Below, piece by piece: positions 1 through 64,000 of a stretch of 64,000 nt of DNA; within the stretch, counting starts at the first letter, position 1, and each line of letters opens with the position of its first letter. Made by a program: the position numbers and the translations under genes. The notes under the pieces are model-generated. The model saw only the letters and a program-made list of their open reading frames with translations. It did not search any database and was not told where the DNA came from. The stretch is from Haloactinospora alba. Lineage in GTDB: Bacteria > Actinomycetota > Actinomycetes > Streptosporangiales > Streptosporangiaceae. The DNA is taken from assembly GCF_006717075.1 (NCBI RefSeq), contig NZ_VFQC01000001.1, forward strand, positions 310,001-374,000. Reading direction: 5' to 3'.

Positions 1-575
1 CCGCCCACGACCTCGGTATGCCCACCACGTCGACGATGATGTACGGCCATGTGGACACGCCCGAACACTGGGTGTCCCACATCAAGCTGCTGCGTTCGCT
101 GCAGCAGCGCTCCCTGGAACGCAACGGCCGTCCCGGTTTCACCGAGTTCGTGCTGCTGCCGTTCGTGCACACCAACTCCCCGATCTACCTGGCCGGGCTG
201 GCGCGGACCGGACCCACCGTGCGGGAGAACCGGGCCGTGCACGCCCTGGCGCGGTTGCTGCTGCACGGTTCCATCGACAACATCCAGTGCTCGTGGGTGA
301 AGCTCGCCGAGGACACGTGCCGCGAGCTGTTGAACGGCGGTGTCAACGACGTCGGCGGCACGCTGATGGAGGAGACGATCAGCCGGATGGCGGGTTCCGA
401 CCACGGCTCGTTCAAGACGATCAGTGACATCCGCGCCCTGGTGGAACCCACCGGGCGCCCGGTGCGGCAGCGCACGACGCTGTACGGGGATGTCCCCCCG
501 GAGCGCCGGGAGATCGCCGAGGCACACGACGGGGTGGCCGCCAGCGTGCGGCGCCCGCAGCTTCCCGTGGTGTGA
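1..575 (+). CDS. fbiC: FO synthase, C-terminal part (FbiC), cut by window edge
   Basis: The reading frame is open from base 3 and the start lies left of the window. About 190 residues of the CofH half remain. FbiC makes FO, the deazaflavin core of coenzyme F420, from the 5-amino-6-ribitylaminouracil intermediate and tyrosine by two radical-SAM reactions. Supporting segments are [10 protein letters not shown], the [12 protein letters not shown] strand, the NIQCSWVKL segment and a late GGTLMEE glycine turn, all typical of the CofH C-terminus. The radical-SAM cysteine cluster is upstream and not visible. The gene ends at TGA 573-575, followed at once by a strong hairpin facing the convergent chitinase gene. 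fbiA and fbiB lie about 3 kb further on, so most of the F420 pathway is close together here. Confidence 0.9.
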
Positions 576-598
576 CCCGCCGGCCGGGGCGGGGAGGG

Positions 599-637
599 CC
601 GGTCGCGGACGGGTTGTGGGGCCCCGTCCGCGACCGG
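599..637. terminator. GC-rich hairpin between convergent fbiC and chitinase
   Basis: A perfect 15-base stem (599-613 with 623-637) closes a 9-base loop, 24 bases after the fbiC stop and 14 bases from the chitinase stop. There is no T-run on either side, as is common for actinomycete terminators. It could serve both genes. Confidence 0.6.
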
Positions 638-650
638 CGGACCGGAGGGC

Positions 651-1655
651 TCAGGTGGTGTTGAGCCGCTGGCCGAGGGCGGTGGCGAACTCGTTGTTGT
701 TGGTCGCATCCCAGTTGACCGACCACGTCATCGCCCCTCCGATCTGCCCGTAGGCAGTGTCGGGGCTGAAGGAGGCGCAGTTCTCACCGCGTTCCAGGCA
801 GTCCAGTGCCCGGATGACGTTGTCGGTGGGCTGGTGTCCGCCGCCGGCGGCGGAGGGGGTGGCGGGCAGTCCCAGCCCGACCTGGCTGGGGTCGAGGTCC
901 ATCTCCAGCTGGATGCAGGCCTGGGCGGTGAGGAAGTCCACGCTGCCCTGGGAGTAGACGTTGTTGTCGCAGCCCATCATCGACCCGGAGTTGTAGTACT
1001 GCATGTTGATGATGGTGAGGATGTCGGAGATCCCCTCGGCGAGTTGGTAGTACTCGTAACTCGGCGCCTGGAAGTCGATGGTCTGCGGCGCCATCGTGAT
1101 GATCGGCTCGGAGCCGGCCTGGCCCACCAGGGAACGCAGCGCGTCCTCCATGTAGCGCGCGTTGATGCCGTGCTCCAGGTCGATGTCGACCCCGTCGAAG
1201 CCGTACTCCCGCATCAGGTCGTGCGCCGAGTCGGCGAAGTTGGCGGCCTCGGTGGCGTTGGTCACGTTCACGTGGCCCTTCTCGCCACCCACCGACAGGA
1301 TCACCTTGCGGCCTTGGTCCTGGATGTCGGCGATGTCGTCCTTGAACTGCTGCTCGGTGTAGCCGCCGAGCTCGTCACTGGCGAGGTCGAACGTGATGCC
1401 GCCCGGTGTGTCCGGGGTGCTCTCGGCGAACGCGACGGCGACGAGGTTGTACTCCTCGGGGACGTCACTCAGCGGCATCGTGGTGGAGCCGTTGTCGAAG
1501 TTGTGCCAGTAGCCGGTCAGCCACTGGCTGTCCGCTGTTTCCACGGGGGTGCTCTCCTGGGCCTGGGCGGCGGGTGCCGTCGCGAGCGCGCCCGCCGCCA
1601 GCAGGGCGAGAGCGGGGAGGAGTCGGGTGGCTCGGTTCCGGAACGAACGGTGCAT
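651..1655 (-). CDS. Secreted GH18 chitinase
   Basis: This 334-residue protein has an N-terminal signal peptide (basic start, Ala/Leu core at residues 11-30, likely cleavage after AQA near residue 32). A single glycoside hydrolase family 18 domain follows. The SVGG strand is at 121-124 and the catalytic motif FDGVDIDLE at 153-161, with Glu161 as predicted acid and Asp159 assisting. The late MTWSVNWD segment carries the usual tryptophan of the substrate cleft. There is no chitin-binding or fibronectin domain, so it is a catalytic-domain-only enzyme like small Streptomyces chitinases. It would cut chitin outside the cell to oligosaccharides. The GlcNAc transport system near 45-52 kb could use the products. 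A -35/-10 pair lies upstream in an AT-rich patch. Confidence 0.92.
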   Translation of the reverse strand: MHRSFRNRATRLLPALALLAAGALATAPAAQAQESTPVETADSQWLTGYWHNFDNGSTTMPLSDVPEEYNLVAVAFAESTPDTPGGITFDLASDELGGYTEQQFKDDIADIQDQGRKVILSVGGEKGHVNVTNATEAANFADSAHDLMREYGFDGVDIDLEHGINARYMEDALRSLVGQAGSEPIITMAPQTIDFQAPSYEYYQLAEGISDILTIINMQYYNSGSMMGCDNNVYSQGSVDFLTAQACIQLEMDLDPSQVGLGLPATPSAAGGGHQPTDNVIRALDCLERGENCASFSPDTAYGQIGGAMTWSVNWDATNNNEFATALGQRLNTT

Positions 1656-1970
1656 GGGGGATGCTCCTTGGTCGCGGCCGGCGGGGGAGCCGGCGAGCCA
1701 ATAAATTGTTAAGAAACCTAAGAGTCATTCCGCGTTCAGGTCAATAGAATCGGAAAGAAAGTTTCATGTTAGGGGCGGCCGTGCTGCCCCAGCTTCCACA
1801 CGCGTCACATGCGCCACGGAATGTTCGACCATGGGGCCCTGCGGGGCGGGGCCGGCGGTTGAGCGCCCCGTGCTCTCCGTGACCCGCCTTTGGGCCAGCT
1901 CGCGGGGACGGTGCCATCCCGGGCGGTCCGCCGCGCCTCGGGCGCTCTCCCGCCGCGCGACGGCGACGTG
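1656..1970. other. Intergenic region upstream of chitinase
   Basis: These 315 bases lie between the chitinase start and the antiporter stop, both on the minus strand. Bases 1695-1775 are clearly AT-richer than their surroundings and hold the chitinase promoter candidate. I saw no full TGGTCTAGACCA-type amino-sugar operator and no credible gene in the rest. Confidence 0.5.
1715..1744 (-). promoter_or_regulatory. Predicted chitinase promoter
   Basis: On the minus strand TTGACC (1739-1744) and TAGGTT (1715-1720) are separated by 18 bases, a fair match to the vegetative sigma consensus. They lie about 60 bases before the chitinase start. The sequence alone does not show which regulator acts here. 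Confidence 0.45.
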
Positions 1971-3563
1971 TCAGTGCTTCCGGCGCGGGGGCTCGGCGAG
2001 GTCCAGCTCGTGGCCCACGGTCTGGAACACCTCGTGGCCGATCTCGCCGTCGCGGTACAGCTGGAGCAGAGCCTCCCGCTCGGCCGCGGAGATCTCGTGC
2101 CTCAGGAACGCGGTCCCGTGCGCCTCGGGCGGCGGGGAACCGCCCCGTTCGTCGGCGTCCAGCACGCTCCGGGACTGTTTGACCCGCAGCGTGTAGAACC
2201 GCCGGTACGTTTCCGCGACCTGCTCACCCGTCTGGCCGCTGGCCAGGAGCTCGTCGATGCGCGCCAGGGCGGCGCGGCTGATCGCGACCTCCGCCCTCGC
2301 GTACTCCACCCGGCTGCTGCCCTCCTGGTGCACTCCCATCCTGCGCAGCACCAGCGGGAGCGTCATCCCCTGGCCGAGCAGGGTCGCCAGGACCACGGCC
2401 GCGGCGAGGAAGACCAGCACGCTGCGGTCCGTGAACTCCTCCCCGTTCACGGTGAACGGCAGGGACAGGGCCATGGCCAGCGATATTGCCCCGCGCAGTC
2501 CGCTCCACCCGATGATGACCCGGTCCCGCAGCCTCCCCGGGTCCAGTCGCAGCGGCCCGGGCAGGTACCGCATCACCGGCGACACCGCGACCTGCCACCC
2601 CAGGCGGACCAGGACGGTAACCACGATCACGGCGACGGCGATCCCCACCAGCCGCACCGGAGGAACCCCGCCGATCCCCACCAGGACCTCGTGCAGCTGC
2701 AGTCCCAGCAGGACGAACAGTGTCGACTCCAGGAGCATGACCAGCCCGCGCCACACGGTGTGCCCGGTGACCCGTACCCGGGGCGGCAGCAGTCCCTCTC
2801 CCCGGGTCCCCAGGTAGAACCCCGCGACCACCGCGGCGAGTACGCCGGAGAACCCCACCGTCTCCGCGGGGATGTAGGCGACGAACGGTGTCACCAGGGA
2901 CACGACCAGCTGCGCGTTGCTGTCGTACAACCGTTTGCGCAGCCACGCCACCGCCAGCGCCACCACGGCCCCGTAGGCCAGACCGCCCACCACCACGGTG
3001 AGCAGCTCCCGGAGCCCGTCGCCGAAGGTCAACGGGGTGGACATCGCGGTCACCGCGAGCCCGAACAGTGTCAACGCGACCCCGTCGTTGATGAGACTCT
3101 CCCCCTCGAGGATCGTCACCACCCGGTTCGGCGCGCCGACGCGTTTCAGTACGGCCGAGGCGGAGACCGCGTCCGTGGGGGCGATGGCAGCTCCCAGCGC
3201 CACCGCGGCGGCCCAGCTGGTTCCGGGAAGCAGCAGCCAGGTGACCCCGGCGATCGCGAACGCGCTCACCAGTGTCATACCGACAGCGAGCGCGATGATC
3301 GGCCGGGCCTCGCTGCGCATCTCCCGGGGCGCGGAGAAGAAGGCGGCGTTGTAGATCAGCGCGGGCAGGAAGACCAGCAGGACGATCTCCGGAGCCACGC
3401 GGATCTCGCGCATCCCCGGCAGGTAGCTCACCGCGAACCCGAGCCCGACCAGAACGATCGCGTCCGGCATCCGCAGTCGGCCCGCCAGCAGCCGTCCCGC
3501 CAGTACGACGAGTACGATCACCAGACCAACGAGGACGTAACTCTCCTCGGACACCAGCGGCAC
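1971..3563 (-). CDS. CPA1-family Na+/H+ antiporter
   Basis: This is a 530-residue integral membrane protein with about twelve hydrophobic segments over residues 8-410 and a hydrophilic C-terminal tail of about 110 residues. The core ion-path motif is clear: the APTDAVS segment in helix 5 (the Asp expected to bind the cation), then the GESLINDG segment with its ND pair, both hallmarks of the CPA1 (NhaP/NHE-type) exchangers. It would swap cytoplasmic Na+ (or K+) for H+ and so help pH and salt balance. The gene stands alone on the minus strand, with a gap of about 177 bases from fbiB upstream. The tail is charged and may be regulatory. The cation preference cannot be read from the sequence. Confidence 0.9.
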   Translation of the reverse strand: MPLVSEESYVLVGLVIVLVVLAGRLLAGRLRMPDAIVLVGLGFAVSYLPGMREIRVAPEIVLLVFLPALIYNAAFFSAPREMRSEARPIIALAVGMTLVSAFAIAGVTWLLLPGTSWAAAVALGAAIAPTDAVSASAVLKRVGAPNRVVTILEGESLINDGVALTLFGLAVTAMSTPLTFGDGLRELLTVVVGGLAYGAVVALAVAWLRKRLYDSNAQLVVSLVTPFVAYIPAETVGFSGVLAAVVAGFYLGTRGEGLLPPRVRVTGHTVWRGLVMLLESTLFVLLGLQLHEVLVGIGGVPPVRLVGIAVAVIVVTVLVRLGWQVAVSPVMRYLPGPLRLDPGRLRDRVIIGWSGLRGAISLAMALSLPFTVNGEEFTDRSVLVFLAAAVVLATLLGQGMTLPLVLRRMGVHQEGSSRVEYARAEVAISRAALARIDELLASGQTGEQVAETYRRFYTLRVKQSRSVLDADERGGSPPPEAHGTAFLRHEISAAEREALLQLYRDGEIGHEVFQTVGHELDLAEPPRRKH

Positions 3564-3702
3564 CTCCCGGTGCTGGCCGCAGCGCCGCGCCGCGGCCAGC
3601 TCACTTCCGCTCCCGTTCCGAGGTTTCCAGCGAGTGGTGGCGGTGCCAAGCGCGCAGCGCCGCCACCACCGGCCCCGTTCCCCGCCGGCACGCCCCCGTA
3701 AG

Positions 3703-3728
3703 TTCCCCGCGGCAGCGGCCGCGGGGAG
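3703..3728 (-). terminator. Terminator after fbiB
   Basis: A 9-base perfect stem (3705-3713 with 3718-3726), extended by one A-T and one G-T pair, closes a 4-base AGCG loop. It lies 12 bases past the fbiB stop. No T-tract is present. Confidence 0.55.
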
Positions 3729-3740
3729 GAGGGAACGGGA

Positions 3741-5018
3741 TCAGCGCACCGCGACGAACGACTCCGGATCGCGCGGGGGCCGGTCCTTCGGGGGAGCGGC
3801 GGGATGGCCCACCGCCACCGTTCCCATGGGCTGCCACTCGTCGGGCACCTCCAGCACCCGGCGGACGACCTCGGGGCAGAACAGGGTCGAGGAGACCCAC
3901 GCCGAACCCAGCCCCTCCATCGCCAGCCCCACGAGCAGGTTCTGCACACCCGCGCCCATGGCGACCAGGAACATGGACCGTTCCGCCGTGGCCCTGCGCT
4001 CGTCCGGGTACGGGTGGGCGCCGTCGGCGACCAGGAACGGCACGACGAGGTACGGTGCCTGGCGCAGCACGTCGCCGCGTTTGACGCGTCTCGCGACGGA
4101 CTCCTCGCTGAACCCGTCACCGCGCAGGTCGGCTATCCAGGCCTGGCGCATCTCGTCCAGCAGCCGGGTGCGTGTCTCCTCGGACCCCACCAGGACGAAC
4201 CGCCACGGTGTGGTGTGGTGCGGCGCGGGAGCCGTGACCGCGGCGGAAACCGCCCGGCGCACGGCGGCCGGGTCCACCGGGTCGCCGCTGAACTCGCGGA
4301 TCGTGCGGCGCGCGGGCACGACGTCGCGGGAACCGTAGCGGAACAGGTCCTCGTCTGCGGGCCGGACCAGGGCCGCCGCCCCGTCCCCGTCGTGCCGGGT
4401 CACCAGGTGCTCCAGCCCGCGCACCACGGCCACCGGCGTTCCGGTCGCCTTCCCCTTGACGAGTTCCCCCGCCGCGGCGACCTCGTCGGCGACGGCGTTC
4501 ATCGTGTTCTCCAGCACGACGCCGCGCGTGTCCGTCGTGCCACGCAGGTCGTCCACCGCGTCGATCCCGGCGGCGCCGATGGCGATATCGGTCTGTCCGA
4601 TGCGCCAGGGGCGGCCGAACGTGTCCGTGATGACCACGGCGAGGCGGACGCCGAGCCGTTCGCGCAGCCCGTCCCGCAACCGGCGCGCCGAGGCGTCCGG
4701 GTCCTCGGGCAGCAGCAGTACCTTCCCGGGCTCGACGTTGGAGGCGTCGACCCCGGCGGCCGCCATCACCAGGCCGTTGCGGGTCTGGACGATGCGCGCG
4801 TCGCCCTTGCGGGCCACGACCCGCTGGGTCTCGGCGTCGATCGCCTCCTCCCGGCCCATCCGGTACAGCCGCCCCTCGGCCTTGCTGACGATCTTCGACG
4901 CCACGACGAGGACGTCGCCGTCGTTCAGCTGCGCGCGGGAGGCGATCGGTTCCACCAGGTCGTCACCGGGGTGGAACTCCGGTAGGTCCGGGACCCCGTA
5001 CACCTGCAGTCCGGTCAC
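3741..5018 (-). CDS. fbiB: Bifunctional F420:glutamate ligase / nitroreductase-fold protein FbiB
   Basis: FbiB adds gamma-linked glutamates to F420-0 and, in its second domain, reduces dehydro-F420-0 to F420-0. The protein is 425 residues. The N-terminal CofE-like ligase domain (about 1-240) has [10 protein letters not shown], the [15 protein letters not shown] motif and a [18 protein letters not shown] helix. The C-terminal FMN-binding nitroreductase domain (about 250-425) has PARRTIREF, the [13 protein letters not shown] segment and [11 protein letters not shown] chose the GTG at 5018 because it overlaps the fbiA stop in a GTGA arrangement and the homology begins there. The open frame continues upstream to 5609, but that part is in another frame of fbiA. 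Order and overlap with fbiA are as in mycobacteria and streptomycetes. Confidence 0.93.
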
Positions 5019-5992
5019 TGGTCGCCGCCTTTCAGCTCCGAGGCGAGGTCCAGGGCCTCGCGCGCGATCGCGGCGGTGGCCTCCGGGGAGTCCATGTACA
5101 GGGGCCGGGAACGGGTGGTGATGCCGTCCACCCGTGTGCTGGCGGCGTCCGCCTCGTCCACGAGCCACCCGTCCAACAGCCGGGGGCCGTAGTGCTGCGC
5201 GACCGCCTGGGCGCTGGTCTCCACCCCGATCGCGGAGAGGCACACGTCGGCCATGCCGCGCACCGGGGCGCCGCCGATGATGGGGGAGACCCCGACGACG
5301 GTGGCGTCCTCCAACGCCTCGCGGATCCCGGACACGCCGAGGATGCTGCCGATACTGACCACCGGGTTGGACGGTGGGAGCAGTACCGCGTCGGCCTCCC
5401 GGATGGCCTCCAGCACCCCGGGAGCGGGGGTGGCGCTGTCGGCACCGATCCCGATGATGTCGCTGGCGGGAAGCGCCGCGCGGTGGCGGATCCACCACTC
5501 CTGGAAGTGCATGGCCCGCCGCCCCTGCTCGTCCTCGACCACGACGTGCGTCTCCACCGGGTCGTCGGTCATCGGGAGGAGCCGCACCCCCGGACGCCAC
5601 CGGTCGCACAGCGCTTCGGTGACCTGGGAGAGGGGGTAGCCCGCCGCCATCATCTGGTTGCGCACGATGTGCGTGGCGGTGTCCCGGTCACCCAGCCCGA
5701 ACCAGGTGGGATGCATACCGTAGGCGGCGAGTTCCTCCTTGACCGTGAACGTCTCCTCGGCGCGCCCCCACCCCTGCGCCTCGTTGATCCCGCCACCGAG
5801 GGTGTACATCACGGTGTCCAGGTCGGGACAGATCCGCAGGCCGAAGAGAGTGATGTCGTCACCGGTGTTCCCGATGACGGTGATGGTGTGTTCTTCCGTG
5901 GCGTCACCGTCCCCCGTGACCCCGAGCGCCTCCTTGAGGCCGCGCAGGAAACGGGCGCCTCCGATACCGCCGGCTGGTACGACTATCCGCAT
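5015..5992 (-). CDS. fbiA: 2-phospho-L-lactate / phosphoenolpyruvyl transferase FbiA (CofD)
   Basis: FbiA joins the phospho-lactate or phosphoenolpyruvate moiety to FO, giving F420-0 or its dehydro form. The 325-residue protein starts [15 protein letters not shown], the Gly-rich nucleotide-binding turn of CofD. It continues with VIGNTGDD, the [14 protein letters not shown] region and [13 protein letters not shown], all strongly conserved in the family. I chose the ATG at 5992 because it gives this canonical N-terminus; a longer open frame upstream has no similarity to the family. It shares a 4-base overlap with fbiB, so translation is probably coupled. Confidence 0.94.
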
Positions 5993-6507
5993 AGGGCCAA
6001 GTCTGGCACTCTGGGCGGGCGTGTCCTGCCACACACCTGTGATGTGTAACGCGGACCCCCGGATCGCCCCCCGGCCTCCGGCGCGGGAGAATCCTGTTCG
6101 TACCCGCGTGCCGGTGGACGGCGCGGGAGGATGGAGAGAACGGCGATTCCGGTATCCCCGAACGTGTGACGGAGTGCCGGTGTCGAAGGAGCGACGTTCC
6201 GGTGGCGGGCGGCGCTGGAGCGCCGTTCCGGGTCGCTGCGCCGAAGGCCCGCCGTACGGGAAGCCCGGGAAGTACGCGTCCCCTGTGTAACCGAGGTGCG
6301 ACCCCGCGGCGCGGGAGGTGTGTAGCAGTTCGCGGTAGGAACAGAGCCGATGCCGGATCTTATAGTGGGGCAGTCGGCGCGGAGGCGGGGATCCACCGAG
6401 ACGCCGCACCGGCGCGGTCGGAGCCGTCGCTTTTCCCGGCGGAGAGCACGCCACCACATGCAAAGCTTCCACTGATGCGATAGCGAAGCAGCGGAGGGAA
6501 ACCTCTT
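5993..6507. other. Divergent intergenic region between fbiA and the Gln-rich membrane protein
   Basis: These 515 bases separate two divergent genes. No open frame here looks coding and no tRNA is visible. A possible ECF-type promoter pointing right lies near 6338-6366. Promoters for fbiA on the minus strand should lie in the left third but I cannot pinpoint them. Confidence 0.4.
6338..6366 (+). promoter_or_regulatory. Possible ECF-type or extended promoter
   Basis: GGAAC (6338-6342) is followed after 15 bases by TCTTATAGT (6358-6366). GGAAC is the -35 core of many actinomycete ECF (sigma-E-like) promoters, and TATAGT (6361-6366) could also act as an ordinary -10. It lies about 140 bases before the TTG start of the membrane protein. 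This is pattern matching only. Confidence 0.25.
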
Positions 6508-7956
6508 TTGAATAATGAAACAGTCAATCGGATGCGGGTGCCGGCCGCTTGGGTCCTGCTCAGCGCTGTAGGCGCGCAGATGCTCGGTGGTCTCATCCGC
6601 GTGTTCGGGGTGGACACCGGCATCACGGGTGCCTCGTCGGTGTCACAGAATTTCTACGAATACGGGGCGACGTTCTTCTTCAACCCGGTCCTTGTCGGGA
6701 TGCTGGCCGTGGCGGCGCTGCTGGTCGTCACAGCGCCCCGGAAGAGCGGCGCGAACTTCCCGGTGGTGCTGATATCCATGATCCTGGCAGCGGTGTCCGC
6801 GCTTCTGGCGCTGACAACCCTGGTCATGGCGTTCGTTTGGGGCGCGGACACCAACCAGGTGGCCGCCGCAGGGTTCAGCTCCGTGTTCGCCCACGGCGGC
6901 CAACTCGCGTTCGCCGTCATCGTGGGCGTGTTCCTGCTGCAGGTGCTGGGGGACCGCTCGCTGGTGCCCCGTGCCGAACCCCCGCAGCAGATGAACCCCG
7001 CGATGGGCCAGCCCGGAGCGCCGCAGACCTTCCCCCCGCAGACCGGAGCGCAGCAGCCGTTCGGTCAGCAGCCCGCCCCCGCCACCGGAGCCCAGCAGGG
7101 TTTCGCCGGGCAGCAGGAGTGGGTCGGCCAGTCGTTCGGGGACCCGGCCCAGCAGGGGTACGCGGACCCGGCCCAGCAGTGGCCGCAGCAGGATCCGTGG
7201 GCGCAGTACCAGCAGAGCGGTGCTCAGCAGAGTTATCAGCAGGGGTACGCGGATCCGAATGAGCAGACGTATGTGGATCCGGGTCAGGGTGGTTACGGTC
7301 AGCAGTGGCCGCAGCAGGCCCCCTGGGCGCAGTACCAGCAGAGTGGTGGCCAGCAGGGGTTCCAGGCGGGTTATTCGCCGACCGGTGGCCAGCAGGGCTA
7401 TGCCGGGCAGCAGGATCCGTGGGCGCAGTACCAGCAGAGCGGTGCTCAGCAGAGTTATCAGCAGGGGTACGCGGATCCGAATGAGCAGACGTATGTGGAT
7501 CCGGGTCAGGGTGGTTACGGTCAGCAGTGGCCGCAGCAGGACCCCTGGGCGCAGTACCAGCAGAGCGGGGTCCAGTACCAGCAGAGCGGCGGCCAGCAGG
7601 GCTTCCAGTACGGCTACGAACCCAGCGGGGGTCAGCAGGCCTACGGCCAGGACTGGCAGTCCGCGAATCCCCCCTACGCCGGCTCCCCGGCGCAGTCCGA
7701 GTCCGGTGGCTACGCCGCCCAGGGCAACCCCACCGCGACCACAGGCGGACAGCCCGTCTACGACCCTTCCCAGTACCCTCCGCAGAATCCCGCGGATGTC
7801 GGGAACGGCACTTCCCAACACGGGTGGCAAACCGGGCAGTATGAGAATGGTTCGGAGAACCGGGCGGAAACCCCTCTGGACCAATTCTTCGGCCCCGAAG
7901 AACAGCACCCGGCGGATAACCCCCAGTACCGTGACCAAGGACACGGCGGGCAGTAG
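6508..7956 (+). CDS. Four-helix membrane protein with Gln/Tyr/Gly/Pro-rich repeat tail
   Basis: I do not recognise a named family for the 482-residue product. The N-terminal 150 residues hold four hydrophobic segments (about 11-32, 57-75, 83-111, 130-148). From residue 155 to the end it is a low-complexity tail of Q, G, Y, P, A, W and D, with repeated DPWAQYQQSG, QQSYQQGYADPN and QTYVDPGQGGYGQQ units. A 74-residue block recurs, and 134 bases inside it are exactly duplicated. The start is a TTG at 6508 with a good GGAGGGA ribosome site 8 bases upstream; an in-frame ATG at 6532 is a weaker alternative. With an even number of helices the tail is probably cytoplasmic, where such sequences are disordered. 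It sits between fbiA and whiB. Confidence 0.8.
   Translation: MNNETVNRMRVPAAWVLLSAVGAQMLGGLIRVFGVDTGITGASSVSQNFYEYGATFFFNPVLVGMLAVAALLVVTAPRKSGANFPVVLISMILAAVSALLALTTLVMAFVWGADTNQVAAAGFSSVFAHGGQLAFAVIVGVFLLQVLGDRSLVPRAEPPQQMNPAMGQPGAPQTFPPQTGAQQPFGQQPAPATGAQQGFAGQQEWVGQSFGDPAQQGYADPAQQWPQQDPWAQYQQSGAQQSYQQGYADPNEQTYVDPGQGGYGQQWPQQAPWAQYQQSGGQQGFQAGYSPTGGQQGYAGQQDPWAQYQQSGAQQSYQQGYADPNEQTYVDPGQGGYGQQWPQQDPWAQYQQSGVQYQQSGGQQGFQYGYEPSGGQQAYGQDWQSANPPYAGSPAQSESGGYAAQGNPTATTGGQPVYDPSQYPPQNPADVGNGTSQHGWQTGQYENGSENRAETPLDQFFGPEEQHPADNPQYRDQGHGGQ
7185..7565 (+). repeat. Near-identical tandem repeat, 222-base period, inside the Gln-rich gene
   Basis: Bases 7185-7318 are identical to 7407-7540 (134 bases, offset 222 = 74 codons). 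After one mismatch a further 24 bases match (7320-7343 with 7542-7565). Identity at third positions points to recent duplication or gene conversion rather than selection on the protein alone. Confidence 0.9.
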
Positions 7957-8048
7957 AGCGTCCGCAGCCCGGGAAACGCAGCTGGTCCGCTAGCCTCCGG
8001 GCAGGACGCTGCGCACCGCCTCCATGACACGCGTGCCGCGGGGATAAT

Positions 8049-8127
8049 TGCGTGGTAATCCACTGAAAGAGCGTGGTGGGAACACCGCTAAACGTTCGTT
8101 ACGTGATATTCAGGGGATTACCACGCA
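8049..8127. promoter_or_regulatory. Paired 13-base inverted repeat upstream of whiB
   Basis: TGCGTGGTAATCC (8049-8061) is followed 53 bases later by its exact reverse complement GGATTACCACGCA (8115-8127). The right arm ends 6 bases before the predicted -35 box. Arms this far apart fit two operator copies bound by one regulator, perhaps with DNA looping, better than an RNA hairpin. The regulator is unknown. Confidence 0.6.
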
Positions 8128-8133
8128 CCGCGC

Positions 8134-8163
8134 TTGACGTATAGCGAGACGCGCGCGTGTAAT
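8134..8163 (+). promoter_or_regulatory. whiB: Predicted whiB promoter
   Basis: TTGACG (8134-8139) and TGTAAT (8158-8163) are 18 bases apart, a reasonable vegetative-type promoter, giving a leader of roughly 65 bases. The leader contains an 8-base stem hairpin (8179-8186 with 8198-8205). Confidence 0.45.
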
Positions 8164-8233
8164 TCAAGGTGTGATTCACCCCTCCCGGGGGCTTGAAGGG
8201 AGGGGACATCTAGGGGGGCAATAGGAGGTGCGC

Positions 8234-8521
8234 ATGAGGGAGGTCATCCCGCTAGCGCACGGCGCAGACGAAGATCTGGGCTGGCAAGAACGTGCCTTGT
8301 GCGCGCAGACAGATCCGGAGGCGTTCTTCCCCGAGAAGGGCGGCTCGACCCGAGAGGCGAAGAAGGTCTGTCAGTCCTGCGAGGTACGAGCGGAGTGTCT
8401 GGAATACGCACTGGAGCACGATGAACGCTTCGGTATATGGGGGGGACTCTCCGAACGTGAACGCCGTCGACTGAAGAAAGCATCCGGACAGGATTTCGAA
8501 TTCCTCGCCGACATGTTGTGA
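8234..8521 (+). CDS. whiB: WhiB family iron-sulfur transcription regulator
   Basis: The 95-residue product matches the developmental WhiB/WhmD branch of the Wbl family. Four cysteines (23, 46, 49, 55) in the C-X22-C-X2-C-X5-C pattern would hold a [4Fe-4S] cluster. The GIWGG turn (67-71) and the basic ERERRRLKK helix after it bind sigma factor and DNA. CAQTDPEAFFPEKGGSTREAK is nearly invariant in this branch. In Streptomyces WhiB works with WhiA to trigger sporulation septation; the mycobacterial orthologue is needed for cell division. The start is the ATG at 8234, 5 bases after AGGAGG; a GTG at 8228 overlaps that ribosome site. Position beside fbiA and the glycosyltransferase agrees with the conserved actinobacterial order. 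Confidence 0.95.
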   Translation: MREVIPLAHGADEDLGWQERALCAQTDPEAFFPEKGGSTREAKKVCQSCEVRAECLEYALEHDERFGIWGGLSERERRRLKKASGQDFEFLADML

Positions 8522-8691
8522 TCCTTCCAGCGTCGGTCGTGTGCCCTGGGCCTACTGCCCGGGGCACACGTTTGTCGTGGCCGTGTGGCGTATGGTGATC
8601 CCCTGGCGGCACCCGGATACCCGGACACCGGGACACCTGCACCGCTGCCCGACACACGACACCCGAAAGCCGACCCTCACCCGTGTTACCC

Positions 8692-11600
8692 ATGGACTCC
8701 GACTCGCACAGCGTCACCGCTGTCATCGTCGCCCACGACGGTGCCCGCTGGCTCCCCGAGACCCTGGACGCCGTCCGTGGCCAGTCGCGCCCGGTAGAGC
8801 GCGTCGCCGGAGCCGACACCGGCAGCAGTGACCACAGCGGCCGGATCCTCGCCGACCACATCGCCGCGGACGCCCGCACCGCCCTGCCCGCGAACACCGG
8901 TTTCGGCGAGGCCGTCCGAGCCGCCCTCGACGTTCCGAGGCTGCGCGAGGCGGCCCCGCCCTCCGGCACCACCGAGTGGGTGTGGCTCCTGCACGACGAC
9001 TGTGCCCCCGACCCGGACGCGTTGCACCACCTGCTGGCCGCGGCCGACGACGACCCGCGCGCGGCCGTGCTCGGCCCCAAGCTCCGGGACTGGTTCGACC
9101 GGCGCCTCCTGGTGGAGGTCGGGGTGACCATCGACGGTGCCGGCCGGCGCGAGACCGGCCTGGAGGCCCGGGAGTTCGACCACGGCCAGCACGACGGCCT
9201 GGGCCAGGTCCTCGCCGTCTCCAGCGCGGGAATGCTCGTACGGCGGGATGTGTGGGACGAACTGGAAGGGTTCGACCCGCGGCTCCCGCTGTTCCGCGAC
9301 GACATCGACTTCTGCTGGCGCGCCGGAGCCGCCGGCTACCGCACCCGGATCGTCCCGGAAGCCGTCGCCTACCACGCCGAAGCCACCGCGCGCCGCCGCC
9401 GCGACCTCGGGGCGGCCAACGGCCACCCGCGCAGGCTCGACCGCCGCAACGCGCTGTTCGTGCTGCTGGCGAACCTTCCCCCCGGAGCGATGGCGGGCGC
9501 GTTCGTCCGCAACGCGTTCACCTCCCTGCTGCGGGTGCTGATCTACACCGTGGGGAAGCAACCCGGCAACGCCCTGGACGAAGCGGCCGCGATCGCCTCC
9601 AGCTACGCCCGCCCCGGGCGCCTGATCTCCGCCCGCCTGCGCCGCAGACGCACCCGCCGCCGCACCTACAGCGCCATCCGCCCCTTCCTGGCCCGCGGCG
9701 TGGCGGTCCGGCAGTTCGTCGACCTGATCTACAACGTGCTGTCCGGTTCCCGCGCCGTGGACACTCCGGGACGCCACCAGGCGGTCACCCTCCCTCCGGA
9801 GTCCGAGGACGACGATCCGCTGCACTACGAGCAGGGGCCGCTGCGCCGCCTGCTGTCCCGCCCCGGAGTGCTGCTCGTCGCCGGACTGACCCTCGTCACC
9901 CTCGTCGCGCAACGGTCCCTACTACTGGGCGACCACCTCGCCGGCGGCGCCCTCCCACCGGTCCAGGGCGACGCGTTCGACCTGTGGGCCACCTACCTGG
10001 CGGGCTGGCACGACGTGGGCGTCGGCTCCGGGGCGGCAGCACCGCCCTACGTCGGCCTGCTGGCGCTGCTGTCCACCCTGGCCCTGGGCAAGACGTGGCT
10101 GGCGGTCACCGTCATCCTGGTGGGTTCCGTCCCCCTCGCGGGGCTGACCGCCTACCTCCTGGCCCGACGCATCCTGAGCTTCCGCCCCGCCCAGTTGTGG
10201 ATGGCCGGTTCCTACGCCCTCCTGCCGATGGCGACCGGAGCCGTCGCGCAGGGCCGGTTGGGCACCGCCCTCGTGCACGCCCTGCTTCCGGTGCTCGGCA
10301 TCCTCGCCAACCAGCTCCTGACACTGCCCCCGCGCCAGTCCCGGCGCGCGGCCTGGGCGCTCGCGCTGCTCCTCGCCGTCGCCACCGCCTTCGTCCCCCT
10401 GGTGTGGCTGTTCGCGCTCGTGGCCGGGCTGCTCGTGGTGACCGCCTTCGGCCACCTCGGCCGCAGACTCCACGTCAGCGTCGGTATCGCGCTCGGGACG
10501 GCACCCGTCCTGCTGCTGCCCTGGTCGCTGGAACTGTTCACCCACCCCTCCATGTGGTTGCTGGAAGCGGGACTGCACCGGCCCGAACTGTCGGACCCCC
10601 CGGCCAGTCCCGAGGCGCTGCTGCTGCTCTCCCCGGGCGGCCCGGGCAGCCCACCCCTCTGGGTCACCGCCGGATTCCTCGGAGCGGCACTCTGCGCCCT
10701 GGTGCTGCTGCGCCGCAGGATGCTGGTCGCCACCGGCTGGGCCATGGCACTGTTCGGGCTGCTCGTCGCCGTCGCCATGACCCGCCTACCGGTGGCGCCC
10801 CCCTACGGTGGTCCCGCCGCCCCACCCTGGCCCGGGGTCGCGCTGGCGTTCTCCGCGGCGGCGCTGCTGCTGGCCGCCGCCATAGCCGCCCACTCCTTCG
10901 GGGTCCTGTGGCAGCGGGGCGGGATCCGACGCGTTTTCGCCGCCGTCGCCGCGCTCCTCGCGCTCAGCACCCCCGTCTCCGCCGCTGTGGTGTGGACGGT
11001 CGAGGGGGCGCAGACCCTGGACGGTGACGCCCCCGCCGCGATCCCCGGCTTCCTCCCCTCGCTCAGCGACGACGGGACACAGCCGCGCACCCTGGTCCTG
11101 TCGCCCTCCCCGGACGACACCGTGCGTTACAGCGTGCTGCGCGGCCGCGAGCCCCGCCTGGGAGAGGAACAGATCCCCGCCGACGAGGAAGCGGGGAAGG
11201 CCCTGGACACGGCGGTGTCCGAACTCTCCGCCGGCGTGGGCGGCGACGGGGCGGAGAGGCTCACCGACGTCGGAATCGGTTTCGTCCTCCTCCCGCGCCC
11301 CGACATCGGTACCGACGCCGACGTCACCATGGTCGACACCATGGACGGCGTTCCCGGGCTCTCCCGCATGATGCTCACCGACGAGTTCGGGCTGTGGCGG
11401 ACCGACGACCCCGCGGGGCGGCTGCGTGTCACCGGCGACGGCGATCCCCGGGTGCTGGAGACCGGCCCGGGGGAGGGGACGGCCAAGGTCCCGGACGGCA
11501 GTGGCGACCGCACCCTGATCCTGGCCGAACCCGCGGCCGACGGGTGGACCGCCACCCTGGACGGCCGCGAGCTGGAGCCGGGCGCCACCAGTTCCGGTAT

Positions 11601-11886
11601 GCGCACGTTCGACCTGCCGGCCTCCGGCGGCAGGTTGGAACTGTCCCACGACGACACCGAGCGGTCGCTCTGGCTCCTCGTGCAGGGGGCCCTGTTCGCC
11701 ACCGTCGCCGTGCTCGCCCTGCCCGGGATGCGCACGGAGGAGGAGATCCGCCAGCAGGAGGAGCAGGAACGCGAGACACCACGACCGCGCCGGCCGCGCC
11801 GGGCCCGCCGCGCGGCGTCCGGCGGCCGCACCGCGGAACGCGGACGCCGCGGAAGAGGCGCCCGGAGGAAAGGGGACCGCCAGTGA
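8692..11886 (+). CDS. Large membrane glycosyltransferase, GT2 domain plus multi-helix C-terminal part
   Basis: About 1064 residues. The N-terminal 270 form a GT2 (GT-A fold) domain: VTAVIVAHDG nucleotide strand, LLHDDCAPD as the metal-binding DxD-like motif near residue 101, and DDIDFCWRAGAAGYR holding the catalytic-base region, as in rhamnosyl- and galactofuranosyl-type transferases. The rest has a dozen or more hydrophobic segments (about 380-760), then a predicted extracytoplasmic domain and a very basic C-terminus (RPRRPRRARRAA). It probably transfers sugar to a lipid-linked or cell-wall polymer at the membrane; donor and acceptor are unknown. The start is uncertain: ATG 8692 and GTG 8683 both lack a good ribosome site. 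It overlaps the next gene by 4 bases. Confidence 0.85.
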   Translation: MDSDSHSVTAVIVAHDGARWLPETLDAVRGQSRPVERVAGADTGSSDHSGRILADHIAADARTALPANTGFGEAVRAALDVPRLREAAPPSGTTEWVWLLHDDCAPDPDALHHLLAAADDDPRAAVLGPKLRDWFDRRLLVEVGVTIDGAGRRETGLEAREFDHGQHDGLGQVLAVSSAGMLVRRDVWDELEGFDPRLPLFRDDIDFCWRAGAAGYRTRIVPEAVAYHAEATARRRRDLGAANGHPRRLDRRNALFVLLANLPPGAMAGAFVRNAFTSLLRVLIYTVGKQPGNALDEAAAIASSYARPGRLISARLRRRRTRRRTYSAIRPFLARGVAVRQFVDLIYNVLSGSRAVDTPGRHQAVTLPPESEDDDPLHYEQGPLRRLLSRPGVLLVAGLTLVTLVAQRSLLLGDHLAGGALPPVQGDAFDLWATYLAGWHDVGVGSGAAAPPYVGLLALLSTLALGKTWLAVTVILVGSVPLAGLTAYLLARRILSFRPAQLWMAGSYALLPMATGAVAQGRLGTALVHALLPVLGILANQLLTLPPRQSRRAAWALALLLAVATAFVPLVWLFALVAGLLVVTAFGHLGRRLHVSVGIALGTAPVLLLPWSLELFTHPSMWLLEAGLHRPELSDPPASPEALLLLSPGGPGSPPLWVTAGFLGAALCALVLLRRRMLVATGWAMALFGLLVAVAMTRLPVAPPYGGPAAPPWPGVALAFSAAALLLAAAIAAHSFGVLWQRGGIRRVFAAVAALLALSTPVSAAVVWTVEGAQTLDGDAPAAIPGFLPSLSDDGTQPRTLVLSPSPDDTVRYSVLRGREPRLGEEQIPADEEAGKALDTAVSELSAGVGGDGAERLTDVGIGFVLLPRPDIGTDADVTMVDTMDGVPGLSRMMLTDEFGLWRTDDPAGRLRVTGDGDPRVLETGPGEGTAKVPDGSGDRTLILAEPAADGWTATLDGRELEPGATSSGMRTFDLPASGGRLELSHDDTERSLWLLVQGALFATVAVLALPGMRTEEEIRQQEEQERETPRPRRPRRARRAASGGRTAERGRRGRGARRKGDRQ

Positions 11887-13313
11887 GAACACTCGTTGAC
11901 AACAGGTTCGCGCTGTTCGGCGCGGTCGTGCTGGCGCTGGCGGCGCTGTTCGGCATCGCCACGGTGACACACCCCCTCAGCGCGGCGGGGCGGGAGGAGG
12001 ACCCGGTGGCGGCCCCGGTGGACTCGGCTCTGCGGGTGTGCCCACCGCGGCACGAGGACGGGGACAGCGGCGAGATCGCCGCTGCCGCCGTCCCCACCGA
12101 CCGCGACGGCGGCTCCCTGTCCGTCGCGGGGAACAACCCCGACGCGGAACCGGCGGCGACCCTCGACACCCCGGGAGAGGTGTGGCGGGGAGAGGCCGGC
12201 GACCCCGAACGGCACACGGTCGTCAGCGCCGAGGGGGCGATGGCCGCCGGCATGGAGGCCACCCACACCACCCTGGGCGAGGACGAACAGGCCACCGAGG
12301 TCAGCTGCGCCGAACCCGGGATCAGCACCTGGTTCACCGCTCCCGGCGGGGAGCAACTGGAGGAGCTCCGCCTGTTCCTGGCGAACGTGGACGGCAGCGC
12401 CGCCACCGCCAACGTCGACCTGTACACCACCGACGGCCCCGCCTTCTCCACCGACACCCGCGGAGTCCCGGTGGACGCGCACGGATCGGCCGAGGTGGAC
12501 CTGACCGGGCTGCTGGAAACCACGGACGCCGTCGCGGTGCACGTACGTACCCAGACGGGCCGGGTGGCACCGTCCCTGCTGGCGCGGCGCTCCACCTCGG
12601 GCACGGACTGGGTGCCCCCCGCGAACGCCCCGTCCGAGCGTCAGGTGGTCCCGGCGGTGCCCAGCGGGGAGGGGAAACGCCACCTCCTGGTCGCCACCCC
12701 GGAGGACACCCCGGCCACGGTGCGCGTGCGGGCCTACACCCCTGACGGTGAGGCCGACCAGGACGCCTCGCGGGAACTGAACGTCCCCCCGGCCGCCTCG
12801 GCCACCCTGAGCCTGGGCGGCCCGCTTCAGGAGGAACCCGCCACCGTGACCGTGGAGGCCGACCAGCCGATCGTGGCCGGACTCGCGATGAGCCGCGCCG
12901 GCGGGGACGACACGGCCTACACCGCGGCGGCCGACCCGTTGGGGGACTCGCTGGACAACGCCGCGCTCCTGCCCGCCGGACCCGACGGAACCGACAGCTC
13001 CCTGCTGTTCGGCGCCGTCTCCGGCCCCGCCACCGTGCGGCTCACCCCGCTGCTGGAGGACGGGACCGAGGGGGAGGCACGCACCGTGGACATCGCCGAC
13101 GGTCACACCGAGGCGGTAACCACGGACGACCCCGAAGGGGCGCAGGCCACCCTCGTCGCCACCACCGGCGACTCCGGACCGGTCCACACCGGCAGGGTCC
13201 TCACCCAGGGCTCGGGAGACGACCGGGCCACCGCGGCCCGGCCCGTGGAGCCCCACCCCACGCGGGTGTCCCTTCCCGCGGCGCAGGACACCCTCGTCAG
13301 CGTGGTGCCCTGA
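11883..13313 (+). CDS. DUF5719 family membrane-anchored extracellular protein
   Basis: 476 residues. A single hydrophobic segment near residues 8-26 is followed by a long acidic, Ala/Pro/Thr-rich extracytoplasmic part. I see no catalytic motif; the strand-rich pattern of repeated VxVxA segments suggests beta-sandwich domains. The GTG start at 11883 overlaps the glycosyltransferase stop (GTGA), so the two are made together and probably work together on an envelope glycan. The family is found next to this glycosyltransferase in Streptomyces, as I recall it. The function is not known. Confidence 0.8.
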   Translation: MRTLVDNRFALFGAVVLALAALFGIATVTHPLSAAGREEDPVAAPVDSALRVCPPRHEDGDSGEIAAAAVPTDRDGGSLSVAGNNPDAEPAATLDTPGEVWRGEAGDPERHTVVSAEGAMAAGMEATHTTLGEDEQATEVSCAEPGISTWFTAPGGEQLEELRLFLANVDGSAATANVDLYTTDGPAFSTDTRGVPVDAHGSAEVDLTGLLETTDAVAVHVRTQTGRVAPSLLARRSTSGTDWVPPANAPSERQVVPAVPSGEGKRHLLVATPEDTPATVRVRAYTPDGEADQDASRELNVPPAASATLSLGGPLQEEPATVTVEADQPIVAGLAMSRAGGDDTAYTAAADPLGDSLDNAALLPAGPDGTDSSLLFGAVSGPATVRLTPLLEDGTEGEARTVDIADGHTEAVTTDDPEGAQATLVATTGDSGPVHTGRVLTQGSGDDRATAARPVEPHPTRVSLPAAQDTLVSVVP

Positions 13314-13334
13314 CCCGGCCGGAGCCGGGGGTCA
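13311..13334. terminator. Hairpin shared by two convergent stop codons
   Basis: CCCGGC (13314-13319) pairs with GCCGGG (13324-13329) around a CGGA loop. The flanking TGA of the DUF5719 gene and TCA (reverse stop) of the facing gene can extend the stem with a 2-base bulge. Only 18 bases separate the two genes, so this is likely a bidirectional end. Confidence 0.5.
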
Positions 13335-13757
13335 GGACTCCGGGTCGATGGCCTCCGGCTCCAACCCCAGCAGGTTGGCGACCTCCTCCACGACAGCGTC
13401 GTACACCAGGTACGCCATCTCCTCGGGTTCCCTCGTCCGGATCTCCACCGGCCTGCGGTACACCGTGATCCTGGCCCGCCCGGGGCCGGTCCGGTCCAAC
13501 CGGGAGAACGGGATCCCGTCCTCCACTGAGGAACCGAGTAGAACGCGGGGGACGTCCTCGACCAGAAACTCCACGTTGGCGAGCTCTCGCGCCCATACCC
13601 GCTCCAGCCGTTCGACAGCGTCCAGAACGAGGTCGTCGAAGATCTGGGCCCGGCTGCGGGATATCGGCAGCCCCGGCGGCGCCAACGGGCCGCGCATACC
13701 GCGCCCCCGGCGGTCCCTACGCCGCATCCGGTCGGCTCGCGCCCTAGGAAGGTGCAT
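13332..13757 (-). CDS. Metallopeptidase-family protein with degenerate zinc motif
   Basis: The 141-residue product resembles the small actinobacterial zincin-like family often labelled metallopeptidase. Family features seen are an N-terminal basic stretch, PISRSRAQIFDDLVLDAVERLE, an FLVEDVP strand, ARITVYRRPVEIR and a final helix. That helix should carry HExxHxxG; here it reads VVEEVANLLG, so both zinc histidines are absent. As far as I recall, the copy at this position beside DUF3499 and manB is degenerate in Streptomyces too, so it is probably a non-catalytic fold with a conserved job. I chose the ATG at 13757; 13784 is an alternative. It is transcribed against the DUF5719 gene and divergently from DUF3499. 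Confidence 0.7.
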   Translation of the reverse strand: MHLPRARADRMRRRDRRGRGMRGPLAPPGLPISRSRAQIFDDLVLDAVERLERVWARELANVEFLVEDVPRVLLGSSVEDGIPFSRLDRTGPGRARITVYRRPVEIRTREPEEMAYLVYDAVVEEVANLLGLEPEAIDPES

Positions 13758-13923
13758 TCGTCGCACGCTTCGAGAGTATGTCATCCGCGGCCGTGACGCA
13801 GCCCCCGCGTGGCAGTTCGCGGCGGAATCATGGCGCCTGCCGCGCGGGGGCCCGGACGGTGGCCGGTGACACGGTGCGGGGGTGCTGGCGTGGCGGGCCG
13901 GAGAACGAATATGGTCGGAGGCC

Positions 13924-14322
13924 GTGAGCCATGGACGACGCTGCTCGCGCACCGCGTGCCGGCAACCGGCAATGTTCACGCTCACCTATGTCTATGCCGA
14001 TTCCACCGCGGTGCTCGGTCCCCTCGCGGCCTATGTGGAGCCGCATTGCTACGACCTGTGCTCGACGCACGCCGAACGCCTCACCGCCCCCCGCGGCTGG
14101 GAGGTCGTGCGGCTGCCCGCGGAGAGCGACGACCCCGGTGGCCCGGGCAGCGACGACCTGGAGGCGCTCGCCGACGCCGTCCGTGAGGCGGCACGCCCGC
14201 CCGAGGGGCCCAACCGGGTCGGCCAGGGAGTGGAGACCAACCGCCGCGGCCACCTGCGTGTGGTCAAGTCCGAACCCGGCAGGGAGGGCCACGCCGGCTC
14301 CGCGCCGCCGGGAGAGGGATAG
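13924..14322 (+). CDS. DUF3499 family protein
   Basis: 132 residues from a GTG at 13924 (the alternative at 13882 adds unconserved residues). The N-terminal half is highly typical: RRCSRTACRQPAMFTLTYVY, then CYDLCSTHAERLTAPRGWEVV. The Cys and His residues (CSRTAC and CxxxCxxH) suggest a small zinc ribbon. The C-terminal half is acidic then basic and variable. The family is restricted to actinobacteria and almost always sits directly before phosphomannomutase, as here. Function unknown. Confidence 0.88.
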   Translation: MSHGRRCSRTACRQPAMFTLTYVYADSTAVLGPLAAYVEPHCYDLCSTHAERLTAPRGWEVVRLPAESDDPGGPGSDDLEALADAVREAARPPEGPNRVGQGVETNRRGHLRVVKSEPGREGHAGSAPPGEG

Positions 14323-14584
14323 GTCCTGTTTTTCGGACGTTTGCCCCACCGTGCGGCGCCGGCGCGCCGCCGTGCCGGCGGCGTTCCCGTCAGCCGGCGG
14401 GGGAGCCACTCCGTCTCTCCCCGCGGCCTCGCCAGCGCGGCGCCCGCACGAACGGCACCCTCGAACGGGTCGCGGACCACAGGTGTGGACGCGTTCCGTA
14501 ACCGGCACACCCGGTGGGGTAGGTTGGTGGCGGGCGGGTGCCGTCCCGCTTCCGTTCACGCACAACGCGAGATCCGGAGGAGCT

Positions 14585-15934
14585 GTGCGCGACCTCGGCC
14601 AGATCTTCAAGGCGTACGACATCCGCGGCGTGGTCCCGGACACGCTCGACCCCGACACCGCGCACGCCATCGGCGCGGCCTTCGCCCGGGTCACCGCCGC
14701 GCCCAGCATCGTCCTCGCCCGTGACATGCGCCCGTCCTCGCCCGACCTCGCCGCCGCTTTCGCCGACGGCGCGGCCAGCCAGGGAACGGACGTCGTGTCC
14801 GCCGGACTCGGCTCCACCGACCTGATGTACTTCGCTTCCGGACACCTCGGCGTCCCGGGCGCGATGTTCACCGCGAGCCACAACCCGGCGCAGTACAACG
14901 GCATCAAACTGTGCCACGCCGGCGCCGCCCCGATGGGCGCCGAGACCGGCCTCGAGGAGGTGCGCCGACTCGCGGAGCAGGGGGTGCCCGCCGCGGACGT
15001 GGCGCGCGGGACGGTCACGGAGCGCGACATGCTCTCCGAGTACGCCGCTCACCTGCGTTCCCTGGTGGACCTCTCCGGGATCCGCCCCCTCACCGTCGCG
15101 GTGGACGCCGGGAACGGCATGGCCGGACACACCGTCCCGGCCGTACTGGGCGACCTCCCCCTGCGGATCGTGCCCCTGTTCTTCGACCTCGACGGCACGT
15201 TCCCCAACCACCCGGCCGACCCCATAAACCCGGACAACCTGGTCGACCTGCAGCATGCCGTGCGCGAGAGCGGCGCGGACATCGGTCTGGCGTTCGACGG
15301 CGACGCCGACCGGTGTTTCGTCGTGGACGAGCGCGGTGAGCCCGTCCCGCCCTCCGCCGTCACGGCGCTCGTGGCGGTACGGGAACTGGCGCGGGAACCA
15401 GGGGCGACCGTGATCCACAACCTGATCACCTCCGCGGCGGTACCGGAGATCGTCCGGGAACACGGCGGGAAACCGGAACGCACCCGGGTCGGCCACTCGT
15501 TCATCAAGGCCGCCATGGCCGAGACGGGGGCGATCTTCGGCGGGGAGCACTCGGCGCACTACTACTTCCGGGAGTTCTGGCGCGCCGACACCGGCATGCT
15601 GGCCGCGATGCACGTGCTGCGTGCGCTGGGGGAGGAGGGCGGTCCCCTGTCGCGCATCACGGCGGAGTACTCCCGCTACCCGGCCTCGGGCGAGATCAAC
15701 TCCGAGGTCGCCGACCAGGAGGAGCGCATGGCGGCGGTGCGTCGCGCCTATGCTGGACGCGACGATGTCACCATCGACGACATGGACGGGCTGACCGTAC
15801 TGTTCACCGGCGGCGGGTGGTTCAACCTGCGCCCCTCCAACACCGAACCGCTGCTGCGGCTCAACGTGGAGGGCAACGACCCGGCCGCCATGGCCGCTCT
15901 CCGCGACGAGGTGCTCGCCATCGTCCGCGCCTGA
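14585..15934 (+). CDS. manB: Phosphomannomutase / phosphoglucomutase
   Basis: 449 residues, alpha-D-phosphohexomutase superfamily. It interconverts mannose-6-P and mannose-1-P, feeding GDP-mannose for phosphatidylinositol mannosides and mannosylated wall polymers. The four functional loops are visible: phosphoserine loop TASHNP (Ser98), magnesium loop FDGDADRC, sugar-specificity loop GGEHSAHYYF and phosphate loop RPSNTEPLLR. The start is the GTG at 14585, preceded by GGAGGAG at about 6 bases. It follows DUF3499 by about 260 bases and precedes the Trm112-like gene by 38. Confidence 0.94.
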   Translation: MRDLGQIFKAYDIRGVVPDTLDPDTAHAIGAAFARVTAAPSIVLARDMRPSSPDLAAAFADGAASQGTDVVSAGLGSTDLMYFASGHLGVPGAMFTASHNPAQYNGIKLCHAGAAPMGAETGLEEVRRLAEQGVPAADVARGTVTERDMLSEYAAHLRSLVDLSGIRPLTVAVDAGNGMAGHTVPAVLGDLPLRIVPLFFDLDGTFPNHPADPINPDNLVDLQHAVRESGADIGLAFDGDADRCFVVDERGEPVPPSAVTALVAVRELAREPGATVIHNLITSAAVPEIVREHGGKPERTRVGHSFIKAAMAETGAIFGGEHSAHYYFREFWRADTGMLAAMHVLRALGEEGGPLSRITAEYSRYPASGEINSEVADQEERMAAVRRAYAGRDDVTIDDMDGLTVLFTGGGWFNLRPSNTEPLLRLNVEGNDPAAMAALRDEVLAIVRA

Positions 15935-15972
15935 CGCGCCGCCGTACCCACCCGCACGCGAGGACAGTGAAG

Positions 15973-16149
15973 ATGAACGCGAAGATCGACGACTGGTTGC
16001 TGGAGATCCTGGCCTGCCCGGAGAGCAAAGCTCCGCTGCGGCTGGACGAGGAGGCCGGGGAACTCGTCTGCGACGAGAGCGGACTGGCCTATCCCATCCG
16101 GGACGGCATCCCGGTACTGCTCGTCGACGAAGCCAGAAGGGTCAGCTGA
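15973..16149 (+). CDS. Trm112-like small protein
   Basis: The 58-residue product has the Trm112/YcaR pattern: WLLEILACPESKAPL, then LVCDESGLAYPIRDGIPVLL. Only two of the cysteines used by zinc-binding members remain. In eukaryotes Trm112 activates methyltransferases; the bacterial role is unclear. The ATG at 15973 follows GAGGA by 8 bases; an in-frame GTG two codons upstream is also possible. In Streptomyces the next gene is usually an SIS-domain mannose-6-P isomerase-like protein; here it is a kinase instead. Confidence 0.87.
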   Translation: MNAKIDDWLLEILACPESKAPLRLDEEAGELVCDESGLAYPIRDGIPVLLVDEARRVS

Positions 16150-16198
16150 CGGGAGACGGCCGCGTCCGCGATGGAACTCGCAGCCGGCCGGAACCCTC

Positions 16199-16239
16199 TA
16201 ACCATGTAGGCCGCGGCGTACAGCCGCGACGTATGGTTA
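16199..16239. promoter_or_regulatory. Nested inverted repeats upstream of the Ser/Thr kinase
   Basis: TAACCAT (16199-16205) matches ATGGTTA (16233-16239). Inside them CGCGGC (16212-16217) matches GCCGCG (16223-16228). The centres differ by one base. It could be the terminator of the manB operon or an operator of the kinase gene. Confidence 0.35.
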
Positions 16240-16302
16240 TGCCGCAATACCCCCTATTCTGGTCGTGCGCGAGACGCGGCCCCGCCCTTCTGGAGGAGAT
16301 CG

Positions 16303-17694
16303 ATGCCCGGTCCCGAATCGCTGTCGCCGAACGATCCCAGCGCGTTCGGTTCCTACAGCGTGGTCGGACGTGTGGGAAAGGGCGGCCAGGGAGTCGTCTA
16401 CCTCGGTGAGGACGCGGAGGGCGAGAAGTACGCCATCAAGGTCCTCAACGACGACTGGGCGCAGGACGAGGACCTCCGGAAACGCTTCGAGAAGGAGGTC
16501 CGGGCCGCGCAGAAGGTCGCGTCGTTCTGCACCGCCGCCATCCACGAGGCGAACCTCGACGAGGACCCTCCCTACGTGGTGAGCGAGTACGTGGAGGGAA
16601 TGTCGCTGCAGGAGAGCGTCGCCAAGGACGGGCCGCACAAGAGGGCGGCGCTGCAGCGGCTGGCCGTGTCGACCGCGACCGCGCTCGTCGCGATCCACCA
16701 GGCCGGCATCGTGCACCGCGACTTCAAACCCGGCAACGTGCTGCTGGGTCCGGACGGCCCCCGGGTGATCGACTTCGGTATCGCGCGCGTGGCCGACGGC
16801 ACCGCCACCATGACCAACTCGATCATGGGAACGCCGTCCTACATGGCGCCGGAACAGATCGAGGGCACCGGGGTCACGGCGAAAGCCGACATCTTCTCCT
16901 GGGGGTGTGTCATGGCCTACGCCTCCACCGGAAACGCCCCCTTCGGCAGTGACAGCGTTCCCGCCGTGGTCCACCGGGTCGTGAGCGCCCCGCCCAGTCT
17001 CGAGGGGATGCCCGAGTCCCTGCATCCGATCGTCTCCGCCTGCCTGGAGAAGGACCCGGACCAGCGCCCCTCGGCCCAGAACCTGCTGATGCGGCTGCTC
17101 GGCCACGAGGAGAGCACCAGCGACTCCACCGCGGACGCTGTGGAGGAGGGCGAACGCATCGCCGAGTCCGGAGCGCCGGCCAGTGGCCCACAGGCGCCCC
17201 CGGCCCCCGGCCCCGGCGGTCAGCACAGCGGCCCCCAGGCCCCGCCGGCGGGCCCCGGAATGCCACCCAGCGGGCCGCAGGCGCCGCACCCGCAGCCGAA
17301 CCCCGGGGCGGAACGCCCCGTGTCCGGTCCGCAACCGGGCGGTTTCGCCCCGCAGCCGCCCCCCATGGGGCCGCCCGGGCCGCAGGGGCCGCCCACCCAG
17401 GGCCCGCAGCCGCAGATGCCGCCCGGTCAACCGCAGATGCCCGGACCGGGGGTGACCGGGCAGAACCCGGGTATGGGCGGGCCGCCGCCCCCACCGCCGC
17501 ACACCGGCGGGCAGAACACGATGTACCAGCCGGGGATGAACGCTCAGCAGCAGTACTCCCAGCAGCGGCCGATGCAGCAACCGGCCCAGCAGCCGGAGGA
17601 CCCGATCCTGTCCCAGGGGTGGGTCGTGCCGGCGGTGCTGGTCTCGATCATCATCCTCCTCCTGCTGCTGGTGCTCGTGGCCCTCAGCGGCTGA
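16303..17694 (+). CDS. Tail-anchored serine/threonine protein kinase
   Basis: 463 residues. The Hanks-type kinase domain covers about 18-270: Gly loop GKGGQGVVY (25-33), ATP-binding lysine in AIK (46), catalytic HRDFKPGN (138-145), DFG (157-159), activation-loop threonines near 168-171 and GTPSYMAPE (176-184). A Pro/Gln/Gly-rich linker (about 290-435) follows, then one C-terminal membrane helix ending only about two residues before the stop. It therefore has no extracellular sensor such as the PASTA repeats of PknB. It would phosphorylate cytoplasmic or membrane targets from a tail-anchored position. The start ATG at 16303 has GGAGGAG upstream. No phosphatase or FHA gene is adjacent. Confidence 0.92.
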   Translation: MPGPESLSPNDPSAFGSYSVVGRVGKGGQGVVYLGEDAEGEKYAIKVLNDDWAQDEDLRKRFEKEVRAAQKVASFCTAAIHEANLDEDPPYVVSEYVEGMSLQESVAKDGPHKRAALQRLAVSTATALVAIHQAGIVHRDFKPGNVLLGPDGPRVIDFGIARVADGTATMTNSIMGTPSYMAPEQIEGTGVTAKADIFSWGCVMAYASTGNAPFGSDSVPAVVHRVVSAPPSLEGMPESLHPIVSACLEKDPDQRPSAQNLLMRLLGHEESTSDSTADAVEEGERIAESGAPASGPQAPPAPGPGGQHSGPQAPPAGPGMPPSGPQAPHPQPNPGAERPVSGPQPGGFAPQPPPMGPPGPQGPPTQGPQPQMPPGQPQMPGPGVTGQNPGMGGPPPPPPHTGGQNTMYQPGMNAQQQYSQQRPMQQPAQQPEDPILSQGWVVPAVLVSIIILLLLLVLVALSG

Positions 17695-17700
17695 GCGCGA

Positions 17701-17736
17701 GCCCGCCCGAGCGGCCTCTCAGAGGCCGAGGCGGGC
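17701..17736. terminator. Hairpin between convergent kinase and unknown gene
   Basis: The outer stem GCCCGC (17701-17706) pairs with GCGGGC (17731-17736). The inner arms CGGCCTCT (17712-17719) and AGAGGCCG (17721-17728) are complementary. The inner part contains the stop codon of the minus-strand gene. No T-tract. Confidence 0.5.
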
Positions 17737-18915
17737 GAGCCGGTCCGCGGTGGTGTCCACGACGGTGTCCACGAACCTCTCCACCTCGGGCCACCGTTCC
17801 CCGGCGGTGTCGGTGGGGATGAGCGTGACGCACCGGGTGCAGGCGAGGTCGAGGATGTCGGTCTCGCTCCCGCCCGTCGCGAGCCACGCCCCGGCGGTCA
17901 CCGCGAGTACCCCGGTCGCCGGGGTGCCCACGTCCTGGACGGCGACCAGCATCCGCACCGTCCCGTCCGCCATGGTGAGGTCCACCGACACCCACCGGCA
18001 GACCGGTCCGCGCGACACCAGGGCCCGCGCGGCGGCGTCGTCGCAGCGGAGGTTCTCGGGCGCCTCCTCGGCGCTTCCCGCCTCCGAGGTGACGCGGGCT
18101 GTCGTGTCGAGCTCACGCAGCACGAGCGCCAGGTATCCGCTCCGGCTGGTCACGTGTTCCTGGACGCGCCGGTGCACCGCGGCGGCCAACGGTTCGGTGC
18201 GGGGCGGCCGGTACTTGCCGCCCGGTACCGAACAACCCAGCTCCTTGCGCAACGCGGCCGCCTCCATCCCGGCCAGGACGGGGACGAGGCCGGACACGCG
18301 CCGCGTGTGGTCCGTACCCGAGGCGGCGTCGTGCAGTTCGGAGGCCAGCCGGTGGTCCAGCGCCAGCGGCGGGTAGTTGGAGCGCAGCAGCGACAGGGAG
18401 GCCAGTGCCCACGGCAGGGGGTGGCGCCAGTGCTGCGGCGGGCCCGGGCGGTCCTGCTCCGGTGCGGCCGGTGCCAGCTCCGCCGCGCACGCGAGGAACA
18501 CGTGCGCCGCACGCACGACCGGGTGGGCCTCGATCCGTGCCGCGTCGGCGATGCGCTCGCCGGCCTCCGGGCTCCACGGAGCGGGGTGGTCGAACCCGGG
18601 GAAGCGCTGGGCGAGGAGGTGGAGGTAGGTGGGGGTGAGCTCCTGCACCGCCCGGCAGTCGGCGGCGGTGGTGGCCAGGGCCTCCTCGTCGGCGCGTAGC
18701 TGCTCGACCGGGGTGGCGGTGTGCCCCGCCAACGCCCGCAGCTCCCGGGCATGGCGCTGGATTAGGGCGTGGCGGGCCTCGTCCGGCCGGTCCGGAGGGT
18801 GGGGACGGCGGTGTTCGGCCCACACGTCGCGCAGCCGGTCCAGTTTCGCCAGTTCGCGGCTGGTATCTGCCGCGAGGTGTTCCCGCACGAGGACGCTGCC
18901 AGATCCAAAGTTCAC
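17719..18915 (-). CDS. Unknown protein with weak Fic-domain resemblance
   Basis: About 398 residues from a GTG at 18915 (the frame is open further, to 18999; start uncertain). I do not recognise the protein. It is soluble, rich in Ala, Arg and Glu, with no signal peptide. Residues 131-187 resemble the core of Fic proteins: HPVVRAAHVFLACAAEL, then HPLPWALASLSLLRSNYPPLAL, where Fic enzymes have a helix ending in a YPP turn. The catalytic HPFxxGNGR loop that should sit between is missing. The C-terminal 150 residues end in an alpha/beta pattern with LDLACTRCVTLIP. It faces the kinase gene and diverges from the lipoprotein gene. Confidence 0.65.
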   Translation of the reverse strand: MNFGSGSVLVREHLAADTSRELAKLDRLRDVWAEHRRPHPPDRPDEARHALIQRHARELRALAGHTATPVEQLRADEEALATTAADCRAVQELTPTYLHLLAQRFPGFDHPAPWSPEAGERIADAARIEAHPVVRAAHVFLACAAELAPAAPEQDRPGPPQHWRHPLPWALASLSLLRSNYPPLALDHRLASELHDAASGTDHTRRVSGLVPVLAGMEAAALRKELGCSVPGGKYRPPRTEPLAAAVHRRVQEHVTSRSGYLALVLRELDTTARVTSEAGSAEEAPENLRCDDAAARALVSRGPVCRWVSVDLTMADGTVRMLVAVQDVGTPATGVLAVTAGAWLATGGSETDILDLACTRCVTLIPTDTAGERWPEVERFVDTVVDTTADRLARLGL

Positions 18916-19152
18916 GGTGTCACCGTAGCCCGCGTATCGGTGGTGGAAACGTGTCGGACCCGGATTCTTCCCGGGGCGAGGGGCGGATGACACTGCCACC
19001 TGGGGTTTCCGTTGCGCGGGAAACGGGAGCCGAGGCTTTGTGGGACTCCGCGGTACCGCGGACCGGTCGACGCCGGCCAGGGTGGCCGGATCCGGCCAGC
19101 GCTGACGGGCGGCTGCCGTAACGCGCCCGCGCGCCTATATGCTCAACGTATT

Positions 19153-20043
19153 ATGAAGCGCTTCCTCCCGCACAGTGCCCTGTGGCTGGCAGTAGTACTC
19201 GGCGTGGCCGCCTGCCAGGGTGAGGGCTCCGACTCCGGAGCCGAGAAGGACACGTCCCCCGACTGGACCCCGCAGTCGGACATGGACACCGTCGACCTCC
19301 CCGACAGTGACCTCGAGAAACTCGCCGACATCTCCGAGAAGCGGATGAACGAGGCCCTGTCGGTGCACGTCACGGTCAGTGTCGAACCCGACATCCCCGA
19401 GGCGGAGCCGCTCGAGAACACCGAGATGGACCTGCTCCTCACCGACCCGGTCGCGGCGGAGATGACGGTCGAGGACACGGTGGACGGCGAGACCACCACG
19501 AGCAACGTCGTCGTCAAGGACAAGGTGATGTACACCCAGCTCGAGGAGGAGGACATCATGGACGGCAAGTCCTGGATGCTCATCTCCCAGCAGGACATCG
19601 CCGAGAACGAGGAGCAGCTCGGCCCCATGGCCGAACTGTTCAACGTGCTGCTGAAGGAGACCAACGAGGCGCTCGCCCAGGCCTCCGGGAACTCCAGTCT
19701 CGACGTGGTGCGGCTGGGGGAGCTGGACGGTTCCCCGGAGACCGAGGACGCCGGGGGAGACACGGTCACGCGCTACACCGGTACGAGTTCCACCCAGGAC
19801 CTCTCCGACGCCGGACACGAGGAGTTCACCGACCTCGTCGACCAGGGGTTGGATGAGGTCTCCTGGGAGTTCGCCGTCTCCGACAAGGGGCTGCCCCGGG
19901 AGTTCAGCGTGGAGCTCCGCAGTCCCGAGGCGGACGGGCCGGTCACGAGCACGGTCGACTTCAGCGGCTGGGGAAGCGAGCTGATGGTCGAGGCGCCCGC
20001 TGAGGAGGAGACCGCCACCCTGTCGGAGAGCCTGCAGGGGTGA
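19153..20043 (+). CDS. Secreted lipoprotein, LppX/LprG-like in outline
   Basis: 296 residues. A lipoprotein signal peptide (MKRFLPH, hydrophobic core, GVAAC) gives lipidated Cys21. A short acidic linker follows, then about 250 residues of alternating strands, very acidic overall. The layout, with a long curved sheet, a central helix and a late VDFSGWGSEL segment, resembles the LppX/LprAFG lipid carriers and related actinobacterial lipoproteins, but I see no diagnostic motif. It is anchored outside the membrane. The start is the ATG at 19153; the longer frame upstream has no signal peptide at its start. The ribosome site is weak. Confidence 0.72.
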   Translation: MKRFLPHSALWLAVVLGVAACQGEGSDSGAEKDTSPDWTPQSDMDTVDLPDSDLEKLADISEKRMNEALSVHVTVSVEPDIPEAEPLENTEMDLLLTDPVAAEMTVEDTVDGETTTSNVVVKDKVMYTQLEEEDIMDGKSWMLISQQDIAENEEQLGPMAELFNVLLKETNEALAQASGNSSLDVVRLGELDGSPETEDAGGDTVTRYTGTSSTQDLSDAGHEEFTDLVDQGLDEVSWEFAVSDKGLPREFSVELRSPEADGPVTSTVDFSGWGSELMVEAPAEEETATLSESLQG

Positions 20044-20281
20044 GTGGCGGCTCTGCCGAGGGGCACCGCGGGCGGTCCGGTTTCCGGAGCGCACCGGTGT
20101 TTCGGCTGCTCGCCGGGGTGTTACCGCGGGTTCAGCTTCCGGGCTCCGCGGTGTAACCGCTCGCGGGCAGGATGGCCCGGCACGGCCGTCCGCGCCGGCA
20201 CCCCGAGCGCCGCGGGTGCCCCAGGCGTGACGTGCGCGGCGGGCGGCCCAACCCCGGGTCAGAAACGTAAGGTATCCCCTC

Positions 20282-22357
20282 GTGCCATCCGCCCCCGCAT
20301 CCACCGCCGCGCACGGTGGCACCCACCAGCCGTCGCGGCCAGCCGCCTCCGCGCCCCGGTCCGGTTACCGGCCGGAGCTCCAGGGGCTGCGTGCGGTCGC
20401 GGTCCTGCTCGTCGCCGTGTACCACATCTGGTTCGGCCGGGTCTCCGGTGGTGTGGACGTTTTCCTGCTGCTCACCGGGTTCCTGATCACCGGTTCCCTG
20501 GTGCGTTCCGCGGAACGCGACGGCCGGGTGGGGGTCGTGGAGTTCTGGACGAGGCTGGTGCGCCGGCTCGTCCCCACCGCCGCGGTGGCACTGGCCGGCA
20601 TCCTCACTGCCACATACCTGTTCCTGCCACAGGCCCGGTGGCGGGACACGCTCAGTGAGGTCGTCGCGGCCGCGCTGTACCACGAGAACTGGCACCTGGC
20701 ACTGAACTCGGTGGACTACCTGGCCAGCAACACCGCGGCCAGCCCGGTGCAGCACTTCTGGTCCCTGTCCATCCAGGGCCAGCTCTACCTGGTGTGGCCG
20801 TTCCTGGTGGCGGCGGCGGTGTGGGCGGCCGCCCGGTCCGGGTGGAACACGCGCCGGACCGTGCTGGTGGCGCTGACGGCGGTGTTCGCGCTGTCGCTGG
20901 CCTACTCGGTGGTGGTCACCCGACTGGAGCAGCAGTGGGCCTACTTCGACACCGGTGCCCGGGTGTGGGAGCTGGCTCTCGGCGGAATGGCGGCGCTGCT
21001 CCTCCCGAGACTGCGGCTGGCACGGACGCTGCGCGTCGCGCTGGGGTGGGTGGGACTGTTCGGCCTGGTCGCGTGCGGGGCCCTGTTCCAGGTGTCGACC
21101 ATGTTCCCCGGCTACGTCGCGCTGTGGCCGACCCTGGCGGCGGTGCTGGTGCTCGCCGCCGGTGACACGGGCAGCCGCGTCGGCGCCGACCGCGTGCTGT
21201 CCCGGCGCCCGCTGCGCTACCTCGGCGACATCTCCTACGCGCTGTACCTGTGGCACTGGCCGGTGCTGGTGTGCTATCTCACACTCACTGGTCAAGAGGT
21301 TCCGGGCATGGTCTCCGGCAGCGCGGTCCTGGCGGTGTCGCTGGTGCTCGCGGCGGCCACCCAGCGGCTGGTGGACGGCGGCCGCGACCGGCTGCTGCGG
21401 GGCGGAACCACGCCGGTGCGCTCGGTCGCGGCCGGGCTCGCGTTCCTCCTGCCCGTGCTCACCGCCGCCGGCGGGTGGTCCGGCTACCTGGACCTCCAGC
21501 AGCGCCACCGCTCCGCTCTCGCGGCCGAGCCGGGGAACTACCCGGGAGCGCGGGTGATGACGGGGGACGCCCCCGAGACCGTCCCCGACCTTCCGGTCCA
21601 GCCGGACCCGGCGGAGGCGGCGGAGGACCTGCCGGTCACCTACGCGGACGAGTGCAACCAGAACACCCGGGACGCGGAGGTGATCACCTGCTCCTACGGC
21701 GCGAGCGACCCCGAGCGCACGATCGCCCTGGTCGGGGGTTCCCACGCCGCGCACTGGTTCCCGGCACTGGAGCGGATCGCCGACGACAACGGGTGGCGCG
21801 TAGTCAACATCGTCAAGGGCGCGTGCCTGTTCACCGACCTGGAACAGACCTACGACGGCGAGACGTACACCTCGTGCGCCGAGTGGAACGACGGCGTCGT
21901 GGCCGAGCTGGCCGAGCTGCGGCCCGACGCGGTCTTCACCACCGCCACCACCAGCAGCATCGACCCGGAGGCCGGGTTCGGGGGTGAGGTGGTCGTGGAG
22001 GGCTACCTGGACCGCTGGCGGGAACTGGACGAACTCGGCATCGAGGTCGTGGCGGTGCGGGACACCCCGCGTGTGGGATTCGACACGGCCGAGTGCGTGG
22101 CGAGCGAGGGGCCGGAGGAGTGCGTCGGCCAGCGGTGGGGGTCGCTGGAGCGGACGTCGCCGCTGGCCGGGGTCTCCGGCCTTCCCGGGAACGTGTCCCT
22201 CCTCGACCTGAACGACTACCTGTGCTCCGGTGCCGAGTGCCCCGCGGTGGTCGGGAACGTGCTGGTGTACTGGGACGGCAACCACATCACCCGTACCTAC
22301 ATGCGTACGTTGGCGCCGGTGCTGGAGCGGGAGATGACCGGGGCCACCGGCTGGTGA
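20282..22357 (+). CDS. Acyltransferase-3 / SGNH-hydrolase fusion (OafA/YrhL-like)
   Basis: 691 residues. The N-terminal half (about 25-400) is an acyltransferase-3 membrane domain with ten or so helices: YRPELQGLRAVAVLLV with a conserved His in VYHIW, GGVDVFLLLTGFLITG, RLVRRLVP and HFWSLSIQGQLYLVWP. The C-terminal third (about 480-690) is an extracytoplasmic SGNH domain. Its Ser block reads GGSHAAHW where GDSH is usual, and DGNH near the end provides the Asp/His pair. Such proteins O-acetylate surface glycans or wall polymers using cytoplasmic acyl-CoA. The target is unknown. The start is GTG 20282. Confidence 0.9.
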   Translation: MPSAPASTAAHGGTHQPSRPAASAPRSGYRPELQGLRAVAVLLVAVYHIWFGRVSGGVDVFLLLTGFLITGSLVRSAERDGRVGVVEFWTRLVRRLVPTAAVALAGILTATYLFLPQARWRDTLSEVVAAALYHENWHLALNSVDYLASNTAASPVQHFWSLSIQGQLYLVWPFLVAAAVWAAARSGWNTRRTVLVALTAVFALSLAYSVVVTRLEQQWAYFDTGARVWELALGGMAALLLPRLRLARTLRVALGWVGLFGLVACGALFQVSTMFPGYVALWPTLAAVLVLAAGDTGSRVGADRVLSRRPLRYLGDISYALYLWHWPVLVCYLTLTGQEVPGMVSGSAVLAVSLVLAAATQRLVDGGRDRLLRGGTTPVRSVAAGLAFLLPVLTAAGGWSGYLDLQQRHRSALAAEPGNYPGARVMTGDAPETVPDLPVQPDPAEAAEDLPVTYADECNQNTRDAEVITCSYGASDPERTIALVGGSHAAHWFPALERIADDNGWRVVNIVKGACLFTDLEQTYDGETYTSCAEWNDGVVAELAELRPDAVFTTATTSSIDPEAGFGGEVVVEGYLDRWRELDELGIEVVAVRDTPRVGFDTAECVASEGPEECVGQRWGSLERTSPLAGVSGLPGNVSLLDLNDYLCSGAECPAVVGNVLVYWDGNHITRTYMRTLAPVLEREMTGATGW

Positions 22358-22547
22358 CCCGGTAACCCGGGGCGGCCCGCACGCCGTGTCGGGCCGGGTC
22401 CGGTGGGCGCCGCCCGTCACGGACGAGGACGCCGGTGCCGCGCAGGTGGGGCCGAGGACCGGGGCACGGGTCCTCCGCCGGCCGGGGAACACCGCCGGGG
22501 CGGTGCTGGGGCGCCGCGCTGCGGGACGGGCGTCCGTCCGACGGTGC

Positions 22548-22979
22548 TTACTGGTCCTGCTCCCGCTGCCGCATCAGACGCAGCGCCTTCTGCTTCTCGA
22601 AGTCCATGGCTCGCGCCGGCGGCGGGGCCAGGCGGCCCAGGCGCTCCCCGTAGGCGCGGACACGGGCGAGGGTTGTGGGCTCGGCGAGCATCCGCAGCGC
22701 GAACGCCAGGGCCGCCGGGGTGATGTCGTAGGCCCGTTCCAGCTCCAGCCCGGCGGCGACGGTGCGCAGGTCCGCCTCGGAGAAGCGCCGGTGCCGGTGG
22801 CCGCGGCCGGTGGGCTGCTCCTTGGTCACCGGGAGCAGACCGAGGTTCTCCCGGTAGCGCAGCATCCGCGCGGAGGTGTCGAGCCGTTCGGCGGCCGAGG
22901 AGATCGGGATGCGCTCCTCGCTGTCGTTCCTGCTGGGCCTGTGGGCCGGTGTGGAGGGTGAACGTTCGCGGTCGGACAT
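22548..22979 (-). CDS. MerR-family transcription regulator
   Basis: 143 residues. After about 20 disordered residues comes a winged helix-turn-helix: IPISSAAERLDTSARMLRYRENLGLLP, then RHRRFSEADLRTV, the usual MerR recognition and wing segments. The C-terminal helix is short, so the effector domain is minimal, and no metal-binding cysteines are present. It diverges from ahcY with 136 bases between. It might regulate ahcY, but the sequence does not prove this. Confidence 0.85.
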   Translation of the reverse strand: MSDRERSPSTPAHRPSRNDSEERIPISSAAERLDTSARMLRYRENLGLLPVTKEQPTGRGHRHRRFSEADLRTVAAGLELERAYDITPAALAFALRMLAEPTTLARVRAYGERLGRLAPPPARAMDFEKQKALRLMRQREQDQ

Positions 22980-23087
22980 GGCAAGACCCTAACCGAGAAA
23001 CCCGCTGGAAAGAGGTTTTTTGACAAAGCAGCGTCAATTTTCCCGGTTTGGCCGTGCTTTTACCGCCGATCCGTGTCTAGACTCGAC

Positions 23088-23115
23088 GCGTATCCATCAG
23101 GAGGAGTAGATACGC
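23088..23115 (+). promoter_or_regulatory. ahcY: Hairpin presenting the ahcY ribosome binding site in its loop
   Basis: GCGTATC (23088-23094) and GATACGC (23109-23115) form a perfect 7-base stem ending directly before the ATG at 23116. The 14-base loop CATCAGGAGGAGTA displays the AGGAGGAG ribosome site. This may raise or tune initiation, or be bound by a regulator. It is too short for a known SAH riboswitch. Confidence 0.55.
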
Positions 23116-24552
<1,437 letters not shown>

Positions 24553-24570
24553 TGGCAGACTACTGCACAT

Positions 24571-25830
24571 ATGGCAGTACCACATGATGTCGCGGACCTC
24601 GGCCTGGCCCAGGCCGGGGTCCGCCGTATCGACTGGGCCGAACGGGCCATGCCCGCGCTACGCCGCATCCGGGAACGGTTCGCCGACCAGCGGCCCCTGG
24701 CGGGTGTGCGCATCGCCGCCTGCATGCACGTCACGGCCGAAACGGCGAACGCGCTGTGCACGTTGCGCGCCGGCGGCGCCGACATCGCGCTGGCCGCGTC
24801 CAACCCCCTGTCGACCCAGGACGACACGGCCGCCGCGCTGGTGGCCGAGTACGGGGTCTCCGTGTACGCACGGGCCGGGATGGACCAGGTCAGCTACGAC
24901 CGCAACCTCGCCACGGTTCTGGAGGGCTCCCCGCACATTCTCCTCGACGACGGGTGCGACCTGGTCAACATCGTGCACCGGGAACGACCGGAGCTGCTGC
25001 CCGGCATCACCGGCGGCTGCGAACAGACCACCACCGGTGTCATCCGGCTGCGCCAGATGGGGGCGGAAGGGGTACTGCAGCTCCCGATGGTCGCGGTCAA
25101 CGACACCGCGACGAAGCGGATGTTCGACAACCGCTACGGGACCGGGCAGTCCACCATCGACGGCATCATGCGCGCCACGAACGCCATGCTGGCCGGCCGG
25201 ACACTGGTCGTCGCCGGATTCGGCTACTGCGGCCGCGGCCTCGCCGAACGCGCCCGCGGCATGGGAGCCCGCGTCATCGTGACCGAGGTCGACCCCGTCA
25301 AGGCGCTGGACGCGGTGATGCAGGGCTACACCGTCCTGCCCATGGAACAGGCGGCGGCGGAGGGCGACGTGCTCGTCACCGTCACCGGCAACCGTGACGT
25401 GATACGCGCCGAGCACCTCGCCCAGCTCAAGGACGGCGCGGTCCTCGCGAACTCCGGACACTTCGACGTCGAGATCGACCTGAACGCGCTGGAGTCGCTC
25501 GCGGTCGAGGTGCGACGCGAGGTCCGTCCCCAGACCGACGAGTACGTGCTCGCCGACGGCCGGCGCATCGTCCTCCTCGCCGAGGGGCGACTGCTCAACC
25601 TCGGTGCGGCCGAGGGCCACCCGGCCGCGGTGATGGACACCTCGTTCTCCGTGCAGGCGCTCACCGTGGCCTGGCTCGTCGACAACAGCGACGACCTCAC
25701 CCCGGGAGTGCTCGACGTTCCCGACCCCATCGACGTCGACGTGGCGCAGCTGGAACTCGACGCGCTCGGCGTCGGCATCGACACCCTCACACCCCAACAG
25801 GAGGACTACCTGCACTCCTGGCGCGTGTGA
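24571..25830 (+). CDS. Second, short-type adenosylhomocysteinase paralogue
   Basis: 419 residues, sharing motifs with the upstream copy but of the short class that lacks the bacterial insertion and ends EEDYLHSWRV instead of PYKPEHYRY. Catalytic features are kept: CMHVTAETANALCTL, SNPLSTQDDTAAAL, NDTATKRMFDNRYG with Lys and Asp, NAD motif GFGYCGRGLAE, SGHFDVEID. The substrate-site Gln of the first copy is Glu here (TAE against TVQ). It may hydrolyse SAH too, or a related compound such as S-inosylhomocysteine. No clear ribosome site precedes the ATG; it lies in the loop of a small hairpin, so translation is probably coupled to ahcY. Confidence 0.88.
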   Translation: MAVPHDVADLGLAQAGVRRIDWAERAMPALRRIRERFADQRPLAGVRIAACMHVTAETANALCTLRAGGADIALAASNPLSTQDDTAAALVAEYGVSVYARAGMDQVSYDRNLATVLEGSPHILLDDGCDLVNIVHRERPELLPGITGGCEQTTTGVIRLRQMGAEGVLQLPMVAVNDTATKRMFDNRYGTGQSTIDGIMRATNAMLAGRTLVVAGFGYCGRGLAERARGMGARVIVTEVDPVKALDAVMQGYTVLPMEQAAAEGDVLVTVTGNRDVIRAEHLAQLKDGAVLANSGHFDVEIDLNALESLAVEVRREVRPQTDEYVLADGRRIVLLAEGRLLNLGAAEGHPAAVMDTSFSVQALTVAWLVDNSDDLTPGVLDVPDPIDVDVAQLELDALGVGIDTLTPQQEDYLHSWRV

Positions 25831-25877
25831 GAACCGGAACCGACCGCGGCGGCCGCCGTGCCTCCTCAGCGCGCTTG

Positions 25878-25901
25878 GACCCGCGGCGGCCGCCGCGGGT
25901 C
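25878..25901. terminator. 24-base perfect palindrome between convergent genes
   Basis: Bases 25878-25889 are the exact reverse complement of 25890-25901. A second option pairs 25844-25857 with 25885-25898 (14-base stem). It lies between the second AHCY gene and the facing RDD gene, so it probably ends both transcripts. No T-tract. Confidence 0.55.
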
Positions 25902-25908
25902 GGCGCGG

Positions 25909-26700
25909 TCAGCGCCAGCTGCCGCGCTGGGCGATCTTCTCCTCCTCGCGGCGGCGGCGCTCCGCGAGCACGGCGGCGAGGAAGTCCTCCGGCGGGGTTC
26001 CGGGAGGCGGCGGCGGGCTCACCGAACGCGCCACGACATCGGCGACCTGGCTGCCCAACGTGTGCCGGCTCTCCTCGGTCAGCTCGCCCAGGCGCAGGAC
26101 GTACTGCCGCGCCATAGCGGCGGCGTCCGGCCCCACCTGGGACAGTTCGGCCGTGTAGGCCCACGCCGCCAGGTGCGGCGGCATGGTCACGTCCGCCTCC
26201 GCCGGACGCGGCACGCGTTCCGCCGTGACGAGCGTTCCGGCGAGGAAGTCACCGACACGCCGACCGTCCCGGTTGGCCAGCGAGGACAGCAGCGCAAGGA
26301 TCCCGGACAGGGTCCATATCTCCACCGCGGCGGCCAGCGCGCGCGCCAGCGCTTGCCGGAACCGTTCCGGCGAGCCGTCCATGCCCACGACGCGCAGCCC
26401 CAGCGCCATCTTCCCCAGCGAACGCCCGCGCGTCGCCGTCTCGAAAGCCACCGGATAGCCCACGAGGATCAGGACCATCAACCCGATCTGGACCGCGGCC
26501 GTGGCCGCCCCGTCCAACCCCTGCGAGACCCACAGCGTCAGGAACGTGGCGCCGAGCAGCAGGGCGAGCTGGACGATGACGTCGCAGAACAGCGCCGCCA
26601 TCCGGGTGGCGAACCCGGCGGGACGCAGGTCCAGGACGACAGCCTCCCCGGTGACGAGGGATGTCTGTTCGTCGTAGCCGTGGCTACCCGGATGCGTCAC
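25909..26700 (-). CDS. RDD-family membrane protein
   Basis: 263 residues. The RDD domain (about 25-170) has the characteristic Arg in AGFATRMAALFCDVIV, three hydrophobic segments, the TRGRSLGKMALGLRVVG loop and the late NRDGRRVGDFLAGT Asp/Arg motif. The C-terminal 90 residues are cytoplasmic, Pro- and Arg/Glu-rich, with a charged helix (EDFLAAVLAERRRREEEKI). It diverges from the SpoIIM-like gene with 141 bases between; the two are neighbours in many actinobacteria, beside a MoxR/DUF58 operon as here. Function unknown. GTG start at 26700. Confidence 0.88.
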   Translation of the reverse strand: MTHPGSHGYDEQTSLVTGEAVVLDLRPAGFATRMAALFCDVIVQLALLLGATFLTLWVSQGLDGAATAAVQIGLMVLILVGYPVAFETATRGRSLGKMALGLRVVGMDGSPERFRQALARALAAAVEIWTLSGILALLSSLANRDGRRVGDFLAGTLVTAERVPRPAEADVTMPPHLAAWAYTAELSQVGPDAAAMARQYVLRLGELTEESRHTLGSQVADVVARSVSPPPPPGTPPEDFLAAVLAERRRREEEKIAQRGSWR

Positions 26701-26841
26701 GGTTGCACCGCCCCTGTACCGTCGCGTTCCCTACCTACCCGCCTCCCAGTCTGGCAGGAGCGGGCGCCGTACCGAGCCAGTCCCCGGGGCGCCACCCCCG
26801 CCACCCCGCGCCGGGCCGGCGGTGTCGGTAGAGTCCGGTGT

Positions 26842-27837
26842 GTGGATCTCGACGTTTTCGCCTCCGCCCACCGCGACGAGTGGAACCGACTCGACCGCCT
26901 GGTGCGCAAGCGCCGCCGCCTGACCGGTCCCGAGGTGGACGAGCTGGTGGAGTCCTACCAACGGGCGGCCACCCACCTGTCGGTGGTGCGTTCCTCCGGG
27001 CAGGACCCGGCGCTGGCGGGGTGGCTGTCCGGGCTGGTAGCGCGGGCCCGCGCCGCCGTCACCGGCGCGAGCACCCCCGCCTGGCGGGACGCCGCCCGCT
27101 TCTTCACCCATACCTTCCCCGCCGTCGTGTACCGGCTGCGGTGGTGGTGGATCGCCACGACCGTGGGAACCGTGGCGTTCTCCGCCGCGCTGGCGGTGTG
27201 GCTGGTGGTGGACCCGGCCGCGCGCTCGGCCCTGGGAACCCCGGAGGAGATCCGCGCCTACGTGGAGAACGACTTCGCCAACTACTACGTGGAGCACCCC
27301 GGAGCCTCCTTCGCCGCCCAGGTGTGGACGAACAACGTGTGGGCCTCGGCCCAGGCGCTGATACTGGGAGCGTTCGGCTGTCTGCCCACGATCGCGGTAC
27401 TGCTCCTCAACGGCGGGAACCTGGGCGCGGCCGCGGGGATGATGTTCGCGCACGGCAAGGGGGACATCTTCCTCGGACTGATCCTGCCGCACGGGATGCT
27501 GGAGCTGACCGCCGTGTTCGTCGCCTCCGGGGTCGGACTCAAACTCGGGTGGAGCCTGATCGCGCCCGGGCCGCGGCCGCGGCTGCGGGCCCTCGGGGAG
27601 GAGGCGCGCCCCGCAATCGCGGTGGCTCTGGGACTGGTCGTGGTGCTGCTGGTGTCGGGCCTGATCGAGGGGTTCGTCACGGGGTGGGTGCACACCACCT
27701 GGCTGCGTATCGGCATCGGCGTGGTGGCGGAGGCGGCGTTCCTGGCGTACGTGTTCACCCTCGGCCGCGCCGCCCACCGGGACGGCGAGACCGGCGACAT
27801 CGCGGAACGCCCGCAGACGGCCCCGGTCGCGGGGTAA
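26842..27837 (+). CDS. SpoIIM-related (stage II sporulation protein M family) membrane protein
   Basis: 331 residues from a GTG at 26842. The N-terminal 95 residues are soluble and helical (VDLDVFASAHRDEWNRL, then LVESYQRAATHLSVVR). They are followed by five or six helices with NNVWASAQALILGAFG and ILPHGMLELTAVFVASG, signature segments of the family. Bacillus SpoIIM takes part in engulfment; in actinomycetes these proteins pair with RDD, MoxR and DUF58 proteins and have no defined role. The gene is followed directly by a perfect palindromic terminator. Confidence 0.88.
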   Translation: MDLDVFASAHRDEWNRLDRLVRKRRRLTGPEVDELVESYQRAATHLSVVRSSGQDPALAGWLSGLVARARAAVTGASTPAWRDAARFFTHTFPAVVYRLRWWWIATTVGTVAFSAALAVWLVVDPAARSALGTPEEIRAYVENDFANYYVEHPGASFAAQVWTNNVWASAQALILGAFGCLPTIAVLLLNGGNLGAAAGMMFAHGKGDIFLGLILPHGMLELTAVFVASGVGLKLGWSLIAPGPRPRLRALGEEARPAIAVALGLVVVLLVSGLIEGFVTGWVHTTWLRIGIGVVAEAAFLAYVFTLGRAAHRDGETGDIAERPQTAPVAG

Positions 27838-27861
27838 GCCCGACCCCCCGGGGGGTCGGGC
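27838..27861. terminator. 24-base perfect palindromic terminator
   Basis: GCCCGACCCCCC (27838-27849) is followed without spacer by its exact reverse complement (27850-27861). It begins at the base after the TAA of the SpoIIM-like gene. No T-tract. Confidence 0.65.
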
Positions 27862-28045
27862 GATCCCGATCTCCTCTTCCAAGGGGACACACCCGGCGAA
27901 TGCACCCCGCCGGAACGGCGGGGGCTCCGGCCTCCGGCTCGCCGGCCGCCCCGGTTCCACCCCGGTCGGGGACGGCGCGTGCGTCGCCGACCGTTCCCGA
28001 CCGGCTGCGGCCGCTGGCCAGGAACCGTACGCCGGCCCAGCCGCC

Positions 28046-29389
28046 TCAGAGCCTTCCCCGGGCCTTCAGCGAGATGTAGGCGTCCGCCAGCGCCGGTGCG
28101 ATGTTCTCCGGGTCGGAGTCGACCACCTCAACCCCGTGCCGGCGCAGCTCGGCGGTGATGCGGCGCCGCTCGGCCAGGGTGCGTTCCGCCGCCGCGGCCT
28201 CGTAGACCGACCGGGCGTCGCCGCGCTCCCGGGACATCTCGGTCACCCGGGGGTCACCCACCGCGGCGACCAGCAGCGTGTGCCGCGACGTCAGGGCGGG
28301 AAGCCTGGGGAGGAGCCCCTGCTCCATGGCGGTCGCGTTCAGGTCGGTCAGTAGCACCACCAGCTGGCTGCTGCGGCGCTGACCCCCGAGGACGGACGAG
28401 GTGAGACCGTCCGCGTCCATCTCCACCAGCTCGGACTCCAGCGGCGCCATCGCCTGGACGATGGCGGGCACCGTGGTCCCACGGCCGTGGCTGCGCACCC
28501 GAGCCCGCACCTGCTGGTCGTAGGCGAGCATGTCCACCCGGTCGCCGGCCTGGGCCGCCAGTGCCGCCAGCAGCAGCGCGGCGTCCATCGCGTGGTCCAG
28601 GCGCGGGGCGTCGCCGACCCGGCCCGCCGACGTGCGGCTGGTGTCCAGGACCAGCAGGATCCGGCGGTCCCGCTCGGGACGCCACGTCCGTACCACCACA
28701 CTGTCGCTGCGGGCGGTGGCGCGCCAGTCGATGGAGCGCACGTCGTCGCCGGGGACGTACTCCCGCAGCGAGTCGAACTCGCTTCCCTGCCCGCGTACGA
28801 GCGCGCTGTGCTGCCCGTCCAGCTCGCGCAGCCGCGCCAGTTTCCCCGGAAGGTGGCGACGGCTGCGGAACGGCGGAAGCGCCCGCAGTGTCCACGGCAC
28901 GGTGTGGGTGCACTGCCGGGCCGCCAGCCCCAACGGTCCGAGACTGCGCACCGTCACCCCGGCGGCGCGGTGGTCGCCCCGCCGCCGGGGGGTGAGAGTC
29001 GTGCAGAGCCGCGCGCGTTCTCCCCCCGCGACGTTGACGACGTGCGTCGGCGTGTGCCCGCCCCCGCGCGGCCGGCTGGGGCTGGACGGGTCGGGTCGGT
29101 CCCCGGCGCTCGGGCTCCACGCGTCCCGGACGCGGCCGCGCAGCCGGCGCCGGGACGGGTTCGTGAGCACGAGCGTCACCGACGCCGTTTCCCCCAACCG
29201 GACCGACGTGTCGCCGCCCCGTTCGAACGTGACCGCCCGCGCGCTCGGCGCGAGCACCAGGTCCGCAACGACCGCGGCCGCGAGCAGGAACAGCACGGCC
29301 CCGACGAGCCACATGCCCACCGCACCCGCGATGAGCACGACAAGTGTGCCGCCGCAGGCGGCGAGAACCGTCCGTCCGGTGATCGCCAT
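28046..29389 (-). CDS. DUF58 domain protein, last gene of the MoxR operon
   Basis: 447 residues. Two membrane helices (about 5-45) come first, then a beta-rich part. The DUF58 core follows: EFDSLREYVPGDDVRSIDWRATARSDS, with a von Willebrand A-like fold beginning ILLVLDTSRTSAG. The metal-binding DxSxS of true vWA domains reads DTSRTS here, so the first Asp and two Ser/Thr are kept. Such proteins partner MoxR ATPases and are thought to act as substrate adaptors in assembly of envelope complexes. The ATG at 29389 follows GAGGAAGAGG; the open frame upstream overlaps no conserved sequence. 67 bases separate it from MoxR. Confidence 0.88.
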   Translation of the reverse strand: MAITGRTVLAACGGTLVVLIAGAVGMWLVGAVLFLLAAAVVADLVLAPSARAVTFERGGDTSVRLGETASVTLVLTNPSRRRLRGRVRDAWSPSAGDRPDPSSPSRPRGGGHTPTHVVNVAGGERARLCTTLTPRRRGDHRAAGVTVRSLGPLGLAARQCTHTVPWTLRALPPFRSRRHLPGKLARLRELDGQHSALVRGQGSEFDSLREYVPGDDVRSIDWRATARSDSVVVRTWRPERDRRILLVLDTSRTSAGRVGDAPRLDHAMDAALLLAALAAQAGDRVDMLAYDQQVRARVRSHGRGTTVPAIVQAMAPLESELVEMDADGLTSSVLGGQRRSSQLVVLLTDLNATAMEQGLLPRLPALTSRHTLLVAAVGDPRVTEMSRERGDARSVYEAAAAERTLAERRRITAELRRHGVEVVDSDPENIAPALADAYISLKARGRL

Positions 29390-29456
29390 CCGTCGCCTCT
29401 TCCTCGTCCCCGTGCTGCCGTGCCGGTTTCGCCGCTGTCGCCGTCCGCGGTGGTGC

Positions 29457-30440
29457 TCACTGGGGAACCGGGACGGAGGCCAGCACCCCGTCCAGGACGC
29501 CGTCCGTGGTGGCACCCTCCAACTCGGCTTCGGGGCGCAGCGCGACACGGTGCCGCAGCGTCGCTTTGGCCAGCGACTTCACGTCGTCGGGGGTGACGTA
29601 GTCCCGGCCCGCCAGCCAGGCCCAGGTCCTGCTGGTGCGCAGCAGCGCGGTCGCCCCTCGGGGGGAGGCGCCCAGCTGCAGTGACGGGGACGCCCGCGTC
29701 CCCCGGCACACGTCCACGACGTAGGACAGCACCTCCGGCGTGACATGGGTACGGGCGACCGCCTCGCGCGCCGCGCGCAGCTCCGCCACACCGGCCACCG
29801 GGCGCACGCCTGCCGCTGCCAGGTCGCTGGGGTCGAACCCCTCCGCGTGCCGGGTGAGCATCCCGACCTCCTGGTCGCGCTCCGGGAGGGAGACGACGAG
29901 CTTGAGGAGGAACCGGTCCAGCTGGGCCTCCGGGAGCGGGTAGGTCCCCTCGTACTCCACCGGGTTCTGGGTGGCAGCCACGACGAACGGGTCGGGGAGC
30001 GGAACGGGATGCCCCTCCACCGTCACCTGCCGTTCCTCCATGGCCTCCAGCAGGGCCGCCTGCGTCTTGGGCGGGGTCCGGTTGATCTCGTCGGCGAGGA
30101 ACAGGTGCGTGAACACCGGCCCCTCGTAGAACTCGAACTTCGCCGAACGCGCGTCGTAGATCTGCGAACCGGTGACGTCTCCCGGCATCAGGTCGGGGGT
30201 GAACTGGGTGCGCTTGTGGTCGAGGGAGAGCGCGGCGGACACGGCCCGCACCAGGAGGGTCTTGGCGACACCGGGCACGCCCTCCATCAGCACGTGGCCG
30301 CGGCACAGCAACGCGACCACCAGGCCGGTCACGGTCTCCTCCTGGCCGACGACGGCCTTGGCGACCTCGTGGCGCAGCGCGGTCAGCGCCTCTCGCGCCT
30401 GTTCGGCGGAGGGCGGTTCCTCAGCGGTGAAGGCGGTCAC
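29457..30440 (-). CDS. MoxR-family AAA+ ATPase
   Basis: 327 residues. Walker A is GVPGVAKT (the GxxGxAKT form of MoxR proteins), Walker B LFLADEINR, sensor 1 VVAATQNPVEYEGTYPLPEAQLDRF and an arginine-rich C-terminal lid (about 220-320). MoxR ATPases work as chaperones for maturing or remodelling metal- or membrane-linked complexes with vWA partners, here the DUF58 protein downstream. The start at 30440 is a GTG. It lies 57 bases after the DUF4350 gene in one minus-strand operon. Confidence 0.93.
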   Translation of the reverse strand: MTAFTAEEPPSAEQAREALTALRHEVAKAVVGQEETVTGLVVALLCRGHVLMEGVPGVAKTLLVRAVSAALSLDHKRTQFTPDLMPGDVTGSQIYDARSAKFEFYEGPVFTHLFLADEINRTPPKTQAALLEAMEERQVTVEGHPVPLPDPFVVAATQNPVEYEGTYPLPEAQLDRFLLKLVVSLPERDQEVGMLTRHAEGFDPSDLAAAGVRPVAGVAELRAAREAVARTHVTPEVLSYVVDVCRGTRASPSLQLGASPRGATALLRTSRTWAWLAGRDYVTPDDVKSLAKATLRHRVALRPEAELEGATTDGVLDGVLASVPVPQ

Positions 30441-30497
30441 CTCAGACTTACCTCTTTCGTCCTTGTCTCGTGGTTGCTGTCGGGGGAACGCAGTGCC

Positions 30498-31700
30498 TCA
30501 CCGCACGCGCCGCGCGAGCGCGTCCAGCTGGTCGGCGAGCCGTACGAGGGCGCGGTCGTCGACGGTGAACGTGTCCGTTCCCTCGTCGGGGGCGTACACC
30601 AGGGCGCGCACCCGCTGCGGATCCTCTCCGGTACGGGTGGCGAGAGCCTCCAGCACGGTCTCGGGCGTGGCGTCCGGACCGAGCCCGAGAGTGGGGAGCA
30701 CCCGCTCGAGGAAGCCCGTGCGCAGCGCGGCCGCGGCGCGGTCCCGGGCGTGCCGGGAGGCGTACAGTCGGGCCCGCCCCTCCGTGGTCTCCGCGGCCCG
30801 CACCACCACGGGGAGCCGTTCGGAGACGAGCGGTCCCAGCCGCCGCCCGCGCCACAGCGCCAGCGCCAGCAGGGTCACGGCGAGCGGAATGAGCGCCATC
30901 CGCAGCGACACCGGCAGCATCTGCCACAGCCCCGCGTCCTCCCCGTCCTCGGGAACGTCCGGCAGCAGCCACACGGTGTCCCGGTCACCGATGAGGTTCA
31001 GCGCCAGCGCGGCGTTCCCGCCGCGCGCGAGCCGCTCGTTGGTCAGCGGGGCGGGGTTCCCGAGCAGGGTGGTGGTTCCGCCGTTCTCCCGGTCCACACG
31101 CAGCAGTCCGTACCCGTCGTCCGCGTCCTCCCCGGGATCGGGGTAGCACCCCGTGGCACCGGTCGTGTCCTCCGCCGGGGTGTACAGGGTTCCGCCGGTG
31201 TCCGCACGCCCGGCGGCCTCGGCGGCCGGCGCCTCGCACCCGGGGTCCAGGGACGTCACGTCGGTGACGCCCGCGCGCTCCACCTCCGGGGCGAGTTCCT
31301 CCAGCGCCGTTGTCGCCGGCCGGGGCAGCAGCAGGTCCCCGGAGGCCTCGGAGAGCCGTTCCAGGTGCCGGTCGGGGAGTCGCTGCGATCCCGCGACCAC
31401 CAGTACCGAGTCCGCGTGGGCGGCCTCGCGGGCGTCACCGACGCTACGGGCGACGGTGACGTCGTTCCCGCGCTGCTGCAGGACCTGTACCAGTGCGCGG
31501 GAGCCCTGCGCGTTGGGTCCCTCGGGTTCGAGTGGTCCCGTGGGGTACTCCTGCCCGCCCAGGGACAGGACCACGGAGAGCAGCGTGAGTACGCCGAGGA
31601 ACGCCACGGGGCCACGCGCGCGGCGCCACAACTCGCCGGGAGACCGCGAGGTCGCCGTGGGTGTTTCCGAACCGGGGGAGGGGGCGGGGCTCGTCGTCAC
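30498..31700 (-). CDS. DUF4350 domain membrane protein
   Basis: 400 residues: a Pro/Ser/Thr-rich start, a membrane helix at about 30-47, then a DUF4350 region (GSRALVQVLQQRGNDVTVARS, SVLVVAGSQRLP) of GATase-like alpha/beta fold outside the membrane. A second helix at about 265-285 and a cytoplasmic tail of about 110 residues follow. The GTG start overlaps the upstream stop (GTGA). The family is regularly found in MoxR/DUF58 clusters; function unknown. Confidence 0.85.
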   Translation of the reverse strand: MTTSPAPSPGSETPTATSRSPGELWRRARGPVAFLGVLTLLSVVLSLGGQEYPTGPLEPEGPNAQGSRALVQVLQQRGNDVTVARSVGDAREAAHADSVLVVAGSQRLPDRHLERLSEASGDLLLPRPATTALEELAPEVERAGVTDVTSLDPGCEAPAAEAAGRADTGGTLYTPAEDTTGATGCYPDPGEDADDGYGLLRVDRENGGTTTLLGNPAPLTNERLARGGNAALALNLIGDRDTVWLLPDVPEDGEDAGLWQMLPVSLRMALIPLAVTLLALALWRGRRLGPLVSERLPVVVRAAETTEGRARLYASRHARDRAAAALRTGFLERVLPTLGLGPDATPETVLEALATRTGEDPQRVRALVYAPDEGTDTFTVDDRALVRLADQLDALARRVR

Positions 31701-32347
31701 TGGCGCTGCCCCGCTTCCTGTAGCGGACGTGTCTCCGGCAACGCTTCGTCCAGCTCCCGCAACGCCTGGTACTCCTCAGCTTCGGCCGGGCGCCGGCCGT
31801 AGACCGTGTCGTTGAACATCCGTGCCGCCCGCTCGAACGCGGCCCTGTGTTCCGGGAGCATAGCCGAGGCTTCCGTGGCGAGTTCCGTCGCGGTCCGCCC
31901 GGGCCGGGGGGCGAGGACGGCCCGCTCCTCCAGGGAGCGGCTGATGGCCCGCAACCGCTCCCGGATGGCGGCTGTGTGGTCACCCGCCGCGGCGTGGCGT
32001 TCGGCCGCCGCGCGGTGGTCGTCCGGGCTGCCCGCGGCCCTGCCGGTGACCACGGCCGCCCGCCGCGCCCGGCGCGCGGGGCGCGCGTAGCCCACCGCCG
32101 CCCCGGCCAGGGCGACGAGGAGGAACAACAGCGGGCCGAGAACCCACCAGCCGCCCGGGACAGCCGTACTGGCCTCCGCGAGCACCCGGTTGAGCCACTC
32201 CGACACCCGGGTGTACACCAGCTCGATCAGGCCGGGTTCGGCCTGGTCGTAGACGCGCTTGGAGAGTTCCTCCCGGGCGATCTCCCGGCCCTCGTCCCCA
32301 CTGAGCGCGCCGGTCAGGACGGTGGTGGCCACGGTGTTCCCGGTCAC
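31697..32347 (-). CDS. DUF4129 domain protein
   Basis: 216 residues. A short N-terminal amphipathic part, one helix (about 67-90, GGWWVLGPLLFLLVALAGAAVGY), then a helical cytoplasmic domain with RERLRAISRSLEERAVLAPRPGRTATELA, the usual DUF4129 signature (transglutaminase-associated in other proteins). The GTG start at 32347 overlaps the previous stop (GTGA). DUF4129 modules often accompany MoxR, DUF58 and transglutaminase proteins; here no transglutaminase domain is present. Confidence 0.85.
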   Translation of the reverse strand: MTGNTVATTVLTGALSGDEGREIAREELSKRVYDQAEPGLIELVYTRVSEWLNRVLAEASTAVPGGWWVLGPLLFLLVALAGAAVGYARPARRARRAAVVTGRAAGSPDDHRAAAERHAAAGDHTAAIRERLRAISRSLEERAVLAPRPGRTATELATEASAMLPEHRAAFERAARMFNDTVYGRRPAEAEEYQALRELDEALPETRPLQEAGQRQ

Positions 32348-33555
32348 TGGCCGCCCCCGAAGGAATGCCCCGGCTGCGCCGGTTCGGGCAGGTAGATCTC
32401 CGGGCCGACGTGGTGACCCGACTGCGCGGCGGTCTGCAGCTTGAGGTCCAATCCCTCCCGGCGGATGCGCAGATCCACGTAGAGCAGCGCGGTAACGCCG
32501 ATGGTGAACGGGACCACCAGGGTGCTGGCGAGGACCGTCCCCAGGAAGGTCAGGGCTCCGGTGGCGATGGACCGCAGGGTGGCGTCGGGGATGCCGAACT
32601 CCGCGACGGCGTTCCCGATGGAGAAGGGCACGGAGAGAACGGAGGAGGCCACCCCGGCGATCAGTGTCGCCAGCAGCAGGATGCCGAAGACCCGCCACCA
32701 GCTTCCCACGGTCAGGCGCCACGACCGGACCAGCGAACCAGCCGGCCCCAGGTTCTCCAGGACGGTGACCGGCATCGCCAGCGAGGTCCGCACGTAGATC
32801 CACACGTTGAGGGCGATCCAGGCGAGCATGCCGAAGCCCATCGCCGGTACGGCCACCCAGGGGCTCGCCGCATCCGTGATGATCAGCGCGGACGGAGCGG
32901 CGATCACCCCGACGAGCAGGAGCGCCGATGCCAGACCCAGCAGGGCGTACAACCCGGCGACACCCAGGACACCCCCCAGCCGGGGGCGCACCGTTTCCCA
33001 GGCCTGGCCCATGGTGAGTTTCCGGCCGATCACGGACAACCCCACGACCGCGGCCAGCAACCCGGTGAGGAGGGCCTGGCCGAGCCACTGCAGCACGGGG
33101 CCGGCGGCCACGGCGACGATGGTCAGGGCGGAGAACGGGAAGACCGGCAGGCTCTCGTCCCGCTGCTGCTCGAGCTGTTCGGTCCACGAGGAGAGGTCGT
33201 TCATCATGGAGCCGTTGGCGACCGCCGAGGGGACGCTGATGACGGCCATGATGATCGCGGTCAACCCCAGCGCGGTCTTCGGGTTGTGCCGGATGTAGCT
33301 GAACGCTCCGTTGAGGATGTCGCCGAGGTTGAGCCGGCGCAGTGCCACCACCCCGGGCCGTGGCGGCGGGGGAGAGCCGTGGGGTCCTCCGTACGGGGAT
33401 GAGGGGCCGTAGGGCCCGGAGGGTGGTTGGGGGGGTGGTGCTCCCCCCGGGGCCGCCCACGGGGAGCCGCCGGATCCGTCAGCCGGCGGAACCGGGCCGC
33501 CTCCCGCTCCCTCACCGGGGGGATGCTCCCATCCCTGGCCGTTCTCGTGCGTCAT
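32344..33555 (-). CDS. Multi-pass membrane protein, first gene of the MoxR/DUF58 operon
   Basis: 403 residues. A Gly/Pro-rich disordered start (1-75), then LNLGDILNGAFSYIRHNPKTALGL, a motif shared by actinobacterial proteins annotated as glycerophosphoryl diester phosphodiesterase membrane domain. Six to seven hydrophobic segments follow (about 100-370), ending LLYVDLRIRREGLDLKLQ. No catalytic domain is attached. The ATG at 33555 has AGGAGG 4 bases upstream, which decides against the longer frame. It leads a tight operon of five genes to DUF58. Confidence 0.82.
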   Translation of the reverse strand: MTHENGQGWEHPPGEGAGGGPVPPADGSGGSPWAAPGGAPPPQPPSGPYGPSSPYGGPHGSPPPPRPGVVALRRLNLGDILNGAFSYIRHNPKTALGLTAIIMAVISVPSAVANGSMMNDLSSWTEQLEQQRDESLPVFPFSALTIVAVAAGPVLQWLGQALLTGLLAAVVGLSVIGRKLTMGQAWETVRPRLGGVLGVAGLYALLGLASALLLVGVIAAPSALIITDAASPWVAVPAMGFGMLAWIALNVWIYVRTSLAMPVTVLENLGPAGSLVRSWRLTVGSWWRVFGILLLATLIAGVASSVLSVPFSIGNAVAEFGIPDATLRSIATGALTFLGTVLASTLVVPFTIGVTALLYVDLRIRREGLDLKLQTAAQSGHHVGPEIYLPEPAQPGHSFGGGQ

Positions 33556-34024
33556 GAGTCCTCCTGAGCGGGTTCCGGTTACCGGCCAGTGGGCACCACC
33601 CACGCTATGCCACACAGCCGTTGCCGTCGTCGCTCGGAGGCCGGGCCTGTGGTTCGCTGTTCGGCGGTACGCGCGCTACCCTCTACTCTTTTTGTATGCT
33701 TTTGATTGTCTAACGACGGGCTCGTGTGCGTTGAACTGTGTCTTCCGCTCTGGACGGGAAGATGAATAAGCGGCAGGGTTATGGGAACTCGGCCGGGACC
33801 GGCGAACGGGCGGGTTGTGGGGCGAGAGAACGCTGGTGTGGCCGCTGAACAGGAGTAACCACGTACTGAGCCCGGCCAGAAGATGGCAAGGTGAGGTGGG
33901 AGAGTGGCTCCCACCAGGGGACCCAGGCAGAAGAGACCGCAGTTTTGCCGCTTGAGTGTCCAGAAAGGAGAAGGCGCCGGACTCATTGTCCCGCAGGGTG
34001 CGGGGCCAGGCGCCGGAAGCATTG
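33556..34024. other. Divergent intergenic region upstream of mtrA
   Basis: These 469 bases lie between the divergent multi-pass membrane gene and mtrA. An AT-rich patch (about 33684-33716) is promoter-like but I could not fix boxes with confidence. A 17-base near-repeat (33972-33988, 34008-34024) abuts the mtrA start. No tRNA or credible open frame was seen. Confidence 0.4.
33972..34024 (+). repeat. mtrA: Direct repeat next to the mtrA start
   Basis: AGGCGCCGGA, two bases, CATTG occurs at 33972-33988 and again at 34008-34024, 36 bases apart, 15 of 17 positions equal. The second copy ends at the base before the mtrA ATG and replaces a normal ribosome site. Confidence 0.6.
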
Positions 34025-34702
34025 ATGAAGGGACGCGTACTGGTCGTCGACGACGACCTCTCTCTCGCCGAGATGTTGGGCATTGTCCTCCGCGGCGAAG
34101 GCTTCGAACCCACGTTCGTGCACGACGGGGACAAGGCAATGGAAGCGTTCCGCGAGACCAAGCCTGACCTTGTGCTGCTGGACCTCATGCTGCCCGGGGC
34201 GGACGGAATCGACGTGTGCCGGCAGATCCGTGCCGAGTCCGGGGTTCCGGTCGTGATGCTCACGGCGAAGAGCGACACGGTGGACGTGGTGCTCGGGCTG
34301 GAGTCGGGAGCCGACGACTACATCGTCAAACCGTTCAAGCCCAAGGAGCTGGTGGCCCGGGTCCGGGTGCGGCTGCGCAGGACCGAGGAGCCGGCCCCCG
34401 AGGTGCTGCAGATCGGCGATGTCACCATCGACGTGGCCGGACACGCGGTCACCCGCGACGGTGAGCTGATCAGCCTCACCCCGCTGGAGTTCGACCTGCT
34501 GGTGGCGCTGGCACGCAAGCCACGGCAGGTGTTCACGCGGGAGGTGCTGCTGGAGCAGGTGTGGGGCTACCGGCACGCGGCCGACACCCGGCTGGTCAAC
34601 GTGCACGTCCAGCGGCTGCGCGCGAAGATCGAGAAGGACCCCGAACATCCGGAGATCGTGGTCACCGTGCGCGGCGTCGGGTACAAGGCCGGCACCTCCT
34701 GA
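34025..34702 (+). CDS. mtrA: Response regulator MtrA (OmpR family)
   Basis: 225 residues. Receiver domain 1-115: acidic pocket VVDDD (8-11), phosphorylated Asp53 in LLDLMLPG, and Lys in IVKPFKPKELVARV. Winged-helix DNA-binding domain at about 130-223 with LTPLEFDLLVALARKP, VWGYRHAADTRLVNVHVQRLRAKIE and VRGVGYKAG. MtrA links cell division, wall metabolism and, in streptomycetes, development. With mtrB and lpqB it forms the conserved triad. The ATG at 34025 is preceded by only weak ribosome-site sequence; an adjacent TTG one codon upstream is an alternative. Confidence 0.96.
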   Translation: MKGRVLVVDDDLSLAEMLGIVLRGEGFEPTFVHDGDKAMEAFRETKPDLVLLDLMLPGADGIDVCRQIRAESGVPVVMLTAKSDTVDVVLGLESGADDYIVKPFKPKELVARVRVRLRRTEEPAPEVLQIGDVTIDVAGHAVTRDGELISLTPLEFDLLVALARKPRQVFTREVLLEQVWGYRHAADTRLVNVHVQRLRAKIEKDPEHPEIVVTVRGVGYKAGTS

Positions 34703-34720
34703 TCGGTTCTGGGGACGTCT

Positions 34721-36469
34721 GTGGCCAATAGCGACGGCGACGCGCGCGCCGTGCCCCCGAACAGGGACGCGCCCTCCTACCAGGACGGTGATGTCGAACA
34801 CCGTTCCCGGTGGCAGCGGTTCGGCGGGTTGCTGTTGCGTGGTTACACCACAGCGCAACGTGGTGCGCGGTCCGTGGTGCACAGGGTGCGCCGGCGGTGG
34901 CGGCGCTCGTTGCAGCTGCGGGTCGTCAGCAGTACGTTCGCCATATCGACGCTCGTCACCGCGGTACTGGGGTTCTTCCTCATCCAGCAGGTACTGACCG
35001 GACTGCTGGAGGCCAAGGAGGACGCCGCGCTCAACGACCACAAGGCGGGCCTCAACACGGCCCTCAGCCGGATGCAGGCCAGCGGCCAGTCGGCGGAGAA
35101 CCAGCAGGAACTCAGCGGTATCGTCCAGAGCCTCGCGACGCGGCGCGGGGCGGAGGTGATGATCCTGCCGCGGTTCGGCGGCGCGAACGGGTTCATCAGC
35201 GGCGACGTCGAGCAGGAGAGCGTCCCGGCGCAGCTGCGCGAGAAGGTGCGCGAGAGCAACCGCACCGGGGACCAGTACTCCCGTTACACCGAGATCATCC
35301 GCGGCGAGGAGCGCGAACCGGCGCTCGCGGTCGGGGCGACGCTGTCGCACTCCTACGAGCTGTACTACCTCTTCCCCCTCGAGCACGAGCAACAGATGCT
35401 CGACCTCGTGCAGAACACCGTGGTCCTGGTGGGAACCCTGCTGACCCTGCTGCTGGCCGTCATCTCCTACCTGGTCACCCGGCAGGTGGTCAGCCCGGTG
35501 CGTTCGGCCGCGGGCTCCGCCGAGAAACTCGCCTCCGGTGAACTGTCCGAACGGATGACGGTCCAGGGGGAGGACGACCTGGCGCGATTAGCCATCTCGT
35601 TCAACGACATGGCGGGCAACCTGCAGGAGAAGATCCGCGAGCTGGAGGAGCTGTCCAACGTGCAGCGCCAGTTCGTCTCCGACGTTTCGCACGAGCTCCG
35701 CACGCCGCTGTCCACGATCCGGATGGCCGCCGACCTCCTGTACGAGGACCGGGAGGAGCTCGACCCGACGATGGGGCGTTCGGTGGAGCTGCTGCAGAGC
35801 CAACTGGAACGTTTCGACGAACTGCTGGGTGACCTGCTGGAGATCAGTCGCCACGACGCCGGGGCGGCCACCCTGTCCACCGAGCCGGTGGACATCCGGG
35901 ACAGCGTGATGCGCGCCGTGGGCGACTCGGAGCAGATCGCGGAACGGCACGGCATCAAGGTGGTGCAGCGCCTGCCGGCCGAACCCTGCACCGCGGAGTT
36001 CGACTCCCGGCGCATCAACCGCATCCTGCGCAACCTGATCGTGAACGCCATCGAACACAGCGAGGGCAAGGACGTCATCGTCACGGCGGCGGGCGACCGG
36101 GACGCGGTGGCGGTAGCCGTGCGCGACTTCGGAGTGGGACTCAACGAGGGCGAGGAGCACCTGGTGTTCGACCGTTTCTGGCGCGCCGACCCGGCACGGG
36201 ACCGCACCACGGGCGGAACCGGGCTGGGCCTGTCCATCGCCAAGGAGGACGCCCAGCTCCACGGTGGCTGGCTGCAGGCGTGGGGCATGCCGGGCAAGGG
36301 TTCGCAGTTCCGGTTGTCCCTGCCGCGCGCCTCGGGGGCGGAGCTCCGCGGCTCCCCGCTGCCGCTGGCGCCGCTGGACAGGGGGCTCGGCCGCGGCCGG
36401 ACCGGGACGACCTCCACCGCCACGGACACGGATTCTTCCCGACCCGCCGGAACGGGGGACAACTCGTGA
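34721..36469 (+). CDS. mtrB: Sensor histidine kinase MtrB
   Basis: 582 residues. A hydrophilic N-terminus, membrane helix 1 (about 68-92), extracytoplasmic sensor (about 93-225), membrane helix 2 (about 226-250), HAMP linker ending SFNDMAGNLQEKI, then HisKA with the phosphorylated His324 in SDVSHELRTPLS. The ATPase domain has N box LRNLIVNAIEHSEG, DFGVGL and GTGLGLSI. A 60-residue low-complexity tail follows. It phosphorylates MtrA. The GTG start lies 18 bases after mtrA; its stop overlaps the lpqB start. Confidence 0.96.
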   Translation: MANSDGDARAVPPNRDAPSYQDGDVEHRSRWQRFGGLLLRGYTTAQRGARSVVHRVRRRWRRSLQLRVVSSTFAISTLVTAVLGFFLIQQVLTGLLEAKEDAALNDHKAGLNTALSRMQASGQSAENQQELSGIVQSLATRRGAEVMILPRFGGANGFISGDVEQESVPAQLREKVRESNRTGDQYSRYTEIIRGEEREPALAVGATLSHSYELYYLFPLEHEQQMLDLVQNTVVLVGTLLTLLLAVISYLVTRQVVSPVRSAAGSAEKLASGELSERMTVQGEDDLARLAISFNDMAGNLQEKIRELEELSNVQRQFVSDVSHELRTPLSTIRMAADLLYEDREELDPTMGRSVELLQSQLERFDELLGDLLEISRHDAGAATLSTEPVDIRDSVMRAVGDSEQIAERHGIKVVQRLPAEPCTAEFDSRRINRILRNLIVNAIEHSEGKDVIVTAAGDRDAVAVAVRDFGVGLNEGEEHLVFDRFWRADPARDRTTGGTGLGLSIAKEDAQLHGGWLQAWGMPGKGSQFRLSLPRASGAELRGSPLPLAPLDRGLGRGRTGTTSTATDTDSSRPAGTGDNS

Positions 36470-38307
36470 GTGACCGCCTGGCGGCCGCACCGCTGCGGGC
36501 GCTGCTCGCCGCCGTCGCCGTGCTGGGACTGGTATCGGCCTGTGCCAGTGTCCCCACGAACAGTCCGGTCGTGAGCGGCTCGGGCGGTGACGAGGGCGGC
36601 GACCCGTACCGGGACTACGTGCGGATGCTGCCCGCGGGGCCGCAGCCCGGCGCGGACACCGAGGGGCTGATCAAGGGCTTCCTCCGGGACATGGCCAGTT
36701 TCGAGGACGACCACGAGGCCGCCAAGGAGTACCTGACGCCCAAGACCCGCGCGGAGTGGTCGTCCGACGGCCCCGTCCTGGTCTACGAGGACATGGAGTC
36801 GACGTCGCTGGACGCGGAGACGGCGGACGACGGGAACTCCGCGACGGTGCGCCTGCAGGCCCCCCAGGTGGCGACGATCCACCGCAACGGGCAGTACGCG
36901 CCCGCGGGTGAGGAGAGCGCGATAGACGTCACCTTCGAGCTCGTCCAGAACGGCGACGGGGAGTGGCGCATCCGGAACCTGCCCGAGAAACTCTTCCTCG
37001 ACCGTCAGGACGTCGGCCGCGCCTACCGCACCCTCAACCTCTACTACTTCAACCGCTCCCGGGAGAGGCTCGTCCCCGACCCCGTGCTGCTTCCCGCCAG
37101 CAGCAAGCGCCTCCCCACACGCCTGGTCGAGATGCTGGTCGCCGGGCCCACTGACTGGTTGGCGCCCGCCGTACGGTCCACGTTCCCCAACGACGCCGAG
37201 AGCGATGTGTCGTTCGACTCCGAGTCGGGCACGGTCACACTCGAGCTCGACGGCGGGGTGGACTCCCAGGACCACTTCGAGATGGGAGCGCAGCTCGAGC
37301 GGACACTGGGCCAGCTGTCCCAGGTCCAGAACTTCCAACTGCGGGTGGACGGCCAGGAGGTCGAGTACCCCGACGAGGCCAACAGGGACCTGCAGTCCGA
37401 CGGGGCGTACTGGGAGTCGGTCAGACCGTCGGGGGGTCTCGACGACGCGAGTGCCTACTTCCTCCGGGACGGGCAGCTGTGGTCCCTGTCCGCGGAGGGA
37501 CAGTACGGCTCCTTCGAGGAGACCCGGCTCCAGGGCGCCCCGGGCGCCGGTGAGGTCGGACTGGACCAGCACGCGGTGTCCCTCGACGAGGGGAGCGTGG
37601 CCGGTATCACCGAGGAGGGCGACGAGGTCGTCCTCAGCGGGACCTCGGAGAACAGCCACTACCGCACCGTGCTCTCCGGGGGAGAGTACGACGCTCTGTC
37701 GTGGGACGGTTACGGGAACCTGTGGGTCGCCGAACACGCCCCCGCCGACACCGGGGACGAGGACGGTGACGGCGGGGACGACGAGGAGGGCTCCGGCGGG
37801 AAGACCGGCACCCGGTTGTGGCTCCTGCGGGAGGGCACCGAGGCGACCGAGGTGGCGACCCCCGACCTGGGGGATAGGCGCATCACCCAGTTCCGCGTCT
37901 CCCGGGACGGTGTGCGACTCGCCGCCGTCACCCGGGAGAAGGACGGCCCGGGACGGCTGGAGGTCGCCCGCGTCGTCTACGGCGAGCAGGGGGTGTCCGT
38001 GGCGGCCCCCCTCCCCATGGCGCGGGAACTCTCGGAGGTCACCGACCTCGCCTGGCACGACGCGGACCGGATGGCCGTCCTGGGCAAGAAGGAGGACGGT
38101 GCGGTCCAGGGGCTGCTGGTGTCCCTGGACGGAAGCACGGGCGCCACGAGCGCGGGTGCGCCCTCCGGCACCAACATGACCAGCGTCGCCGCGGCTCCCA
38201 GCCGGCCCCTGCTGGCGGGAACCGAGGACAGCGAGATCCGGATGACGCATGACCGTGTCGGCTGGCAGCGCGTCACGGACGGGGACGACCCCGTCTACCC
38301 CGGCTGA
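36466..38307 (+). CDS. lpqB: Lipoprotein LpqB, partner of MtrAB
   Basis: 613 residues from a GTG at 36466 that overlaps the mtrB stop. Lipobox LGLVSAC gives lipidated Cys26. A GerMN-type part (about 60-290) and a beta-propeller-like C-terminal half (about 320-613) follow. The segment VPTNSPV after the lipid cysteine and the LYYFNRSRERLVPDPVLLP segment are typical. LpqB binds the sensor domain of MtrB and dampens MtrA activation in mycobacteria. It is anchored on the outer face of the membrane. Confidence 0.94.
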   Translation: MSDRLAAAPLRALLAAVAVLGLVSACASVPTNSPVVSGSGGDEGGDPYRDYVRMLPAGPQPGADTEGLIKGFLRDMASFEDDHEAAKEYLTPKTRAEWSSDGPVLVYEDMESTSLDAETADDGNSATVRLQAPQVATIHRNGQYAPAGEESAIDVTFELVQNGDGEWRIRNLPEKLFLDRQDVGRAYRTLNLYYFNRSRERLVPDPVLLPASSKRLPTRLVEMLVAGPTDWLAPAVRSTFPNDAESDVSFDSESGTVTLELDGGVDSQDHFEMGAQLERTLGQLSQVQNFQLRVDGQEVEYPDEANRDLQSDGAYWESVRPSGGLDDASAYFLRDGQLWSLSAEGQYGSFEETRLQGAPGAGEVGLDQHAVSLDEGSVAGITEEGDEVVLSGTSENSHYRTVLSGGEYDALSWDGYGNLWVAEHAPADTGDEDGDGGDDEEGSGGKTGTRLWLLREGTEATEVATPDLGDRRITQFRVSRDGVRLAAVTREKDGPGRLEVARVVYGEQGVSVAAPLPMARELSEVTDLAWHDADRMAVLGKKEDGAVQGLLVSLDGSTGATSAGAPSGTNMTSVAAAPSRPLLAGTEDSEIRMTHDRVGWQRVTDGDDPVYPG

Positions 38308-38358
38308 GCCGGACCGCTTCGGTCCACAGGGTCCGGGAACGGGCTGGCGCCACCCCGG

Positions 38359-39039
38359 ATGCGCGGGGAGACTGCCCGTGTGCGGTTCGGGGTGGTGGCG
38401 GCGCTGGCGGACCTGGTGCTGGGAGAACCCTGCGCCGGATGCGCCGGACCGGGCGGGCCGCTGTGCCCGGGGTGCGCGGAGGCGTTGGAACGCCGGCCGT
38501 GGCCGTGCCGCCCCCGCCCGGGGTGCCCACCCGCCTGGGCCGCCGGCCCGTACGCCGGTCGGGAGCGGTCCCTGCTGTTGGCGTTCAAGGAGCACCGTCG
38601 CCGCGGCCTGGCCGCACCACTGGGGCGCCGGCTCGCCGCTGCCGTTTCCGCGGGGGGTGGTGTCCGGGATGCCGTTGTGGTACCGGTACCCGCGCGTTCC
38701 GGTGCTGCCCGACGGCGGGGATACGACCCGGCCCTGCTCCTCGCCGAGGCGGCGTGTGCCGACCTGCGCTGCCGGACCGGAACCGTTCGGGTGGTGCGGG
38801 CGCTGCGCTACCGCCGCCGTCCCGTCGACCAGGCGGGACTGGGGCGCGAACGGCGCAGGGCCAACCTGGCCGGCGCGTTCACGCTGCGGCCGGAGGCTGT
38901 TCCGTCGCTGCGCCACCGCAGTGTGGTCGTCGTCGACGACGTGCTCACCACCGGTGCGACGCTGTCCGAGGCCACGCGTGTGTTGCGCCGGATCGAGGCG
39001 GCGGAGGTCCGCGCGGCGGTACTGACCGAACGCCGCTGA
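38359..39039 (+). CDS. ComF-family phosphoribosyltransferase-like protein
   Basis: 226 residues. The N-terminal four-cysteine zinc finger CAGCAGPGGPLCPGC is followed by a PRTase fold with the PRPP loop VVVVDDVLTTGATLSE and VVPVPARSGAARRRGYDPALLLAE. The family includes ComF and GntX; in Gram-positives ComF helps take up DNA, while actinobacterial members have no proven role. The ATG at 38359 lacks a ribosome site; a GTG at 38380, 9 bases after GGGGAG, would remove seven residues and is equally likely. It follows lpqB by 51 bases. Confidence 0.88.
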   Translation: MRGETARVRFGVVAALADLVLGEPCAGCAGPGGPLCPGCAEALERRPWPCRPRPGCPPAWAAGPYAGRERSLLLAFKEHRRRGLAAPLGRRLAAAVSAGGGVRDAVVVPVPARSGAARRRGYDPALLLAEAACADLRCRTGTVRVVRALRYRRRPVDQAGLGRERRRANLAGAFTLRPEAVPSLRHRSVVVVDDVLTTGATLSEATRVLRRIEAAEVRAAVLTERR

Positions 39040-39171
39040 ACCGCGCCGCACGGGCCCCGCCCCCGGCTGGCGAAGTTTTTACCCGCGGGCGGAACGCGCG
39101 CCATCCCCCCGCTGCCGGATGTCGGCGGCCTCTCCGGCAGCGGCGAACACGGAGAATATGCGGCCGGGGAC

Positions 39172-39200
39172 CTGACATTCCGGCGCTGTGCGGTTAGCGT
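39172..39200 (+). promoter_or_regulatory. hpf: Predicted promoter of the hpf leader
   Basis: CTGACA (39172-39177) and TAGCGT (39195-39200) with 17 bases between. It gives a transcript starting near 39207, far ahead of hpf. Confidence 0.45.
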
Positions 39201-39357
39201 TAAGTGGTATGGCACCCGTCCGGGTCCGTGGTTGCGCTGGGTACGGCGCCTCATGGCAGGCTGCGCGTGCCCGGCAAGCCGAGGCCAGCCGCAGGCAAAA
39301 CGGCCCACGTAAGGCGACTTTTCGTCGACCGATCACGGTGCGGCTTAGAGGTAAGTC

Positions 39358-39408
39358 CTGCCCCGTGGAGGGATCGGATATCCCTCCTCAGATCCGGGAG
39401 AAGGGCAG
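39358..39408 (+). ncRNA. Nested stem-loop, candidate structured RNA element
   Basis: The outer stem CTGCCC (39358-39363) pairs with GGGCAG (39403-39408). The inner stem GGAGGGAT (39367-39374) pairs with ATCCCTCC (39380-39387) around a CGGAT loop. The 15-base segment between the inner hairpin and the closing strand is unpaired and purine-rich. Whether it is a functional RNA is unproven. Confidence 0.4.
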
Positions 39409-39769
39409 TAGTCGCGCTCAAGCGCGGCGGGACCCTCAGCAGGCGAATGTGGGGACGAAGACCAGGTCGGCCGGACGGGTGGCATTCCTCCCCACCCCGG
39501 CGCGGCGAACACCGCCGATCACTCTCCCCGTGGCCCACGGTCCGCTTTCGCGGTGCCTCATGGCACCCACTGCGGTCGTGCCGGGACGTTCCCTCCGTAC
39601 GAGCAGGGTGAGTCCCGGCAGTCTCCTGGGTATACGCATCGTCAAACACGGTCACCCCGAGTGGTGACGGAGAGGGGGTATCGGGAAACGTTGCGCGTCC
39701 CGCACAGCGGGGGCTGTCAACCAGAGCCGGGCCGCCGTTCCGCGGCGGCTACGCGATAAAGGGGGTCTT

Positions 39770-40453
39770 GTGGACATCATCGTCAAGGGTCGACGCGCGA
39801 ACGTCAGCAACAAGTTCCGGCAGCACGCCGAGACCAAGCTGAACAAGCTCTCCAAGTGGGAGAAGAAGGGCATGAGCGTCGATGTGGAGGTGTCCAAAGA
39901 ACGCAACCCGAAACTCGCCGACCAGCGGGAACGGGTTGAGCTGACCATCCACACCACTGGTCCCGTCATCCGCAGCGAAGCATCCGCGACCGATCGCTAC
40001 ACCGCGCTCGACCTGGCAATGGGCCGTGTCGAATCCCGGCTACGCAAGGCGGTCGACCGGCGGAAAGTGCAGAAAGGCAACCGTGCCCCCGTTTCGGTTG
40101 CGACAGCCACGGCAGGCCTCACCAACGAGTCCGGTGGCGGACTCGGACCTGTCGCCGAACCGTCGCAGTCGCATGTTCCCTCACCCGCACCGGCGCACGA
40201 CGAGTTCGACAGTGCGTCCGTGGACAGCCAGTTCTCCGACGAGTTCGTGGAGATCGAGACCCAGGGTGAAGCCCCGGTGATCGTCCGGGAGAAGTTCCAC
40301 CACGCCAAACCGATGACCATCGACCAGGCGCTGACGGAGATGGAACTCGTCGGACACGACTTCTACCTGTTCCACGACGAGGACCGGGACGCTCCGAGTG
40401 TCGTCTACCGCCGGAAGGGGTTCAACTACGGCGTGATGCGCCTCATGGACTAG
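39770..40453 (+). CDS. hpf: Ribosome hibernation promoting factor, long form
   Basis: 227 residues. The N-terminal domain (1-105) has the beta-alpha-beta-beta-beta-alpha HPF/RaiA pattern: MDIIVKGRRANVSNKFRQHAETKLNKLSKW, then RVELTIHTTGPVIRSE and YTALDLAMGRVESRLRKAVD. A linker (about 110-170) and the C-terminal dimerisation domain follow (IVREKFHHAKPMTIDQAL, HDFYLFHDEDRDAPSVVYRRKGFNYGVMRL). Long HPF joins two 70S ribosomes into inactive 100S particles in stationary phase. Start GTG 39770. It stands alone behind a long leader. Confidence 0.95.
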   Translation: MDIIVKGRRANVSNKFRQHAETKLNKLSKWEKKGMSVDVEVSKERNPKLADQRERVELTIHTTGPVIRSEASATDRYTALDLAMGRVESRLRKAVDRRKVQKGNRAPVSVATATAGLTNESGGGLGPVAEPSQSHVPSPAPAHDEFDSASVDSQFSDEFVEIETQGEAPVIVREKFHHAKPMTIDQALTEMELVGHDFYLFHDEDRDAPSVVYRRKGFNYGVMRLMD

Positions 40454-40541
40454 GCGCGCCGTACGGACCGCGCACGCCCTCTCGGGAGTGGTGACAGGCG
40501 ACACGCCTGGGCGAGGCGCCGACAGAGGGGGTCTTCCGGCC

Positions 40542-40569
40542 CCGGTGCGGAGCGTCCGATCCGCACCGG
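40542..40569 (+). terminator. Hairpin downstream of hpf
   Basis: A perfect 10-base stem, CCGGTGCGGA (40542-40551) with TCCGCACCGG (40560-40569), closes an 8-base loop 88 bases after the hpf stop. No T-tract. Confidence 0.45.
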
Positions 40570-40697
40570 CGCTCGGGGGACCCCCACGCGCCGCCGCGAC
40601 GCGCCCGCTGCCCCCGGCCGGCCGCACGGTTCCGGGGCGCGGCCGCCCGTCGCCTCCTGAGGCCCCGCGACATTCGGACAGGAGAGGGAGGCCGCGG

Positions 40698-41027
40698 ATG
40701 GCGACGTTCATAGCGATCGGATACGGCGATCGCGTCGGCTACGACAGCACGGACGGGGCGGTCCGGGACGCGGCCCACGCCCACGACGAGCGACTGCGGG
40801 AGGCAGGCGTCGTGATGGGCACCGCTGGTGAGCCGGTGCAGGTGCGCAACCACGACGCTGCGGGGGCGCGAACGGACCAGGGACCGTTCATGCGCTCCGA
40901 TCTCCCGGTCGCGGGATTCGCGATGATCGAGGCAGCCGACATCGAGGAGGCCACGCGACTGGTCTCGGGGACACCGTGCGCGGTGGCGCAGGGTGTGGTT
41001 GAGGTCTGGCCGCTGGCCAGGCCCTGA
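40698..41027 (+). CDS. YciI-like (YCII-related) domain protein
   Basis: 109 residues, dimeric alpha-beta ferredoxin-like fold. The usual DGPF motif appears as TDQGPFMRSDLPVAGFAMIEA, with HAHDERLREAGVVMGTAGEP before and an EEATRL helix after. Members carry out or assist small-molecule chemistry; in actinomycetes they often sit near ECF sigma factors, but none is adjacent here. The ATG at 40698 follows GGAGAGGGAGG. Confidence 0.82.
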   Translation: MATFIAIGYGDRVGYDSTDGAVRDAAHAHDERLREAGVVMGTAGEPVQVRNHDAAGARTDQGPFMRSDLPVAGFAMIEAADIEEATRLVSGTPCAVAQGVVEVWPLARP

Positions 41028-41148
41028 CCGGTCCCGGCTCCCGATCCCCTTCCGCACGGGGCTCGGCGGGAGCCGCTGGGGGCGTTGGGAACGCGCGGTG
41101 GGAAGAGCCCCGCTTGGGCCGTGGTAGCGCGGCGCGCCGAGAGCGGGG

Positions 41149-41499
41149 TCACCCGTGGTCGGAGGAGGAGACCTCCTGGTCGTACTGCTTGATGCGGTGC
41201 AACGGGGTGCTGTGCGGTTCCTCCGACTCGTGGCGCGGATCGTCCAGGACGACGTCGGTGAAGATGTCGGTGATCACACACAGTACGGCGCCGACGAGCA
41301 TGAGCCCTCCGCCGACGGCCAGCAGCCACCAGGCGGGTCCCGTCGCCAGCGACACACCCCCTACGGTGAACCCCACGAACAGGAACGCGACCGCCACCCA
41401 CGAACCGAAGCGGCCACGGTGGCTGTTGGTGGGCGCCCACGCTCCGCCCTCGGCCTGGTACCCCCGGATGAAATAACGGGCTCGAGTTCTGTCGTTCAT
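41149..41499 (-). CDS. Small two-helix membrane protein
   Basis: 116 residues, no recognised family. An N-terminal hydrophilic part (MNDRTRARYFIRGYQAEGGAWAP) is followed by two adjacent hydrophobic segments (about 36-52 and 57-80), then a 35-residue acidic/His-rich tail. The ATG at 41499 is chosen over one 11 codons upstream for the cleaner N-terminus. It lies between the YciI-like gene and secA, transcribed away from secA. Confidence 0.65.
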   Translation of the reverse strand: MNDRTRARYFIRGYQAEGGAWAPTNSHRGRFGSWVAVAFLFVGFTVGGVSLATGPAWWLLAVGGGLMLVGAVLCVITDIFTDVVLDDPRHESEEPHSTPLHRIKQYDQEVSSSDHG

Positions 41500-41714
41500 T
41501 GCGGTGTCCCCGTATCCTTCGTTCCCCAGCACGCCTCACCTCGGAGATAACCGCGGGGTGACCTGGTTAAACCGGACAATACGCCCGGGCGCGTGCCAGC
41601 GGAGAACGCGTACCGGAGCGCCACGATGACAGGCTCACTTACGATGGAAGGCTGGGGGGCGGAAACGTCCGGCTCTACGGACGCGGGCCACGATCTGCGA
41701 GGAGCGCATAGGAA

Positions 41715-44591
<2,877 letters not shown>

Positions 44592-44600
44592 GACCCGCCA

Positions 44601-44630
44601 GCGGCCGGCCCCGCCCGCGGGGCCGGCCGC
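44601..44630. terminator. Strong hairpin after secA
   Basis: A perfect 13-base stem (44601-44613 with 44618-44630) with a 4-base CCCG loop, 9 bases past the secA stop. It also faces the end of the convergent P-loop gene. No T-tract. Confidence 0.65.
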
Positions 44631-44699
44631 GCTCGGTGCGGGAAGGGCGACGGCGCGGTTCCGCGGACCGGAACCCGCCGTGTTACCGCTGGTGTCCGC

Positions 44700-45335
44700 T
44701 CACCGGCCGGTGGGCGTCCCACCGTGCTCCGTTCCGCCGACCGTCGCGAGCACACGGTCCGCGAGTTCCGTGACGGGCCTGGCATGGCCCGTGTCGATAC
44801 GGTCCAGCCCCAGCCGGTCCAGACTGTCGACCACGTGCCGCTGGTACCGCGCCGCGCGTGCCAGGAAGGCGTCGACCAGACGCTGTCGTTCGCTGGTGGC
44901 GTCCTCGTAGCGGCTCTCCGCGTGGATACGGGAACGCAGCACGGTGTCGTCGGCGGTGAGCCACACGGCGGCCGTGCGCGGTACCGCGAGTTCGGCGACG
45001 CGGGCGGGCAGGACCGCCGAGCCCTCCAGGACCAGGCCGGTGCCAGTGCCGTTCCCGCGGGCGCGGGCGGCGACCAGCTCCGCGACCGTGGGCCACAGGC
45101 GTTCGTAGTGGTCGAGTACGGAGGCGACCAGTTCGTCGACCGAGAGCCTTGCGTAGTGGTCGGCGACGTGGGCCGGGACCTCCCGCCCCGGCGTGCTCCA
45201 GGGCCGCCCCGGGTGCCGCGCCAGCCCGTCCGTCGACCGGTGGGTGAAACCGAGCCTGTCCGCCATGGTCCGGGCGAGGGTCGACTTCCCGGTGTGTGAC
45301 GTCCCTCCGAGCAGTATCACCCGTGTCTCCCGCAT
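44700..45335 (-). CDS. P-loop kinase-like protein
   Basis: 211 residues. P-loop GGTSHTGKST (10-19), then FTHRSTDGLARHPGRPW, a lid-like Arg region (SRIHAESRYEDATSERQRLVDAF) and a central GLVLEGSAVLPARVAEL strand holding the Glu. This fits small-molecule kinases of the 2-phosphoglycerate-kinase or shikimate-kinase-like groups. The substrate is unknown. The ATG at 45335 places the P-loop near the N-terminus as in relatives. Confidence 0.75.
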   Translation of the reverse strand: MRETRVILLGGTSHTGKSTLARTMADRLGFTHRSTDGLARHPGRPWSTPGREVPAHVADHYARLSVDELVASVLDHYERLWPTVAELVAARARGNGTGTGLVLEGSAVLPARVAELAVPRTAAVWLTADDTVLRSRIHAESRYEDATSERQRLVDAFLARAARYQRHVVDSLDRLGLDRIDTGHARPVTELADRVLATVGGTEHGGTPTGR

Positions 45336-45484
45336 CCCGGTGAGCCTAACCGCCGCGCGGCCTTCCCGGGAGGGAGCACCCGCGCGGGAAAGCCCGGCTC
45401 TGCGGTGGTCACGGGCACGTGCCGGCCACCGGGCCGGGGAACTTCTGTTGCCCGCCGATCCCGTGGCCACCAGGAATTCACAAC

Positions 45485-45524
45485 CGGGCCGCTGTGGTCA
45501 CCCTGCGGTCACCACAGCGGCCCG
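45485..45524 (-). terminator. Terminator after the PTS EIIC gene
   Basis: A 14-base perfect stem (45485-45498 with 45511-45524) and a 12-base loop, 27 bases past the EIIC stop on the minus strand. No T-tract. Confidence 0.6.
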
Positions 45525-45550
45525 TTCATCCCGGGGCGGCGCTACCGCGC

Positions 45551-47002
45551 TCAGCCGGAGGAGCCCGAGGACGGCGGCTCTGAGGAGTCACCGTCCGAGG
45601 GTCGCTCCCCCGAGGAGCCGGAGCCCGTCGAACCGGAGGAGCTCTCCGTGCTGGAGGAGCTCCCGCTCGCGTTGTTCTGGTCCGGGTTGGTCGCCACCGA
45701 GGGTTTCTCCTCGACCGGCTCCCGTCCCGGCGTGGGCAGGTTCAGCGCCTTGATCAGGAAGTAGAACACCACGAAGTAGAGCGCGAAGTACACCACTCCC
45801 ATCAGCAGTACCCAGCCCAGTCCGGTGGTGTTGGACTTGGTCGCGTTCAGCAGCATGTCGATGCCGCCGGCGGAGAACCCGAAGCCCAGGTGGGCGTCCA
45901 ACGCGTTCAGCACGGCCATCGAGATCCCGGTCAGGATCACGTGCACCACGAACAGCACGGGGGCGATGAAGATGAACGAGTACTCGATGGGCTCGGTGAT
46001 GCCGGTGACGACGGCGGTGAGGGCGGCGGAGATCATGATGCCGCCGGTGGCCGCGCGCTGGCTGGGGTGGGCCACCCGCCACATCGCCAGCGCCGCCGCG
46101 GGCAGGCCGAACATCAGCACCGGGAAGTAACCGGAGAGGAAGCCGCCCGCCGTCGGGTCGCCGGCCAGGTAACGGTTGATCTCGCCGTGGACGACGTTGC
46201 CGGTCTCCGGGTCGGAGTAGCTGCCGAACACGAACCACACCACCGAGTTGACGATGTGGTGCAGCCCGAACGGCAGTAGCAGGCGGTTGACCACGCCGTA
46301 GACGCCGGCGCCGACCGCGCCGGAGCCCACGATCCACTCACCGAGGTCGGTGATCCAGCCGCCGACGGTGGGCCAGATCAGACCGAAGGCCACCGCGACG
46401 AGGATCGAGGCCACGGCCGTGACGATGGGGACGAACCGGCGGCCGCCGAAGAAGCCCAGCCATGTGGGGAGTTTGATCTTGTGGTACCGCTGCCACAGCA
46501 GCGCGGCGACGATACCGATGACGATACCGCCGATGACGTCCGTGGGGTTCTTGGCGCCGAGGCTTAACCCTCCCACGTCCTCGTCGGCTATGGTGACGGA
46601 GGCACCGACCTCGCCCCCGCGTTCGCTGAACAGGAGCTTGGTTACCTGGTCGAAGATCAGGTAACCCACGACGGCGGCGAGCGCGGTCGACCCGTCGGCG
46701 CGTTTGGCGAAGCCGATGGCGACCCCCACCGCGAACAGCAGGGGAAGGTTGTCCAGGATCGCCGTGCCCGCGCCGCCGATCACGTCGGCGACGGGTTGCA
46801 TCCAGCCCATGCCGGCCCAGGAGGCCATCCCCTCCCCGCCGAGGAGGTCGGGCTGGCCCAGGCGCATGAGCAGGGCGGCTGCTGGCAGGACGGCGATGGG
46901 CATCATCAGGCTGCGCCCGATGCGCTGTAGTACCCCGAGGATCGCCGATGACTTTTTCGGTGCGGCGGGGAGGCCGCCGTCTGCGGTTGATGCGGAACTC
47001 AC
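45551..47002 (-). CDS. PTS EIIC permease, N-acetylglucosamine/glucose family
   Basis: 483 residues. The EIIC domain (about 20-415) has about ten helices and the family segments GRSLMMPIAVLPAAALLMRLG, DNLPLLFAVGVAIGFAK, GLHHIVNSVVWFVFGSY and TGITEPIEYSFIFIAP, the last holding the conserved GITE sugar-site motif. It takes up and, with the separate EIIB and EIIA, phosphorylates GlcNAc or a related sugar. Unlike fused transporters it carries no B or A domain. Instead it has a 60-residue C-terminal tail of Ser, Gly, Glu and Pro. It follows the GntR regulator on the minus strand by 61 bases. Start GTG 47002. Confidence 0.93.
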   Translation of the reverse strand: MSSASTADGGLPAAPKKSSAILGVLQRIGRSLMMPIAVLPAAALLMRLGQPDLLGGEGMASWAGMGWMQPVADVIGGAGTAILDNLPLLFAVGVAIGFAKRADGSTALAAVVGYLIFDQVTKLLFSERGGEVGASVTIADEDVGGLSLGAKNPTDVIGGIVIGIVAALLWQRYHKIKLPTWLGFFGGRRFVPIVTAVASILVAVAFGLIWPTVGGWITDLGEWIVGSGAVGAGVYGVVNRLLLPFGLHHIVNSVVWFVFGSYSDPETGNVVHGEINRYLAGDPTAGGFLSGYFPVLMFGLPAAALAMWRVAHPSQRAATGGIMISAALTAVVTGITEPIEYSFIFIAPVLFVVHVILTGISMAVLNALDAHLGFGFSAGGIDMLLNATKSNTTGLGWVLLMGVVYFALYFVVFYFLIKALNLPTPGREPVEEKPSVATNPDQNNASGSSSSTESSSGSTGSGSSGERPSDGDSSEPPSSGSSG

Positions 47003-47063
47003 CGCTGGTCCTCCCGTGTGTCGTAGACGGATGCGGATGCTGCACGGTTGTGCCGACGACGGG

Positions 47064-47804
47064 CTATACCTGGCCGGCCCGCCGGGGATCGAGCTGGGAG
47101 TGGAGCTGGTAGCGGTCCGCCCGGTAGGTGGACAGTGCCAGTTCGACGCACTTCCCGTTGCTGAAACTGAGTCGCTGCATGGACAGCACCGGGCTGCCGT
47201 GGGACAGCCCGAGTAGCTTGGCGTCCGTGGGGTCGCAGATTCCGGCCTCGATGGTCTGCTCGCCGGCGTCCAGCAGCAGGCCGAACTCCTCTTCCAGGAT
47301 CTGGTAGAGGGAACGGCGGGACAGGGAGTACTGGTCGAGGTCGGGGACGACGGAGACCGGAATGTTCGACCGTTCGATGGCCATGGGCTCGTTGTCCGCG
47401 GTGCGGAGCCGCTCGATGTGGTGCACCAGGGACCCTGGTTCGATGCCCATCACCTGGGCGGTGTGGCTGCTGACCGGACCCACCCGGCGGGACAGGTCGC
47501 GCGCCCCGGGTTCGTAGCCCCGGGCGCGCATGTCCTCGGTGAAGGACGCCAGGGCCAGGGACATCTCGATCTTCGGCCGGGCGACGAAGGTGCCCTTGCC
47601 GGGTACGCGGTACAGCTTTCCCTCGGACACCAGCAGATCGAGAGTCTGCCGCACGGTCATGCGGGACAGCCCGTACCGATCACCGAGCTCCCGTTCGGAC
47701 GGTATGGGTTCGTCGACGGGAAGCCGTGCTTCGGTGATCCAGTCGAGCAGGAGTTCCCGAAGCTGGGAGTACTTCGGTACGGGGCTTGCCGAGTCTATCG
47801 CCAT
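47064..47804 (-). CDS. GntR/HutC-family regulator, DasR/NagR-like
   Basis: 246 residues. N-terminal winged helix: VPKYSQLRELLLDWI, PSERELGDRYGLSRMTVRQTLDLLVSEGKLYRVPGKGTFVA. The C-terminal UTRA effector domain starts near SLALASFTEDMRARGYEPG and contains MAIERSNIP and the EEEFGL region, close to DasR/NagR, which sense glucosamine-6-P or GlcNAc-6-P. It probably represses its own operon (with EIIC) and the divergent deaminase-PTS operon through the dyad at 47845-47866. The ATG at 47804 follows a promoter overlapping that dyad. Confidence 0.9.
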   Translation of the reverse strand: MAIDSASPVPKYSQLRELLLDWITEARLPVDEPIPSERELGDRYGLSRMTVRQTLDLLVSEGKLYRVPGKGTFVARPKIEMSLALASFTEDMRARGYEPGARDLSRRVGPVSSHTAQVMGIEPGSLVHHIERLRTADNEPMAIERSNIPVSVVPDLDQYSLSRRSLYQILEEEFGLLLDAGEQTIEAGICDPTDAKLLGLSHGSPVLSMQRLSFSNGKCVELALSTYRADRYQLHSQLDPRRAGQV

Positions 47805-47844
47805 GTGGTGGTGCCTGTTCGTCCATGCGACATTCTGATATGAC

Positions 47845-47866
47845 TGGTATAGGCCGGACTAGACCA
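47845..47866. promoter_or_regulatory. DasR-like operator dyad between the divergent PTS operons
   Basis: A 22-base imperfect palindrome, symmetric at 18 of 22 positions: half site TGGT-A-TAG on the left, CTA-G-ACCA on the right, with CCGG at the centre. Each half resembles the half site of the DasR operator (TGGTCTAGACCA), but here spread around a GC core. It overlaps the predicted -10 of the GntR-EIIC promoter. Confidence 0.6.
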
Positions 47867-47887
47867 CAATAGGCTAAAGTGTGTCAA
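47858..47887 (-). promoter_or_regulatory. Predicted promoter of the GntR-EIIC operon
   Basis: On the minus strand TTGACA (47882-47887) and TCTAGT (47858-47863) are 18 bases apart. The -35 is perfect and the -10 lies inside the operator dyad, so repressor binding would block polymerase. Confidence 0.5.
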
Positions 47888-47987
47888 TATTTGCACCGGG
47901 CACACGGATTAACACGCCGGTATCTCGGCGCTTGCGCTGCTCAGGTCGAACTCTGGGTGGTACCGGGACCGATGGGAAGAAGTTCTG

Positions 47988-49031
47988 ATGGCAACCACAA
48001 CGAGCGTCATGCGTTCGGAAATCGCGGACCAGTCGGAAGCGCTGCGCGCCACCGTGGACGCGCTGCTCCCGCTGACTCCGGAAATCGCGCGCCTGGCACG
48101 AGAGACCCGACAGGTCCTCTTCATCGCCCGCGGCTCCTCCGACAACGCCGCCGTGTACGGGAGCTACCTGCTGCAGGCCCACGCCGGGAGGCTGGCGACA
48201 CTGGCGTCGCCCTCCATAGCGACCACCTACGGGGCCAAGGTCGACCTTTCCGGTGTACTCGCGGTCGCCATATCCCAGTCCGGCCGCACCGAGGAGATCG
48301 TCGACACCATGCGCTGGGCGGCCGACTGCGGCGCGCGTACCGTCGGCGTCACCAACAAGGCCGGATCCCCCCTGACAGAGGCCGCTGACGTGGCGCTGGT
48401 CACACAGGCCGGAACCGAGGTGGCGGTACCCGCCACCAAGACCTACACCACCCAGCTGGCCGCGCTGGCCGTGCTCGCCCTCGGGCTGGGGGCGGAACTG
48501 GAGCCGGACGAGCTGCGCAGGGTCCCCGAGGCCATCGACGGGGTACTGGCCCAGCCCACCGACCAGCTCGACACGATCGTGGAACGCCTCGTCGGAGTGC
48601 ACGGCGCGGTGGTATCGGGCCGGGGGATGGCCTTCTCCACCGCCCTGGAGGGGGCGCTGAAGCTCAAGGAGGCCTGCTACCTGCACGCGATGGGCCTGTC
48701 CTACGCTGACCTGCTGCACGGTCCGATAGCGGTGGTGGACCGGGATACGCCGGCGCTGATCGTGGCCGCCGAGTCCAGCCCGACCCTGTCCGGAACCGTG
48801 GAGCTGGCCCGGCGCGTTACCTCCGCGGGGGCGCCGGCCTACGGGATCGGGGGCGGCGACGCCCTGGCGCAGGCGTGCGACGTGTCCGTGCCCGGACCCG
48901 ACCTGCCGGAGTGGCTGGCACCGATCGGTCTGATCCTGCCGGCGCAACTCATCACCGAACAGCTCGCGCGGCGGCTCGGCTACAACCCGGACACCCCCCG
49001 TGGCCTGGGCAAGGTAACCCAGACATCCTAG
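47988..49031 (+). CDS. SIS-domain aminosugar isomerase/deaminase (NagB-II/AgaS-like)
   Basis: 347 residues, two SIS domains without the glutaminase part of GlmS. Domain 1 has FIARGSSDNAAVYGSYLL and VAISQSGRTEEIVDTM; domain 2 has VVSGRGMAFSTALEGALKLKEACYLHAMGLSYADLLHGPIAVV. The C-terminal PRGLGKVTQTS holds the lysine region used by GlmS-type isomerases. It would turn glucosamine-6-P into fructose-6-P plus ammonia, joining amino-sugar uptake to glycolysis. No nagA deacetylase is in the window, so that step must be encoded elsewhere. It is the first gene of the plus-strand PTS operon. Confidence 0.88.
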   Translation: MATTTSVMRSEIADQSEALRATVDALLPLTPEIARLARETRQVLFIARGSSDNAAVYGSYLLQAHAGRLATLASPSIATTYGAKVDLSGVLAVAISQSGRTEEIVDTMRWAADCGARTVGVTNKAGSPLTEAADVALVTQAGTEVAVPATKTYTTQLAALAVLALGLGAELEPDELRRVPEAIDGVLAQPTDQLDTIVERLVGVHGAVVSGRGMAFSTALEGALKLKEACYLHAMGLSYADLLHGPIAVVDRDTPALIVAAESSPTLSGTVELARRVTSAGAPAYGIGGGDALAQACDVSVPGPDLPEWLAPIGLILPAQLITEQLARRLGYNPDTPRGLGKVTQTS

Positions 49032-49121
49032 GCGTCCCGCGCGCGGGCGCTTAGGCTCTGCTGTGATCCCGAAGGTTTCCACCCGCGGGCGGAAGCGCCC
49101 CGTTCGACTCTGGAGGTAGTA

Positions 49122-49358
49122 ATGGCCGACAAAGCCGCCGCCATCGTGTCCGGTCTGGGAGGCGCGGACAACATCGAGGACATCGAGGCCTGCATCACCC
49201 GGCTGCGCACCGAGGTCAGCGACGCCGGCAAGGTCGACGAGCCCGCGCTGAAAGCCGCCGGCGCCCACGGGGTGCTCGTCTCCGGCAACGTCGTCCAGGT
49301 CGTGGTGGGCCCGGAGGCCGACCAGCTGACCGACGACATCAACGACCTGATCGACTGA
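49122..49358 (+). CDS. PTS EIIB subunit, glucose/GlcNAc family
   Basis: 78 residues, a free-standing EIIB. The phosphorylated Cys24 lies in IEACITRLRTEV, and GGADNIEDIE before it and HGVLVSGNVVQVVVG after it match the EIIB-Glc fold. It passes phosphate from EIIA to the sugar in EIIC. ATG with GGAGG upstream. Confidence 0.94.
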   Translation: MADKAAAIVSGLGGADNIEDIEACITRLRTEVSDAGKVDEPALKAAGAHGVLVSGNVVQVVVGPEADQLTDDINDLID

Positions 49359-49418
49359 CACACGTCACCGGGCGCGGGCCGGAGGCGGCCCGCGCCCCCT
49401 GCCCGAGGAGGTTTACCC

Positions 49419-49865
49419 GTGCTGAAAGTGCTCTCGCCCGTCCCGGGCAGGGCCGTAGGACTGTCCGAGGTCCCCGACCCCGTCTTCGCGCAGGGCATGG
49501 TGGGGCCGGGGACAGCGGTCCAACCGACGAACGAGCCCCACGAGGCACTCGCGCCCATCACCGGAACGATCGTCAAGCTGCACCCGCACGCCTTCGCCGT
49601 GGCCGACGACGAGGGGCGGGGAGTGCTCGCGCACCTCGGCATCGACACGGTCAAGCTGGAGGGCCAGGGGTTCGAGAAACTCGCCACCGAAGGGGAGCGG
49701 ATCGAGGCGGGGACGCCGCTGGTGCGCTGGAACCCCGCCGACGTGGCGGCGCGCGAACTGTCCCCCATCGTTCCCGTCGTGGCGCTCGACGTGGCCAGCG
49801 ACGTCATCTCCCGGGCCGTGACCGGGGAAGTAGCGGCCGGCGACGTACTGTTCCAGTGGGCGTGA
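49419..49865 (+). CDS. crr: PTS EIIA (Crr-like)
   Basis: 148 residues, EIIA-Glc fold: LSPVPGRAVGLSEVPDPVF, ITGTIVKLHPHAFAV (conserved His57) and GVLAHLGIDTVKLEG with the phosphorylated His72. It takes phosphate from HPr and hands it to EIIB; in other bacteria it also signals carbon state. The stop overlaps the following HAD gene (GTGA). Confidence 0.94.
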   Translation: MLKVLSPVPGRAVGLSEVPDPVFAQGMVGPGTAVQPTNEPHEALAPITGTIVKLHPHAFAVADDEGRGVLAHLGIDTVKLEGQGFEKLATEGERIEAGTPLVRWNPADVAARELSPIVPVVALDVASDVISRAVTGEVAAGDVLFQWA

Positions 49866-50539
49866 GATTGCTCGACGACAACCGCCCACGCGCCGCACTG
49901 TTCGACCTGGACGGCACCCTGATCAACAGCGAGCCCCGCTCGCTGGCGGTATGGTCCCGACTGCTGGGAAGCTACGGCGTCGACTGTGACGAGACACGAC
50001 TGCGCCGCCTCATCGGGCGCCGGGGCGCGGACGTGTTCCGCGACGACCCCGACGTCTTCCCTTCGGGGGTTCCCTGGGAAACGCTGGTGGCCGACCTGGA
50101 GCGGATACACCGCCAACCGGACCTGCCGCCGGTGCTGCACCTGCCGGAGTCGGTGGACTTCGTCCGGAAGCTGCACGCCGAAGGCGTCCCGCTCGGCCTG
50201 GTCACCTCGGCCGGCCGGGACTGGGCACGACTGGCCCTGACCGAGCTGGGAATCGACGAGCTGTTCGCGACGCTGGTCACGGCGGCCGACGTCACGACCG
50301 GCAAACCCGACCCGCAGGGCTATGAGGCCGGGGCGCGCGCCCTAGGGTACGCGCCGGAACACGTCGTGGTGTTCGAGGACGCCCCCGCCGGAGTGGCCGC
50401 CGGCAAACGCGCCGGCATGCGCGTCGTGGGGATCACGACGACACACGAGCCCGAGACGTTGAGCAGCGCGGACCTCATCGTCGACCAACTGACCGAGGTG
50501 GACTGGCCTCGGATCGCTCCGCGAAGCCGACAGACGTAA
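49862..50539 (+). CDS. HAD-superfamily phosphatase inside the PTS operon
   Basis: 225 residues. Motif I is FDLDGTLINSEP, motif II LVTSAGRDWARLAL, the Lys motif TGKPDPQGYEAGARALG and motif IV VVFEDAPAGVAAGKRAG, as in beta-phosphoglucomutase-like or sugar-phosphatase members (cap type C1). Substrate unknown. The GTG at 49862 overlaps the crr stop, so it is co-translated with EIIA; HPr follows after 15 bases. It may dephosphorylate amino-sugar phosphates to limit their build-up. Confidence 0.9.
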   Translation: MRLLDDNRPRAALFDLDGTLINSEPRSLAVWSRLLGSYGVDCDETRLRRLIGRRGADVFRDDPDVFPSGVPWETLVADLERIHRQPDLPPVLHLPESVDFVRKLHAEGVPLGLVTSAGRDWARLALTELGIDELFATLVTAADVTTGKPDPQGYEAGARALGYAPEHVVVFEDAPAGVAAGKRAGMRVVGITTTHEPETLSSADLIVDQLTEVDWPRIAPRSRQT

Positions 50540-50554
50540 GGAAGAGGTGGACCA

Positions 50555-50812
50555 GTGGCGGAACGCTGGGTCAAAGTCGCGTCCGAGGTCGGGCTGCACG
50601 CCCGTCCCGCCGCCCAGTTCGTTGAGGCGGCGTCCACGGCCGCGGGCGACGTCACCCTGGCCAAGGGTGACTCCTCGCCCGTATCGGCCAAGAGCATCCT
50701 GGCCGTTATGGGGTTGGACGTGCGCAACGGGGACGAGATCGTGATCAGCTCCGACGGCGAGGACGCCGAGACGGTGCTGGACAGGCTGGTCGAGATCGCC
50801 AGCACGGCCTGA
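50555..50812 (+). CDS. ptsH: Phosphocarrier protein HPr
   Basis: 85 residues. His15 in VGLHARPAAQFV accepts phosphate from EI. The regulatory-serine region SAKSILAVMGL (Ser47 here) matches the Ser46 site of Gram-positive HPr. GTG start at 50555. Confidence 0.96.
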   Translation: MAERWVKVASEVGLHARPAAQFVEAASTAAGDVTLAKGDSSPVSAKSILAVMGLDVRNGDEIVISSDGEDAETVLDRLVEIASTA

Positions 50813-50823
50813 TGGGGGAGACT

Positions 50824-52506
50824 ATGGCTGATGTACTCACCGGGGTAGGGGTCAGCCCCGGAGTCGGCTACGGGCCGGTGCTGCGGTTGGCTCGGTCGGT
50901 TCCCCAACCGGACGCCGACGCGCGGCACTCCGGCGACGACACGGCGGAGATCCAACGCGCGGTCCAGGCCATGCAGGACACGGCCGACGACCTCTCCGCG
51001 CGCGGGGAGCGCGCCGGCGGTGAGGCGCGGCAGGTGCTGGACGCCCAGGCCCTGATGGCACGCGACCCGGCCCTCTCCGACGACGTGCGGCGGCGCGTCG
51101 GCGAGGGCGCAGCCGCGGAACGCGCCGTGTCCGAGGCGATGGCGGTGTACCGGGAGATGCTGGCGGGAGCCGGGGAGTACATGGCTGCCCGGGTCGCCGA
51201 CCTCGACGACGTGCGCGACCGGGTCCTCGCCCGCCTCATGGGGGTGCCCGTGCCCGGCATCCCCGAGTCGGACACCCCCTTCGTCCTCGTCGCGAACGAC
51301 CTCGCGCCGGCCGACACCGCGACCCTCGACCCCGAACTGGTCACGGGAATCGTGACCCGGGAGGGTGGCCCCACCAGCCACACCGCGATCCTCGCCCGGT
51401 CGCTGGGGCTGCCGGCCGTCGTGGCATGCCCCGGGGTAGAGAGCATCCCCGAGGGCACGCAGCTCCTGGTCGACGGCGCGAACGGTGAGGTCACGAGCGA
51501 CCCGACCGCTTCCGACGTCGAGACGCTCCGGGCGGCGGCGTCGGCCCGCGCCGCCGCGGTCGCGGAGAGCTCCGGCCCCGGCCGTACCAGGGACGGCCAT
51601 CCCGTCCCGCTGCTCGCCAACATCGGTGGACCGGCTGACCTCGGCGCCGCCGTGGCCAACGGGGCGGAGGGCGTAGGCCTGTACCGCACGGAGTTCCTGT
51701 TCCTGGACCGGGAGCACGCACCGGGCCACCAGGAGCAGGTGGACGCCTACCGGGAGGTGCTGGAGGCGTTCCCCGGCGGCAAGGTCGTCGTGCGCACCCT
51801 GGACGCCGGCTCGGACAAGCCGCTGGCGTTCCTGCCCCCGATGGGGGAGGAACCCAACCCGGCCCTGGGGGAACGGGGCATGCGCATGGGGCGCCGTGTC
51901 CCGGAGGTCACCGACGCCCAGCTGCGGGCGCTCGCCGAGGCGCAGCAGGGAACGCAGGCGCGGTTGCAGGTCATGGCGCCGATGGTGACCGACGCCGCCG
52001 ACGCGGAGTGGTTCGCCGACACGGCTGGCCGGGCCGGCATCCACGACGCGGGCGTCATGGTGGAGGTTCCCGCGGCGGCACTGCGCGCCCACCACCTCGC
52101 CGAGACCGCCGCGTTCTTCAGCATCGGCACCAACGACCTCACCCAGTACACCTGCGCCGCCGACCGCGAGATCGGTGCGCTCGGCCGGTTCCAGGACCCC
52201 TGGCAGACCGCGGTGCTGGACCTGATCGCGGCGACCGCGACGGCGGCGGGGAAAGCCGACCGGTCGTGCGGCGTGTGCGGTGAGGCCGCCGCGGACCCGG
52301 TGCTGTCCTGCGTCCTGGTCGGACTGGGAGTGACGAGCCTGTCCATGGGAGCGACAGCGTTGCCGCTGGTACGCGCCGCGCTGGCTCAGGCTACCCTGGA
52401 GCAGTGCCGCCGGGCGGGAGCCGCAGCGCTGGCGGAACGCGGTCCGGGGGAGGCCAAACGGGCGGCACGGGAACACCTTCCCGGCCTGGCGGACCTCGGG
52501 TTCTGA
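50824..52506 (+). CDS. ptsI: PTS enzyme I
   Basis: About 560 residues. It moves phosphate from phosphoenolpyruvate to HPr. N-terminal part: GVGVSPGVGYGPV and the swivel domain with active His186 in GGPTSHTAILAR. The C-terminal TIM-barrel has GIGLYRTEFLF-type motif (GVGLYRTEFLFLD), RTLDAGSDKPLAF, FFSIGTNDLTQYT, and the catalytic Cys in CGVCGEAA. I prefer the ATG at 50824 because GGGGGAG lies 4-5 bases upstream; an ATG at 50812 overlaps the HPr stop. Last gene of the PTS operon. Confidence 0.96.
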   Translation: MADVLTGVGVSPGVGYGPVLRLARSVPQPDADARHSGDDTAEIQRAVQAMQDTADDLSARGERAGGEARQVLDAQALMARDPALSDDVRRRVGEGAAAERAVSEAMAVYREMLAGAGEYMAARVADLDDVRDRVLARLMGVPVPGIPESDTPFVLVANDLAPADTATLDPELVTGIVTREGGPTSHTAILARSLGLPAVVACPGVESIPEGTQLLVDGANGEVTSDPTASDVETLRAAASARAAAVAESSGPGRTRDGHPVPLLANIGGPADLGAAVANGAEGVGLYRTEFLFLDREHAPGHQEQVDAYREVLEAFPGGKVVVRTLDAGSDKPLAFLPPMGEEPNPALGERGMRMGRRVPEVTDAQLRALAEAQQGTQARLQVMAPMVTDAADAEWFADTAGRAGIHDAGVMVEVPAAALRAHHLAETAAFFSIGTNDLTQYTCAADREIGALGRFQDPWQTAVLDLIAATATAAGKADRSCGVCGEAAADPVLSCVLVGLGVTSLSMGATALPLVRAALAQATLEQCRRAGAAALAERGPGEAKRAAREHLPGLADLGF

Positions 52507-52620
52507 CGGGGTGGCCGCCGGACGAGGGCGGCCATTCCCACCCGCCGGTTCCCGGTCCAACGGGGGTGAACCCCCGCCGCCGGGCGGGAGAACGGTCCCG
52601 TCCCACGCGAAGGAGTGCCC

Positions 52621-54279
52621 ATGGCCGCGCGACGCCGGCTCGCCCTGCTGAGTACTGTCCTCCTGCTCGTACCGGTCGGCTGCGCCGACGAGGACGGCCA
52701 GGGTCGACAGGAGGGCGGCGGCGACGGCGGAACCTCCTCCCCGGAACGCACCGCCGAACGGGTCATGGCGGACATGGACCGGGACGAGAAGATCGGCCAG
52801 CTGTTCGTCCCCACCGTCTCGGGAACGACCCCGGAGGAGAACAGCGACCTGATATCGGAGTACCACCCCGGCGGGCTGATCTACTTCCCCGAGAACCTCA
52901 CCGACACCGGGCAGATCGCGGAACTGTCCAACGGGCTGCAGGAGCTCGCCGAGGACAGCGGCGCCGGGGTTCCCCTGCTCCTGGGGGTCGACCAGGAACA
53001 GGGGACGGTGGCGCGACTGCCGGTCGGAACCCGGTTCCCGGACGCCATGGCGGTGGGAGCCACCCGCTCCACCGACCACGCCGCCGCCCTGGCGGGCACC
53101 ACGGCGGACGAACTCGCCGCGCTCGGCATCACCATGGACTACGCTCCGGTCGCCGACGTCAACGTGGACCCGGACAACCCCGTCATCGGCATCCGGTCGT
53201 TCGGTTCCGACCCGGAACTGGTGGGGCGCATGGCGGCGGCGCAGGCCCGCGCGTTCCAGGAGGGCGGGGTTGCCCCGGTGGTCAAGCACTTCCCCGGACA
53301 CGGGGACACCGACGTCGACAGTCACACCGGCCTCCCCACCGTGGACGTGTCCCGCGAGACCTGGGAGGAGCGTGACCTCCCGCCGTTCCGACAGGCGGTC
53401 GACGCCGGCGCGGACGCCGTCATGACCGCCCACGTGCTCACCCCCGGGCTGGACGGCTCCGGCGAGCCCGCGACACTGTCCCCCGAGCTGGTCAGCGGGG
53501 TGCTGCGCGACGAGCTCGGCTACGACGGTGTGGTCACCACGGACGCGCTCAACATGGACGGGGTCCGCCAGACCCACGGGGACGGGGAGATCGCGGTGCG
53601 CGCCCTGGAGGCCGGCGCCGACCAGCTGCTGATGCCGCCGGACCTGGAGACCGCCGCCACGGCGGTGCGCGACGCCGTCGAGGAGGGGCGGATCAGCCAG
53701 AAGCGGCTGGACACCTCGGTACGCCGCGTTCTCACCCTGAAGGCCGAGCGCGGACTCTACGACGCCGAGCCGGTCGATCCTGAGGCTGCGGAGGAGACGC
53801 TCGGCAGCGAGGAGCACCGGGCCGCGGCGCGCGACCTCGCCGAGGACGCCGTCACCCTGCTACGCAACGAGGACGGCACCCTCCCGCTGGAGGAGGGGGA
53901 CACAGTGCACGTGACCGGACGCGGGGCCGAGGAGATCGGCGCGCGGTTGGCCGAGGCCGGGATCGAACGCGCGGACACCGCGGCCGACGCGGACACCGTC
54001 GTGGTGGGAACCGCGGACGCCCGCGACGACACCCAGCAGCGCCGGCGTGTCACCGCAGCGGTGGAGTCGGGAACGCCGGTCGTGGTGGTGGCGCAGGCAA
54101 CCCCCTACAGTCTCGCCGAGTTCGACGGGGTCGAGGGCTACCTCGCCACCTACTCGGACGTCGGGGTGTCCCGCACGGCCGCGGCACGCGCCCTCACCGG
54201 GGAGGTGAACCCCTCCGGGAAGCTCCCCGTCGGCGTTCCCGGTGCCGACGCGGGATACGGGGACGGCCAGGGGCTGTGA
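52621..54279 (+). CDS. GH3 beta-N-acetylglucosaminidase lipoprotein
   Basis: 552 residues. The lipobox in LVPVGC gives lipidated Cys21, then a Gly/Glu-rich linker and a GH3 (NagZ-type) domain: GGLIYFPENL, KHFPGHGDTDVDSH (the His/Asp acid pair of NagZ enzymes) and VVTTDALNMDGV with the nucleophile Asp. A C-terminal alpha/beta domain (about 400-552) is present, unlike minimal NagZ. It would release GlcNAc from chitin oligomers or muropeptides outside the membrane, directly feeding the PTS encoded upstream. The ATG follows AAGGAG by 5 bases, 114 bases after ptsI. Confidence 0.9.
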   Translation: MAARRRLALLSTVLLLVPVGCADEDGQGRQEGGGDGGTSSPERTAERVMADMDRDEKIGQLFVPTVSGTTPEENSDLISEYHPGGLIYFPENLTDTGQIAELSNGLQELAEDSGAGVPLLLGVDQEQGTVARLPVGTRFPDAMAVGATRSTDHAAALAGTTADELAALGITMDYAPVADVNVDPDNPVIGIRSFGSDPELVGRMAAAQARAFQEGGVAPVVKHFPGHGDTDVDSHTGLPTVDVSRETWEERDLPPFRQAVDAGADAVMTAHVLTPGLDGSGEPATLSPELVSGVLRDELGYDGVVTTDALNMDGVRQTHGDGEIAVRALEAGADQLLMPPDLETAATAVRDAVEEGRISQKRLDTSVRRVLTLKAERGLYDAEPVDPEAAEETLGSEEHRAAARDLAEDAVTLLRNEDGTLPLEEGDTVHVTGRGAEEIGARLAEAGIERADTAADADTVVVGTADARDDTQQRRRVTAAVESGTPVVVVAQATPYSLAEFDGVEGYLATYSDVGVSRTAAARALTGEVNPSGKLPVGVPGADAGYGDGQGL

Positions 54280-54439
54280 CGCCTCCGGGAACGCCTCCCA
54301 GGAGCGAACCGGGGCGGAGACGGGTCTGATCCCGAGCCTGCGGGTGGGCGAGCGCTGTTTCGTTCCGGGATAGGCTCGGCTGTCGGCGCCCGGTTGTTCC
54401 GGGCCCGCCAGACGTCCGTGACCACGCCAGGAGTTCCGC

Positions 54440-54742
54440 ATGATCATCGAGCACGCCGAGATGCTGGTCTCAGCCGGACGGGAGGAGGAGTTCGAGGCGG
54501 CTTTCGCGCGGGGGCGGCGGATCCTCGCCCAGGCCCCGGGCTACCGCTGGTCCCGGCTCACCCGGCAGGTGGAGAACCCGGAGTCCTATCTGCTGCTGGT
54601 CGGATGGGACACCCTGGAGGACCACACCGAGGGTTTCCGCAACTCCGAGCTGTTCTCCCAGTGGCGTGCCACGGTCGGAGAGTTCTTCGTCTCCCCACCC
54701 ACCGTTACCCACTACACCGGCCAGCTCGACCCGGTGGACTGA
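54440..54742 (+). CDS. Antibiotic biosynthesis monooxygenase (ABM) domain protein
   Basis: 100 residues, ferredoxin-like dimeric fold: MIIEHAEMLVSAGREEEFEAAF, PGYRWSRLTRQVENPESYLLLVGWDTLEDHTEGFRNS, FSQWRATVGEFF. Such proteins oxidise polyketides or degrade haem, or have no known substrate. No biosynthetic genes surround it. Confidence 0.87.
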   Translation: MIIEHAEMLVSAGREEEFEAAFARGRRILAQAPGYRWSRLTRQVENPESYLLLVGWDTLEDHTEGFRNSELFSQWRATVGEFFVSPPTVTHYTGQLDPVD

Positions 54743-54745
54743 ACG

Positions 54746-54776
54746 GGCCGCCCTGCGCCACCCGCGCAGGGCGGCC
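54746..54776. terminator. Hairpin between convergent ABM and deaminase genes
   Basis: A perfect 13-base stem (54746-54758 with 54764-54776) closes a CACCC loop, 3 bases past the ABM stop. No T-tract. Confidence 0.6.
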
Positions 54777-54802
54777 GGGGATACGCGGTTCTCCCCGGTT
54801 CC

Positions 54803-55312
54803 TCACCCGGACGCGCCGGACGGGGGAACCCCGATGTCCTCGTCCCACACCTCGGGTTCGGCGGCGACGAACTCCGCCATGAGCCGGCGGCACCGCTCGT
54901 CACCCAGCACCACCACCTCGACCCCGTTGGCGGCGAGCCACTCCCGGCCGCCGGAGAACGTGCCCGCCTCGCCGACCACCACACGCGGGATCCCGAACTG
55001 CCGCACCAGACCGCTGCAGTACCAGCACGGGGACAACGTCGTCACCATGGTCGTGGTGGCGTAGGAGCGCCGGCGCCCCGCCCGGGAGAAGGCGGCCGTC
55101 TCCGCGTGCACCGCCGGGTCGCCGTCCTGCACCCGGCGGTTGCGTCCCCGCCCCAGCACCCGGCCGTGTTCGCCGACCAGTGCCGCACCGATCGGGACAC
55201 CGCCCTCGGCCCGGCCCGCGCGGGCCTCCTCCAGGGCGACCTCGAGCCACGACCGGTACTCCGCAGGGACGTCCTGCGAACCAGCGGGAGGCGGGCCGGA
55301 TGCGGCCCCCAT
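54803..55312 (-). CDS. Cytosine/guanine deaminase-like enzyme
   Basis: 169 residues, CDA fold with zinc motif HAETAAF and PCWYC. TTLSPCWYCSGLVRQFGIPRVVVGE matches yeast-type cytosine deaminases, where the Cys pair follows TTLSPC. EGGVPIGAALV precedes as usual. It would deaminate cytosine or a related base; the substrate is unproven. The ATG overlaps the Mrp stop (ATGA), so it is translated with Mrp. Confidence 0.88.
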   Translation of the reverse strand: MGAASGPPPAGSQDVPAEYRSWLEVALEEARAGRAEGGVPIGAALVGEHGRVLGRGRNRRVQDGDPAVHAETAAFSRAGRRRSYATTTMVTTLSPCWYCSGLVRQFGIPRVVVGEAGTFSGGREWLAANGVEVVVLGDERCRRLMAEFVAAEPEVWDEDIGVPPSGASG

Positions 55313-56457
55313 CAGCCGGTCGGGGTCAGGCCGAGCTGCACCCCGGACAGGCCGCGCGGTTTCCCGACCAGGCTTTCGGAGACGCCGCGCAGGGTCGTGC
55401 TCGCCTCGGCGTCGGGGTCGCTGAGGACCAGGGGTTTGCCCTCGTCGCCGCCCTCGCGCATGCGCACGTCCAGCGGAACCTGGCCCAGTACCGGAACCTG
55501 GGCGCCCAGCGAGCGGGTCAGCGCGTCAGCGACCGTCTGGCCGCCGCCCTGGCCGAAGAGGTAGGTGGGTTCGTCGCTGCCGGGCGCGAGGTAGTAGGAC
55601 ATGTTCTCGACGACGCCGGCCACCCGCTGGTGGGTCTGCAGGGCGATGGCGCCGGCGCGCTCCGCGACCTCGGCCGCGGCCTGCTGCGGCGTGGTCACCA
55701 GCAGGAGCTCCGCGTTGGGGACGAGCTGCGCCGCGGAGATGGCGATGTCACCGGTCCCGGGCGGAAGGTCCATGAGCAGGACGTCCAGGTCCCCCCAGAA
55801 GACGTCGGCCAGGAACTGCTGCAGCGCGCGGTGCAGCATCGGGCCGCGCCACACGACGGGCTGGTTGCCCTTGGTGAACATGCCCACGGAGATGACCTTG
55901 ATGTCGTGCGCCGTCGGGGGCATGATCATGTCCTCGACCTTGGTCGGGGTGTCCGAGGCGCCCAGCATGCGGGGCACGGAGTGGCCGTAGATGTCGGCGT
56001 CGACCACACCGACCTTGTGGCCCTGTTCCGCCATGGACGCGGCGAGGTTCACCGTGACGGAGGACTTGCCGACACCGCCCTTGCCGGAGGCGACCGCGAA
56101 CACGCGGGTGAGCGAGTTCGGCTTGGCGAAGGGGATCTCCTTCTCCCCCTGGTCGCCGCGGAGCTTCTGCTGCAGCGCCTTGCGCTGCTCGTCGCTCATC
56201 ACGTCCAGTTCGACCCGGACATCGGTGACACCGTCCACCTTGGACACGGCTGAACTGACGTCCTGCTCGATACGCCCCTTCATCGGGCATCCGGACACGG
56301 TGAGGTAGATGCCGACGTTGACGATGCCGCCCTCCGCGATGTCGACACTCTTGACCATGTCGAGATCGGTGATGGGGCGGTGGATTTCGGGGTCCTGGAC
56401 GGTTGCCAGGGCCGCGTTCACCTGCTCGGTGGTGGGTGTGGAGGACATGTACTCCAT
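55312..56457 (-). CDS. Mrp/NBP35-family Fe-S cluster carrier ATPase
   Basis: 381 residues (or 378 from an ATG at 56448). N-terminal MIP18-like domain (EQVNAALATVQDPEIHRPITDLDMVKSV, VSGCPMKG). The P-loop ATPase has FAVASGKGGVGKSSVTVNLA, VDADIYGHSVPRML, LLMDLPPGTGDIAISAAQ. The CPxC motif expected after VENMS in many homologues is replaced here by YYLAPGSDEP, so no bridging Fe-S site is visible. It delivers Fe-S clusters to target enzymes. The open frame continues upstream over unrelated sequence, so I start at the first sensible ATG. Confidence 0.92.
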   Translation of the reverse strand: MEYMSSTPTTEQVNAALATVQDPEIHRPITDLDMVKSVDIAEGGIVNVGIYLTVSGCPMKGRIEQDVSSAVSKVDGVTDVRVELDVMSDEQRKALQQKLRGDQGEKEIPFAKPNSLTRVFAVASGKGGVGKSSVTVNLAASMAEQGHKVGVVDADIYGHSVPRMLGASDTPTKVEDMIMPPTAHDIKVISVGMFTKGNQPVVWRGPMLHRALQQFLADVFWGDLDVLLMDLPPGTGDIAISAAQLVPNAELLLVTTPQQAAAEVAERAGAIALQTHQRVAGVVENMSYYLAPGSDEPTYLFGQGGGQTVADALTRSLGAQVPVLGQVPLDVRMREGGDEGKPLVLSDPDAEASTTLRGVSESLVGKPRGLSGVQLGLTPTG

Positions 56458-56580
56458 GGTATTAAAGGGTGCGCGCGCCAATACACGCCGCGTAGCGGGT
56501 GTGTCCGCCTCAGGACGCCATCCACCGGGTCCCGAGGCGGAGCAGTCCCGCCACACGTCCGTTCCCCAGGGAGGAACCGG

Positions 56581-57498
56581 GTGAGTGTCGAACCGCAGCG
56601 CGACGGGACCCGGGTGTTCGAGACCCACCGGCGCCTGCTGTTCAGCGTCTCCTACAACATGCTGGGGACCGTGGAGGACGCCGAGGACTGCGTGCAGGAG
56701 GCGTGGATCCGGTGGGCGCGCCAGGACCGCTCCGGTGTCACCCATCCGAAGAGCTACCTGGTGAGAATCGTCACCAACGTCGCGCTGAACACGCTGCGCG
56801 CCCAGCGCAACCGCCGCGAGTCCTACGTCGGGCCGTGGCTGCCCGAACCCCTGGTCACCGCCCCGGACGCCGCCGAGCGCGTGGAGCGCGACGAGACGGT
56901 CTCCTACGCCGTGCTCGTGCTGCTGGAGAACCTCGCCCCCGTCGAGCGAGCCGTCTTCGTCCTGCGTGAGGTACTCGACCTGCCCTAAGACGAGGTCGCC
57001 CGCACGGTGGACCGTACCGAGGCGGGAGCGCGCCAGCTGGCCCACCGGGCCCGGCAGCGGCTCGCCCGCGCCGACGGGCAGCGCGGCGGTGTCAGCGGGG
57101 CCGACCCCGCCACCCACGCCCGTCTCACCGAGGCGTTCGCCGCCGCCTACGCGCGCGGGGACGTGGAGACGTTGCGGAGGATCCTGGCGGAGGACGCGGT
57201 GACCGTCAACGACGGCGGCGGCAGGGCGTCTGCGGCCCGCAACCCGGTCTACGGCGCGGACCGGAGCGCACGGTTCCTCGCCGGGATCGCGACGCGTTTC
57301 CCCGTGGCCCGACTCGAGCGCACCGAGTTCAACGGGGCCCCGGGTGTGCTCGCCATCGGAACGGACGGCGGGGTGCGGTCCGCCGCCGTCGCGCACGTCT
57401 CCGGCGGGCGCGTCCGGCGGCTCTACATGGTCCGCACCCCGGACAAGCTCTCCACTCTCCGGGCGCGGGGCGCGGCGGCGGACCCGGGACGGCGCTGA
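56581..57498 (+). pseudogene. ECF41-type sigma factor interrupted by an in-frame TAA
   Basis: One 306-codon frame from GTG 56581 (GGGAGGA upstream) to 57498 is cut by TAA at 56986-56988. Before it lies sigma-2 (HRRLLFSVSYNMLGTVEDAEDCVQEAWIRW) and the linker WLPEP motif (GPWLPEPL) unique to ECF41. The stop falls in region 4, where relatives read DLPYDEVA; the Tyr codon became TAA. After it come the region-4 helix (GARQLAHRARQRL) and the SnoaL-like C-terminal domain with DGGG and PDKL motifs that controls ECF41 activity. One base change explains it. Without readthrough only 135 residues form, lacking -35 recognition. Confidence 0.88.
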
Positions 57499-57574
57499 AC
57501 GGTATCCTCGGCCGCAGAGCATCCGCTGCTCTTTAGGCGGTCGATACACGACCGGATAGTAACCTCGGCGGACT

Positions 57575-58720
57575 ATGGGAAACATGTCGCCACCGTCTGG
57601 CTCGCCCTGGCCTTCCGATCCCTGGAGAAGCCGGGAGCCGCAACAGTTTCCTCCTCCGGAGGCCCAGGCGTGGGCCTGGCCGCCGGAGACGGACACGGTG
57701 GGTGACTTTTCCGGAACGGTGGCGTGGCCGTCCGAGCGGCGCCCGCCTCCCGCCTCCCGCTCCCGGCTGGCCGCGCCACCGCCGGGAACCCCCTACCACC
57801 GCCTGGCGCGCACCCGGCGGTTCCGCTGGTGGGTGCCGCCGCTGGCGGTGGTCTGCCTTCTCGCCCTGGTGCTCCTCACCCAGCTCGTCCTGGGCATCGC
57901 CGGCGGGATCATCGCGATATTCAACGGGCACATACCCACGGAGGAGTCCCTCCTCGGCTCGCCGCTGGCCAACCTCGCCTACATGCTGTTCACGTTGGCC
58001 ACCGTCATACCGCTGGTGCTGTTCACCGTCCGGTTCGTGCAGTGGCGCCCCGTCGGAACCCTGTTCTCCGTGGACGGCAGGGTGCGCTGGCGGTGGTTCG
58101 CGGTGTGCGCCCTCGCCGCACTGCCGGCGGTCGGAACCTACCTGGGGCTGCTGTACGCCGCGCACGCCGCCACGGCGCAGAGCTCGCAGTTCCTCGGGAC
58201 GTTCGTGGGCAGCGGCGCCTTCCTTCCCGCCCTCGCGACGATCGTCGTGCTCGTGCCGTTCCAGGCGTCAGCGGAGGAGATCGGGCTGCGCGGCTTCCTG
58301 ATGCAGGCGCTCGGGTCCTACGGTGCCCCGCCGGGGGAGCGGTACGGCCACGGGACGTGGGCACGGTTCCTCCGCACACCGGTACTCGGGATAGCCGTCA
58401 GCGGAACCGTGTTCACCCTCCTGCACGACTACGTCGGCTGGGGGCTGGTCAGCGTCGGGATCCTCGGCCTCGCCCTGGCGTGGCTCACCTGGTACACGGG
58501 GGGCCTGGAGGCCGCGATCGGGCTGCACGTGCTGCACAACCTCGCCGCCTTCACCCTCAGCGCCTACGAGGGAACCCTGGACACGGTGGCCACCGGTGGC
58601 GGGTCGTTGCTGGACGCCGTCGGTACGGCCGCGGAGGTGGTGCTCTACGGCGCGGTCGTCGTGTGGCTGGCGCGGCGCGCCGGAATCAGACGTACCGTCC
58701 CCGCGGCCGAGGAGGAATGA
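57575..58720 (+). CDS. CPBP-family intramembrane protease (CAAX-like)
   Basis: 381 residues. A Pro-rich cytoplasmic start (1-80), then about eight helices. The family motifs are all present: EEIGLRGF (the EExxxR motif), FTLLHD (FxxxH) and HVLHNLAAF (HxxxN). These enzymes cut within the membrane; bacterial substrates are mostly unknown, some concern bacteriocin self-protection. The start at 57575 is not firmly fixed; ATG 57584 is also possible. Confidence 0.9.
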   Translation: MGNMSPPSGSPWPSDPWRSREPQQFPPPEAQAWAWPPETDTVGDFSGTVAWPSERRPPPASRSRLAAPPPGTPYHRLARTRRFRWWVPPLAVVCLLALVLLTQLVLGIAGGIIAIFNGHIPTEESLLGSPLANLAYMLFTLATVIPLVLFTVRFVQWRPVGTLFSVDGRVRWRWFAVCALAALPAVGTYLGLLYAAHAATAQSSQFLGTFVGSGAFLPALATIVVLVPFQASAEEIGLRGFLMQALGSYGAPPGERYGHGTWARFLRTPVLGIAVSGTVFTLLHDYVGWGLVSVGILGLALAWLTWYTGGLEAAIGLHVLHNLAAFTLSAYEGTLDTVATGGGSLLDAVGTAAEVVLYGAVVVWLARRAGIRRTVPAAEEE

Positions 58721-58985
58721 GGCACCGCCCCGGAAACCCCGCGCTGCGGGAGCGGCACGCATCGAACCGGCCCGGGGCCTGTTCTGCGGACGTTCGTCCT
58801 GCTACGCGGCGGCCCGATACCGCCCGGCCGCGTTCTCGCCGGTCGACAGAGGGCCCGCGCTCTGCCTCCCTGACCGGCCGTGCCAGGCGCCGCTCGCCAT
58901 GAACAGCGCCCATCAGACAGGCCCTCAGGGGCGGCGGAAAATCTCGGTTTCCGCGCAGGTCATACGGGTACCCCTCCCACCAACC

Positions 58986-59645
58986 ATGAAATCCGCACCG
59001 TCATGTCCCCGCTGTGGGCGCACCGTGCAGGCGCCCAACCTGTGGTCGAGCGCGTGGCAGTGCCACGTGCACGGGAACGTCGCGCCCCTGCAACGGGCGC
59101 GTCCGCCGGACGAGACCTCGCTGGCGCTGGTACTCGACCGGGCCCAGGTCCCGGTGTGGATCCCGTGGCCGCTTCCGGCCGGATGGGTCGTCACCGGATT
59201 CGCCGACGCCGGCGACGAGCGGAGCGGGGCACTGGCCGTCACCGTGGCACTGTCCGGACCCGCCCCCACCGGCGGGGTCGGCGAGCTGACGCTGGTGGCC
59301 GAGGATCCCGGCATCGGCCTGGGTGCGCGCATGGCGGGTCTCGTGGGGCCCGACCCGGGGGTGGGCTTCGACTCCGGGGGAGTGGACAGCAAACTCCGGT
59401 TCGACGGGCACGACATCGCGTTGTGGCGCGTCGGCACGGACAAGGACCGTGCCGTCTACGCCGGGGAGGCGCTGGCGAGCTGGCTGTGGCTGGTGTTCTC
59501 CCCCGCTGACGCCGGCATGCTGATGGGGGAGGTCTCCGCGCTGCGCGACCTGCGGGACCGCCAGAACGGCGGTGTCGCACTGGACCCGCCGTTCGGCGCC
59601 CCCTCCCCGTTCCTCACCTCCGTGCTGGAACCGCCGCCTTCCTGA
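58986..59645 (+). CDS. DUF6758 family protein
   Basis: 219 residues. N-terminal CPRCGRTV and the nearby CHVHG look like a small zinc finger (four Cys/His positions in 1-35). A central beta-rich domain and the late SKLRFDGHDIALWRVGTDKDRAVYAGEALASWLWLVFSPADAG segment follow, conserved in streptomycetes next to a PHP-domain gene. The database name phosphotransacetylase seems unsupported. The ATG at 58986 begins directly before the finger. It precedes the PHP gene by 28 bases. Confidence 0.82.
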   Translation: MKSAPSCPRCGRTVQAPNLWSSAWQCHVHGNVAPLQRARPPDETSLALVLDRAQVPVWIPWPLPAGWVVTGFADAGDERSGALAVTVALSGPAPTGGVGELTLVAEDPGIGLGARMAGLVGPDPGVGFDSGGVDSKLRFDGHDIALWRVGTDKDRAVYAGEALASWLWLVFSPADAGMLMGEVSALRDLRDRQNGGVALDPPFGAPSPFLTSVLEPPPS

Positions 59646-59673
59646 GCCGCACGGGAGCTGCCAGACTCGGCCG

Positions 59674-60564
59674 ATGGCTCTCATCGATCTGCACGCGCAC
59701 AGCAACGTCTCGGACGGGACCGAACCTCCCGCGGCCGTCGTCGGCCGGGCTGCCGCCGCCGGCCTGGACGTGCTCGCCCTCACCGACCACGACACCGTGG
59801 CCGGATGGGAGGAGGCCGTCTCCCACCTTCCCCCCGGCCTCACCCTCGTCCCCGGGATGGAACTGTCGTGCGCCTCCCGCGACGCGAGCGTCCACCTGCT
59901 GGCCTACCTGTTCGACCCCGAACACCCCGAACTCGCCGCCGAACTGCGGCATGTCCGCGCCGACCGGGTCATCCGGGCCGAGACCATGGTCCGGCGCCTG
60001 CGCGAGGAGGGTGTCGACGTGGCATGGCGGCGGGTGCGTGACATCGCGGCCGCCGACGGGCAGCGGGACCGGCCCCCGGAAGAGGAGGGGAACGCGGTGG
60101 GGAGGCCGCACGTCGCCCGCGCCATCGTCGAGGCCGGGGCGGCCAGCGACGTCCAGGACGCGTTCGACCGGTGGATCGGGGCCGGGTGTGTGGCCCACGT
60201 CGACCGCTACACACTGGACCCGGTGCGCGCGGTCACTCTCGTACGGGCGGCTGGCGGGGTGTGCTCCCTCGCCCATCCGGCACGGGCAGAGAACAGCGAC
60301 ACCGGAGCCGTTCCCGAACCCCTGGTGGAACGCATGGCACACGCCGGACTCGGCGGGATCGAGGCCGACCACCCCTCCCACGACGACGCGGAGACCACCC
60401 ACTGGCGCGGTGTCGCGCGCCGGCTCGGGTTGGCGATAACGGGCTCCAGCGACGACCATGGTGAGCTGACCGGGCACCGGCTCGGTTCCCGCGTGACAGA
60501 TCCCGCGGAGTTCGCCCAGCTGACCGGGCCGGCCACCGGAACGCGGCCGGTCACCGGCGGATGA
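59674..60564 (+). CDS. PHP-domain phosphoesterase
   Basis: 296 residues. The metal-binding residues of the PHP fold are visible: DLHAHSNVSDG (motif I), LTDHDTVAGW (motif II), PGMELSC, a VCSLAHPAR His, and SSDDHG at the C-terminal end. Stand-alone members hydrolyse phosphate esters or nucleotides such as 3',5'-bisphosphates and RNA ends; the substrate is unproven. The start ATG gives the canonical MALIDLHAHS. Confidence 0.93.
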   Translation: MALIDLHAHSNVSDGTEPPAAVVGRAAAAGLDVLALTDHDTVAGWEEAVSHLPPGLTLVPGMELSCASRDASVHLLAYLFDPEHPELAAELRHVRADRVIRAETMVRRLREEGVDVAWRRVRDIAAADGQRDRPPEEEGNAVGRPHVARAIVEAGAASDVQDAFDRWIGAGCVAHVDRYTLDPVRAVTLVRAAGGVCSLAHPARAENSDTGAVPEPLVERMAHAGLGGIEADHPSHDDAETTHWRGVARRLGLAITGSSDDHGELTGHRLGSRVTDPAEFAQLTGPATGTRPVTGG

Positions 60565-60714
60565 GCGCCCCGCTCGCCTCCCGGCGGTGGGGACGGCGGG
60601 CTCGTTAACCGGGGACTTAACACAGCGGTGGCAGCATCGGCAGGGACCGCGTGCCCGAACGACGGTTACGGGCACGCACACGCAGAGTTCGGACGCGAAG
60701 CGAAGGGTCGGCAC

Positions 60715-61593
60715 GTGTTCTGGAAACGGAAAGACAAGAGGAAGAGCGACGGTGAGGCCGGAGGCTCGGCGGCCGCGACGGCCGACCCACCGCAGGGGCA
60801 CACACCGGGCGACTCGGACGACACCCCGGAGGCGGAGGCCGGCGCGGACGACGCCACCGGGGAAACCTCCAAAACCGGCACCGGTGAGGACGCCGACGCG
60901 GCCGGCGACACCGACGCGGCGCAGGACCCCCAGGACGCGGAAGCGGGCACGGGCCGGGCCGACAGCGACGGCATCCAGCGGGTCACCACCGACGGAGTGC
61001 TCCGCCTGGACAACGTGGAGCACGACACCTCCAGCCACACGTGGATCGTGGAGGCGGACGACGACGGTGTCCTGGTGATCGACCCGGCACACGACTCCCA
61101 GGCCATCCTGGACGCGGTGGGAGACCGGGAGATCTACCTCGTGGCATGCACGAACGGGTACAACACCCATATCTCCGCCGCCGTGGAGGTCGCCGAGCGC
61201 GACGACGCCCCGATCGCCCTGCACCGCCGGGAGCTGCGGGCGTGGCGCCGCACGCACGGCGCCGAGTACCGGCCCGACCACGAGATCGAGGGCGGGGGGT
61301 CGTTCACCGTCGGGGACCTGGAGGTGGACATCCTGCCCGTTCCCGGTACCTCGGCCGGGAGCGTCGCCTACTACGTCCCGGAGCGCGGTGCCGTTTTCAG
61401 TGGTGACACCCTCCGGGCCGGGGAGCCGGGAACCGTGGGAGGGGGGTACCTGGACTACACCGGCCAGCTCTCCTCGATCGGCGAGGTCCTGCTGACCCTG
61501 CCGCCCGACACCCGGGTGCTGCCGGACAACGGTCCGGAGACGACGGTGGAGGCCGAGACGCGGAACTTCGACGCGTGGGTGTCGCCGGGGTGA
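60715..61593 (+). CDS. Metallo-beta-lactamase-fold protein lacking most metal ligands
   Basis: 292 residues from GTG 60715 (AAGGG upstream). Residues 10-85 are a disordered acidic Asp/Ala/Thr/Glu stretch. The rest follows the MBL hydrolase fold of glyoxalase-II-like actinobacterial proteins, but the ligands are gone: HxHxDH reads TNGYNTH (146-152), the PGHS histidine is Thr (PGTS, 210-213), and the GHG histidine near the end is DNG (271-273). Only the Asp of SGDT (229-232) and one His remain. It is probably a pseudoenzyme with a binding role. It lies between the PHP gene and a facing hydrolase. Confidence 0.85.
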   Translation: MFWKRKDKRKSDGEAGGSAAATADPPQGHTPGDSDDTPEAEAGADDATGETSKTGTGEDADAAGDTDAAQDPQDAEAGTGRADSDGIQRVTTDGVLRLDNVEHDTSSHTWIVEADDDGVLVIDPAHDSQAILDAVGDREIYLVACTNGYNTHISAAVEVAERDDAPIALHRRELRAWRRTHGAEYRPDHEIEGGGSFTVGDLEVDILPVPGTSAGSVAYYVPERGAVFSGDTLRAGEPGTVGGGYLDYTGQLSSIGEVLLTLPPDTRVLPDNGPETTVEAETRNFDAWVSPG

Positions 61594-61644
61594 GCGTTCC
61601 CGCGGTCGCCGCTGCGGCGTCCCGGGGCTCGTGCTCCCGGCGGG

Positions 61645-62529
61645 TCAGACCTCCCGCTCCGGCGCCTCCGCCCGGTTCCAGAACTCGTTCAGCGCGCCGG
61701 CGGTGGTCTCCGGAGCCTCGACGTTGGGGGAGTGGGCCGCGCCGGGGATGACGACGCGGTCGGCACTGAGGCGCTGGGCCATGGTGGCCTGCACCTCCGG
61801 GGGCCAGGTCGTGTCGTTCTCGCCGTAGAGCACCAGCTTCGGAATCTCCACAGCGGCCAGTTCGGCGGTGCGGTCCGGGGCGGAGAGGATCTCCGTGCCC
61901 ATGCCCGCCAGTCCCGCCGGGTCGTTGGCCAGCATCCGGGTGCGCAGGAAGCGGTACACCTCGTCGGGAACACCGCTCTCCCGAGTGGGGCCGTCGAGGT
62001 TGCGCTCCCAGAGCTCCGCGAGACGCTCCCGGGTGGGATCCGTGCCCAGCGCGGTCACGAGGTTGCGCGCGTCGGCCGCGCGCTCCCCGTCCACCCGGGC
62101 GGGACCGGAGCTCATGGCGGCGTAGGACAGCAGCTTCGCCTGCCCCCCGAGTACGGTCTCCCGCGCGACGAGGCCGCCGAAGGAGTGCCCCAGCAGGTGG
62201 AGGGGGCCGTGCTCGAGGGCCTCGGTCAGCGCGGTCACCGCCTCGCCCAGTCCCCGCAGGGTGTAGCCGTCGGCGTGGCCGAACCCGGGCGACTCGTACT
62301 GCCCGGGCATGTCGATGGCGACCACTGTGCGGCCGGCGTGGGCCAGCGTCTGCAACACCGCGATGAAGTCCTCCTTGCTGCCGGTGTAGCCCGGCACGAG
62401 GAGGGCGGGTTGCAGTTCGCAGCTGCCCACCGTTGGCACCGCCCACAGCGCGGCGACGGTGCCGAGTTCCGTGGGAATGTCCCTACGCCGCACACCGGGC
62501 GGCAGTTCCAGAAACCGTGGTGTACTCAC
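61645..62529 (-). CDS. Alpha/beta hydrolase
   Basis: 294 residues. The oxyanion strand PALLVPGYTGS, the nucleophile elbow GHSFGG, the acid strand LVLYGENDTTWP and the final His in PGAAHSPNVEAP make a complete triad. A helical lid separates them. It resembles esterase or hydrolase members of the haloalkane dehalogenase-like group; substrate unknown. It shares the neighbourhood of the DEAD helicase but is not obviously in one operon. GTG start at 62529. Confidence 0.9.
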   Translation of the reverse strand: MSTPRFLELPPGVRRRDIPTELGTVAALWAVPTVGSCELQPALLVPGYTGSKEDFIAVLQTLAHAGRTVVAIDMPGQYESPGFGHADGYTLRGLGEAVTALTEALEHGPLHLLGHSFGGLVARETVLGGQAKLLSYAAMSSGPARVDGERAADARNLVTALGTDPTRERLAELWERNLDGPTRESGVPDEVYRFLRTRMLANDPAGLAGMGTEILSAPDRTAELAAVEIPKLVLYGENDTTWPPEVQATMAQRLSADRVVIPGAAHSPNVEAPETTAGALNEFWNRAEAPEREV

Positions 62530-62627
62530 GCCGCCTCACGATAGACGATCCGTATCCCTCACCAGGTCGACGCTACCGGGGCGGCGTGCCTCGGCTCAGT
62601 GCCGCGGGAGGCCGCGGTGCGGCGGCG

Positions 62628-64000
62628 TCAGTCCTGGCGCTTGTTGCGCACGTCGACCCCGTTGCGGGTACGGCGCCTCCGCCGGCGCCGGGACGGGGCG
62701 GCCTCGGAGTCCCCACTGGTGGACTGGCGCTCCGTTCCCGAGGAGCCGCTCGGTGCGGACTCGGAGCCGGCCGTCTTCTTCCGGGAGGAACGCCGCCGGT
62801 TGCGGGAACGTCCCTGGCCGCGCCCGGAGTGCTCCTCCCGGCCGGTTCGGGTCCCGCCTTCGCTCCGCTGGCCTCCGGTCTCCCCGATGTCCTCCACCTC
62901 TTCGGCCTCCAGACCGGCCCGGGCGCGCTGCTCCTTGGCGAGCTTGCCCTTGGTTCCGGCCGGGATACCGAGCGCCTCGAAGAAGTGAGCCGAGGTCGAG
63001 TAGGTCTCCGGCGGTTCGGAGAGCGGAAGGTCGAGCGCGGTGTTGATCAGCTTCCACCGGGCGATCTCCTCCCAGTCGACGAACGTCACCGCGGTGCCGG
63101 AACGCCCCGCCCGGCCGGTGCGGCCGGTGCGGTGGGTGTAGGTTTTCTCGTCCTCGGGGCACTCGTAGTTGATCACGTGGGTGACGTCGTCCACGTCCAG
63201 CCCTCGGGCGGCCACGTCGGTGGCGATCAGCACGTCGATCTTGCCGTTGCGGAACGCGCGCAGGGCGCGTTCCCGCTGCCCCTGCCCCAGGTCCCCGTGG
63301 ACGGCGGCGGCGGCGAAACCGCGCCGTTTCATCTCGGCGGCGACCCTGTCACAGGTGCGTTTGGTCTGGCAGAACACCATGCTCAGCCCCCGGCCCTCAG
63401 CCTGCAGGAGGCGAGCGAGCATCTCCTGCCTGTCCATCGGGTGGGTGCGGAAGGCGTGGTGCTCGACGTGGTCGGTGGCGATCTGCTCGTTGCCGTCGTC
63501 CTCCCCGGCACGCACGTGGGTGGGCCGGTTGAGGTAGTTGCGGGACAGGGAGACGATCTCGCTCGGCATGGTCGCCGAGAAGAGCATCCCCTGGCGCCGT
63601 TCGGGAAGCTTGGTCAGGATGCGCTCGATGTCGGGAAGGAAACCCAGGTCGAGCATCTTGTCGGCCTCGTCCAGGACGATGGCGCTGACGCCGGAGAGGT
63701 CGAGGTGGTTCTGCTTCTCGAGGTCGAGCAGGCGTCCGGGGGTGCCCACGACGATGTCGGCACCGCTGTGCAGCCCCTCGATCTGGGGTTCGTAGGACCG
63801 TCCGCCGTACACCGTGAGGAGCCGGCTCCCGGTACGCTTCCCCGCCGTCTCGAGGTCGGCCGCCACCTGGATGGCGAGCTCCCGGGCGGGAACGACGACC
63901 AGGGCCCGGGGGCGCTTCGGCTCACCCGGTGCGCTCTGCACCCACTGCAGCAGCGGGATGCCGAACGCGAAGGTCTTGCCCGTACCAGTGCGCGCCTGCC
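62628..64000 (-). CDS. DEAD-box RNA helicase, N-terminus beyond the window
   Basis: At least 457 residues; the frame is open to the right edge, so the start is outside. Motifs: AxTGxGKT (ARTGTGKT) at the edge, PARELA, TPGRLLD, DEAD with VLDEADKM, SAT (LFSATMP), and helicase C motifs VFCQTKRT, ATDVAARGLDV and HRTGRTGRAG. A basic, Ser/Arg-rich C-terminal tail of about 110 residues (RSRNRRRSSRKK, SRRRRRRRRTRNG) fits an RNA-binding, possibly cold-shock or ribosome-linked role. Confidence 0.95.
   Translation of the reverse strand, partial: QARTGTGKTFAFGIPLLQWVQSAPGEPKRPRALVVVPARELAIQVAADLETAGKRTGSRLLTVYGGRSYEPQIEGLHSGADIVVGTPGRLLDLEKQNHLDLSGVSAIVLDEADKMLDLGFLPDIERILTKLPERRQGMLFSATMPSEIVSLSRNYLNRPTHVRAGEDDGNEQIATDHVEHHAFRTHPMDRQEMLARLLQAEGRGLSMVFCQTKRTCDRVAAEMKRRGFAAAAVHGDLGQGQRERALRAFRNGKIDVLIATDVAARGLDVDDVTHVINYECPEDEKTYTHRTGRTGRAGRSGTAVTFVDWEEIARWKLINTALDLPLSEPPETYSTSAHFFEALGIPAGTKGKLAKEQRARAGLEAEEVEDIGETGGQRSEGGTRTGREEHSGRGQGRSRNRRRSSRKKTAGSESAPSGSSGTERQSTSGDSEAAPSRRRRRRRTRNGVDVRNKRQD

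Follow-up and report, generated by a model that had tools for sequence, protein, structure and literature searches.

Loss of the metal site in an MBL-fold protein of Haloactinospora alba and its relatives: a probable pseudoenzyme with a possible binding or adaptor role

Introduction

A gene of Haloactinospora alba encodes a protein that has the fold of a metal-dependent hydrolase and lacks most of the residues expected to bind the metal, which raises the question of what such a protein is kept for. The gene lies in a stretch of 64,000 nucleotides (RefSeq assembly GCF_006717075.1, contig NZ_VFQC01000001.1, positions 310,001 to 374,000 of the forward strand); we call it the window and count all coordinates from its first letter.

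MBL-fold proteins without metal are already known. The eukaryotic INTS9/CPSF100 proteins of the MBL/β-CASP type form pairs with the active INTS11/CPSF73. INTS9 is described as a pseudoenzyme, its active site being disintegrated and devoid of the key metal-binding residues (PMC7980224). It thus resembles the protein studied here in having lost its metal-binding residues while being kept for another role; the differences are the eukaryotic origin, the β-CASP domain and the active relative alongside. Among bacteria, the passages of PMC4390876 on the cyanobacterial flavodiiron proteins Flv1 and Flv2 assign to these MBL-type domains without the canonical metal ligands. They share this lack with the window protein but are multi-domain flavoproteins, the active relatives of which contain iron. 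A keyword search of a library of open-access papers found no paper on the family described below, the genes of which are linked to a DUF6758 gene.

Results

The gene, its start and its linker

The gene is an intact open reading frame on the forward strand, running from a GTG start codon at 60715 to a stop that ends at 61593 and encoding 292 residues. The start is preceded by a ribosome-binding-site-like sequence, GAAGGG (60702-60707, +), and a similar sequence is found upstream in 37 rows of relatives with the same FWK-type start. The protein begins with a conserved basic-aromatic segment (VFWKRKDKRK, 60715-60744, +, with GTG as start codon), which is typical of the relatives in the clade called B4 below; both the GTG codon and the (V)FW(K)xKxKK start are present in 37 of the 38 relatives' rows read, with L135 as the exception. 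It is followed by an acidic linker (60745-60966, +) composed of 26% Asp plus Glu, 3% Lys plus Arg and no hydrophobic residues. The corresponding linkers of relatives are 44 to 181 residues long and contain 25-48% Asp plus Glu. In an AlphaFold2 model built on 52 sequences, pLDDT is below 50 for residues 1-24, 27-37 and 39-81, that is for nearly all of the first 81 residues. Both the intact frame and the acidic disordered start claimed by the original prediction were thus recovered. A promoter and terminator scan of 60400-61750 found none, about none being expected. A match of the N-terminal part to PF15644 was disregarded, as it scored 16.7 bits against a cut-off of 24.1 and overlaps with low-complexity sequence.

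Fold and structural relatives

The MBL-fold domain begins at residue 85 (60967-61590, +). Residues 106-268 match Pfam Lactamase_B (PF00753) with an E-value of 9.3e-15 and 55.5 bits (cut-off 22.7), and the predicted model shows the α-β-β-α arrangement of the fold with pLDDT of at least 90 for 199 residues, which is the confident domain prediction that had been proposed as a check on the fold. Comparison with solved structures by VIA-align gave BLEG-1 as the top match (7ev5, Z 26.5, rmsd 2.2, 193 residues aligned), followed by YcbL (2xf4, Z 26.1), GloB from S. aureus (7l0b, Z 25.5) and TTHA1623 (2zwr, Z 24.0). These are glyoxalase II-like single-domain MBL proteins that align over 188-194 residues; at Z scores of 24.0-26.5 such small proteins are the best structural matches. 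They differ from the window protein in sequence (21-30% identity) and in the five ligands that it lacks, and their database entries describe them as hydrolases or MBL proteins (as an apoenzyme in the case of 7l0b). The window protein misses the equivalog cut-off of TIGR03413 (hydroxyacylglutathione hydrolase) with 49.2 bits against 200.8, and so does a canonical paralogue from the same genome (79.3 bits).

The metal site

This canonical paralogue (L002) is 40% identical to the window protein and keeps all seven metal ligands. It belongs to the same fold family and has the same domain length, but it lacks the acidic linker and adjoins a mycothiol-dependent formaldehyde dehydrogenase gene. We refer to the canonical type represented by L002 as group A and to the window type as group B, labels that are specific to this analysis. 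The ligand places, named after what is generally known of MBL-fold proteins, were located in the window protein by alignment to L002. They read N-Y-T-H-T-D-N in the window protein as compared to H-H-D-H-H-D-H in the paralogue. At the place of the HxHxDH motif the window protein has CTNGYNTH (61147-61170, +), with three of the four ligands replaced, and the His of PGH is replaced by Thr in PGTS (61342-61353, +). The bridging Asp (D231) is kept in SGDT (61399-61410, +), and the final GHG has become DNG (61525-61533, +) by a change of His to Asn, at a place that varies among clade members (R, S, Q, T or N). Five of the seven ligands are therefore lost; the two that remain are the SGDT Asp and the His that closes the HxHxDH motif. 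Judged as a glyoxalase II-type dinuclear metallohydrolase, the protein has the bridging Asp of GD but neither HxHxDH nor the His of PGH or of the final GHG. The motifs had been read correctly from the letters of the window, and the original count of four or more lost ligands referred to positions in this one protein; the losses between lineages described below are the stronger finding.

Conservation in clade B4

The same changes recur in related genera. In all 54 distinct rows of clade B4 with the N-Y pattern, the first two His have given way to Asn and Tyr, and the bridging Asp is kept, as is the third His. The Asp of HxHxDH is replaced by Thr, Pro or (once) His, and the His of PGH by Thr (51 rows) or Ser (3 rows). 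The last ligand place drifts: Arg in 28 rows, Ser in 15, Gln in 6, Thr in 4 and Asn in one. The invariant Asn, Tyr, His and Asp next to a drifting last place indicate that the old site is partly fixed and partly free. The pocket of B4 proteins thus contains a largely invariant polar site formed by N147, Y149, H152, T/S212 and D231, and H170 and H181 are also invariant in this clade. Outside the ligand places, R178, G195, Q251, L252, R267, L269 and P270 (and G256 nearly so) are near-invariant in all four clades of group B and differ from the residue usual in group A; as none of them is a ligand, they point to a common function of group B that does not depend on metal.

Of the 210 extracted loci, 209 have a reading frame that spans the whole domain; the only short frame, L205, is of group A. 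A decaying pseudogene is rejected in view of these frames together with a loss that is common to all 54 clade rows; homologues from related genera that retain HxHxDH, which would have spoken for such decay, were not found among them. With an MBL fold in the predicted model, ligands lost and the loss conserved among orthologues, the window protein has the sequence properties expected of a pseudoenzyme. Selection for a non-hydrolytic function, suggested when the protein was first described, gains support from the fixed Asn and Tyr in 54 of 54 rows and from the repeated losses in the wider family. Going by its sequence, the window protein is probably a conserved MBL-fold protein without metal.

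Nei-Gojobori dN/dS values of the MBL domain were 0.45, 0.55 and 0.41 in three distance bins, as compared to 0.18-0.28 for the neighbouring DUF6758, PHP, Mrp and DEAD genes and 0.35-0.45 for the α/β-hydrolase, in a comparison made without L120, L127 and L135. The constraint on the domain thus looks weaker than on most neighbours, its values being above those of the first four genes and about equal to or above those of the hydrolase. The binning, however, used the dS of the domain itself, a choice biased towards a high ratio for this domain. With a GC3 of 0.97, moreover, dS is unreliable, and for both reasons the absolute values mean little. The dN of the domain is close to that of the two upstream neighbours, DUF6758 and PHP, and its dS is lower.

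Ligand patterns and phylogeny of group B

A family-wide search gave a group A or group B match in 196 of 200 genomes, among the matches listed. In group A all seven ligands are kept in 21 of the 22 rows that are readable at all seven places, L057 being the exception. The 128 distinct rows of group B show 32 ligand patterns, in which seven ligands are kept in 2 rows, six in 13, four in 48, three in 9, two in 54 and none in 2. In a tree of 108 rows, calculated with the seven ligand columns excluded and without L205 and near-identical rows (more than 86% alike, with the same ligand pattern), group B is a single clade (100/100) with four parts the order of which is unsettled.

Clade B1 is Thermomonosporaceae-like; L162 keeps all seven ligands and its relatives have N-R-N-I-F-N-Q, N-R-N-I-F-G-S, D-R-G/V-H-H-D-Q or D-L-S-H-H-D-Q. 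Clade B2, from environmental assemblies where named, includes L138 with seven of seven ligands, the others having lost only the Asp of HxHxDH, which is replaced by Gly, Ala, Ser, Arg or Thr. Clade B3 (Streptosporangium, Nonomuraea, Microbispora and others) mostly has H-L-D-H-V/I-K-H, in which Lys stands for the bridging Asp. A model of a B3 protein also folds as an MBL domain (pLDDT of at least 90 for 154 residues), with a tail from residue 213 at pLDDT below 50. Clade B4 comprises Nocardiopsidaceae and near relatives, including the window protein, and has N-Y-T/P-H-T-D-x; its early branches are L135 (N-Y-D-H-A-D-H) and L133 (S-V-D-H-S-D-H). One B4-type record is titled Glycomyces fuscus (L115), with a locus order as in the Nocardiopsis loci, and may be misnamed.

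Three deviations within B3, each in a single row, are useful as living intermediates: L176 (Nonomuraea dietziae), in which the final His is replaced by Gln, L155 (Acrocarpospora pleiomorpha), with Glu rather than Lys at the bridging place, and L139 (Bailinhaonella thermotolerans), with the pattern H-Y-D-H-A-K-H and without the C-terminal motif described below.

Assuming no regain, the best tree implies four losses of the complete ligand set. The number is three if B3 and B4 are sisters, an arrangement that is found in a smaller tree (87/75) and cannot be discarded for the large one (p-AU 0.35). A common first step of the losses in B3 and B4 is plausible, since their early branches, L139 and L135, have the same residues, Tyr and Ala, at two of the ligand places. 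With regain permitted, group B is explained as cheaply by a single loss plus two regains, and the minimum for the whole tree is four changes, one of them in group A; we consider regain of a complete ligand set unlikely.

Motifs at the two ends of the protein

The FWK-type start is present in 55 of 56 distinct B4 rows, L135 being without it. At the other end, a DGT..GI-type C-terminal motif follows a linker of 11-19 residues in 50 of 51 B3 rows, with L139 as the exception. The B4 start and the B3 tail are therefore short conserved motifs carried on variable disordered linkers at opposite ends of the protein, which is a usual build of a contact peptide. A degenerate DNA pattern of the FWK start matched 30 places in the organism's own genome, as compared to 16 for a reversed control. 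With this narrow pattern, no frame of at least 60 residues at these places other than the window gene starts with a comparable basic run, although L253 begins with MFWKR. A general sorting signal found no support.

Genomic context

The gene is preceded by a DUF6758 gene (58986-59645, +; PF20544, E 4.6e-91) and by a gene for a PHP-domain phosphoesterase (59674-60564, +; PF02811), of which the nearest NCBIfam model is 3',5'-nucleoside bisphosphate phosphatase, below its cut-off. Downstream there are two inverted genes, encoding an α/β-hydrolase (61645-62529, -; PF12697) and a DEAD-box helicase (62628-63998, -; assigned by sequence and running off the window). This order is conserved. Eighty named group B loci, chosen by their MBL match and including Nocardiopsis, Streptomonospora, Thermobifida, Allosalinactinospora, Streptosporangium, Nonomuraea, Microbispora and Planotetraspora, have DUF6758 upstream in 79 cases and PHP in 40, and the inverted α/β-hydrolase and DEAD helicase downstream in 76 and 74 cases, respectively. 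L133 lacks DUF6758, L104, L162 and L172 are on short contigs, and L170 is without both downstream genes within 10 kb. No S-(hydroxymethyl)mycothiol dehydrogenase gene was found in any of the 80 loci.

In a separate set also chosen by MBL match, DUF6758 is present at 35 of 40 loci. A less biased count comes from class-level searches, in which, among the matches listed, an MBL match lies within 3 kb of DUF6758 in 21 of 22 genomes of the family; in the remaining one (G055) DUF6758 is on a contig of 3,969 bases. Conversely, 16 of 18 DUF6758 loci from other families showed no MBL match in the stretches of 9-15 kb that were read. Ten of these 16 have the hydrolase; among the rest, some stretches are truncated and some show another gene order. 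The other two loci hold a pair of canonical dehydrogenase and group A genes at the place of group B, in the order DUF6758-dehydrogenase-group A-hydrolase (L210) or DUF6758-PHP-dehydrogenase-group A (L211).

Elsewhere in the window, a sigma-factor-like gene at about 56580-57498 (+), presumably of the SigJ type, has a single in-frame stop at 56986-56988 with the frame open on both sides, which reflects a genuine nonsense mutation or else an error in the sequence.

The canonical paralogue and its relation to group B

L002 is located directly downstream of a gene for S-(hydroxymethyl)mycothiol dehydrogenase, which scores 662.5 bits with TIGR03451 (cut-off 512.9). This is the only match to the dehydrogenase in the genome at an E-value of 1e-120 and lies about 118 kb from the window gene; the dehydrogenase is present in 19 of 22 group A loci. 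According to PMC12914118, the dehydrogenase forms S-formylmycothiol, and hydrolysis of this product then yields formate and mycothiol. From the order of the genes we infer that group A hydrolyses S-formylmycothiol. Two group A copies, L057 (H-H-S-H-Y-D-H) and L058 (all seven ligands kept), lie on a long branch. Their genomes (G039 and G062) gave no dehydrogenase match at an E-value of 1e-120, and none is present in the L057 locus; loss of the partner dehydrogenase may thus leave the canonical enzyme to drift.

In a tree rooted on one long-branched outgroup, group B falls inside group A solely because the group A row L204 branches first (94/83). This tree and the L210 and L211 loci are consistent with a descent of group B from group A.

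Searches of 43 genomes with the group A protein gave, among the matches listed, a full-length match of at least 53% identity in 26. A further genome, G019, the group B copy of which has full ligands, has group A only as a fragment of 86 residues that resembles an end of a contig. The other 16 genomes have group B and no full-length group A among the matches listed; they include two well-assembled genomes that are each 99% complete, G038 (a single contig) and G050, both with group B of the HLDHVKH type. Group B therefore does not need group A.

Full-length group A is absent from 13 of 14 genomes with B2, in which six or seven ligands are kept, as compared to 3 of 29 others (among the matches listed), many of the B2 genomes being incomplete assemblies; the dehydrogenase is present in 13 of these 14. 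Near-complete ligand sets occur in 12 of 15 tree rows without group A versus 2 of 23 with it (Fisher p 1.2e-5 for 38 tree rows). When the comparison is limited to phylogenetically independent pairs, however, the trait follows in 0.8 of 5 on average, a number with which a sign test cannot reach significance, so that there is in effect one contrast. A loss of ligands driven by redundancy with group A therefore remains a suggestion.

Discussion

We interpret the window gene as encoding a conserved MBL-fold pseudoenzyme that now acts as a non-hydrolytic binding or adaptor module and that originated from a metal-dependent thioester hydrolase type, with a probability of roughly 0.58. The ancestor would have been close to the hydrolase encoded beside S-(hydroxymethyl)mycothiol dehydrogenase. 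Homology to this enzyme is evident from the alignments, and the direction of descent and the substrate are deduced from trees and gene order. A copy of the ancestral gene would have settled downstream of DUF6758, where it kept its fold, fixed the residues common to its descendants and lost the metal site in a different way in three or four lineages. In the window lineage the former metal pocket would have been converted into the polar site of N147, Y149, H152, T/S212 and D231. The domain could then serve to bind a partner protein, perhaps with a small ligand in the old pocket, while the basic-aromatic start on its acidic linker, and the tail motif in a sister lineage, could provide second contacts and make the protein an adaptor or tether. 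It is chiefly the short end motifs on disordered linkers in B3 and B4 that suggest an adaptor, a reading that is independent of whether the metal site was lost three or four times. Against it, each end motif is confined to one clade, and L135 and L139 lack them. It is possible, though we would stop short of calling it probable, that the whole orthologue family followed this course, from a mycothiol-thioester hydrolase type to metal-free adaptors by at least three different losses (down to none of seven ligands), with separate contact motifs at opposite ends and with R178, Q251, R267 and other residues fixed.

The invariance of N147, Y149, H152 and D231, with Thr or Ser at 212, would also fit a sensor of small molecules, in which a mycothiol adduct (S-formylmycothiol or a ketone, for example) is bound uncleaved in the old cleft and a signal is passed on by the tail. 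Such a ligand would agree with the homology to the hydrolase type found beside the TIGR03451 dehydrogenase. The pockets of other clades are quite different, for example H-L-D-H-V-K-H and N-R-N-I-F-N-Q, and with pocket residues that change from clade to clade one ligand shared by all of group B is unlikely; we regard a sensor as an unlikely, if still credible, function.

Somewhat more improbable is that the window protein is still an enzyme, in which the two kept ligands together with other residues (for example H170, H181 and Y149) hold one metal, or which performs metal-free chemistry. Judging from residue conservation, a site of other make-up may hold a metal, given the retention of H152 and D231 and the likewise invariant H170 and H181 of the clade; moreover, the B2 proteins, with six of seven ligands (seven in L138), may well be active. 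For the window protein itself, the absence of five of seven ligands, including the first two His and the His of PGH, argues against catalysis, as does the drift of the final place among Arg, Ser, Gln, Thr and Asn in 54 rows, which is unlike a catalytic place.

Pseudoenzymes often pair with active relatives, and group A (in G019 as a fragment only) and group B occur together in 27 of the 43 genomes among the matches listed, so that group B could pair with the group A hydrolase of its own genome and modulate it. This role has little probability in view of the 16 genomes that, among the matches listed, keep group B without full-length group A, G038 and G050 with their HLDHVKH-type proteins among them. 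Finally, a relaxed gene on its way out, the ligands of which fell through redundancy while nothing else was kept, would explain a dN/dS above that of most neighbours and the near-complete ligand sets that accompany absence of group A (0.8 of 5 in tree-independent pairs), but it is very improbable given the frames that stay open across the domain in 209 of 210 loci, the conserved place and start, the many residues invariant in 54 rows and a dN near that of DUF6758 and PHP.

Compared to the metal-less MBL-fold proteins already known, the unusual aspects of this adaptor candidate are that a single family of syntenic orthologues has undergone several different losses, that intermediates are still living and that the end motifs are each restricted to a single clade. 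The graded natural series of one orthologous gene at one place, with 7, 6, 4, 3, 2 and 0 ligands, makes the change from a metalloenzyme to a pseudoenzyme traceable through real intermediates. It also carries a warning for annotation, as group B genes match metallo-hydrolase models, yet many encode proteins without a plausible metal site. Identification of a partner would show why a single-domain bacterial MBL fold that does not cut is kept.
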